38,254 nt of DNA from an uncultured Eubacteriales bacterium (GTDB lineage Bacteria; Bacillota; Clostridia; Lachnospirales; Lachnospiraceae), in contig ONED01000014.1 of the NCBI GenBank assembly GCA_900316755.1, positions 17,520-55,773 of the forward strand, given 5' to 3'. Both the position numbers and the translations under genes were made by a program. Below are positions 1 to 38,254 of the stretch, piece after piece. The first letter of the stretch is position 1. Every line of letters begins with the position of its first letter. Under the pieces are notes generated by a model. The model was given only the letters and a program-made list of their open reading frames with translations, made no database searches and had not been told where the DNA came from.

Positions 1-1155
1 CAGAAATGGGCAGAGACACTGGAGCTGGCAATCGGGAATCCGTTGTATCACTGGAGTCATCTGGAACTACAAAGATACTTCGGATACAATGGATGCCTAA
101 ACGGAGAAACGGCAGAAGAGGTCTGGAATCTGTGCAATCAGAAATTGGCGGAGGATGACATGACCGTTCGGAATATTATCCGGAAATCCAATGTGACATT
201 GCTTTGTACTACGGATGACCCGGTAGATTCTTTGGAGTGGCACGAGAAAATCAAAGAAGATAAGAGCTTTGATGTGCAGGTGCTTCCGGCATGGCGACCG
301 GATAAAGCCATGAATCTGGAAAAGGCAGATTACTTAGAGTATCTTGCACGATTAAGTGATGTGAGCGGCATAAAGGTGGAAACATTTTCTTCTCTGTTGG
401 AAGCACTTTCGGTGAGAATGGACTGGTTTGAAAAACACGGCTGTCGCATTTCGGATCATGGGCTGGAATATGTGATGTACGCGCCGGCCTCTGAGAAAGA
501 AATCGAGGCAATTTTTGCGAAAAGACGTTCCGGTGAGCAAGTGAGCAGAGAGGAGGAACTGAAATTCAAAACTGCTTTCATGCTTGCCATGGGAAAGGCA
601 TATCACAAAAAAGGTTGGGTGATGCAGCTTCATTATGGGGTAAAACGGGACAACAATCAGCGGATTTTTAAGAAATTGGGACCGGACACCGGTGTGGACT
701 GTATCAATAACTATGCGCCGTCCTCTGAGCTTGCGGATTACTTAAATGCACTTGTGATTACAGACGAACTGCCAAAGACCATTATTTACAGTCTGAATCC
801 GGTGGACAATGCGGCGATTGGCACGATTATCGGATGCTTTCAGGATGCATCCGCTGTTGGAAAGATTCAGCAGGGAAGCGCATGGTGGTTCAATGACCAC
901 AAGGCTGGGATGACAGAGCAGCTTACCTCTCTGGCAAACCTTGGTCTTCTTGGGAATTTCATTGGGATGCTGACCGATTCCAGAAGCTTTCTGTCTTACA
1001 CCAGACACGAATACTTCCGCAGAATCCTCTGTGAACTGATCGGGGGCTGGGTGGAGAACGGAGAGTATCCGGCAGATGATAAGGCTCTGGAAAAGATTGT
1101 TAAAGGAATCTCTTATAACAATGCAGTGAGATACTTTGGATTCGAACTGGCATAA
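1..1155 (+). CDS. uxaC: Glucuronate (uronate) isomerase, 5'-truncated by window edge
   Basis: Uronate isomerase converts D-glucuronate to D-fructuronate (and galacturonate to tagaturonate) in the cytoplasm, the first step of hexuronate breakdown. The frame is open from base 1, with residues QKWAETLELAIGNPLYHWSH before any usable start, so the first roughly 80 residues of a family that is usually about 465-470 long lie outside the window. The visible 384 residues include the LYHWSHLELQRYFG segment typical of UxaC, the LCTTDDPVDSLEWH block and the C-terminal SRSFLSYTRHEYFRRILC segment. The gene is the first visible member of a tight operon with eda, kdgK and uxuA. The family call is secure; which of the two uronates is preferred cannot be read from sequence. 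Confidence 0.96.
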   Translation, partial: QKWAETLELAIGNPLYHWSHLELQRYFGYNGCLNGETAEEVWNLCNQKLAEDDMTVRNIIRKSNVTLLCTTDDPVDSLEWHEKIKEDKSFDVQVLPAWRPDKAMNLEKADYLEYLARLSDVSGIKVETFSSLLEALSVRMDWFEKHGCRISDHGLEYVMYAPASEKEIEAIFAKRRSGEQVSREEELKFKTAFMLAMGKAYHKKGWVMQLHYGVKRDNNQRIFKKLGPDTGVDCINNYAPSSELADYLNALVITDELPKTIIYSLNPVDNAAIGTIIGCFQDASAVGKIQQGSAWWFNDHKAGMTEQLTSLANLGLLGNFIGMLTDSRSFLSYTRHEYFRRILCELIGGWVENGEYPADDKALEKIVKGISYNNAVRYFGFELA

Positions 1156-1186
1156 CGAAAGAAAAAACAATAAAAGGAGAAAGATT

Positions 1187-1825
1187 ATGAATGAATTATT
1201 GCAAAAAGTAGAAGAATTTGGTGTAGTTCCGGTGGTGGTTTTAAACGATGCAAAGGATGCCGCGCCGCTTGCGAAGGCATTATGTGAAGGGGGTCTTCCC
1301 TGTGCGGAAGTGACGTTCCGTACGGAGGCAGCGGAAGAATCCATCCGTATTATGGCCAGGGAGTTTCCGGAGATGGTTCTGGGTGCCGGTACCGTTTTGA
1401 CGACCGAACAGGTAGACCGCGCGGTGGCAGCAGGAGCAAAGTTTATTGTGAGCCCGGGATTTGATGCGGAGATTGTGGATTATTGTTTGAAAAAAGGAAT
1501 TACAGTGCTGCCCGGATGTATTACTCCATCCGAAGTAGCGCAGGCTGTGAAGCGCGGACTTGCTGTCGTGAAATTTTTTCCGGCAGAACAGTTCGGAGGG
1601 GTTGCCACTCTGAAAGCTCTTGCAGCTCCCTATACCGGTGTGAAATTTATGCCGACAGGTGGAATCAATGCAAAGAACCTGAAAGAGTATCTGAGTTTTT
1701 CGAAAATTTTGGCGTGCGGCGGGAGCTGGATGGTAAAAGGCGACTTGGTTGCTGCAGGAAAATTTGAAGAAATTAAAGCAATGACAAAAGAGGCAGTGGC
1801 TCTTGTAAAAGAAATCAGAGGTTAG
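1187..1825 (+). CDS. eda: KHG/KDPG aldolase
   Basis: Class I aldolase that splits 2-keto-3-deoxy-6-phosphogluconate into pyruvate and glyceraldehyde-3-phosphate; the family also cleaves 4-hydroxy-2-oxoglutarate. The 212-residue length is normal. The Schiff-base lysine is seen as K129 in VVKFFPAE, and the catalytic glutamate is probably E41 in AEVTFRTEAA. The motifs GAGTVL, SPGFD and LPGCITPSE are also present. I chose the ATG at 1187 because AAAGGAGAAAG lies just upstream; the longer in-frame start at 1136 would overlap uxaC and lacks a ribosome site. As the last enzyme of the hexuronate pathway it fits its place between uxaC and kdgK. Confidence 0.96.
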   Translation: MNELLQKVEEFGVVPVVVLNDAKDAAPLAKALCEGGLPCAEVTFRTEAAEESIRIMAREFPEMVLGAGTVLTTEQVDRAVAAGAKFIVSPGFDAEIVDYCLKKGITVLPGCITPSEVAQAVKRGLAVVKFFPAEQFGGVATLKALAAPYTGVKFMPTGGINAKNLKEYLSFSKILACGGSWMVKGDLVAAGKFEEIKAMTKEAVALVKEIRG

Positions 1826-1848
1826 AGGGAATCGGAGAGGAGAAGAAT

Positions 1849-2946
1849 ATGGATTTAAATTTAAAACCGGAAAAAGATTGTAGATATGACGCGGTTTCTC
1901 TGGGCGAGGTGATGCTTCGTCTGGATCCGGGAGAAGGACGGATTCGCACGGCACGTCAGTTCCGTGCGTGGGAAGGCGGCGGAGAATATAACGTGGTTCG
2001 GGGACTTCGGAGGTGCTTCGGATTAAACACAGCAGTTATCACCGCATTTGCGGACAACGAGGTAGGAATGTTAATGGAAGATTTTATCCTGCAGGGCGGT
2101 GTGGATACATCCTTAATCAAATGGATGCCGACGGATGGTATCGGCAGAGTATGCCGTAATGGGATTAATTTTACCGAAAGAGGATTTGGTATTCGCGGCG
2201 CGGTAGGATGCTCCGACCGTGCAAACACCGCTATCTCGAAAGCAACGCCGGAAGATTTTGATTTTGAGTATATTTTTGGGGAGCTGGGAGTGCGCTGGCT
2301 GCACACCGGCGGAATTTATGCAGCTTTGTCCGAGCAGTCCTGCGAAACGGTATTGGCGGCGATTAAAACAGCAAAAAAATACGGCACCATCGTATCGTAT
2401 GATTTGAACTACCGCCCTTCTATGTGGAGTGCCATCGGCGGACAGGAAAAAGCACAGGAAGTCAATAAAGAAATCGCAAAATATGTGGATGTGATGATTG
2501 GGAACGAGGAAGACTTTACGGCATGTCTCGGATTTGAAATTGAAGGAAATGATGAGAACTTAAAAGAGTTAAATATCGAAGGCTACAAGAAGATGATTAA
2601 CGAAGCAGTGAAGACCTATCCGAATTTTAAGGCGGTTGCCACAACGCTTCGCGAGGTGAAGACTGCTACGGTCAATGACTGGAGCGCCCTGTGCTGGGCA
2701 GGCGGGGAAATTTACAAGGCAAAAGATTATAAGGGATTGGAAATCATGGACCGCGTAGGAGGAGGAGATTCTTTCGCGTCGGGACTGATTTACGGTCTTA
2801 TGACAACCGGAGACGCTGAGGTAGCCGTAAATTATGGAGCTGCTCATGGGGCACTTGCCATGACAACACCGGGAGATACTACCATGGCGAGCAAAAAGGA
2901 AGTAGAGAGAATCATGGGCGGAGCCGGAGCGAGAGTGCAAAGATAA
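1849..2946 (+). CDS. kdgK: 2-keto-3-deoxygluconate kinase, PfkB family
   Basis: Ribokinase/PfkB-type sugar kinase, inferred from the operon to phosphorylate 2-keto-3-deoxygluconate to KDPG. The N-terminal SLGEVMLRLDPG block and the substrate-site segment GGGEYNVVRGLRR are seen. The C-terminal ATP/anion-hole motif reads DRVGGGDSFASG with the catalytic base D307; the usual second alanine of GAGD is glycine. At 365 residues it is longer than the roughly 310-340 of classical KdgK, as in the Firmicute subgroup often labelled just sugar kinase. GGAGAGGAGAAGAAT precedes the ATG. It sits 23 bp after eda and upstream of uxuA, whose product is its expected substrate. The family is certain, and the substrate comes from context. 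Confidence 0.9.
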   Translation: MDLNLKPEKDCRYDAVSLGEVMLRLDPGEGRIRTARQFRAWEGGGEYNVVRGLRRCFGLNTAVITAFADNEVGMLMEDFILQGGVDTSLIKWMPTDGIGRVCRNGINFTERGFGIRGAVGCSDRANTAISKATPEDFDFEYIFGELGVRWLHTGGIYAALSEQSCETVLAAIKTAKKYGTIVSYDLNYRPSMWSAIGGQEKAQEVNKEIAKYVDVMIGNEEDFTACLGFEIEGNDENLKELNIEGYKKMINEAVKTYPNFKAVATTLREVKTATVNDWSALCWAGGEIYKAKDYKGLEIMDRVGGGDSFASGLIYGLMTTGDAEVAVNYGAAHGALAMTTPGDTTMASKKEVERIMGGAGARVQR

Positions 2947-2974
2947 AGGAATTTTGTATAAGGAGGAACATTTT

Positions 2975-4060
2975 ATGCCAATGAAAATGGGGTGGAGATG
3001 GTATGGGGAAGGCAACGATAAAATCAGTCTTTCCGATATCAGACAGATTCCCGGAGTGACCAGTATCGTCTGGGCGCTGCATGATAAGATGCCCGGAGAG
3101 GTCTGGGAAGTGGAAGAAATTGCCAAGGTGCAAAAACAGTTGGAACCATATGGGTTTGATATGGACGTGGTAGAATCGGTCAACGTGCACGATGATATTA
3201 AGATTGGTCTGCCGACCCGTGATAAGTATATCGAGAACTATATTCAAACCATTCGTAATCTCTCCCAATTTGGAGTGAAGGTGATTTGTTACAATTTTAT
3301 GCCGGTGTTTGACTGGACCCGTACGGATTTATTTCATCCGGTGGGGGACGGCTCGACGGCATTATACTATGAAGCAAGCCGGATTCATGATGACCCGAAG
3401 GAAATGGCGGATTATATTTTGAATCATCTGGGAGGAATGACCTTTCCAGGCTGGGAGCCGGAGCGGATGGCGAAGCTGGATGAATTATTTGAGGCTTACA
3501 AGCCTGTTACAAAAGAAAAGCTCTGGGAAAACCTGAAATATTTTCTGGAAGCAATCATGCCGACCTGCCGCGAGTGCGATATTAAGATGGCAATTCATAT
3601 GGATGATCCGCCGTGGGATATTTTCGGTCTGCCCCGTCTTTTGACCTGTGAGGAGAATATAGACCGATTCCTTAAAATGGTGGATAATGAATACAACTGT
3701 CTGACATTGTGTTCGGGAAGCCTGAATGCAAATCCGGAAAATCATGTGGCGGAGATTGTACGCAAACACTGCGACCGGATTGCGTTCGCGCATATCCGGA
3801 ATGTGAAGCATTTCGAAAACGGTGATTTTCAGGAAGCAAGCCATCGGGACTGCGATGGAGACACCAGGATACTGGATATTTTGAAAGCCTACCATGACTG
3901 TGGGTTTGAAGGATATATTCGTCCGGACCATGGACGCCATCTCTGGGATGAAACGCCGGGAAATGTTCGACCGGGATATGGCTTATACGACCGTGCGCTC
4001 GGGGTCATGTATATGCTGGGTGTGTGGGATATGCTGGATAAATTGGATGCGGAGAGATAA
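2975..4060 (+). CDS. uxuA: Mannonate dehydratase
   Basis: Dehydrates D-mannonate to 2-keto-3-deoxygluconate, using a TIM barrel of the xylose-isomerase-like superfamily. The protein (361 residues) starts MPMKMGWRWYGEGND, matching the usual UxuA start (MKM-x-x-RWYG). Metal/substrate-site segments CYNFMPVFDWTRTDL, MAIHMDDPPW and RPDHGRHLWDE are visible. The ATG at 2975 follows an AAGGAGGAACA ribosome site; an in-frame ATG at 2954 precedes that site and is rejected. It is the last gene of the hexuronate operon. No terminator is obvious behind it. The fructuronate reductase (UxuB) that would supply mannonate is not in the window. Confidence 0.96.
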   Translation: MPMKMGWRWYGEGNDKISLSDIRQIPGVTSIVWALHDKMPGEVWEVEEIAKVQKQLEPYGFDMDVVESVNVHDDIKIGLPTRDKYIENYIQTIRNLSQFGVKVICYNFMPVFDWTRTDLFHPVGDGSTALYYEASRIHDDPKEMADYILNHLGGMTFPGWEPERMAKLDELFEAYKPVTKEKLWENLKYFLEAIMPTCRECDIKMAIHMDDPPWDIFGLPRLLTCEENIDRFLKMVDNEYNCLTLCSGSLNANPENHVAEIVRKHCDRIAFAHIRNVKHFENGDFQEASHRDCDGDTRILDILKAYHDCGFEGYIRPDHGRHLWDETPGNVRPGYGLYDRALGVMYMLGVWDMLDKLDAER

Positions 4061-4128
4061 ATTTGGGAGTGCATGTTGTGAATTTGCATAATTTTCCATT
4101 TTCTTTCCAAATATTTTTGCGAAATGTG

Positions 4129-4157
4129 TAGAAATCATCAGCGAAACGTTATATAAT
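4129..4157 (+). promoter_or_regulatory. Putative sigma-A promoter of glgCD
   Basis: A perfect TATAAT at 4152-4157 with a weak TAGAAA -35 at 4129-4134, spaced 17 bp, lies 32 bp upstream of the glgC start. It occupies the 130-bp gap after uxuA, so glgCD is probably its own transcription unit. Confidence 0.55.
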
Positions 4158-4189
4158 AGAAAGTACTAAATGAAAGAGAGGATTCGCTG

Positions 4190-5329
4190 ATGAAACAAAA
4201 CAATATGTTAGCAATGATTTTAGCCGGCGGACGTGGGTCAAGACTTCACGATTTAACGAACAAAGTAGCAAAACCCGCCGTTTCATACGGCGGGAAATAT
4301 CGTATCATTGACTTCCCACTCAGTAACTGCGCAAACAGTGACATCGACATTGTGGGCGTGCTTACACAGTATGAATCAGTACTTTTGAACAGCTATGTTG
4401 CAGCCGGCGGACGTTGGGGGTTGGATGCAAAGGACAGTGGTGTATTTGTACTGCCGCCACGTGAGAAAGCAGACGCAGACCTGGATGTATACCGGGGCAC
4501 AGCAGATGCTATTTCTCAGAACATCGATTTTGTTGATACATACAGTCCGGAATATGTTCTGATTCTGTCCGGAGACCATATCTACAAGATGAACTATGCC
4601 AAGATGCTGGAGGAGCATAAAGCAAACAATGCGGATGCTACGATTGCAGTAATTGAGGTGCCGATGAAAGAAGCCAGCCGTTTTGGTATCATGAATACCA
4701 ATGACACCGGACGAATTATTGAATTTGAAGAAAAGCCTGCTGAGCCAAAGAGTAATCTGGCTTCGATGGGAATCTACATATTTAATTGGAAGCTGCTTCG
4801 GGAAATGCTTATAGCCGATCGAGTGAATGAGGATTCCAATCATGATTTTGGTAAGGATATCATTCCTGCTATGCTGGAAGACGGAAGAAATCTATATGCG
4901 TACAAATTCCAAGGGTACTGGAAGGATGTAGGAACCATTGATTCTCTCTGGGAGGCAAATATGGATCTTCTTGACGCAGACTGCGAATTAGATTTAAGTG
5001 ACCCTGCGTGGAAGATTTATACAGAGGACGTTACGACCCTTCCACATTATGTCAGCGCAGATGCTGTGGTGAAAAATGCATTTGTGACACAAGGCTGCGT
5101 GATCAAAGGAGAAGTCACCGGATCTGTATTATTTACAGGCGTGAAAATCGGAAAAGACGCAAGGATAATAGATTCTGTCCTGATGCCGGGAGCTGTCGTT
5201 GAGGAAGGCGCGGTGGTAAATCGTGTGCTGGTTGCAGATGGCGTTACGATTGGAAAAGGAGCTGTCGTAGGTGCAGCTGACAGTGAACACATCGAACTGA
5301 TTGCAAAAGACGTAGAGGGGGTGCGATAA
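4190..5329 (+). CDS. glgC: Glucose-1-phosphate adenylyltransferase, catalytic subunit
   Basis: Makes ADP-glucose from glucose-1-phosphate and ATP, the committed step of bacterial glycogen synthesis. The 379-residue protein shows the nucleotidyltransferase loop [21 protein letters not shown], then [17 protein letters not shown], the metal-site region [13 protein letters not shown] and the [10 protein letters not shown] segment. The C-terminal third is a left-handed beta-helix of hexapeptide repeats (about residues 290-370). It lies directly before glgD with a single base between, and the two products form a heteromeric enzyme in Bacillota. The ATG at 4190 follows AAAGAGAGGATTCGCTG. No glycogen synthase or branching enzyme lies nearby. 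Confidence 0.97.
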
Positions 5330-5330
5330 C

Positions 5331-6446
5331 ATGGCAAAAGCATTTGGAATTATCAATACAACCGGAAATCACATCTGGGTAGAGGGAATGCAGGAATATC
5401 GTCCAATCGGAGCGTTTTCCTTTTTGGGCAGATATCGTGTCATCGACTTTCCGATGTCAAACTTCAGCAACAGTGATATTGACCGCATCCATGTTATGGT
5501 GGGCAATAATCCGCGTTCTTTGACAGAACACCTTGGAACCGGACGTCATTACAATATTAACTCAAAAAAAGGAAAGGTTCAGGTATTGTTTGCAGGTGCA
5601 CATTCCAGAAATGATATCTATAATACGGATATTGCGGCATTTGATGAAAATATGTACAGTATTGAAAGAATGAGGGAGCCGTATGTGATTATCGCACCGA
5701 GTTATATGGTGTTCAAGCAGAACTTCAAAGAGCTCTTGGACAGCCATATAGATTCCGAAGCAGACATTACGCTTTTGTATCACAGAATTGAGAATGCGAA
5801 CGAGGCATATCTGAATTGTGATTACGTTACCCTTAACCGTCAGAGGGGGGTGCTGGAAATCCGGAAAAATAGAGGAGATGAGGCACAGCGTGACATCTTT
5901 ATGGATACTTATGTGATGAAGACAGAGCTGTTTATTAAGCTGATTAAAAAAGCAAAAGCTCTTTCTTCTATGTATACGCTTCCTCAGATAGTAGGGCTTT
6001 CCTGTGAGGATTTGGATGTGCGCGGATATGAGCACAAAGGATATTTCGCGGCACTTACCGACTTAAAGAGCTATTATGAGGCCAATATGTCTCTGCTTGA
6101 TATTGAGAAAGCAGAAGATTTGATGAACGAAGAATGGCCGATTTACACCCGTACCAATGATTCCAGTCCGACAAAGTATTTTGCGGATGCGGAGGTAAAG
6201 CACGCGGTGGTTTCCAACGGATGTATGATAGAAGGTACGATTGAAAACTCCATTATCGGTCGTGGGTGTACGATTAAAAAGGGAGCTGTCATCAGAAATT
6301 CCGTTGTGCTTCCCGATACTTTTGTGGAAGAGGGAATCCACATTGAGTATCAGGTAATTGACAAGCACACGAGGCTTCTTCACTGTAAAGAACTCATTGG
6401 TACACCGCTGCAGCCGGGGTATGTGAGAAGAGGAGATACGCTGTAG
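5331..6446 (+). CDS. glgD: Glucose-1-phosphate adenylyltransferase, GlgD subunit
   Basis: Non-catalytic or regulatory partner of GlgC in Bacillota. The fold is retained (GRYRVIDFPMSNFSNSDI near residue 35 and C-terminal hexapeptide repeats such as NSIIGRGCTIKKGAVI). The N-terminal nucleotide loop is lost: where GlgC has GGRGSRL, GlgD reads IINTTGNHIWVEGMQEYRPI, consistent with loss of catalysis. Length is 371 residues. AGGGGGTGCGATAAC precedes the ATG, which falls one base after the glgC stop, so translation is probably coupled. A 13-bp hairpin follows the stop codon. Confidence 0.96.
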   Translation: MAKAFGIINTTGNHIWVEGMQEYRPIGAFSFLGRYRVIDFPMSNFSNSDIDRIHVMVGNNPRSLTEHLGTGRHYNINSKKGKVQVLFAGAHSRNDIYNTDIAAFDENMYSIERMREPYVIIAPSYMVFKQNFKELLDSHIDSEADITLLYHRIENANEAYLNCDYVTLNRQRGVLEIRKNRGDEAQRDIFMDTYVMKTELFIKLIKKAKALSSMYTLPQIVGLSCEDLDVRGYEHKGYFAALTDLKSYYEANMSLLDIEKAEDLMNEEWPIYTRTNDSSPTKYFADAEVKHAVVSNGCMIEGTIENSIIGRGCTIKKGAVIRNSVVLPDTFVEEGIHIEYQVIDKHTRLLHCKELIGTPLQPGYVRRGDTL

Positions 6447-6451
6447 GGTTC

Positions 6452-6495
6452 ACAGTTCAGCCACGATACAGGGTGTGGCTGAACTGTTTCGAAAA
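6452..6495 (+). terminator. Putative terminator after glgD
   Basis: A perfect 13-bp stem (6452-6464 with 6475-6487) and a 10-nt loop begin five bases after the glgD stop codon. It is followed only by TT-C-G-A6-T4, so the U-tract is weak. Confidence 0.6.
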
Positions 6496-6512
6496 AATTT
6501 TAAAAAAAGGGC

Positions 6513-6540
6513 TTGATTTTTTTCGAAAGACTGATATAAT
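6513..6540 (+). promoter_or_regulatory. Promoter of tRNA-Gln
   Basis: TTGATT (6513-6518) and TATAAT (6535-6540) are separated by 16 bp and lie 20 bp upstream of the tRNA. Confidence 0.6.
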
Positions 6541-6560
6541 GATATCGTTCGAGAAAAAAT

Positions 6561-6631
6561 TGCGGAATGGTGTAATGGTAGCACAGCAGACTCTGACTCT
6601 GTTAGTAGGGGTTCGAATCCCTTTTCCGTAG
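6561..6631 (+). tRNA. tRNA-Gln (anticodon CTG)
   Basis: All arms fold. The acceptor TGCGGAA pairs with TTCCGTA with one G-T wobble. The D stem is GTGT/GCAC. The anticodon stem is GCAGA/TCTGT with loop CTCTGAC, giving anticodon CTG, which reads CAG (glutamine). The T arm is AGGGG-TTCGAAT-CCCTT and the discriminator base is G. CCA is not encoded. It has its own promoter and a strong terminator just downstream, so it is transcribed alone. Confidence 0.95.
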
Positions 6632-6645
6632 CTTTTTATTTTGAG

Positions 6646-6677
6646 AGAGCTGACGTTAATGTCAGCTCTGTTTTTTT
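6646..6677 (+). terminator. Rho-independent terminator of tRNA-Gln
   Basis: A 9-bp perfect stem AGAGCTGAC/GTCAGCTCT with loop GTTAAT is followed by G and seven T. The convergent LacI-type gene ends inside the T run. Confidence 0.9.
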
Positions 6678-7740
6678 AATTTGCATTTGGCTCTTCGCCC
6701 CATGGTTGACATCCTTCGGTAGTTTCCCGGCGGATTAGAATAGGGGTGATAATTTTATGAATGGGCTTGTCCGTAAGGACGGGTCTGCGTTTTCTGCGTT
6801 CGTTCATCTGATTTACAAGCAGACTAACTGCTTCATGGGCAATAGTATCTATCTGCTGCCCGATGGTACTGATGGGAATGATTGCTTCCCGGGAAATCGG
6901 GGAGTTATCAAAGCCGATAATCAGGTAATCATCGGGCAAGGTGCCATATTTCCGGATAAGAATATTCAGAAGAATGTTGGCATCGGTATCGTTTGAGATG
7001 AAAATTCCTTTTTTCATACCATGATAATTCTGTTCGAGCTCTTCCACAATCGGAAGCAGGATGCGATAGGAAGTATCATAGTTGCGTCCCATTTCACGAA
7101 TAAAAACCTGATGCTTCAGTTTCTTTTCTGTGCAAAAATCACGGAATGCCTGTATTCGTCCGTAGGCAGGAACAGATTCTGATGCCAATGAGTTGATGTG
7201 GATGAGGACATCGCATTTGTGCCGGGCAAGCAGACTGGTAGCCTGATAGCCGCCCATATAGTTGTCGGTATTGACACTGGAGACATACTGATCTTCTCTT
7301 TCGATTGTGACAACCGGAATTTGCAGGTCCGCAAGTTCTCTGGAAGAGATGGAGTGACTCATGATAATCAACCCTTCTATCTTGTATGCCATCAGTTCCT
7401 GAATATAGCGTCGTTCTATTTCTTCCTGTTCATCGCCGATGAACACCAGAAATTTATAGCCAAATTCTTCATAAGTAGCCAAAATCTGATTCAGCATTTC
7501 AGAATAATAGTGGTGGTAAAGGTCCGGTACAATAATGCCTATAAATTCGGTTTTTCCGTTTGCCAGAATCCGAGCCACTTTATTTTCTTTATAATTCAAT
7601 TTTTCCAGTGCATCGGAAATAATCTGCTGGTTTTCCAAAGTAAGAGAATCCGGATTATTAAAATAACGTGAAATCGTTGTCTTGGAAAAGTGAGTATATT
7701 TAGCGATGTCACTAAAAGTTACATTCTTGTTGTTTCTCAT
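6676..7740 (-). CDS. LacI-family transcriptional regulator of the sucrose locus
   Basis: LacI/GalR regulator of 354 residues. The N-terminal helix-turn-helix and hinge are visible (VTFSDIAKYTHFSKTTISRY, then the NYKENKVARIL hinge region near residue 50), followed by the periplasmic-binding-protein-like effector domain (IGIIVPDLYHHYYSEM, IIGFDNSPISREAIIPISTI). The start at 7740 is preferred because AGGAGGTCATT lies directly before its ATG; the in-frame upstream ATG at 7791 lacks a site. It is divergent from the ABC importer and GH32/GH13 genes, with a phased operator set between them, so I infer a sucrose- or fructoside-responsive repressor that also controls itself. The ligand is not proven. 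Confidence 0.93.
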   Translation of the reverse strand: MRNNKNVTFSDIAKYTHFSKTTISRYFNNPDSLTLENQQIISDALEKLNYKENKVARILANGKTEFIGIIVPDLYHHYYSEMLNQILATYEEFGYKFLVFIGDEQEEIERRYIQELMAYKIEGLIIMSHSISSRELADLQIPVVTIEREDQYVSSVNTDNYMGGYQATSLLARHKCDVLIHINSLASESVPAYGRIQAFRDFCTEKKLKHQVFIREMGRNYDTSYRILLPIVEELEQNYHGMKKGIFISNDTDANILLNILIRKYGTLPDDYLIIGFDNSPISREAIIPISTIGQQIDTIAHEAVSLLVNQMNERRKRRPVLTDKPIHKIITPILIRRETTEGCQPWGEEPNAN

Positions 7741-7762
7741 AATGACCTCCTTTTTCGACATT

Positions 7763-7791
7763 AGTATAGCAAAAACGTGTGGCATAAGCAA
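7763..7791 (-). promoter_or_regulatory. Putative promoter of the LacI-type regulator
   Basis: On the minus strand TTGCTT (7786-7791) and TATACT (7763-7768) are 17 bp apart. The -10 box ends 22 bp upstream of the regulator start codon. The operator cluster starts 7 bp behind the -35 box. Confidence 0.45.
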
Positions 7792-7797
7792 GAGTAA

Positions 7798-7830
7798 TCG
7801 GTTAAGTAACCGGTTACTTTACCGGTTAAG
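7798..7830. promoter_or_regulatory. Triple LacI-type operator, CGGTTA every 12 bp
   Basis: CGGTTA occurs at 7799, 7811 and 7823, exactly 12 bp apart. The middle copy forms a perfect 16-bp palindrome AAGTAACCGGTTACTT (7804-7819) with the central CG typical of LacI-family operators. The cluster lies in the intergenic region shared by the regulator and the sugar-importer operon. It is the probable binding site of the divergent regulator. Confidence 0.75.
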
Positions 7831-7863
7831 CTGAGAAAGGGAAAGAGGAAAGGAGAAAGAGTT

Positions 7864-9240
7864 ATGAAGAGAAAGGTAGTGGTAAGGGGTATTGCGGCAG
7901 CTCTTGTGGTTGTGCTGACGGCAATGACACTTACAGGATGTAGATTCGGATTTGCAAGTGATCCGGATGACCCAAATGAAAAAGTGGAGGAACAGCCGAT
8001 TGATACTTCGGTGGATACTTTTTCATATGATTCATCTCTGAGAGGGACGGAGATTACGCTGTTGAATTCAAAGGCAGAGATTCAGGTGGCCCTGGAGAAG
8101 ATGAGCGCAGCGTATGAGGAAAAATCGGGAGTTCACGTAGAGGTTATGCCGGTAACAGACGGCGATTCGCCGTACACGAAAGTAGTAAGCCTTTACAATT
8201 CCGGAAATCCCCCTACACTGTCCATTTTGGATACTACAGATGTTATTGCACTGGCAGAGGAGAAGGCGGCAGATTTATCGTCTGAGCCATGGACCGCAGA
8301 AGCGGAGGAGTATCTGACCCGGGTAAACGGAAAAGTCTACAGTTTTCCGTTATGTATTGAAGGACGAGGATTGATTTATAACAAAAAAGTGATTGAGGAA
8401 GCATTGGGAGAAGAGTTTGATCCGGAATCGATTACGACGTTAGATGAATTTACCGGACTGCTCGACCGGTTAGTAGATGCCGGAATAGAGAAACCGGTAT
8501 CCCTTGCAAAGGAAGACTGGTCGCTGGGAGCGCATCATTTACAATACATATATGAAACCTATGATGGCACATCTGATGGTGCCAAGGCGATTATCGAAAA
8601 AATAAAAGCAAATGGTCTGGATTTGGAATCCTACGACCGCATGTCTGAGTTTTTGGATATGTTTGATGTCCTAAAGAAATATAACGTAGCCAAAGGAGAT
8701 CCTCTGGGTGCAGATTATGATGAGATGGCAATCGATCTGGCAGACGGGAAAACCGCTTTCTGGTTCAACGGAAACTGGGCATGGCCGAACCTTTCAGAGG
8801 CAGGTGCCAAGAATGAAGACGAATATGGGTTCCTTCCGTATTTTATGAATAATGACCCGGATGATTTCGTGAATTATAAAATACAAGGTTCTCCATCAAA
8901 ACAGATTATGTTGGACGGACAGATGGCATCTGCAAATGAGCAGGCAGCAGCCAAAGAGTTTTTAAACTGGATTGTCTACAGTGAGATTGGGCAGCAGATG
9001 CTGGTAAAGACCTGTAATGTCATTCCTCCATTTCAGAACAACCCGTATGAGCCTGCTGACCCGCTGAGCCGTGATATCTATGAAAAGGTACAGGCAGGAG
9101 AGGCGTTTAATGCATCGGCAATCGTTCCGAATGACCACTGGTCTGTTCTGGGAGCAGCCATGCAAAAATATCTTGCAGGGAGAAGTGACAGAGAAGAGTT
9201 GATTGATACAGTCCAAAAATATTGGGATAAACAGAAATAA
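7864..9240 (+). CDS. Sugar ABC transporter substrate-binding lipoprotein
   Basis: Extracellular solute-binding protein (family 1, MsmE/MalE type) that captures sugar outside the membrane. It starts with basic residues, a hydrophobic stretch and the lipobox LTGC (C26), so it is a lipoprotein. The 458-residue body has the fold's usual elements: ITLLNSKAEIQVALEKM, FWFNGNWAWPNL, FLNWIVYSEIGQQMLV. GAAAGGAGAAAGAGTT precedes the ATG. It heads the operon with two permeases, a GH32 enzyme and an amylosucrase-like enzyme, so sucrose or a short fructoside is the inferred ligand. No ATPase gene follows. Confidence 0.93.
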   Translation: MKRKVVVRGIAAALVVVLTAMTLTGCRFGFASDPDDPNEKVEEQPIDTSVDTFSYDSSLRGTEITLLNSKAEIQVALEKMSAAYEEKSGVHVEVMPVTDGDSPYTKVVSLYNSGNPPTLSILDTTDVIALAEEKAADLSSEPWTAEAEEYLTRVNGKVYSFPLCIEGRGLIYNKKVIEEALGEEFDPESITTLDEFTGLLDRLVDAGIEKPVSLAKEDWSLGAHHLQYIYETYDGTSDGAKAIIEKIKANGLDLESYDRMSEFLDMFDVLKKYNVAKGDPLGADYDEMAIDLADGKTAFWFNGNWAWPNLSEAGAKNEDEYGFLPYFMNNDPDDFVNYKIQGSPSKQIMLDGQMASANEQAAAKEFLNWIVYSEIGQQMLVKTCNVIPPFQNNPYEPADPLSRDIYEKVQAGEAFNASAIVPNDHWSVLGAAMQKYLAGRSDREELIDTVQKYWDKQK

Positions 9241-9255
9241 GAAAGGGGCGGAAAT

Positions 9256-10128
9256 ATGAAATCAAAGAGTAGAGGAAAGGATTTTTGCATATTTGCATTG
9301 CCGGGTATATTTTGTTTTTTTGCAGTTTTAATCCTTCCGTTTTTATATGGTGTTTATCTTACCCTGACCGACTGGAACGGGGTATCAAAGGAAAAGAATT
9401 TTGTGGGACTTGAAAATTTCGTAGGTGTTATGAAGGATGGGCAGTTCTGGACTTCCCTGCTTCTCACCTTTAAGTATGTGATTGTTGTGGTGGTTCTGGT
9501 AAATGTTCTGGCATTTTTAATCGCATGGCTGCTGACAAGAGGAATAAAAGGACAGAATTTTTTCCGGGCAGGATTTTTTACGCCAAACCTTATTGGCGGA
9601 ATTGTACTCGGATACATCTGGCAGTTCGTTTTTTCCAGAGTATTCGTCAACGTTGGAGAGACAACAGGGTGGAAGCTGTTTGAAGTGTCATGGTTGTCAG
9701 AACCTGACAAGGCATTTGCGGCGTTGGTGCTGGTATCGGTTTGGCAGCTTTCGGGATATATGATTCTGATTTACGTGGCAGGTTTTATGGGACTCAGTGA
9801 GGATGTACTGGAAGCAGCAGAAATTGATGGGGCGAAAGGGTTTGTAAAGCTGAAAAACATTATTATGCCGTTGATGATGTCCTCTGTAACGATTTGCCTG
9901 TTTTTGACCTTGTCCCGCGCCTTTATGGTTTATGATGTAAACCTCTCGTTGACAGCAGGTGCTCCTTATGGGACGACGGAAATGGCAGCAATGCATGTAT
10001 ACGAAAAGGCATTTACATCCAGACAATTTGGAGTGGGTCAGGCAGAGGCGCTCATCCTGTTTGTTATTGTAGCGTGCATCAGTGGTCTTCAGGTATATCT
10101 GACTAAGAAGAAGGAGGTGGAAGCATAA
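9256..10128 (+). CDS. Sugar ABC transporter permease (MsmF/MalF type)
   Basis: Inner-membrane permease of a CUT1-type carbohydrate importer, 290 residues with about six transmembrane helices; the first is around residues 15-37 (FALPGIFCFFAVLILPFLYG). The EAA loop that docks the ATPase is visible as EAAEIDGAKGFVKLKNIIMP near residues 190-210. AAGAAAGGGGCGG precedes the ATG. The stop codon overlaps the next permease start by one base, so translation is coupled. Confidence 0.95.
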   Translation: MKSKSRGKDFCIFALPGIFCFFAVLILPFLYGVYLTLTDWNGVSKEKNFVGLENFVGVMKDGQFWTSLLLTFKYVIVVVVLVNVLAFLIAWLLTRGIKGQNFFRAGFFTPNLIGGIVLGYIWQFVFSRVFVNVGETTGWKLFEVSWLSEPDKAFAALVLVSVWQLSGYMILIYVAGFMGLSEDVLEAAEIDGAKGFVKLKNIIMPLMMSSVTICLFLTLSRAFMVYDVNLSLTAGAPYGTTEMAAMHVYEKAFTSRQFGVGQAEALILFVIVACISGLQVYLTKKKEVEA

Positions 10129-10988
10129 TGAAACAGACAACGGTTGGAGGAAAGAAAAGAAAAGTAGCGAATATACTGGCAACGGTGGGGCTTATCCTGA
10201 TTTTTGTGGCATATATGTTTCCGTTCTTGATGGTAGTTATCAATTCTCTGAAACAGAAACGAGATATTATTAAAAGCCCGTTTTCGTGGCTGTATACGAT
10301 TAAAGGATTGTCTTTTGATAATTTTGTGAAGGCGTTCACACAGATGGATTTTATCAATGCATTCAAAAATTCTGTGATTGTGACGGTGGCATCGACGGTG
10401 CTTGTGACTCTGCTGGCAGCAATGCTTGCGTATTATATTGTGAGAAATCATAACGTGATATCAAAGATTATATTTGCGCTGATGGTAGCGTCTATGATTA
10501 TTCCGTTTCAGGCAATTATGATTCCGCTGGTGAGCATTTATGGCGGTACCTTAAATGTTTTGAATCATCGGGCGACCCTTATTTTTATGCATACCGGATT
10601 TTCCATGGCAATGTCTGTGTTCATGTTCCATGGCTTTATTAAGGGGAACGTTCCGATTGCATTGGAGGAGGCGGCTTATATAGATGGCTGTACCCATTCG
10701 GGAACCTTTTTCAAAATTGTACTGCCGCTTTTGAAGCCAATTATTTCGACAATGGTTATTTTGAACTCACTGGCGTTCTGGAATGATTTCCTGCTTCCGT
10801 CGCTGGTTCTGACAGATAAGAAACTTTTGACGCTGCCGTTGTCTACCTATAGTTTTTATGGAACCTATTCTGCGGATTATGGCACGATTATGGCAGGACT
10901 TTTGCTATGTGTAGTTCCGATTTTGATTCTGTATATTGTACTGCAGAAACAGATTATCGGCGGTGTGGTGGCAGGTGCCGTAAAGTAA
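10128..10988 (+). CDS. Sugar ABC transporter permease (MsmG/MalG type)
   Basis: Second permease subunit of the importer, 286 residues, six predicted helices. The EAA loop reads EEAAYIDGCTHSGTFFKIVL near residues 182-201, followed by the PLLKPIIST segment typical of MalG-like proteins. AAGGAGGTGGAAGC precedes the ATG. Together with the preceding permease and lipoprotein it makes a complete CUT1 importer except for the ATPase, probably a shared MsmK/MsiK-type subunit encoded elsewhere. Confidence 0.95.
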   Translation: MKQTTVGGKKRKVANILATVGLILIFVAYMFPFLMVVINSLKQKRDIIKSPFSWLYTIKGLSFDNFVKAFTQMDFINAFKNSVIVTVASTVLVTLLAAMLAYYIVRNHNVISKIIFALMVASMIIPFQAIMIPLVSIYGGTLNVLNHRATLIFMHTGFSMAMSVFMFHGFIKGNVPIALEEAAYIDGCTHSGTFFKIVLPLLKPIISTMVILNSLAFWNDFLLPSLVLTDKKLLTLPLSTYSFYGTYSADYGTIMAGLLLCVVPILILYIVLQKQIIGGVVAGAVK

Positions 10989-11003
10989 AAGGACGGATGA
11001 AGG

Positions 11004-12344
11004 ATGAAGAAAAATGTATTACATTTGAAGGCTCCGGGGAACTGGATAAACGACCCAAACGGATTTATTTATTACAAGGGAAAATACCATTTGTTTTACC
11101 AGCACTTTCCGTATGCACCGGTATGGGGAACCATGCACTGGGGGCATGCGGTAAGTGAGGATCTGGTCCATTGGGAGCATCAGGGGGTAGCACTTTTTCC
11201 CACCAAGGAATATGATCAAAATGGGGTCTTCTCCGGCAGCGCGCTTGAGATAGAAGGAAAACTCTGTCTTTACTATTCAGCTGTAAAATACTTGGAAAAA
11301 GACAGTGAGAATATTCATATCGCAAAAAATGACTGTTTCGAGACGAGTCAGGCGATGGTGATTTCCGAAGATGGATTTCATTTTGATAACTGGAAGGATA
11401 AAAGACAGATTATTCCGGTAAGTAAGGATGAGAATCGCGCCCATGCAACGCATACACGTGATCCAAAGGTATGGAAGGAAGCGGATACCTATTATATGGT
11501 ACTCGGAAGCACCTTCCGGGAAGAAATCGGAATGATTGTTTTCTATACGAGCCGGGATGGTGTGAACTGGCAATTTGCAGGAAAGCTGCAGGACAAAAGA
11601 TTTGGGAGAATTCTGGAATGTCCGGATATTTTTAAAGTAAATGACCGGTATTTGTTTTTCGGTTCTCCCATGTACATAGACGACAAAGACCGAGGTTATG
11701 AACATCATGCGGTCTTTGCGCCGGCAGAGTTTGATCCGGTGCAGTGTGAGCTGACGCTTTGCGGAACTTGTGAATATGTGGATTACGGATTGGATATCTA
11801 TGCACCACAGACGAATCTGGATAAAGACGGAAGAAGAGTCATGGTCGCATGGATGCGCATGCCAAAATCAGTGAAGGAAGAAGACGGCATGGAGTGGAAT
11901 GGTATGCTGTGTCAGCCAAGAGTAATAGAAGTGGAGAATGGACACGTGTATTTCAGGGTTCATCCCGAGATTAGAAAATGCTTTCGTGAGGAGGTCACTT
12001 CTCCGGATAAGCCGGATTTTTCCCGCCCATTTTGTCTGCGTACCGGCATGAAGGAAGGCGAAAGCCTGAATATCGGCGGCTACCGCATCTGCATGGAAAA
12101 CGGGAGAGTATCGGCAGACAGAAGCGAAGTGTTTGCCAAAATCACAGGGTATCCGCTCACGGCAGAAAGCCCTGAGATATCAGGCGAATGCAATCTGGAA
12201 ATTTTTGTTGACAGGAACTTAATAGAAATTTTTATCAATGATGGCGAATTCGTTATCAGCCATGTGGTGTATGGGCTTGGAACCTATTTGGAGGCAACCT
12301 GTTCCTTTTCGATTTTTACAGAAACAAGAATGGAGTGTGAATAG
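11004..12344 (+). CDS. Glycoside hydrolase family 32 sucrose/fructoside hydrolase
   Basis: Hydrolyses the fructosyl bond of sucrose or short fructo-oligosaccharides. The GH32 triad is intact: D17 in WINDPNG (nucleophile), D153 in RDPKVW (transition-state stabiliser) and E205 in ECPDIF (acid/base). The five-bladed propeller is followed by a short C-terminal beta-sandwich ending in VDRNLIEIFINDGE. There is no signal peptide, so it acts in the cytoplasm on imported sugar. Because the cluster imports by ABC rather than PTS, free sucrose is the likely substrate rather than sucrose-6-phosphate. It is 446 residues long, slightly short of many SacA proteins. Assignment to ScrB/SacA is not certain. 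Confidence 0.93.
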   Translation: MKKNVLHLKAPGNWINDPNGFIYYKGKYHLFYQHFPYAPVWGTMHWGHAVSEDLVHWEHQGVALFPTKEYDQNGVFSGSALEIEGKLCLYYSAVKYLEKDSENIHIAKNDCFETSQAMVISEDGFHFDNWKDKRQIIPVSKDENRAHATHTRDPKVWKEADTYYMVLGSTFREEIGMIVFYTSRDGVNWQFAGKLQDKRFGRILECPDIFKVNDRYLFFGSPMYIDDKDRGYEHHAVFAPAEFDPVQCELTLCGTCEYVDYGLDIYAPQTNLDKDGRRVMVAWMRMPKSVKEEDGMEWNGMLCQPRVIEVENGHVYFRVHPEIRKCFREEVTSPDKPDFSRPFCLRTGMKEGESLNIGGYRICMENGRVSADRSEVFAKITGYPLTAESPEISGECNLEIFVDRNLIEIFINDGEFVISHVVYGLGTYLEATCSFSIFTETRMECE

Positions 12345-12350
12345 TGAGCT

Positions 12351-14201
12351 ATGACAGAAAATCAGGATTATAAACGAAGAATGCAAAAGCATGAGCGCGA
12401 GTTGCATGAAAAATATATGTCGCTGTATCATGATGAAAGAAGCTATGAAGAGCTGCTTTCTTCTATGAGGGCATTTTTCGGAGAACGTTCTTGGGAATTG
12501 AAGGAGCTGGACCGCAAAAGAGAAGAAAACCCCACATGGTTTCGGGAAGGAAACATGCTGGGCATGACGATGTATCCGAAGCTTTTTGCGGGAGGACTTC
12601 GCGGGCTTATTGAGAAGCTGGATTATTTGTCGGAGCAAAAGATTACCTACCTGCATTTGATGCCTCTTTTGAAAATGCCGCATCCGTTTAATGACGGAGG
12701 ATACGCGGTGGAGGATTTTCGGACAGTCGATCCTGAAATCGGCACGAACAGCGAATTGTGTGAATTGACAGCCGCATTGAGGATACGTGGAATCAGCCTC
12801 TGTCTGGATTTTGTCATGAACCATACAGCCGATACGCATGAGTGGGCAATGCGGGCAAAAAACGGAGAGCAGGAGTATATAGAATGCTATCAGTGTTACG
12901 ATACATTTGAGATACCTTCGGAGTTTGAGAAAACCATGCCACAGGTGTTTCCTGCTACGGCGCCGGGGAATTTTACGTGGTGTGAAGAAATGAAAAAACA
13001 CGTTCTGACAACATTTTATCCATATCAGTGGGACTTGAATTATCGGAATCCGAAGGTGTTCAATGAGATGGCAGGAAATATTCTGTTTCTGGCAAATTTG
13101 GGGGTCGAAGTATTTCGGATTGATGCTGTTCCGTATATCTGGAAGGAACTTGGAACGAACTGTCGGAATCTGCCGCAAGTGCATACAATCGTCCGGATTA
13201 TCCGCATGATTCTGGAAATTGTATGCCCGGGAGTCATTTTAAAAGGGGAAGTTGTGATGGCTCCGAAAGAACTGCCGGCTTATTTTGGCACAGAGGAAGA
13301 GCCGGAGTGTCATATGCTGTATGGGGTATCCGGTATGGTCAACCTGTGGGCTGCACTGGCTGCAAGGGATACCAGACTTTTGAAGCATCAGATGGATGTG
13401 ATTCACAGTCTTCCAAGGAATTGTTATTTTGTCAATTATCTGCGCTGTCATGACGATATCGGATGGGGGCTGGATGAGGAACAGGAACGGAGGCTTATGA
13501 TAGACCCGCTTTTGCATAAGGAGTATTTATATCATTTCTATGAAGGTACTTTTCCGGGAAGCTTTGCGAGAGGAGAACTGTACAACTATGACTCTGTGAC
13601 AAGGGATGCCAGAAGCTGTGGTACAACAGCCAGCCTGTGCGGCATTGAAAAAGGCGGATTTGAAGGGGATGAAGCACAGGTAAGACAGGGAATCCGACGG
13701 GTGCTTATGATGCACGCGGCGTGTATGAGTCTGGAAGGTTTTATGATGTTGTCCTCCGGTGATGAAATCGGTCAGGTGAATGAATATGGTTATAAGAAGA
13801 ATCCGGATATCGCAAGTGACAGCCGTTATCTGCACAGGAGTTCATTCAAGTGGGAAAATGCAGATCTGCGAAAGAAAGAAGGTACGGTGCAGCATGCTAT
13901 TTGGGAAGGACTCAGACAGATGGAGCAGATGCGCCGGGAGCTTCCCTGTTTTGGAAAAGATGCATATGTAACGACATGGGATACCGGGCGGATGCCTGTA
14001 TTTGCAATCCGGAGAACAACAGCAGAGGAAGAGCTGGTTTGCCTTGCGAACTTTTCAGAGGAGGGACAGTTGGCCTGCCTGCCTACATTGCGGGAGGAAT
14101 ATGTGGATATTTTTACAGAAGAGAAGTTGAATCTGCAATCGGTTTGGCTGGCACCCTATCAATATCGATGGTGCATCAGAACATCTCACAGCGTCATGTA
14201 G
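12351..14201 (+). CDS. Amylosucrase-like GH13 enzyme
   Basis: GH13 alpha-glucanotransferase most like subfamily 4 (amylosucrase), which builds alpha-1,4-glucan from sucrose and releases fructose. The 616-residue length fits amylosucrase (about 630) better than sucrose phosphorylase (about 490). The N-terminal helical region (residues 1-90) is present. Catalytic residues are D258 (FRIDAVPYIWKELG), E300 (LKGEVVMAP) and D368 (RCHDDIGWGLDEE); the 42-residue gap from D to E equals that of the Neisseria enzyme. There is no signal peptide. It starts seven bases after the GH32 stop. It could instead be a related sucrose-acting hydrolase; only assay would tell. The stop codon lies in the loop of a 12-bp hairpin. 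Confidence 0.87.
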   Translation: MTENQDYKRRMQKHERELHEKYMSLYHDERSYEELLSSMRAFFGERSWELKELDRKREENPTWFREGNMLGMTMYPKLFAGGLRGLIEKLDYLSEQKITYLHLMPLLKMPHPFNDGGYAVEDFRTVDPEIGTNSELCELTAALRIRGISLCLDFVMNHTADTHEWAMRAKNGEQEYIECYQCYDTFEIPSEFEKTMPQVFPATAPGNFTWCEEMKKHVLTTFYPYQWDLNYRNPKVFNEMAGNILFLANLGVEVFRIDAVPYIWKELGTNCRNLPQVHTIVRIIRMILEIVCPGVILKGEVVMAPKELPAYFGTEEEPECHMLYGVSGMVNLWAALAARDTRLLKHQMDVIHSLPRNCYFVNYLRCHDDIGWGLDEEQERRLMIDPLLHKEYLYHFYEGTFPGSFARGELYNYDSVTRDARSCGTTASLCGIEKGGFEGDEAQVRQGIRRVLMMHAACMSLEGFMMLSSGDEIGQVNEYGYKKNPDIASDSRYLHRSSFKWENADLRKKEGTVQHAIWEGLRQMEQMRRELPCFGKDAYVTTWDTGRMPVFAIRRTTAEEELVCLANFSEEGQLACLPTLREEYVDIFTEEKLNLQSVWLAPYQYRWCIRTSHSVM

Positions 14202-14217
14202 AAATCATGACGCTGTG
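14187..14217. terminator. Hairpin enclosing the amylosucrase stop codon
   Basis: Perfect 12-bp stem CACAGCGTCATG/CATGACGCTGTG with loop TAGAAAT; the stop TAG (14199-14201) is in the loop. No T-run follows on either strand, so classical intrinsic termination is doubtful. It separates the operon from the convergent GNAT gene. Confidence 0.5.
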
Positions 14218-14234
14218 TGGACTGTATGGAGCTA

Positions 14235-14741
14235 TTATTCTGCCGGAATCCGGTATTCCATAATGTAATCATCCATCACGAATCCGTTTCCAATATCAGT
14301 GGCTTCCTCCCGCACCGTCTCAAACCCCCAGTGGCGATACACCTCCAGCGTGTTTACGTTGTAGCGGTTACAGGTCAGCCAGATTTTATCCAGATTGTTT
14401 TTCTTACAAAGTTCAATAAATTGCTTAAACATATAAGAAGCAATGCCTATTCCGCGGAAATCCTTATGTACATAAAGCTTACTCAGAAAGAGACTTCCGT
14501 TTTCTTTGTGTACTCCTGCAAAGCCTGCAAAGGTATATTCATAGGAAAATAAATAGTATTGGTAGCCGGAATTAATCTGTTCTACCAGAGCCTCAGGGGA
14601 TAAAAATTTTTCTAACATATAATCGACCTGTGCTTCTCCGATAATCGGTACGAAATGTTCGTGCCAGATTTCATCCGCGACAGTCGAAAGCGAGTAAACA
14701 AGTTCGATATTGCTTACCGGAATGACTCTTAGTCCGTCCAT
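14235..14741 (-). CDS. GNAT family N-acetyltransferase
   Basis: A 168-residue acetyl-CoA-dependent acyltransferase of unknown substrate. The GNAT core is seen in order: AGFAGVHKENGSLFLSKLYV (beta strands 3-4), the acetyl-CoA loop RGIGIA (residues 96-101) and the C-terminal NVNTLEVYRHWGFE segment with the usual tyrosine and GF motif. AAAGGAGACGATATC precedes the ATG. The gene is convergent with the sucrose operon and divergent from the ABC ATPase gene. Nothing in the context points to a substrate. Confidence 0.88.
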   Translation of the reverse strand: MDGLRVIPVSNIELVYSLSTVADEIWHEHFVPIIGEAQVDYMLEKFLSPEALVEQINSGYQYYLFSYEYTFAGFAGVHKENGSLFLSKLYVHKDFRGIGIASYMFKQFIELCKKNNLDKIWLTCNRYNVNTLEVYRHWGFETVREEATDIGNGFVMDDYIMEYRIPAE

Positions 14742-14805
14742 GATATCGTCTCCTTTAATTTATAATATTTTAATAATCGTATTGTATCATGACTTCGGGT
14801 ACTTA

Positions 14806-14814
14806 TGCTATAAT
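14806..14814 (+). promoter_or_regulatory. Extended -10 promoter of the ABC/FtsX operon
   Basis: TGCTATAAT is an extended -10 box (TG-N-TATAAT), 33 bp upstream of the ATPase start. No good -35 box is visible at the proper distance, as is common for extended -10 promoters. Confidence 0.5.
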
Positions 14815-14847
14815 AAACTAACAAAAAACAGGGAGTGCGGTACATAC

Positions 14848-15552
14848 ATGGATAATTATGTAGAATTACGTGATGTAAGGAAAGTATACAAAATGGGAGA
14901 AGTGGAAATTGCAGCGGCAGATGGAATCAGCTTTTCCGTGGAAAAAGGGGAGTTTGTTGTGGTCGTGGGAGCCAGTGGCGCCGGGAAGACGACCGTTCTT
15001 AACATTCTGGGAGGTATGGACACTGCTACCAGCGGAAAAGTGATGGTAGACGGGGAAAACATTGTCAAATACAGCCCCAAAAATCTGATTGCATACCGGA
15101 GAGACGATATCGGATTTGTATTTCAATTCTATAATCTGATTCCCAATCTGACGGCACTGGAAAATGTGGAGCTGGCGCTTCAGATTTGCAAAGAGCCGCT
15201 GGATGCAAAGACCGTTTTGGAGGAAGTAGGGCTAGGAGGTCGCGTGAATAACTTTCCGGCGCAGCTCTCCGGCGGGGAGCAGCAGCGCGTCTCAATCGCG
15301 AGGGCATTGGCAAAGAATCCGAAGCTGTTATTGTGCGATGAGCCTACAGGAGCCTTGGATTATAACACCGGGAAAGCCATTTTAAAGCTTCTTCAGGATA
15401 CATGCAGGAAGCAGGGGATGACGGTGATTCTGATTACACATAACTCTGCGATTGCACCGATGGCAGACCGTGTGATTCATATGAAAAGCGGAAAAGTTTC
15501 AAAGATTGTGACAAATGAGCATCCGGTTCCGGTAGAGACTATCGAATGGTAG
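14848..15552 (+). CDS. ABC transporter ATP-binding protein (MacB/LolD-like)
   Basis: A 234-residue ATPase that energises an FtsX-type permease rather than a solute channel. Walker A is GASGAGKTT near residue 41, the Q-loop region is [19 protein letters not shown], the signature is [15 protein letters not shown] near 141 and Walker B is [12 protein letters not shown] near 162, followed by the ITHNSAIA switch histidine. The start at 14848 ([10 protein letters not shown]) is preferred; the longer open frame back to 14710 runs into the promoter region. The adjacent 1,028-residue permease gene begins within 9 bp of the stop. Confidence 0.94.
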
Positions 15553-15560
15553 GTGGGAAG

Positions 15561-18500
15561 ATGAAGAAAAATGCAAGGAAAAAAGAGTTCTTTATGGAAA
15601 TTCGGAAGAGTATGGGGCGCTTTCTTTCCATCTTTCTGATTGTAGCTCTGGGTGTATCCATTTTCGTGGGGATTCATGCAACAGAGCCGGATATGATTCT
15701 GTCCGGCGATGCCTATGTGGATGAAAGCAAACTGATGGACATCAAGGTAGTCAGTACCTACGGGCTTACCGAGGAAGATGTAGAAGTAATAGAGGCGCTT
15801 CCTTCCATAGAAAAGGCGCTCGGTTCTTACAGCACGGATGTACTTTGCGGCGTGGGGGACAGCCTGAAGGTGTTGCATGTGATGGCACACACGGAGGATA
15901 TGAATCTGATTACGGTGACAGAGGGGCGACTTCCGAAAGCCGAAGGAGAGTGCCTTTTGGATGAAGATTTTTTAAAAGCTTCCGGTTATGAAATCGGTGA
16001 TGTGATTACAATGGAGAGCGGCACGGATGCCGTGCTTACGGATATGTTGAAAAATACCGACTATCAGATAGTAGGAAGCGGAAATTCGCCTCTGTATTTT
16101 TCATTAGACAGAGGAAACAGTACCATTGGAAATGGTTCTGTGAGCGGATTTGCCATCGTAAGTCCCAAGGAATTTGTGTTGGACGTTTACACGGAGGTGT
16201 ATGCTGTGGCAGAAGGAGCCGCAGAAACGACTTCCTTTACAGAGGAGTATGAAGAACTGATTGACGAGGCTCTCAAAGAGATACAGCTTGTCCAAAACGG
16301 AAGGTGTGAGGTGCGTCGGAATGATTTGGCAAAAGAAGCACAGCTTCAGGTGGACGCGGCCAGAAATGAACTGAATACGAAAAAGGAAGACGCAGAAAAA
16401 GAAATTTCCGAAAACGAAAAGAAGCTGGAGGAGGCAGAATTAGAGATAAAGCTTAGAAAGCTTCAGGTGGAAAATGGGAAGACGCAGGTCGAAAGCGCAA
16501 AAACGGAGTTGGAGACAAATAGAGCGGAGCTCCGGGAGACCAGAGAAGCCTATGATACGGTAATTGGGAAACTGAATGCGGAGCGGAAAGGTTTGGAGAC
16601 CAAGCTTTCGGAAGCAGAACAAAAATCGGAAAATCTGGGGGAAGAGGCGCAGAAGGTCATACAGGAAACCATGCAATCTCTGCGCGCTTCCATAGAGGAA
16701 ATCAGCCGGAAGATTGATTCTGTGACCGGAGAGTTTGGAGATAAGATTGCAGCAGGGGAGAAACAGATTGCGGAAGCCCAGGTTCTTCTTGCGGAGAAAG
16801 AGGCAGAACTTTTAGCGGCAGAAAAGGAGCTTGCTGCCGCCGAAAAAGAGATTGCGTCCGGAAAGTCAGAGCTTTCCGAGGCGAAGACGGAGATGGATTC
16901 CGAGATACAGGACGGTGAGACGCAAATTGAATCAGCGGAAGCAGAGATTTCAGCACTGGAGCTTCCCACATGGTATGTCTTTGACCGAACCTCTATTCCT
17001 GAATATAGTGGATATGAGAGCAATGCAGACCGTATCGCGGCACTTGCCATCGTCTTCCCGGGCATTTTCTTTTTGGTAGCGGCACTTATCAGTCTGACGA
17101 CCATGACCCGCATGGTAGAGGAACAACGGGTACAGATTGGAACGCTTAAGGCACTGGGCTACAGCAAGGGAATCATTATGAAAAAATATGTGGGCTATGC
17201 GCTTCTGGCGACTCTTGGGGGTAGTGTGTTCGGTGTCCTTGTGGGGGAAAAGCTGTTCCCGTATATCATTATTATGGCATATAAAATTTTGTATCAGCAT
17301 ATTCCGCATGTGCTTCTTCCCTATCAGTGGGGATATGCCCTACTTGCAACGGCGATAGCAGTGTGCTGCACGGTAGGGGCAACGCTGTTTTCCTGCTACA
17401 AGGTATTGGGAGATCAGCCTGCTGTTCTGATGCGTCCGGAGGCACCTAAGATTGGGAAAAGGACTTTGATAGAGCGGATTCCGTTTTTGTGGAGGCATCT
17501 GAATTTTACATGGAAATCTACGCTCCGTAATTTGTTCCGCTATAAAAAACGCTTCCTCATGACGCTGCTTGGAATTGGCGGCTGTATGGGACTTCTTATG
17601 GTAGGATTCGGACTGAGAGATTCCATCAGCAGTATTGTTGACTATCAGTACGGGGAGCTGCAGCTCTACGACAGCAGTGTCTATCTTGGCGATAACATGG
17701 AGGATTCGGTGAGGGAGGAGCTCGCGACGTATCTGGCAGACAATCCGGATATTTCCGCTTCTATGAGTGTGCACATGTCGAATATTACAATCCGGCAGGA
17801 GAAAAACAAGGAAGATGTCTATCTGGTAGTCATTGATGATGTAAAACAGGCAGAAGGTTTCTTTGTGTATCGGAACCGTGTTTCCAAGGAAAAGTATGAA
17901 CTTTCCGATGATGGGATGATTCTGACGGAAAAGGCTGCAAAAACATTGGGGGTAAAAGCGGGAGATACGGTTTGGATTTCTTCAGACGGCAGAAAAGAGC
18001 AGCAGGTAACGGTTACGGCTGTCTGTGAAAACTATATGAGCCATTATGCTTATATGACCTTAGAACTCTATGAAAGCCTGTACGAAGATACACCGGTTTC
18101 GAACTGCCTGTTCCTCCAAAAGAAAGAGGGAGTATCTGAGAAAGAAATGGAGCAGGTTGGTGAAAACATCCTTGCATATGAAGGGGTTTTGAATGTGCAG
18201 TACACCTTGAATCTAAGCGAAAAACTCCATGATATGCTGTTTACGATGGATCAGGTGATTGTGGTGCTTGTAATTGTTGCCGGTATGTTGTCTTTCGTTG
18301 TTCTCTATAATTTGAACAACATCAACATCACGGAGCGGAGGCGGGAACTTGCAACGCTGAAGGTGCTGGGCTTCTATGATATAGAGGTTGCAGCATATGT
18401 CTACCGGGAAAATATTCTTCTTACGCTGCTTGGAACGCTGCTTGGATGTGGAATCGGCAAATTCCTTCACGCTTTCACGATTGAGACCGTAGAGGTGGAT

Positions 18501-18647
18501 TTGGCAATGTTCGGACGGCAGATTTCGGTTCAGAGCTATTTGATTGGAGCTGCGTTTACGATAGGTTTTTCTATGCTGGTAAATCTGTTCATGTATTTTA
18601 AACTGAAAAAAATTGATATGGTGGAATCACTAAAGAGTGTAGAGTAA
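15561..18647 (+). CDS. FtsX-like ABC permease with long extracytoplasmic coiled coil
   Basis: Large permease of the MacB/FtsX superfamily, partner of the preceding ATPase. One helix at about residues 19-38 is followed by an external domain. A Lys/Glu/Ala-rich coiled coil runs from about residue 250 to 470 with regular heptads and few prolines. A first membrane triplet with an FtsX-like core (IGTLKALGYSKG) follows at about 490-620. A second half begins near 675 (FLMTLLGIGGCMGLLMVGFG) and repeats the FtsX core (LATLKVLGFYD) near the C terminus. AGGTGGGAAG precedes the ATG at 15561; another ATG at 15546 overlaps the ATPase stop and has a poorer site. The role may be cell-envelope mechanotransmission, lipid or peptide handling; the substrate is unknown. 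Confidence 0.9.
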   Translation: MKKNARKKEFFMEIRKSMGRFLSIFLIVALGVSIFVGIHATEPDMILSGDAYVDESKLMDIKVVSTYGLTEEDVEVIEALPSIEKALGSYSTDVLCGVGDSLKVLHVMAHTEDMNLITVTEGRLPKAEGECLLDEDFLKASGYEIGDVITMESGTDAVLTDMLKNTDYQIVGSGNSPLYFSLDRGNSTIGNGSVSGFAIVSPKEFVLDVYTEVYAVAEGAAETTSFTEEYEELIDEALKEIQLVQNGRCEVRRNDLAKEAQLQVDAARNELNTKKEDAEKEISENEKKLEEAELEIKLRKLQVENGKTQVESAKTELETNRAELRETREAYDTVIGKLNAERKGLETKLSEAEQKSENLGEEAQKVIQETMQSLRASIEEISRKIDSVTGEFGDKIAAGEKQIAEAQVLLAEKEAELLAAEKELAAAEKEIASGKSELSEAKTEMDSEIQDGETQIESAEAEISALELPTWYVFDRTSIPEYSGYESNADRIAALAIVFPGIFFLVAALISLTTMTRMVEEQRVQIGTLKALGYSKGIIMKKYVGYALLATLGGSVFGVLVGEKLFPYIIIMAYKILYQHIPHVLLPYQWGYALLATAIAVCCTVGATLFSCYKVLGDQPAVLMRPEAPKIGKRTLIERIPFLWRHLNFTWKSTLRNLFRYKKRFLMTLLGIGGCMGLLMVGFGLRDSISSIVDYQYGELQLYDSSVYLGDNMEDSVREELATYLADNPDISASMSVHMSNITIRQEKNKEDVYLVVIDDVKQAEGFFVYRNRVSKEKYELSDDGMILTEKAAKTLGVKAGDTVWISSDGRKEQQVTVTAVCENYMSHYAYMTLELYESLYEDTPVSNCLFLQKKEGVSEKEMEQVGENILAYEGVLNVQYTLNLSEKLHDMLFTMDQVIVVLVIVAGMLSFVVLYNLNNINITERRRELATLKVLGFYDIEVAAYVYRENILLTLLGTLLGCGIGKFLHAFTIETVEVDLAMFGRQISVQSYLIGAAFTIGFSMLVNLFMYFKLKKIDMVESLKSVE

Positions 18648-18760
18648 CTCCGGAGACATTGCCCGGAAGAGCCGGGATATTGTTTGAAAACCCCGGAGGC
18701 ATTGCCCGGAAGAGCCGGGATATTGTTTGAAAACCCCAGAGGCATTATCTGGAAAATGGG
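18648..18760. repeat. 43-bp tandem repeat, about 2.6 copies
   Basis: Two copies (18648-18690 and 18691-18733) differ at only two positions; a degenerate third starts at 18734. Each holds the small hairpin CCCGG-AAGAG-CCGGG. The array begins at the first base after the FtsX-like gene's stop and ends before the fructokinase leader. It has no clear T-tract. Confidence 0.85.
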
Positions 18761-18826
18761 TGGCATCGGAAGAGAATCTGTGGTATGATGTAGGCAAACC
18801 AAAAGATTGGGAGAGAGGAGATTCAA

Positions 18827-19777
18827 ATGAATAAGTTATTATCCATTGGAGAAGCATTAATTGACATGATTCCGGAGCAGGTTAATGTGGGCATTTCGGA
18901 AGTGAAACAATTTCAGCCGATTGTGGGCGGCGCACCTGCAAATGTATGTGGAGCCTTCGTAAAGCTTGGCGGCGCAGCCGAGATGATTACACAGCTTGGG
19001 GACGACCCATTTGGCGATAAGATTGTTGCGGAATTTGAACGCTTCGGAATCGGAAAACAGTATGTGAAGAGAACGGACAAAGCAAATACGGCACTGGCAT
19101 TTGTGGCATTAAAGGAGGATGGAAACCGGGAATTTTCTTTTTATCGCAGACCGAGTGCAGATATGTTGCTTTGCGCGGAAGATATCAAGGAAGAATGGTT
19201 TGAAAAAGAGTATGCACTGCATTTTTGCTCTGTATCGCTGGGAGACTTCCCGATGAAGGAGGCACACAGGCAGGCAATTACATATGCCCAAAAAGCAGGA
19301 TTACTCATTAGTTTTGACCCGAATCTGCGCAAACCGCTCTGGAGCAGCGAGGAGACTTTGTACCGCACGGTGCATGAGTTTATTCCAAGCGCACATATCT
19401 TGAAGATTTCAGATGAAGAACTGGAATTTCTTACTGGCAAGACCGAGATTACCGATGTGCTGGAAAAGCTGTTTGTAGGAAACGTAGAGATGGTCATTTA
19501 TACAAAGGGATCTGACGGAGCAGAATGTTATACGAAAAAAGCGAAGGCATTTGCACCATGTGAAAAAGTGAAAGCGGTAGATACTACGGGAGCCGGAGAC
19601 GGGTTTATCGGTTCTTTCCTGTATCAATTGTATGCCGGGGGAATTACTGCTGAGAATATTGCAGAAGTATCAGCAGAGCAGATGGAGCGGTTTTTGACAT
19701 TTTCCAATCGTTTCTGCGGATATAGTGTGCAGAGAAAGGGAGCGATTGCCTCCTATCCTGTGAAAGAGGAAATCTAA
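18827..19777 (+). CDS. Fructokinase, PfkB family
   Basis: Phosphorylates fructose to fructose-6-phosphate in the cytoplasm. The 316-residue protein shows the N-terminal SIGEALIDMIPE, the GGAPANVCGAFVKLGG substrate-site segment typical of ScrK/Frk and the ATP-site motif DTTGAGDGF with catalytic D258. GAGAGGAGATTCAA precedes the ATG. It would use fructose released by the GH32 and amylosucrase-like enzymes, although it lies 4.6 kb beyond them and is separated by a GNAT gene and an ABC pair. A possible TATGAT -10 lies at 18784-18789. A strong terminator follows, then a hairpin array. Confidence 0.92.
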   Translation: MNKLLSIGEALIDMIPEQVNVGISEVKQFQPIVGGAPANVCGAFVKLGGAAEMITQLGDDPFGDKIVAEFERFGIGKQYVKRTDKANTALAFVALKEDGNREFSFYRRPSADMLLCAEDIKEEWFEKEYALHFCSVSLGDFPMKEAHRQAITYAQKAGLLISFDPNLRKPLWSSEETLYRTVHEFIPSAHILKISDEELEFLTGKTEITDVLEKLFVGNVEMVIYTKGSDGAECYTKKAKAFAPCEKVKAVDTTGAGDGFIGSFLYQLYAGGITAENIAEVSAEQMERFLTFSNRFCGYSVQRKGAIASYPVKEEI

Positions 19778-19790
19778 AGATGGATTGTTG

Positions 19791-19817
19791 GCCAACCACA
19801 ATGTGGTTGGCTTTTTT
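19791..19817 (+). terminator. Rho-independent terminator of fructokinase
   Basis: Near-perfect stem GCCAACCACA/TGTGGTTGGC followed by C and six T, starting 14 bp after the stop codon. It lies at the position one period upstream of the first unit of the palindrome array, and the sequence behind it resembles the array spacers. Confidence 0.9.
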
Positions 19818-19836
19818 GTGGTGGTTTGTGCTGATT

Positions 19837-20134
19837 TTGCCCAGGGGTTGGGCAAGAAGGGGATGGTTTGTGCTTGTTTTGCCCAGGGGTTGGGTAAAGA
19901 AGAGGTGGTTTGTGCTTGTTTTGCCCAGGGGTTGGGCAAAAGGTGGTGGTTTGTGCTTGTTTTGCCCAGAGGCTGGGCAAGAAGGGGACGGTTTGTGCTT
20001 GTTTTGCCCAGGAGTTGGGCAAAGAAGAGGTGATTTGTGCTTGTTTTGCCCAGAGGTTGGGCAAGGAAGTGGTGGGCTGCGGTGGTTATGCCCAACGCCT
20101 GGGCAAAACCATGGGATTCTCATACCGTTGCCCA
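19837..20134. repeat. Array 1 of TTGCCCA-N5-TGGGCAA palindromes
   Basis: Seven 19-nt palindromes start at 19837, 19879, 19921, 19962, 20004, 20046 and 20088 (period 42, 42, 41, 42, 42, 42). A half-site TTGCCCA follows at 20128. Units 1-6 have the loop pattern R-R-G/A-G-Y-like (GGGGT, GAGGC, GGAGT, GAGGT). Unit 7 has loop ACGCC, which is the opposite orientation. Spacers of 22-23 bp are also related within the array (…GGTTTGTGCTTGTT). The array lies between the convergent fructokinase and PD-(D/E)XK-like genes. Because the period is mostly divisible by three, it opens false reading frames on both strands. Confidence 0.95.
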
Positions 20135-20167
20135 ATAAAATTCAAAATAGTTTCGAAGATAAAGATT

Positions 20168-20950
20168 TTATTTATCAAGAAAATAGTAGTTTACAATTTT
20201 TTCAACCATATCAGCAGTCAGAGGCTTTTCTTTCGTCTCATAAGTTGTAATTAAGTTTATGGATGGAATAAAACCATGAGATGCATAAAGTTGAAGCTTA
20301 GAGCATGTGTTTTTTACATAAGCAGGGTCATCCATAAAACCGAAATGTTCCCAGTAATAGAATTCACCGCTTTCCGGGTGACGAATTGTAAAATCCGGAA
20401 AAAGAGCAATCTCATCTAATTGTAAAAGGGATTCGTAACGAAACGGAATTTTGTTTTTATACAGGAACATATCAATCAGAACTTCTGATTTAGATCTCAC
20501 ATATTTGCCGGAGAGTGTTTTGTGAATTAAAGTTTCAGGGTGTTTTTGGTTTGTTTCATATGTGGAGTTCATCCAGTTGGTGAATTCCTGAGAAACAGGG
20601 GTAAAATACGATGAAATAAGATTCATATACTCAGGGGAGTTGACAAAAGAAAGTTCATCTTGCGTAGTATTGTGATGATGTTTTAGGTAAGAACTAAGAG
20701 CCTCTTGTTCGTTCAGTAAAGCTTGAAGCTGAAACGATAGATATTTCTTATGGGCTAATTTTTCAGCAAGCTGGCGTTTCTGCTTTGGAATGTAATCGTA
20801 TGTAGAGCCATCGCTCCGATACCATTTGCTGTATTTCCCATTTTTAGTGCAGACCAATTTCCCTTCGGGAAATGTTTTTAGCTGTTGTTTCAAAGTCTGG
20901 ATTTGTTTTTCGTTTTTTTGATACTCATTGAGTATCTTTTCATGAATCAT
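20168..20950 (-). CDS. Uncharacterised protein with PD-(D/E)XK nuclease-like domain
   Basis: A 260-residue protein of unknown role. The N-terminal 90 residues are Lys/Gln/Glu-rich and likely coiled coil, with a GKYSKWYRSDGSTYDYIP insert at 38-55. The C-terminal part looks like a PD-(D/E)XK nuclease fold: E156 in RSKSEVLID, D186 in FPDFTIRHP and E201 in YYWEHFGF, with K213 in Y-V-K-N. The classical lysine after the last glutamate is replaced (E-H-F), so activity is uncertain. TACAAGGAGGTATACTACATG is consistent with the start at 20950. The gene is divergent from htpG and convergent with fructokinase. The domain call rests on my motif reading only. Confidence 0.75.
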   Translation of the reverse strand: MIHEKILNEYQKNEKQIQTLKQQLKTFPEGKLVCTKNGKYSKWYRSDGSTYDYIPKQKRQLAEKLAHKKYLSFQLQALLNEQEALSSYLKHHHNTTQDELSFVNSPEYMNLISSYFTPVSQEFTNWMNSTYETNQKHPETLIHKTLSGKYVRSKSEVLIDMFLYKNKIPFRYESLLQLDEIALFPDFTIRHPESGEFYYWEHFGFMDDPAYVKNTCSKLQLYASHGFIPSINLITTYETKEKPLTADMVEKIVNYYFLDK

Positions 20951-21085
20951 GTAGTATACCTCCTTGTATCAGTCGTTTGAAGATTGTGGTAATTCTTATT
21001 GAATCACATAACAAGCAGATTGTAAAGAATGAAAATCTCTAAAATGAAAGATTTCTAAATCAAAAATAAACAAAATATAAAATTA

Positions 21086-21112
21086 TTAGCACTCAATTAA
21101 AATGAGTGCTAA
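21086..21112. promoter_or_regulatory. CIRCE operator (HrcA binding site)
   Basis: TTAGCACTC-N9-GAGTGCTAA, a perfect match to the CIRCE consensus. It lies 6 bp upstream of the htpG -35 box, so HrcA control of htpG is expected. Confidence 0.95.
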
Positions 21113-21118
21113 TTTTTG

Positions 21119-21147
21119 TTGACATTTTTTAAGAAGCGTATTAAGAT
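21119..21147 (+). promoter_or_regulatory. Sigma-A promoter of htpG
   Basis: Consensus TTGACA (21119-21124) and TAAGAT (21142-21147) with 17-bp spacing, placed directly behind CIRCE. This is a vegetative promoter rather than an alternative-sigma one. Confidence 0.8.
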
Positions 21148-21188
21148 ACCAATTAGACAGAGTTTTAATTTAAAGGAGATGTTATTTT

Positions 21189-23303
21189 ATGGCAACAAAA
21201 CATGGAAATCTTTCAATTAGCAGTGAAAATATTTTCCCGATTATAAAAAAATGGGTGTATTCCGATCACGATATCTTTGTTCGGGAATTGATTTCGAATG
21301 GATGTGATGCGATTACCAAGTTAAAAAAATTGGACATGATGGGAGAGTACCAGCTTCCGGAAAAGTATAAACCAAGCATTCAGGTTCTGGTCAATCCGGA
21401 GGAAAAGACTTTAAAATTTATTGATAATGGTCTTGGAATGACCGCGGAAGAAGTGGAGGAATATATCACCCAGATTGCTTTTTCCGGGGCAACCGAATTT
21501 TTGGAGAAATACAAAGATAAGACTACAGAGGATGACATGATTGGTCACTTCGGTCTTGGCTTTTATTCTGCATTTATGGTAGCAGACGAGGTGCATATCG
21601 ATACACTTTCTTATAGAGAAGGTGCAAAGCCGGTTCACTGGACATGTGACGGCGGCACAGAGTACGATATGGAAGAAGGCAGCAAAGATACCGTCGGGAC
21701 GGAGATTACCCTGTTTTTAAATGAGGACAGCGTTGCATTCTCAAATGAATATAAGGTAAGAGAAGTGATTGAAAAATACTGTTCTTTCATGCCTGTACCG
21801 ATTTTCCTCGCCAAAGAAAATGCAGAGCAGGAATATGAAACCATTATGGAAGACGAATTGACCGAAGACGATGTGGTTGTAGAGCATATTCATGAAGATG
21901 CAAAGATGGAGGAGAAAGAAAAGGAAGACGGCACCAAGGAAATGGTAGAGGTGTCACCGGCGAAGGACAAAGTGAAAATTAATAAACGTCCGGTTGCACT
22001 GAATGATACCAATCCGCTCTGGGCAAAGCATCCGAATGAATGCACGAAAGAAGATTATATTGATTTTTACCGCAAGGTATTTATGGATTATAAGGAGCCT
22101 TTGTTCTGGATTCATTTGAACATGGATTATCCGTTTAACTTAAAGGGAATCTTGTACTTCCCGAAGATTAACACGGAATACGATTCTGTGGAAGGAAAGA
22201 TTAAACTGTACAATAATCAGGTATTTATCGCGGATAATATCAAGGAAGTGATTCCGGAATTTCTGATGGTATTAAAAGGTGTGATTGACTGTCCGGATTT
22301 GCCGCTGAATGTATCGCGAAGTGCGCTTCAAAACGATGGATTCGTCAACAAGATTTCTGAGTACATTTCCAAGAAGATTGCTGACAAGCTGATTGGAATG
22401 TGCAAAACGGATAAAGAGTCTTATGAAAAATACTGGGATGATATCAGCCCGTTTATCAAGTTCGGTTGTCTGAAAGACACGAAGTTCTGTGACAAGATGA
22501 GTGATTACATGCTCTTTAAGAATCTGGATCACAAATATCTGACACTGAAAGAGTGCATCGAAAATAATAAAGCCGGGGAGACGGAGACAGAAGAGAGCAC
22601 AGGGAGTGCAGATACTTCAAATGTGGCAGAAGCAGGAAGTGCTGAGACTCCTGAAAATGCAGCTTCTGAAACTGAGGAAAAGAAAGAGGAAGAAAAGGTC
22701 ACTATCTACTATGTGACAGATGAGCAGCAACAGAGCCAGTACATCAATATGTTTAAGGCAGAAGGCATGGATGCAGTAATTTTGACACACAATATTGACG
22801 CTCCGTTCATTTCACAGTTGGAGCAGCGGAATGAAAATGTCAAATTCCAGAGAATTGATGCCGACCTTACCGAGACATTGAAAGAAGATATGGCAGCAGA
22901 GGACGAGGAAGCATTCAAGGCTACGACAGAGACTCTGACAGAGATTTTCCGCAAGGCGCTGGAGAACGACAAACTGGATGTGAAGGTGGAAAGACTGAAA
23001 AATGAAAAGGTGGCATCTATGATGACCCTTTCTGAGGAATCCCGCCGTATGCAGGAAATGATGAAGATGTACGGCATGCAGGGAATGGATGCGAGCATGT
23101 TTGGTACAGATGTGACGTTGGTATTAAATGCAAACCACCCGCTGGTACAGTATGTACTGGAGCACAAAGATGGAGAACATGTGCCGATGTTCTGCAAGCA
23201 ACTGTATGATTTGGCGCTGCTTAGCAACAAACCTCTGAATCCGGAAGAGATGACAGCGTTTATTCAGAGAAGCAATGAGATTATGATGCTGTTGGCAAAA
23301 TAA
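21189..23303 (+). CDS. htpG: Molecular chaperone HtpG (Hsp90)
   Basis: Cytoplasmic Hsp90 chaperone. The GHKL ATPase motifs are present: ELISNGCDAITKL near residue 35, DNGLGMTAEEV near 80 and IGHFGLGFYSAFMV near 120. The middle domain has the usual DCPDLPLNVSRSALQ segment. At 704 residues it is about 80 longer than E. coli HtpG. Two charged insertions explain this: a linker at about 220-262 (EKEKEDGTKEM) and an acidic Ser/Thr/Glu/Ala stretch at about 463-503. AAAGGAGATGTTATTTT precedes the ATG. It is monocistronic, with its own CIRCE-promoter and terminator. Confidence 0.97.
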   Translation: MATKHGNLSISSENIFPIIKKWVYSDHDIFVRELISNGCDAITKLKKLDMMGEYQLPEKYKPSIQVLVNPEEKTLKFIDNGLGMTAEEVEEYITQIAFSGATEFLEKYKDKTTEDDMIGHFGLGFYSAFMVADEVHIDTLSYREGAKPVHWTCDGGTEYDMEEGSKDTVGTEITLFLNEDSVAFSNEYKVREVIEKYCSFMPVPIFLAKENAEQEYETIMEDELTEDDVVVEHIHEDAKMEEKEKEDGTKEMVEVSPAKDKVKINKRPVALNDTNPLWAKHPNECTKEDYIDFYRKVFMDYKEPLFWIHLNMDYPFNLKGILYFPKINTEYDSVEGKIKLYNNQVFIADNIKEVIPEFLMVLKGVIDCPDLPLNVSRSALQNDGFVNKISEYISKKIADKLIGMCKTDKESYEKYWDDISPFIKFGCLKDTKFCDKMSDYMLFKNLDHKYLTLKECIENNKAGETETEESTGSADTSNVAEAGSAETPENAASETEEKKEEEKVTIYYVTDEQQQSQYINMFKAEGMDAVILTHNIDAPFISQLEQRNENVKFQRIDADLTETLKEDMAAEDEEAFKATTETLTEIFRKALENDKLDVKVERLKNEKVASMMTLSEESRRMQEMMKMYGMQGMDASMFGTDVTLVLNANHPLVQYVLEHKDGEHVPMFCKQLYDLALLSNKPLNPEEMTAFIQRSNEIMMLLAK

Positions 23304-23315
23304 AGACAAAATTTT

Positions 23316-23344
23316 ACGGCGGTCAGTTTGACCGCCGTTTCTTC
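23316..23344 (+). terminator. Terminator of htpG
   Basis: Perfect 10-bp stem ACGGCGGTCA/TGACCGCCGT with a 3-nt loop, then TTCTTC, 12 bp after the stop codon. The following 130 bp up to the next gene are AT-rich with nothing I can name. Confidence 0.85.
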
Positions 23345-23470
23345 AAAGTAAAAATCTTCTAATTTATTTTTGTTCGTTCTTCAACTGTTTTTTACACCTC
23401 TATTGTGATAAATTTTTTTGGCAATGTCAAGGGGAATGAATAAAAATATTTGTTTTGTATTTTAAAACTC

Positions 23471-23959
23471 TCACAGCACCTCGTATGTAATTTCTTTCTG
23501 CGCAAAGAACTTCTGCACCATTTTATCCCATGCCTGCTCCAGCGATTTATCCATGGTAAAAAGGTTCATAGAAGTTCCGGTAATGCACGTAAGCTTCTGT
23601 CCATCGTATTTCAGGTTGAGGTACAAGCCGCGCACATCCTGTGGCTGGAAAGGAAGCTCCTGCTGTTTTAGGAGCTTTTCAATATTGGCATCCGACAGGC
23701 AAAGCACAAATTGGAAGCTAAGCGGGGTGCGTTTTCCTTTGATGACAGAAAAACAGAATTCGCGCACCTCTTTCCAGAGTGCGTATTCCCGTTCGGGTAG
23801 TCCGTCCGGCTCAAAAAATTCTTTCTTTAGACGACCGTCTATGGTAAAGGTATTAAATGTCACGATTTCCCCTTCTATAAAATAAAACGGGTCAAACAGT
23901 TCGGTCAGCAATAGCTTTGACATACATTCTTTTACTTCCGGTAGTGAGAGTGCAATCAT
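23471..23959 (-). CDS. Uncharacterised protein, DUF5721-like
   Basis: A 162-residue cytoplasmic protein that I associate with DUF5721, a family found in Lachnospiraceae; that name is from memory and not verified. Visible features are the start MIALSLPEVKECMSKLLL, the FDPFYFIEGEIVTFNTFTIDGRL block and the LYLNLKYDGQKLTCITGTS segment, with no membrane segment or signal peptide. Its start overlaps the stop of the upstream MATE gene by four bases, so the two are co-translated. No function is known to me. Confidence 0.8.
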   Translation of the reverse strand: MIALSLPEVKECMSKLLLTELFDPFYFIEGEIVTFNTFTIDGRLKKEFFEPDGLPEREYALWKEVREFCFSVIKGKRTPLSFQFVLCLSDANIEKLLKQQELPFQPQDVRGLYLNLKYDGQKLTCITGTSMNLFTMDKSLEQAWDKMVQKFFAQKEITYEVL

Positions 23960-25284
23960 AGGTGTTCCTCCTTCGTTGTTTTTCGTAAGAGATAAATGGC
24001 AATAAACAGTGTTACAAATTCAGCCAGCGGCATGGATGCCCAAATCCCTGTCAGACCGAAAAGCGGCGCCAGCAGGGAGACAAAGAGGATACTGAGTATA
24101 CAGCCTCTGAGCAGACAGAGAAGAAGGGAATATCCCGGTTTTACTGTGGACTGAAAGTATCCGATAATAAACATATTGATTCCCATGACGAAAAATCCCA
24201 CAAAGTAGGTACGGATTGCCGTCGGAGAAAGGGCAAGGATTTCCTCGTTTGGGTGAATGAAAATGTAAGTAAACAGGTTCGGCATAAGGAGGCCCAGCAC
24301 AGCGGGAATGGAGCAGACGAGGAAAGCTGCTTTCAGACCGAGACTGCGTACCTTTGCAATGCGCTCGAAACATCCGGCGCCATGATTGGTAGAAATAATC
24401 GGTTGCGCGGCCTGATTGATTCCGTTGCAGAGGCAGGTCACAACGATGACTGTATTGCAAATCACTCCGTACATGGTGACTCCGACGTCACCTGCCTGTT
24501 GGATTAACTGTAGATTAAACACAAACATGACAATCCCGGAGGTGATTTCAACGAGAAAGCTGGTGAACCCATTTGCGAAAATCCTCCGGATATAGGCAAA
24601 CGAAAACCCTTGCAGGGAAAACCTAAGCCCGTTTGATTTGGAGCAAAAATGGAACAATAAAATACATACGGTACATCCGGAACCGATGACGCTTGCGATG
24701 GAGGCTCCCGCCATCCCCATATGAAGCGGATATACAAACAGGATATCCAGAAAGACATTGAGGACACCGCCGGAAATGACGGCAATCATGGACAGCTTTG
24801 GAGCTCCGTCATTTCGGACGAAGGTCTGTAAAAAGGTGGAAAATGCAAACGCACTGAGTCCTGCGATAACGTATGGGATATACTCCAGCACGTAAGGCAT
24901 GGTCACCTCGGTTGCCCCTAAAAGTTTTGCGACAGGCTCCATGAAAATCCAGAGGAGCAGGGTGTATAATACACAGGTGATGACATTCAAAAGAAACGCC
25001 GTGGTAAAATAGCATTCTCCGGCTTTACTATCTCCGCGCCCACGGGCAATCGACATCAGTACCGAGCCGCCGACTCCGAAAAGCAGCCCGTTACCAAAGA
25101 AAACATTAAAAAGAGGAAGCACAATATTCAATGCCGCCATTGCATCCATCCCGATGCCTTTTCCGATGATAATCGTGTCTGCTAAAACGTAAATGGAAGT
25201 TACCATAGTCCCCAGAATGGAAGGAATCAGATAACGGAAAAATAATTTTGTGACAGACTCGGTGGTGAAACGATTGGTATCCAT
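23956..25284 (-). CDS. MATE family efflux transporter
   Basis: Multidrug/toxin exporter of the MatE (NorM/DinF-like) family driven by a sodium or proton gradient, 442 residues with about twelve predicted helices. The first MatE half begins at RYLIPSILGTMVTSIYVLAD and contains the GNGLLFGVGGSVLMS segment; the second half includes NGINQAAQPIISTNHGAG. The start at 25284 follows AAGGAGTTCTTTGT. On the minus strand a TATAAT box lies at 25315-25320 but no convincing -35. It is followed by the overlapping DUF gene. The substrate is unknown. Confidence 0.94.
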   Translation of the reverse strand: MDTNRFTTESVTKLFFRYLIPSILGTMVTSIYVLADTIIIGKGIGMDAMAALNIVLPLFNVFFGNGLLFGVGGSVLMSIARGRGDSKAGECYFTTAFLLNVITCVLYTLLLWIFMEPVAKLLGATEVTMPYVLEYIPYVIAGLSAFAFSTFLQTFVRNDGAPKLSMIAVISGGVLNVFLDILFVYPLHMGMAGASIASVIGSGCTVCILLFHFCSKSNGLRFSLQGFSFAYIRRIFANGFTSFLVEITSGIVMFVFNLQLIQQAGDVGVTMYGVICNTVIVVTCLCNGINQAAQPIISTNHGAGCFERIAKVRSLGLKAAFLVCSIPAVLGLLMPNLFTYIFIHPNEEILALSPTAIRTYFVGFFVMGINMFIIGYFQSTVKPGYSLLLCLLRGCILSILFVSLLAPLFGLTGIWASMPLAEFVTLFIAIYLLRKTTKEEHL

Positions 25285-25360
25285 ACAAAGAACTCCTTCG
25301 ACTAATCTGTTTCTATTATATCAAAGATGGAGAAAAAGTACACGCTGTTTTGGACAAAAG

Positions 25361-25389
25361 TTGACTTTTAAATGGGAAAACAGTATCAT
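25361..25389 (+). promoter_or_regulatory. Promoter of the rluF-ligA run
   Basis: TTGACT (25361-25366) and TATCAT (25384-25389) with a 17-bp spacer, 33 bp upstream of the pseudouridine synthase start. Confidence 0.65.
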
Positions 25390-25422
25390 AAAGAAAGTAG
25401 GAAAAGGGGAAGATAAAGAAGT

Positions 25423-26250
25423 ATGGAGATACGTTTGAATAAATTTTTAAGCGAGGCCGGGGTGTGCTCCCGCAGGGAGGCAGACAGACTCATAGAAAGC
25501 GGACAGGTGACGGTCGATGGGAAACGGGCGGAGACGGGCATGAAGGTCACAGAGTCTCAGATGGTCTGTGTGGGGGAAAAACAAGTGAAGCCCCAAAACG
25601 AGATGGTGCTTCTTGCAGTGAATAAGCCGGTGGGCATCGTCTGCACGGAGGAGAAGCGGGAAAAGCACAATATCATTGATTTCCTTCACTACCCGACCAG
25701 AATCACCTATATCGGGAGATTGGATAAAGATTCGGAAGGTCTGCTTCTGATGACGAATCAGGGAGACATTATCAATAAAATGATGCGTGCCGGGAATGAA
25801 CATGAAAAAGAATATCTGGTAACGGTAAACAAGCCGGTCACCGGGGAGTTTTTAGAGAAGATGGCAAACGGAGTGCCGATTCTGGACACGGTAACCAGAA
25901 CGTGTAAGGTAGAGAAAGTTGGGAAATTCCGCTTCCGGATTATTTTAACCCAGGGACTGAACCGGCAAATCCGACGGATGTGCGAATATTTTGGATATAA
26001 GGTGACCAGATTGGTACGGATTCGCGTGATGAATATCAAATTGGGCGATTTGAAGCCGGGGGAATACCGGAAGGTGACAGAGGAGGAGATCAGGGAGCTA
26101 TATGAGCTTATTAAGGATTCCTCCAACGAGACACGATTCCGACCAGACGACCGGGTGGCAGAGGACGAAGCAAAGCGAGGCAGGGCAGACCGAGGCATGA
26201 TGAAGCCAGGTGAAGCGAGGCAGAGCAGAATGGAAAAAGGAAAGGGATAG
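25423..26250 (+). CDS. rluF: 23S rRNA pseudouridine synthase, RluF type
   Basis: Isomerises a uridine in 23S rRNA (position 2604 in E. coli RluF). An N-terminal S4 RNA-binding domain (residues 1-60, RLNKFLSEAGVCSRREADRL) precedes the RsuA/RluF catalytic domain. The catalytic aspartate is D101 in GRLDKDSEGLL, and the RluF-like TNQGDIINKMMRAGNEHEKEY follows. The last 40 residues are a charged tail (AEDEAKRGRADRG) absent from core members. AAAGGGGAAGATAAAGAAGT precedes the ATG. The ligA start is five bases downstream of the stop. RluF versus RluB is judged from motif resemblance only. Confidence 0.9.
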   Translation: MEIRLNKFLSEAGVCSRREADRLIESGQVTVDGKRAETGMKVTESQMVCVGEKQVKPQNEMVLLAVNKPVGIVCTEEKREKHNIIDFLHYPTRITYIGRLDKDSEGLLLMTNQGDIINKMMRAGNEHEKEYLVTVNKPVTGEFLEKMANGVPILDTVTRTCKVEKVGKFRFRIILTQGLNRQIRRMCEYFGYKVTRLVRIRVMNIKLGDLKPGEYRKVTEEEIRELYELIKDSSNETRFRPDDRVAEDEAKRGRADRGMMKPGEARQSRMEKGKG

Positions 26251-26255
26251 TTAGG

Positions 26256-28214
26256 ATGGAACAGAAAAAGAAACGGATGCAGGAACTGGTGGAGCTTTTA
26301 AATCGGGCAAGCCGGGCATACTATCAGGAAGCAACCGAAATCATGAGCAATTTTGAATATGACAAGCTGTATGACGAGCTGCTTTCGCTGGAGGCGGAGC
26401 TTGGCTATACCATGGCATCAAGCCCCACGGTGAATGTAGGCTATGAAGTCTTAAGTGAACTGCCGAAGGAGCGGCACGAAAAGCCCATGCTGTCCTTGGA
26501 CAAGACGAAAGAGGTGTCCAGATTAAAAGAGTTTTTGGGGAACCAAAAGGCATTTCTGTCCTGGAAGTTAGACGGGCTTACCATTGTGCTGACTTACCTG
26601 AACGGGGAGCTTAAAAAAGCGGTTACCCGGGGAAACGGTGAGATTGGCGAGGTCATCACCAACAATGCGAAGACCTTCAAAAACCTGCCGCTGAAAATCG
26701 GGTATCCGGGAGAGCTGATTCTTCGCGGGGAGGCGATTATCGGCTACCGGGATTTTGAGAGAATCAATGAAGAGATTGAAGATGTGGATGCAAAATACAA
26801 GAATCCGCGGAATCTTTGCAGCGGTTCGGTGCGCCAGCTCAACAATGCGATTACAGCCGGGCGGAATGTAAAGTTTTTTGCCTTTTCTCTGGTAAAGGCG
26901 GAGGGAGTTGATTTTCAGAATTCCAGAATCCGCCAGCTTGAGTGGCTGAAGGAGCAGGGGTTTGAGGTCGTAGAAGGATGCGCGGTCACTGCAGATACCA
27001 TAGAGGAAAAGGTGAAGGAGTTTTCAGAGCGGATTGTGGAGAATGATTTCCCTTCGGATGGTCTGGTACTCGTTTATGATGACATTGCCTACGGACAGTC
27101 GCTGGGTATGACCTCCAAGTTCCCGAGAGATTCCTTTGCGTTTAAATGGGCGGACGAGATTCGGGAAACGAAGCTTCTGGAAATCGAGTGGAGTGCGTCA
27201 AGGACAGGGCTTTTAAATCCGGTTGCCATCTTTGAGCCGGTGGAGCTGGAAGGAACGACCGTCAGCCGCGCCAGTGTCCATAATATCAGCATTATGGAGG
27301 AATTGGAACTGGGAATCGGTGACACAATAGAAGTGTATAAGGCAAACATGATTATCCCGCAGATTGCAGACAATCTTACCAGAAGCGGCGTGAAGGATAT
27401 TCCCAAGGAATGTCCGGTATGCCACGGCAGGACCGAGATTCGAAAGGTCAGCGACACAAAAGCACTGTATTGCACCAATGAAGACTGCGGTGCGAAGCAT
27501 TTGAAATCCTTTGCCTTATTTGTGAGCAGAGATGCACTGAATATCGAGGGATTGTCCGAGGCTACGCTGGAGAAATTCATTGCCAAAGGATTTATAAACA
27601 CGTATTCCGACATTTTCCATCTGGACCGGTACGAGGCGGAAATCAAATCCATGGAAGGATTTGGGGAAAAGTCTTATGTGAATCTGCAAAAGAGTGTGGA
27701 AAAGGCGAGGGAGACGAGCCTTCCAAAGCTCATCTACGGACTGGGAATTGCGAATATCGGGCTGGCAAATGCGAAAGTGATTTGCAGGGAATTCCGATAT
27801 GATATAGAAAAAATGATACATCTGACGGAGGAAGAGTTAAGCGCCATTCCGGGCATCGGACCGGTGATTGCCGGCGCGTATGTAGATTATTTTGCCGATG
27901 AAAAGCGCGTGCGGGAATTGCGTACGCTGCTTGGCGAATTGAAAATCAAGGCGGAAGAGGAAAGCGGGCAGGCACAGATTTTCACAAACAAAAATTTTGT
28001 GATTACGGGAAGTGTGGAGCATTTCGTAAACCGAAATGAAGTGAAGGAGCTCATTGAAAGCAAGGGCGGGAAGGTGACAGGCTCTGTCACCTCAAAAACG
28101 GATTACCTTATTAACAACGATGTAAATTCTACGTCGTCTAAAAATAAAAAAGCAAAAGAACTCGGCATTTCGATTATTACAGAAGAACAGTTTTTGGAAA
28201 TGCTGAACGAATAG
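26256..28214 (+). CDS. ligA: NAD-dependent DNA ligase, divergent
   Basis: Seals nicks using NAD+. The domains in order are Ia (residues 1-65), an adenylation domain with K104 in SWKLDG, an OB fold (SRTGLLNPVAIFEPVELEG), a zinc finger (C386, C389, C406, C411), HhH repeats (AIPGIGPVIAGAY) and a BRCT domain (about 575-652). At 652 residues the length is normal. Several usually fixed motifs differ: TRGNGEIGEVIT for TRGDG-x-x-GEDIT, KANMIIPQI for the KAGDVIP type, and MSNFEYDKLYDEL for the ISDxEYD type. It may therefore be a second, accessory ligase. It sits between rluF and trxA with short gaps. Confidence 0.92.
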   Translation: MEQKKKRMQELVELLNRASRAYYQEATEIMSNFEYDKLYDELLSLEAELGYTMASSPTVNVGYEVLSELPKERHEKPMLSLDKTKEVSRLKEFLGNQKAFLSWKLDGLTIVLTYLNGELKKAVTRGNGEIGEVITNNAKTFKNLPLKIGYPGELILRGEAIIGYRDFERINEEIEDVDAKYKNPRNLCSGSVRQLNNAITAGRNVKFFAFSLVKAEGVDFQNSRIRQLEWLKEQGFEVVEGCAVTADTIEEKVKEFSERIVENDFPSDGLVLVYDDIAYGQSLGMTSKFPRDSFAFKWADEIRETKLLEIEWSASRTGLLNPVAIFEPVELEGTTVSRASVHNISIMEELELGIGDTIEVYKANMIIPQIADNLTRSGVKDIPKECPVCHGRTEIRKVSDTKALYCTNEDCGAKHLKSFALFVSRDALNIEGLSEATLEKFIAKGFINTYSDIFHLDRYEAEIKSMEGFGEKSYVNLQKSVEKARETSLPKLIYGLGIANIGLANAKVICREFRYDIEKMIHLTEEELSAIPGIGPVIAGAYVDYFADEKRVRELRTLLGELKIKAEEESGQAQIFTNKNFVITGSVEHFVNRNEVKELIESKGGKVTGSVTSKTDYLINNDVNSTSSKNKKAKELGISIITEEQFLEMLNE

Positions 28215-28227
28215 GAGGAACAAAGAA

Positions 28228-28542
28228 ATGAAAAAAGTAACAAACGCAGATTTTGAACAAGAGGTTTTACAGTCAGAGATTCCGGTACTGGTGGATTTTT
28301 TTGCAACCTGGTGCATGCCGTGTAAAATGTTTGCACCGGTGTTAGAGGAAGTTTCCGAGGAACGAGAGGGAGCATTAAAGGTAGTAAAGCTTGACGTAGA
28401 TGAGGCGCCGGAGCTGGCAGTGAAATACCGGGTCATGAGTATTCCGACCCTGAAACTTTTTCAGAATGGTGAAGTGAAGGAAAGCTTTGTCGGTGCAATG
28501 TCCAAAGAAGAGCTTTCTGATTGGCTGGAAAGAAGCATATAA
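28228..28542 (+). CDS. trxA: Thioredoxin
   Basis: Small cytoplasmic disulfide reductase, 104 residues. The active site reads W28-C29-M30-P31-C32 instead of the usual WCGPC. The cis-proline region SIPTLKLFQNGE and the KLDVDEAPELAVKYRV segment are normal. AGGAGGAACAAAGAA precedes the ATG. It is directly followed by trxB (21-bp gap), so this is probably a dedicated reductase/thioredoxin pair. Confidence 0.95.
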   Translation: MKKVTNADFEQEVLQSEIPVLVDFFATWCMPCKMFAPVLEEVSEEREGALKVVKLDVDEAPELAVKYRVMSIPTLKLFQNGEVKESFVGAMSKEELSDWLERSI

Positions 28543-28563
28543 GAAAGAACACAAGGTGAAGAT

Positions 28564-29490
28564 ATGGAAAATAATAGCTATGATGTGGTGATTATTGGGG
28601 GAGGACCCGGCGGATATGCGGCTGCGCTCTATGCGGCGCGCGCCGGACTTTCTGCTCTTGTATTGGAAAAATTTTCCCCGGGTGGGCAGATGGCAACCAC
28701 GGATGTAGTGGAAAACTATCCGGGATTTGCAGACGGGGTGAATGGATTTGAACTCGGCATGCAGATGAAACAGGGGGCAGAGCGCTTCGGGGTAAAGACG
28801 AAGCTTTCCGAGGTAAAAAGTGTGGAACTGGCTCTGGAGTCGAAGGTGATTCGTACGGCAAAGGAGACGTTTGAGGCAAAGACGGTCGTTTTGGCGATGG
28901 GAGCATTCCCAAGAGAACTGGGACTTCCGAACGAGCGGGAACTGCGGGGGCGCGGGGTCTCCTACTGTGCGACCTGCGACGGCATGTTTTACAAGGGGAA
29001 AACGGTGGTCATTGTGGGCGGTGGGAACACTGCGGTTGCAGACGCGATTTTCCTTGCAAAAATTTGCGAGAAGGTATATGTAGTGCACAGGAGGGACGAG
29101 CTTAGGGCATCCAAGACCTATATGGAAGCGCTTGAAAAGGCAGAAAATATGGAATTCGTCTGGAGTGCGGAAGTGGTAGAAATTGAGGCCGGGGAGCTTG
29201 TAACCGGCGTGAAAGTAAAAAGCCGTAAGGATGACAAAGTGACAGAGATTCCCTGTGACGGGGTATTTGTTGCCGTCGGAAATGTTCCGAACACGGAGCT
29301 TTTGAAGGGACAGGTGGATTTGGACGAGGCGGGCTATGTGCTTGCAGACGAGACCACGCAGACGAACCTTCCGGGTGTGTTTGCCGTGGGAGATTTGCGT
29401 AAGAAGCCGCTTCGGCAGATTGTGACCGCAGTTGCAGACGGTGCGGTTGCGTCGAAGTTTGCAGAGGAGTATATCGACCATTGTTTATAA
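28564..29490 (+). CDS. trxB: Thioredoxin reductase (NADPH)
   Basis: FAD-containing reductase that passes electrons from NADPH to thioredoxin, 308 residues. The FAD-binding loop GGGPGGYAAALYAARAG is near residue 12, the redox pair is C135-A-T-C138 followed by DG, and the NADPH-binding loop GGGNTAVADA is near 153. The C-terminal FAD segment is VFAVGDLRKKPLRQIVTAVADG. AAGGTGAAGAT precedes the ATG. Its likely partner is the WCMPC thioredoxin just upstream. Confidence 0.96.
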   Translation: MENNSYDVVIIGGGPGGYAAALYAARAGLSALVLEKFSPGGQMATTDVVENYPGFADGVNGFELGMQMKQGAERFGVKTKLSEVKSVELALESKVIRTAKETFEAKTVVLAMGAFPRELGLPNERELRGRGVSYCATCDGMFYKGKTVVIVGGGNTAVADAIFLAKICEKVYVVHRRDELRASKTYMEALEKAENMEFVWSAEVVEIEAGELVTGVKVKSRKDDKVTEIPCDGVFVAVGNVPNTELLKGQVDLDEAGYVLADETTQTNLPGVFAVGDLRKKPLRQIVTAVADGAVASKFAEEYIDHCL

Positions 29491-29499
29491 AAAGTTCAC

Positions 29500-29528
29500 T
29501 TGTAGTCTGTTGGTATCTAAGATATAAT
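29500..29528 (+). promoter_or_regulatory. Putative promoter of clpX-like gene
   Basis: Perfect TATAAT at 29523-29528 with a poor TTGTAG -35 at 29500-29505 (17-bp spacer), 34 bp upstream of the start codon. Confidence 0.5.
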
Positions 29529-29562
29529 AATCCCGTACCGAATATAAGGAAGGAAAAAATTT

Positions 29563-30942
29563 ATGTCAGATAAAATAGATTTCAATGAAATAGAAGAAAA
29601 CGAGGATGGCTATGAAAAGTATTGTTTCATGTGCCACAGACCGGAGAGCGTGACCGGAAAGCTGATTGAGATGCCCAATAATCTGTATGTGTGTGCCGAT
29701 TGTATGCAAAAGAGCATGGATGCCATGAGCAACATTCCGTTTGATATGAGCAAGATGCCGAATATCCCGGGCATTCAGTTTGTGAACCTTTCGGATATGG
29801 ACACCGTACTTCCGAAGAGACAGCGTGTGAAAAAGAAAAAAGAGGGAGAGAAGAAAGCTCCCGCGCTGAATATTAAAGATATTCCGGCGCCCCATAAAAT
29901 CAAGGCGCAGTTGGATGAGTATGTCATCGGACAGGAATACGCGAAGAAAGCCATGGCGGTGGCGGTTTACAATCATTACAAACGTGTTGCGACAGACACC
30001 ATGGACGATATTGAAATCGAGAAGTCCAATATGCTTATGATTGGACCTACCGGTTCCGGGAAGACCTATCTGGTAAAGACACTTGCCAGACTTTTAGATG
30101 TGCCGCTTGCGATTGCGGATGCCACATCGCTCACCGAGGCGGGCTACATAGGGGACGATATTGAAAGCGTGCTTTCCAAATTGCTCGCGGCGGCAGGAAA
30201 TGATGTGGAAAAGGCAGAACGCGGGATTGTGTTTATCGATGAAATTGATAAGCTTGCCAAGAAAAGAAATGCAAGCCAGAGGGACGTAAGCGGTGAGTCG
30301 GTGCAGCAGGGACTCTTGAAATTGTTAGAGGGAAGTCAGGTAGAAGTTCCGGTTGGGGCAAACAGCAAGAATGCCATGGTTCCGCTGGAAACCATTGATA
30401 CGAAGAACATTTTGTTTATCTGCGGAGGGGCATTCCCGGATCTGGAGGAAATTATCAAAGAGCGTTTGAACAAACACTCTTCCATGGGATTTATTGCCGA
30501 TTTGAAGGATAAATACGATGGGGAGAAGGATTTGCTCTCGAAAGTAACGGTGGAGGATCTTCGAAAATTCGGGATGATTCCGGAGTTTATCGGGCGTCTT
30601 CCGGTGATTTTCACCCTACAGGGTCTGAATGAAGAGATGCTTGTAAAGATTCTCAAAGAGCCGAAGAACGCAATCTTGAAGCAGTATCAGAAGCTCCTTG
30701 CTTTAGACGAGGTGAAATTAAATTTCGATGAAGACGCACTTCGTGCAATCGCAGCAAAGGCGATGGAGAAGGATACGGGGGCGAGAGCGCTCCGGTCTAT
30801 TATCGAGGAATTTATGCTGGATATCATGTATGAGATTCCGAAGGATGATAATATCGGGCAGGTGACCATTACGAAAGAATATATTGAAGGGACGGGCGGT
30901 CCCCTTATTACAATGCGTGGGCAGCAGCGGATTACAGGATAA
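29563..30942 (+). CDS. clpX: ClpX-like AAA+ unfoldase, divergent
   Basis: AAA+ unfoldase of the ClpX family, expected to feed substrates to ClpP. The N-terminal zinc finger (C21, C24, C44, C47) is followed by Walker A GPTGSGKT (161-168), IADATSLTEAGYIGDD, Walker B VFIDEIDKLAKKR near 223 and the sensor segment FGMIPEFIGRLPVI. It departs from orthodox ClpX: GYIGDDIES for GYVGEDVEN, and the ClpP-docking IGF loop reads M308-G309-F310. At 459 residues it is longer than the usual 410-425. AAGGAAGGAAAAAATTT precedes the ATG. No clpP or tig lies beside it, so this may be a second ClpX. Confidence 0.9.
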   Translation: MSDKIDFNEIEENEDGYEKYCFMCHRPESVTGKLIEMPNNLYVCADCMQKSMDAMSNIPFDMSKMPNIPGIQFVNLSDMDTVLPKRQRVKKKKEGEKKAPALNIKDIPAPHKIKAQLDEYVIGQEYAKKAMAVAVYNHYKRVATDTMDDIEIEKSNMLMIGPTGSGKTYLVKTLARLLDVPLAIADATSLTEAGYIGDDIESVLSKLLAAAGNDVEKAERGIVFIDEIDKLAKKRNASQRDVSGESVQQGLLKLLEGSQVEVPVGANSKNAMVPLETIDTKNILFICGGAFPDLEEIIKERLNKHSSMGFIADLKDKYDGEKDLLSKVTVEDLRKFGMIPEFIGRLPVIFTLQGLNEEMLVKILKEPKNAILKQYQKLLALDEVKLNFDEDALRAIAAKAMEKDTGARALRSIIEEFMLDIMYEIPKDDNIGQVTITKEYIEGTGGPLITMRGQQRITG

Positions 30943-31003
30943 AACGGATTCGCAAAGCGACAACTGCTGAATACACTAAAAGAAAAACGACAGAGGTTTT
31001 TCT

Positions 31004-32710
31004 ATGCCGGAATCCAATATATGCCGGGGGCGTATTCTTTCAAATGACTATCGTGATTTCATTGTCAGTCAGCTTGGACGGTCTGAATTTCGAAGCATCA
31101 TTACAGAAGATACCTGTGTGCAGGAGGCAGAATTTGTCTACAACATAGTTTATGTGGAAAAGGAGCGGGCGGATCCCATTACCTTTGAAACGTATTCGTA
31201 TAATTCCATCCCGAAATGTTACACCTTGCTTGACGTGGATGCCATGACACAGGCGGGGATTTTGCAGGTGCAGAATTATCCCACCCTGAACCTGCAGGGA
31301 AGCGGCGTCATGATAGGGTTTGTAGATACGGGGATTGATTATCAAAATCCCATTTTCCGCAATCTGGACGGAAGTACAAGGATTGCAGGAATCTGGGATC
31401 AGACCATTCAGGAGGGAAATCCGCCGAAAGGGCTTTCCTACGGAACGGAGTACCGCCGGGAGCAGATTGACGAAGCCCTGCGTGGGGAAAATCCGCTGCA
31501 AGTCGTTCCAAGCAGGGATGAAATCAGCCATGGTACATTTTTGGCAAGTGTTGCGGCGGGCGGGGCGGACGAGGCAAACCAGTTTATTGGTGCTGCCCCG
31601 GATGCTACGATTGCAGTGGTGAAATTAAAGCCTGCAAAACCGTATTTGAAGGAGTTTTACCAGATTCGGACGGATGCTCCGTGTTATCAGGAGACGGATA
31701 TCATGCTGGGTCTGAAATATTTAAATGAGCTTGCCGAGAAACTGGATGTACCGCTGGTCATCTGTATTGCACTGGGAACGAATATGGGAGGGCACAGTGC
31801 GCTGTCGCCCTTAAGCGGCTTGCTTGAGATTTACTCCAGTTTGTCAAAACGCGCTATTGTGATTGGTGCAGGAAATGAGGCAAACCAAAGGCATCACTAT
31901 CTTGGGCGTGCGGAAAATGAAAATGACGTCAAAGAGGTGGAAATCCGTGTGGCATCCGGGGTAAGTGGGTTTTGTATGGAGCTTTGGACGGAAAACCCGA
32001 ATATCATGGGGGTAACGGTAGTTTCGCCAAGCGGCGGACGGACACCGGAATTTCCGGTGCGAAGTGGTGAGACACAGGAGTATCAGTTTATTTTTGAAGG
32101 GACACGGGTGACGATTGATTGCCATTTGTTTCTGGAACGGTCAAATGCGGAATTGATTTTCTTTCGGATGAGGAATCCGACAGAAGGAATCTGGAAGGTG
32201 GTTGTAAGACCGATTCAGGTAGCCGAGGGCATCTTTCATATATGGCTTCCTTTGACGGAATTTCTGGAAAATGAGGTGTATTTTCTGGAATCGAATCCGG
32301 ATTATACGATTACGGAGCCCTCAAGCACCATCACGGCAATGACGGTGGGATTTTACAATGGAACGGATAATAGTATTGCTATTTCTTCGGGAAGAGGATA
32401 TACTAGAGGTGGAGTGATTAAACCTAATTTCGTGGCTCCGGGCGTGAATGTGACCGGTGCCGTAATGAGAAATCAATTTGCAGAGCGCACCGGTTCCAGT
32501 ATTGCAGCCGGTATTACGGCGGGGGCCGCCGCACTGATGTTGGAATGGCTGGTTTACCGGGGAGAGCGGGGGGAAGCAGATTCGATTCAGATTCGAAATT
32601 TATTGACACTTGGGACAGAAAGGACAGCAAATGAGGTCTATCCAAACCGCACATGGGGGTATGGCAGACTGAATTTATACCGGGCGTTCGAGGAATTAAG
32701 GCGGCTTTGA
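31004..32710 (+). CDS. S8 family serine peptidase, Csp-like, no signal peptide
   Basis: Subtilisin-fold peptidase of 568 residues. The triad is intact: D108 in FVDTGID, H176 in SHGTFLA and S499 in TGSSIAAG. About residues 1-80 may be a prodomain. The long segment between H and S (about 305-450) contains a beta-rich region (GVSGFCMELWTENPNIMGV) resembling the jelly-roll insertion of clostridial CspB-type germination proteases. No signal peptide or anchor is seen. The start at 31004 has only a weak AGAGGTTTTTCT site. It is followed 22 bp later by the zinc-ribbon gene. The physiological substrate is unknown. Confidence 0.92.
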   Translation: MPESNICRGRILSNDYRDFIVSQLGRSEFRSIITEDTCVQEAEFVYNIVYVEKERADPITFETYSYNSIPKCYTLLDVDAMTQAGILQVQNYPTLNLQGSGVMIGFVDTGIDYQNPIFRNLDGSTRIAGIWDQTIQEGNPPKGLSYGTEYRREQIDEALRGENPLQVVPSRDEISHGTFLASVAAGGADEANQFIGAAPDATIAVVKLKPAKPYLKEFYQIRTDAPCYQETDIMLGLKYLNELAEKLDVPLVICIALGTNMGGHSALSPLSGLLEIYSSLSKRAIVIGAGNEANQRHHYLGRAENENDVKEVEIRVASGVSGFCMELWTENPNIMGVTVVSPSGGRTPEFPVRSGETQEYQFIFEGTRVTIDCHLFLERSNAELIFFRMRNPTEGIWKVVVRPIQVAEGIFHIWLPLTEFLENEVYFLESNPDYTITEPSSTITAMTVGFYNGTDNSIAISSGRGYTRGGVIKPNFVAPGVNVTGAVMRNQFAERTGSSIAAGITAGAAALMLEWLVYRGERGEADSIQIRNLLTLGTERTANEVYPNRTWGYGRLNLYRAFEELRRL

Positions 32711-32732
32711 TGCATGGAAAGGAGAAAATGAT

Positions 32733-33233
32733 ATGGCAGACTTTTTTGAAAATTTAAAGGGAAATTTAGAAAGCTTGGGGAAGACAATCTCGGAGAAGGC
32801 CGAGGTAGTGTCGAAGAAAACGGAGGAAGCAGTAGAGATTCAGAAAATCAAAAGCCAAATCCGTGTGATGGAACGCAGCAATGAGAGGGATTTTCAGGCT
32901 ATCGGAAAGAGCATTTACGAACATTTCCAAAAGGGAAAAGCAGTGGATTCCGAATTTGTAGAATTGTGCGAAGCAATCGAGGAGCGGGATAGTTCCATCG
33001 AAGCGTGCAAAAGACAAGTGGCAGAGATTAAAGGTCTGGATGTCTGTCCGAACTGCAAGGAACATGTAGAGCCGAGTGCAGTATACTGTTCAAAGTGCGG
33101 CACCAAGCTTGAACAGGAAAGCTACGACGAAGTCGAGTTCGAAGATGAGGACACCAAGGAAACATCGGAGGCATCTGAGGAGACAGCGGAGGAAACAAAA
33201 GAGACAGCCGGAGCTACCGCGGAAGAAGAGTAG
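32733..33233 (+). CDS. Small zinc-ribbon protein with acidic tail
   Basis: A 166-residue protein with three parts: a helical, probably coiled-coil region (residues 1-100, FFENLKGNLESLGKTISEKAEVV), a zinc ribbon (C105, C108, C119, C122 in CPNCKEHVEPSAVYCSKCG) and an acidic Glu/Thr/Ala tail from about 130. Such zinc-ribbon proteins are common and uncharacterised in Lachnospiraceae. AAAGGAGAAAATGAT precedes the ATG. It probably shares a transcript with the S8 peptidase gene; a bidirectional terminator follows. No function can be assigned. Confidence 0.88.
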   Translation: MADFFENLKGNLESLGKTISEKAEVVSKKTEEAVEIQKIKSQIRVMERSNERDFQAIGKSIYEHFQKGKAVDSEFVELCEAIEERDSSIEACKRQVAEIKGLDVCPNCKEHVEPSAVYCSKCGTKLEQESYDEVEFEDEDTKETSEASEETAEETKETAGATAEEE

Positions 33234-33262
33234 TCGGTTGAAGAAAAATAAATGGTAAAAAT

Positions 33263-33297
33263 ATGGGAATGCACTAGGTAGTGCGTTCCCATTCTTT
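33263..33297. terminator. Bidirectional terminator
   Basis: 13-bp stem (33263-33275 with 33280-33292) with one G-T wobble and loop AGGT, flanked by ATTCTTT on the right and an A-rich run on the left. It serves the zinc-ribbon gene and the convergent dehydrogenase, whose TAG stop lies in the hairpin. Confidence 0.8.
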
Positions 33298-34212
33298 AAT
33301 TTGATTCCATATAATATGCATTAAGTTTGTACGCGCCTCCACGCTGGCCCACCCGATATGCGGGGTAATGAGGAGCCGTTTGCTGTCCTTGATGGAGAGT
33401 AGTGGATTGTCCGGGCTCATGGGCTCTGCACAGAGTACGTCCAGTCCTGCAGCAGCAATCTGTTTTTGCCGGAGTGCTTCTGCCAGATCCTGTTCCACCA
33501 CGATTGCGCCGCGGCCCAGATTAAGGAAGATTGCACTTGGTTTCATTTTCGTAAAGGCAGTCCGATTCATCAGTCCTTCCGTTTCCGGAGATAGTGGAGC
33601 GTGAACGGAGATGATATCGGAGGTGGAAAGCAGCGTATCAAAATCCACCCGGGTGTAGCCTTCTTGGTCATTCTTTCCACTGGTAGAATAGTAAATCACA
33701 GTTGCGCCGAACGCTTTTGCAATGTCCGCCACCCGACGTCCGATATTGCCGAGCCCGACAATACCCCATGTCATCCCGGAAATCTGGTGAAAGTGCTCTG
33801 CAAAGTGGGTGAAAATGGTGTCATTTACATAGCGTTCTTCTTTTACATAGGCGTCATAGTAGTTCAGTTTTTCTAACAAATAAAACAGCATTGCAAAGGT
33901 GTGCTGCGCTACCGATTCTGTAGAGTAACCGGCTACATTTCTCCATGCAATGTTACGCTTTTCAAGGTAATCTTTATCCAGATTGTTTGTGCCGGTTGCG
34001 GTGACGCAGACAAGTTTTAAATGCTTAGCAGCGCCAATCGTCTGCTCGCAAATCGGTGCCTTGTTCAGAATAATAATATCTGCGTCCTTCACCCGTTCCG
34101 GGATTTCTTCCGGGGTGGAAAAATCATATTTTACGACTTCGCCCAGTGCATCATAGGCAGATAAGTCGATATCGTCTCCGATGGTTTTCGCATCTAAAAA
34201 AACAATTTTCAT
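33274..34212 (-). CDS. D-2-hydroxyacid dehydrogenase
   Basis: NAD(P)-dependent reductase of 2-oxo acids such as hydroxypyruvate or glyoxylate, 312 residues. The Rossmann loop is GLGNIG (153-158). The catalytic residues are R234 in NLGRGAIV, E263 in LCAEPMSPDNP and H285 in ITPHIGWAS. The N-terminal substrate domain is normal. It resembles glycerate dehydrogenase-like proteins, but the substrate cannot be read from sequence. A consensus promoter lies upstream on the minus strand; it is transcribed alone. Confidence 0.93.
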   Translation of the reverse strand: MKIVFLDAKTIGDDIDLSAYDALGEVVKYDFSTPEEIPERVKDADIIILNKAPICEQTIGAAKHLKLVCVTATGTNNLDKDYLEKRNIAWRNVAGYSTESVAQHTFAMLFYLLEKLNYYDAYVKEERYVNDTIFTHFAEHFHQISGMTWGIVGLGNIGRRVADIAKAFGATVIYYSTSGKNDQEGYTRVDFDTLLSTSDIISVHAPLSPETEGLMNRTAFTKMKPSAIFLNLGRGAIVVEQDLAEALRQKQIAAAGLDVLCAEPMSPDNPLLSIKDSKRLLITPHIGWASVEARTNLMHIIWNQIKEWERTT

Positions 34213-34254
34213 GGCAGTGCTCCCTTAGTTTGCTTAGGATTCTTTTCTCCATCC

Positions 34255-34284
34255 ATTATAGTATAAAAACAGAGTATGTGTCAA
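34255..34284 (-). promoter_or_regulatory. Consensus promoter of the dehydrogenase
   Basis: On the minus strand a perfect TTGACA (34279-34284) and a perfect TATAAT (34255-34260) are separated by 18 bp. On the opposite strand a TAGAAT at 34302-34307 may be the -10 of nudC. Confidence 0.75.
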
Positions 34285-34336
34285 TTTTTCTAAAAGTGTG
34301 TTAGAATAAGAGAAAAGTTTACAGGAGGTGTCGTAT

Positions 34337-35218
34337 ATGATTCAGGACATTGCGCCACATTTATATAGAAATGAATATAAGCCACAGAGACCGGGAAAAA
34401 ATAGTTATGGGATGTATTTTAAGGAAGGAAAGCTCTTGGCAAAAACAGTGGGTGACGAGATTCAATACCCGACATTTGAAGAACTGGAATCAGGGAATCC
34501 GGAGATTTATGAGAGAGCCAGGTATCTGTTTACAATTGATGATAGGGGCTTTTATCTGATTGAGAAAGGAATGTTCGGAGATTTTCCTGTGCCTTCAAAG
34601 GATTTGGAGGAAGTTACAGGCTGTGGTTCATACCGATGGCTCGACAAGGAAGCTTTTCGGAGCGTACGACCGCTTCATCTGGCATTTGCGGGAATTACCG
34701 CTTATCAGTTAAACCAGTGGTATCAGAGCCACCGATTCTGTGGCAGATGCGGGAAGCCGATGAAGCATGACAGTGCAGAGCGGATGATGTTCTGCGAGAC
34801 CTGTCACCAGATGGAGTATCCGAAGATTTGTCCGGCGGTCATCGTGGGAGTGACGAATGGGAACCGGCTGCTTCTTACCAAGTATGCGGGTAGAAAATTC
34901 AAAAGTTACGCGCTTGTTGCGGGATTTGCGGAGATTGGTGAGACAATAGAAGATACCGTACGGCGGGAGGTCATGGAGGAAGTAGGGCTTAAAGTAAAAA
35001 ATATTACTTACTACAAAAGCCAGCCATGGTCGTTTACAGGTACATTGCTGTTTGGGTTTTATTGCGAGGTAGACGGCTCGCCGGAGATTGTATTGGATGA
35101 AAAGGAGCTTGCTGTGGCAGAATGGTTTGAGCGAGAGGAAATCCCGGTGACGGAGCGAACGGTCAGTCTGACAAATGAGATGATTTTATGTTTTAAAGCC
35201 GGGAAGAATGGAGAGTAG
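34337..35218 (+). CDS. nudC: NAD(+)/NADH diphosphatase (NudC type)
   Basis: Nudix hydrolase that cleaves NADH to NMNH and AMP; some homologues remove NAD caps from RNA. The zinc ribbon has C135, C138, C153 and C156. The Nudix box spans about 196-218 with the pattern G-x5-E-x7-REV-x-EE-x-GL. The NADH pyrophosphatase signature follows as SQPWSF near 229. The ATG at 34337 is chosen because ACAGGAGGTGTCGTAT lies before it; the GTG at 34328 overlaps that ribosome site. 293 residues. The stop lies three bases before the YitT gene. Confidence 0.93.
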   Translation: MIQDIAPHLYRNEYKPQRPGKNSYGMYFKEGKLLAKTVGDEIQYPTFEELESGNPEIYERARYLFTIDDRGFYLIEKGMFGDFPVPSKDLEEVTGCGSYRWLDKEAFRSVRPLHLAFAGITAYQLNQWYQSHRFCGRCGKPMKHDSAERMMFCETCHQMEYPKICPAVIVGVTNGNRLLLTKYAGRKFKSYALVAGFAEIGETIEDTVRREVMEEVGLKVKNITYYKSQPWSFTGTLLFGFYCEVDGSPEIVLDEKELAVAEWFEREEIPVTERTVSLTNEMILCFKAGKNGE

Positions 35219-35221
35219 AGG

Positions 35222-36079
35222 ATGAATTGGAAAAAAGCAAAAGAGATGGTATTTGATATAGGAGCGGATATGGCAGGCGGTCTTTTGATTGCAATCGGGG
35301 TGTATAATTTTGCCGTGGCGTCAGGGTTTCCGGTCGCCGGGATTTCCGGAATTGCGGTAGTTTTTTACCACTTTTTTGGGATTCCCATTGGGGCTATGAC
35401 AAACCTATTGAATATTCCGATTGCGATTTTCTGTTACCGTTCTCTGGGGAAACAATTTTTCCTGAAGTCCATAAAAACCATGTTGATTTCCAATATTATG
35501 CTGGACGCTGTGGCTCCGCTGTTTCCGGTTTATGAGGGAGATTTGATGCTGTCCTGCATTTGTATGGGCGTCTTTTCGGGAATCGGATTTGCCATGATTT
35601 ATGCGCGGGATACTTCCACCGGAGGCGCGGATTTTATTTTTATGGCTGTGCGAAAATGGAAGCCCCACATCTCTCTTGGAAAGCTGATTATTGTGTTTGA
35701 CTTTGCAGTGGTTATCGTCGGAGGCATTCTCATGCAGGGAGATATCAACCGTATTATCTATGGCTTGATTGCGACTTACATTTTGTCGGTGGTAGTAGAC
35801 AAGGTGATGTACGGAATCGATGCCGGGAAACTGGCATTGATTGTGACGGCGCACGGACAGGAAGTTGCGGACAAGATTGATGAACTGACCCAGAGGGGTT
35901 CGACGCTGTTAAAAGGAGTCGGGAGCTATACAAAAGAAGAAAAACAGGTGGTGATGTGTGCCTGCAACAATAAACAGATGCATATGGTACAGAAGGCAGT
36001 AAAAGAAGTAGACGAAGAAGCCTTTCTGGTGACGATGGAGTCCAGCGAAGTGCGGGGGAAAGGATTTAAGCCGCATTGA
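35222..36079 (+). CDS. YitT family membrane protein
   Basis: Integral membrane protein of unknown function, 285 residues. About five or six helices in the YitT domain (GGLLIAIGVYNFAVASGFPV, then the DTSTGGADFIFMAVRK motif typical of the family) are followed by a C-terminal cytosolic DUF2179 domain (about 215-280, ALIVTAHGQEVADKIDELTQRG, then AFLVTMESSEVRGKGFKPH). It is translationally close to nudC. The last 22 bp of this gene and its stop region are copied, with one mismatch, 428 bp downstream. Confidence 0.94.
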   Translation: MNWKKAKEMVFDIGADMAGGLLIAIGVYNFAVASGFPVAGISGIAVVFYHFFGIPIGAMTNLLNIPIAIFCYRSLGKQFFLKSIKTMLISNIMLDAVAPLFPVYEGDLMLSCICMGVFSGIGFAMIYARDTSTGGADFIFMAVRKWKPHISLGKLIIVFDFAVVIVGGILMQGDINRIIYGLIATYILSVVVDKVMYGIDAGKLALIVTAHGQEVADKIDELTQRGSTLLKGVGSYTKEEKQVVMCACNNKQMHMVQKAVKEVDEEAFLVTMESSEVRGKGFKPH

Positions 36080-36080
36080 G
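36059..36080 (+). repeat. 22-bp direct repeat, copy 1 (yitT 3' end)
   Basis: This segment encodes the last residues (GKGFKPH and stop) of the YitT protein. It matches 36487-36508 in 21 of 22 positions. Confidence 0.9.
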
Positions 36081-36142
36081 ATAAAAGTTTGAGAGGAAGT
36101 TTCTGGACATCTGTGGCAACGCAGGGGCTTAAAACAATTTTA

Positions 36143-36398
36143 GGAGACTGGTGTTGGGCAAGGGAGCGGGGGATGCTTTGTTTTTTGCCCGAGGGCTGGG
36201 CAAGGGAGCGGGGATGCTTTGTTTTTTGCCCAAGGGTTGGGCATGGATACGCAAATTTGACTTGCGTTTGCCCAACCTGTGGGTAAGAGTGTGAGGATTT
36301 CTTTACTTTTGCCCAATCTGTGGGCAAGAGTGCGAAGATTTCTTTACTTTTGCCCAACCTGTGGGCAAGGAAGCAGGGATTTGCTCTGCTTTTGACCA
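36143..36398. repeat. Array 2 of TTGCCCA-N5-TGGGCAA palindromes
   Basis: Full units start at 36185, 36226, 36268, 36309 and 36350 (period 41-42), with degenerate half-units at 36143 and 36392. The first two full units have loops AGGGC and AGGGT; the last three have ACCTG, ATCTG and ACCTG, so orientation flips at the middle. The spacer at the flip (36245-36267) contains its own inverted repeat ACGCAA-N7-TTGCGT. Spacers differ from array 1 although the palindromes agree. The stretch 36080-36520 holds no gene; a small hairpin GGAAACT-N6-AGTTTCC lies at 36438-36457. Confidence 0.93.
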
Positions 36399-36486
36399 AG
36401 AAGTAAATCCAACCTATGGATGGAAATGCCTGTGAATGGAAACTCTCCAAAGTTTCCGTTAAAAGGCAGGGAGCTTCTGGTAAAAT

Positions 36487-36508
36487 AAAGGATTTAAGCC
36501 ACATTGAG
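36487..36508 (+). repeat. 22-bp direct repeat, copy 2
   Basis: Second copy of the yitT 3' end segment, with a single G-to-A change, placed just before a consensus promoter. Together with copy 1 it brackets array 2. Confidence 0.9.
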
Positions 36509-36520
36509 GCGAGATACCAA

Positions 36521-36550
36521 TTGACAAGATATGATATAATTCTGTATAAT
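36521..36550 (+). promoter_or_regulatory. Consensus sigma-A promoter pointing into the IS element
   Basis: Perfect TTGACA (36521-36526) and perfect TATAAT (36545-36550), 18-bp spacer; a further TATAAT lies at 36535-36540. No plus-strand gene follows; the transposase is antisense. Confidence 0.75.
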
Positions 36551-36583
36551 ACCTGACTTTGGGAGTTGAACCTTAAAATATGG

Positions 36584-36624
36584 TGCTAAGCCAAGGGTTA
36601 GAACCTGTGGCTTAGCATTTTTTT
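36584..36624 (+). terminator. Terminator at the IS edge
   Basis: Stem TGCTAAGCCA/TGGCTTAGCA (36584-36593, 36608-36617) followed by seven T. It stops plus-strand transcription entering the element; the transposase stop codon lies in the loop. Confidence 0.85.
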
Positions 36625-38254
36625 AATTTCACCATCGCTCAAAAAATAGTTGATAAACGAGTTCTTTTTGGCGAGATTTATGTATTTTCTGTCGGATATT
36701 TTGGCTACTCTGAAATCATGTATGAAGTTAAATATATCTTCGGTACAATAGGTGTTTTTTAGTACCTTGAACTGTAAAAGTCTTGTCAACAATACTGCCA
36801 GATAACAGATTAGAAAATGTCCGGTGATGGTATCCTCTTTTTGCAGAAATACCGGTCTTGCATCAAGCTGTGATTTCATGATTTTAAAAGATTCTTCAAT
36901 TCTCCACAGGTTATGATAGGCATCATAGATATCTTTGCTTGACATGGAAATCTCTGATGTGACCAGCATGTTATAGCCTGCAAGTTCCAGGGATTTCTTT
37001 ATCAGTTCCTCATTCATGGTAACTTTTACTTTACCGTCTGTGTCGTTCCCTTTCTTATCCACTGCAGAAAAAATCACATATTTGGCACAGTCTCCATACT
37101 CTGATTTCTTTGCTTGTGATGCTTTTAGAAGCTTAGCCTTTTCGATTTCTCTGTTGATTTCGTAAATCTGCTTTTTGGCAAGCTTTGGGTTATAGGTGAC
37201 AATTCTTTTTTCTCTTAGTTTAAAAGTTCTGTATTGTCCGGTAGTTACATCTTTGATCCGGTATTCGAAATCGTCAACACAATCTTTTATCCGATATAGG
37301 ACATCACCATTTGCATTTTTCACGTCTTTATAATCATTTGAAAGTAGCACCCATGTTTTTTCTGTTTCCGGAAGCTGTTTTACGGATTTAGAGAAGATAT
37401 ATCCATCCCCATTTTTAACAGCGTGATAAATATTTTCGGAGCAGTTCAAACCTTTGTCCGCGATCTGAATGGTTCTTCCCGTTACAGAGTTGCGCTTTTT
37501 TAATGTATCAATGATATTTCTAATTACTGGCTTTTCACTTTCGTTGCCCGGGAAAAGCTTCATACCTATGGGAATCTGGTTTGCATCAAGAAGAAGACCG
37601 AGACCGACAATCGGTTCCTTTTTGTTTTCTTTGGAAGGTCCCTTTTTTCGGAAATCGTCTTCTTTATCTATTTCAAAATAGAAGTTTGTACAATCGAAAT
37701 AACTGTGTGAAGTATCAAACTTATAGAGTTGTTTCATCTGATGATTGTAGATTTCAATAATCTTTTCGTACTCACAGCCTATATATTCAAGACCGTCATA
37801 AAGCTGGTTGAGAGAATAACCACAGGAATCAAACAGTTTTGGAATCACTTCATCAAATGTTTTGGATTTTGAGCATGGTTGAACAAGCCTTGCGTAAACA
37901 AGGGAAGACATCATGTCAAAAACATTAAAACGGAAATCCGTAGCAGTCTGCATCAGGTCGATATACTTCTTGACAGAGAGTTTGTCATTGATATTTTTCA
38001 TCGGGAAATAACCGAGAAGCTTCTCGGGAGATTCCTCAGAAATCTGTTGAGCCTTTTTTGCTTTTTGGGCAGCTCGAAACTCCTGGTTGAGCTTAACCAC
38101 TTCTTCCTGATAGAAGGAGACAGGGTCGTCAATCCCTTTCGCCTGAAGTTCGTGTACATAACCAATAGGTTTAAAAGATTTGTGAGCAGTATGACCACGC
38201 TCCGGATCATAAAAGCTCTCATAAATTTGAAGATATAAGCCTTTTTTGTTTTTT
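36598..38254 (-). CDS. IS1634-like DDE transposase, start beyond window
   Basis: Transposase of the IS4 superfamily, most like IS1634. The catalytic aspartates are in SYFDCTNFYFEI and IADKGLN. The catalytic glutamate lies in LWRIEESFKIMKSQL, matching the Y-R-E-K region. The frame stays open past the internal ATG at 38100 to the window edge, reading GLYLQIYESFYDPERGHTAH, which is typical near the start of such transposases. About 552 residues are visible and the start codon is missing. No frameshift is seen, so it may be active. The gene ends inside the edge terminator. The element's left end is probably near 36551-36575; the other end is outside. Confidence 0.93.
   Translation of the reverse strand, partial: KNKKGLYLQIYESFYDPERGHTAHKSFKPIGYVHELQAKGIDDPVSFYQEEVVKLNQEFRAAQKAKKAQQISEESPEKLLGYFPMKNINDKLSVKKYIDLMQTATDFRFNVFDMMSSLVYARLVQPCSKSKTFDEVIPKLFDSCGYSLNQLYDGLEYIGCEYEKIIEIYNHQMKQLYKFDTSHSYFDCTNFYFEIDKEDDFRKKGPSKENKKEPIVGLGLLLDANQIPIGMKLFPGNESEKPVIRNIIDTLKKRNSVTGRTIQIADKGLNCSENIYHAVKNGDGYIFSKSVKQLPETEKTWVLLSNDYKDVKNANGDVLYRIKDCVDDFEYRIKDVTTGQYRTFKLREKRIVTYNPKLAKKQIYEINREIEKAKLLKASQAKKSEYGDCAKYVIFSAVDKKGNDTDGKVKVTMNEELIKKSLELAGYNMLVTSEISMSSKDIYDAYHNLWRIEESFKIMKSQLDARPVFLQKEDTITGHFLICYLAVLLTRLLQFKVLKNTYCTEDIFNFIHDFRVAKISDRKYINLAKKNSFINYFLSDGEIKKMLSHRF

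What the first reader, a model, noticed from the sequence alone, without database searches (positions are those of the whole stretch)
19837..20134. Seven-unit palindrome array with a 42-bp period
TTGCCCA-N5-TGGGCAA recurs seven times with starts 41-42 bp apart, plus a half-site. The unit is near four helical turns, so all palindromes face the same side of the DNA. Six units share one orientation and the seventh is flipped. It is not coding and not CRISPR-like, because the spacers are related. The array could be a protein-binding platform, a gyrase/BIME-like element or a 3'-end RNA structure.
Basis: partly seen in the sequence, partly recalled or inferred. Interest (0 to 1): 0.82.

Follow-up and report, generated by a model that had tools for sequence, protein, structure and literature searches.

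The report
Helically phased inverted-heptamer arrays between genes
The stretch is a row of paired seven-letter DNA signs set at whole turns of the double helix, one of several such rows in this bacterium and in some relatives (some of which use a different sign), and it is most likely a docking platform for an unknown DNA-binding protein.

Summary
The array is real, but the palindrome is probably not its functional unit. Read so, A1 has 7 units plus one orphan half-site. The genome holds at least two more, degenerate, arrays. A genus-mate (G300) carries 42 copies of a different heptamer, TACGGTG-N22..24-CACCGTA, control 0. In three species of the genus, 61 unit-to-unit steps fall at about 62, 73, 83, 94, 114 and 125 bp, that is 6-12 helical turns; the window's 41-42 bp is 4 turns. 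A Clostridia MAG of another family (G308) has a dispersed about 170-bp element with the window's heptamer and a 22-bp core. Heptamers are kept; cores diverge and show no self-pairing beyond composition. Best reading: phased binding-site arrays for an unidentified DNA-binding protein, REP/NIME/sopC-like in layout but outside those families as tested. The protein and its role are not shown.

The parts
19837..20134 (.). Array A1: orphan half-site TTGCCCA 19837-19843 followed by seven inverted-heptamer units
19849..19885 (.). A1 unit 1, TGGGCAA-N23-TTGCCCA (then units at 19891-19927, 19933-19968, 19974-20010, 20016-20052, 20058-20094, 20100-20134)
36155..36398 (.). Array A2, six units (36155-36191, 36197-36232, 36238-36274, 36280-36315, 36321-36356, 36362-36398), steps 42, 41, 42, 41, 41; no orphan half-site; cores differ from A1
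19790..19812 (+). Intrinsic-terminator-like hairpin after the pfkB-type gene (T-tract follows), just upstream of A1
18827..19777 (+). PfkB-family sugar kinase, left neighbour of A1
20168..20950 (-). PD-(D/E)XK-like protein of a multi-copy family in the genus, right neighbour of A1, convergent with pfkB
35222..36079 (+). YitT-family membrane protein, left neighbour of A2
36598..38100 (-). IS1634-family transposase, right neighbour of A2, convergent with yitT

Best explanation
A1 and A2 are intergenic arrays of bipartite binding sites for a sequence-specific, probably dimeric, DNA-binding protein. Each site is two inverted heptamers (TGGGCAA/TTGCCCA) with centres about 30 bp (roughly three turns) apart, around a core whose sequence does not matter. 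Neighbouring sites are set a whole number of turns apart (here four), so proteins bound along the array face the same side and can contact each other. Other species of the genus use the same plan with another heptamer (TACGGTG). Shown: the heptamers, the near-fixed core length, the step quantisation, the intergenic placement and the lack of core conservation between arrays. Inferred: protein binding, cooperativity, and a REP-like role between genes (local DNA organisation, insulation or a transcription road-block). The protein is unknown.
For: Scans for inverted 7-mer pairs (spacings 3-60, no motif given) put TTGCCCA-5 first in a 330-kb own-genome sample, with TGGGCAA-22 and -23 among its top seven, and TACGGTG-23 first in a 116-kb sample of genus-mate G300 (6 seen, 0.002 expected). 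Whole genomes: 42 copies in G300, 8 in G301, 4 in G303, reversed control 0. Of 85 units, the core is 23 in 72, 24 in 11 and 22 in 2. The 61 steps have best period 10.5 bp with R 0.92; six step classes equal 6, 7, 8, 9, 11 and 12 turns, null fraction 5e-5. Window half-sites: 6 substitutions in 182 positions, whereas A1 and A2 cores share 45% against a 34% shuffled baseline. Of 38 changed heptamer pairs in 32 imperfect TACGGTG units, 0 are changed on both sides, and cores show no in-register pairing beyond composition (z 0.80, 0.03, 1.06). The 24 examined TACGGTG loci lie between ORFs, two of them overlapping an ORF call slightly.
Against: No binding protein was identified. Steps within one array are not independent, because arrays grow by tandem duplication, and the six step classes were grouped by me. 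G308's long linker gives 92-93 bp (8.8-9.0 turns) and L439 in the own genome has steps of 50 and 51 bp (4.8-4.9 turns), only approximately whole. L439 holds one unit changed on both sides (TGGGTAA...TTACCCA), as a hairpin would allow. A1 and A2 fold well as RNA (z -6.7 and -7.6), though inverted heptamers alone would do that. Whether the window's arrays and the TACGGTG arrays are one class rests on shared geometry, not sequence. In the own-genome scan one unrelated pair (TTTTTGA-16) also reached 3. Samples of 8 other genus-mates gave no pair above 2, though two of them, G301 and G303, do carry arrays, so these samples are too small to show absence. Within the 125-bp duplication of A1, half-sites have 1 of 42 changes against 23 of 83 outside (Fisher 5e-4), but 17 of the 23 lie in one core that may be out of register; without it 1 of 42 against 6 of 61 is not significant (p 0.24).
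Confidence: 0.6

Rival explanations
1. A non-autonomous mobile repeat: the heptamers are recognition sites of a transposase or recombinase (as dRS3 is an integration target in Neisseria), spread between genes and then expanded in tandem; helical phase is that of the synaptic complex.
For: G308 carries at least 10 copies of an oriented about 170-bp six-half-site element whose ends are inverted and an excess of TGGGCAAT (187 against 28 for the control). Distribution is patchy and species-specific. A2 sits beside an IS1634-family gene.
Against: No target duplication was seen by eye in the ten aligned G308 copies. Y1 transposase domains were not found in G000, G303 or G308, and are present in 8 of 11 genomes without regard to arrays. 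Neighbours of TACGGTG arrays look like housekeeping proteins (by eye). Copies share half-sites and spacing but mostly not cores, as maintained sites would. Of 20 further G308 stretches picked for TGGGCAAT, only 3 held the element and 1 a part at a contig end, so the element does not explain all of the TGGGCAAT excess.
Confidence: 0.25
2. A 3'-UTR RNA structure (tandem hairpins) that stabilises or terminates transcripts of the flanking genes.
For: 17 of the 22 non-divergent TACGGTG loci have a stop codon within 57 bp, and only 2 of 24 lie between divergent genes; A1 and A2 fold better than shuffles.
Against: No two-sided changes in 38 changed pairs; no inner pairing; the exact heptamer is kept where any stem would do; the only terminator called on the + strand near A1 is the separate one at 19790-19812, and none was called inside the array on either strand; helical step quantisation has no meaning for RNA.
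Confidence: 0.1
3. A chance minisatellite: a 42-bp tandem duplication that happens to contain a palindrome, with no function.
For: A Tannerella MAG has a 42-bp array of the same palindrome, in none of the other 122 searched genomes of its family; tandem repeats of other sequence are common in genus-mates.
Against: A1, A2 and two further arrays of the genome share heptamers and spacing, while A1 and A2 cores are near the chance level of likeness; the same geometry recurs with another heptamer at 17 loci of one genus-mate.
Confidence: 0.05

Closest known systems
REP / BIME / REPIN elements (GTAG- and CGTC-tagged families)
   Same: Short inverted repeats, intergenic, mostly between tandem or convergent genes and close to 3' ends, grouped, often species-specific (PMC3733652: abstract and the section on genome distribution read).
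   Different: Core not conserved, no GTAG/CGTC foot seen, no Y1/RAYT domain found in G000 or G308, and steps are quantised by the helical turn.
dRS3 repeats of neisserial intergenic mosaic elements (NIME)
   Same: Conserved terminal inverted repeats around an unconserved core, ATTCCC(N8)GGGAAT, gathered in intergenic arrays (PMC3898611, passages read).
   Different: Half-sites are 21-24 bp apart instead of 8; spacing follows helical turns; no phage integrase link shown.
F plasmid sopC centromere (twelve 43-bp repeats, each with a 16-bp inverted repeat bound by ParB/SopB)
   Same: Tandem period of about four turns with an inverted repeat per unit (PMC9178275, passages read).
   Different: Several chromosomal arrays; no ParA/ParB family among the 17 window proteins scanned; genus-mates use 6- to 12-turn steps.

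Membership tests
REP/BIME (RAYT-mobilised) | RAYT-type (Y1, PF01797) gene in the genome | tested here: not met
   0 matches in G000 (96.7% complete), G303 and G308; 8 of 11 genomes have one, among them G300 (fragment with a stop) and G301; 5 of 14 control genomes ring, E. coli included
REP/BIME (RAYT-mobilised) | GTAG or CGTC unpaired foot at one end | tested here: not met
   Half-site profiles show no GTAG/CGTC beside TACGGTG (106 half-sites), TGGGCA in G308 (54) or in the window (23)
REP/BIME (RAYT-mobilised) | Extragenic location, mainly tandem or convergent gene pairs | tested here: met
   16 tandem, 6 convergent, 2 divergent of 24 TACGGTG loci as scripted (17, 5, 2 if the ORF that overlaps the end of L321a counts as its neighbour); A1 and A2 both convergent
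dRS3 / NIME | ATTCCC(N8)GGGAAT repeat | tested here: not met
   Heptamers TGGGCAA or TACGGTG, core 21-24 bp
Partition centromere (sopC/parS type) | Adjacent parA/parB-type genes | tested here: not met
   17 proteins of the window, from 12351 to 38100, scanned with Pfam; none ParA/ParB-like. Genes left of 12351 and the rest of the genome were not scanned
CRISPR array | Identical repeats with unrelated spacers, and cas genes | tested here: not met
   A1 cores are related to each other; no Cas family among the 17 window proteins scanned
Rfam RNA family | Match at gathering score | tested here: not met
   Only a tRNA in the window
Gyrase-binding BIME-2 | Gyrase binding in vitro or in vivo | not testable with these tools
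   needs ChIP or cleavage mapping

The most novel reading that the evidence does not exclude
A previously undescribed chromosome-organising or insulating system of Clostridia: a fast-evolving DNA-binding protein and dispersed intergenic arrays of its bipartite sites, with fixed three-turn half-site geometry and whole-turn steps, whose recognised heptamer has switched (TGGGCAA to TACGGTG or the reverse) within one genus.
Probability: 0.35. Interest if true: 0.8.

Novelty: new variant of a known kind. Interest (0 to 1): 0.62.

Why it matters
Bacterial intergenic repeats are usually explained as REP-like transposition by-products or RNA hairpins. Here the half-sites, the core length and the helical phase are kept while the rest drifts, which points to a protein-DNA assembly. 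Species of one genus use different heptamers on the same scaffold, so comparing their DNA-binding proteins could identify the factor and show how a site and its protein change together.

Tried and rejected
Palindrome as the unit: rejected on array ends, the TACGGTG arrays and L439. Tannerella L047 as a relative: it begins and ends as palindromes without an outer partner, and is alone among 123 genomes searched in its family, so probably convergence. L039 (G309) has TGGGCAA-N23-TTGCCCA with an inner hairpin at two places; not followed up. RAYT: not found in G000 or G308. RNA hairpin. IS1634 ends as the source of the heptamer: no inverted 10-mers shared between the flanks compared. Link to the PD-(D/E)XK gene beside A1: multi-copy in the genus, but no like array beside its copies in a TRF run and by eye. 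Of the 22 genome-contig loci, 3 (L046, L047, L039) looked intergenic or array-like by eye; the rest look like single coincidences in coding sequence and were not checked one by one. Class and family: TGGGCAA-N20..24-TTGCCCA matched 28 of 391 genomes of the class, with more than 2 matches only in G000 (7) and G609 (16), the latter being G308 by its coordinates; TACGGTG-N22..24 gave single hits in 10 of 329 family genomes, about as many as the reversed control. Ten family genomes sampled at 40 kb each gave no array; the highest count was 3, AAAAGGG-6 in G038. Control half-sites also gave clusters of three or more sites, but not the regular alternation. Genus stretches were chosen partly around earlier hits, not at random.

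Full report
OBSERVATION. The array at 19837-20134 is present as described: seven TTGCCCA-N5-TGGGCAA palindromes at steps 42, 42, 41, 42, 42, 42, plus a half-site. Tandem Repeats Finder also sees a 125-bp three-unit higher-order repeat, so the array grew by tandem duplication. It is probably non-coding: five ORFs crossing it have no Pfam match above cut-off and the 41-bp steps break frame. It lies between the convergent 3' ends of a PfkB-family kinase gene, followed by a terminator-like hairpin at 19790-19812, and a PD-(D/E)XK-like gene. A second array, A2, lies 16 kb away between yitT and an IS1634-family gene, also convergent.

WHAT THE UNIT IS. In A2 the first element is TGGGCAA at 36155 and the last is TTGACCA at 36392-36398: read as TGGGCAA-N22/23-TTGCCCA, A2 is six whole units, whereas read as palindromes it has a stray half-site at each end. 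A1 is likewise seven units, with one stray half-site at its left end. Two further arrays of the same genome, found from weaker palindrome hits, have gaps of 23-25 bp between hexamers: L220:11364-11450, degenerate, linker 5, and L439:180-328, linkers 5 and 14-15. In L439 the variant half-site TTACCCA is matched by TGGGTAA 23 bp upstream, not by TGGGCAG 5 bp downstream. Searches for the palindrome with up to one or two mismatches had suggested only the two window arrays; weak hits led to the others.

RELATIVES. A scan of the genome-contig collection for palindrome plus half-site gave 22 loci. One, L046, belongs to a Clostridia MAG (RGIG9099; G308, the same genome as G609 by its coordinates, same class but another family than the window's). 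There the heptamer is part of a dispersed element: ten copies aligned share six half-sites in the order >24< 56-57 >24< 5 >24< (hexamer gaps) or its reverse complement, seven of them with all six half-sites recognised by the script and three with a variant site. The ten come from 30 G308 stretches read, all picked for half-sites or palindromes. Another locus, in a Tannerella MAG, is a 42-bp palindrome array, but with palindrome ends, and none of the other 122 genomes searched in its family has it; I treat it as convergence.

A SECOND HEPTAMER IN THE SAME GENUS. A motif-free count of inverted 7-mer pairs (spacing 3-60) put TTGCCCA-5 first in the own-genome sample, with TGGGCAA-22 and -23 among the top seven; one unrelated pair, TTTTTGA-16, also reached 3 (329,606 bases). 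In 116,002 bases of genus-mate G300 the top pair was TACGGTG-N23-CACCGTA, 6 times against 0.002 expected. Whole-genome searches then gave 42 copies in G300, 8 in G301, 4 in G303, 1 each in G302 and G305 (core of 20, the same sequence in both), 0 in the other 7 of 12 genomes, and 0 for the reversed control in all 12. I read the regions of 53 of the 54 G300/G301/G303 copies: with up to two changes per unit they hold 85 units (53 perfect) at 24 loci, 17 of them in G300; the core is 23 in 72, 24 in 11, 22 in 2.

HELICAL PHASE. The 61 unit-to-unit steps are 61-64 (23), 71-74 (29), 82-84 (5), 94 (2), 114 and 125; two gaps of 948 and 1339 bp between separate arrays of one stretch were left out, and the 114 and 125 steps may span a lost unit. 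The best period between 8 and 14 bp is 10.5 (R 0.92). Treating the six step classes as the data, so that tandem copies do not count twice, random sets reach the observed phase coherence in 5e-5 of trials. The window's 41-42 bp is four turns; G308's 92-93 and L439's 50-51 are near, not exactly, nine and five turns.

DNA OR RNA. Among 38 changed heptamer pairs, 19 are plain mismatches, 11 A-C, 8 G-U, and 0 are changed on both sides; the limit of two changes per unit makes this a modest test, and L439 has one two-sided unit. Cores show no pairing in register beyond what swapping halves between units gives. Whole-array RNA folds are strong, as inverted heptamers alone would make them. The sequence of the heptamer is kept where a stem would only need complementarity. 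I therefore favour recognition of double-stranded DNA.

PLACE. The 24 TACGGTG loci lie between ORFs; L400 overlaps an ORF call by 18 bp and the end of L321a overlaps one by 56 bp, at a TTG start with a later ATG in frame. As scripted 16 are tandem, 6 convergent, 2 divergent (17, 5, 2 with the overlapping ORF as L321a's neighbour), and 17 of the 22 non-divergent loci have a stop codon within 57 bp. Neighbours look like housekeeping proteins by the start of their sequences (by eye; not run through a family library). REPs show a like preference (PMC3733652). No Y1/RAYT domain was found in G000 or G308, while 8 of 11 genomes searched have one, and no GTAG or CGTC foot is seen in the half-site profiles.

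LIMITS. Only part of each genome was read. The protein is unknown, so function is inference. I found nothing in print describing this layout in searches (keyword searches of open-licence papers; listings only, apart from passages of PMC2267715, and the papers named above), which is not proof of absence.

Noticed in passing
window 21085-21113: ATTAGCACTC-N9-GAGTGCTAAT inverted repeat ahead of the Hsp90/HtpG gene, a CIRCE-type HrcA operator (name recalled; sequence).
   Followed up: no
window 36458-36551 and L204:146-239 (same contig, just beyond the window): The IS1634-family gene is flanked by 94-bp direct repeats with one mismatch; long target duplications are recalled as typical of IS1634.
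   Followed up: partly
window 36059-36080 and 36487-36508: The 3' end of yitT (AAAGGATTTAAGCCRCATTGAG) recurs downstream of A2, as if the A2 segment had been inserted or duplicated.
   Followed up: no
window 18646-18746: A 43-bp direct repeat (2.3 copies, 94% match) with its own CCCGG-aagag-CCGGG hairpin, between the FtsX-like gene and pfkB; a different motif from A1.
   Followed up: partly
window 20168-20950: PD-(D/E)XK-like protein matching PADLOC candidate-defence models PDC-S68 and PDC-S69, with several copies and fragments in genus-mates.
   Followed up: partly
L297 2260-2481 and 2676-2875: Downstream of a relative of that gene in G303: 31-bp and 20/41-bp tandem arrays of unrelated sequence.
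   Followed up: no
L047 4376-4604: Tannerella MAG array of the same palindrome at exactly 42 bp; its sixth unit is changed on both arms at one pair.
   Followed up: partly
L302, downstream of the gene copy: MITE-like element with inverted ends TATTCTCAATATGCA...TGCATATTGAGAATA in G302, seen by eye.
   Followed up: no
G308 genome: TGGGCAAT is in excess (187 against 28 for the control), yet 16 of 20 stretches picked for it held no element; the rest of the excess is unexplained.
   Followed up: partly
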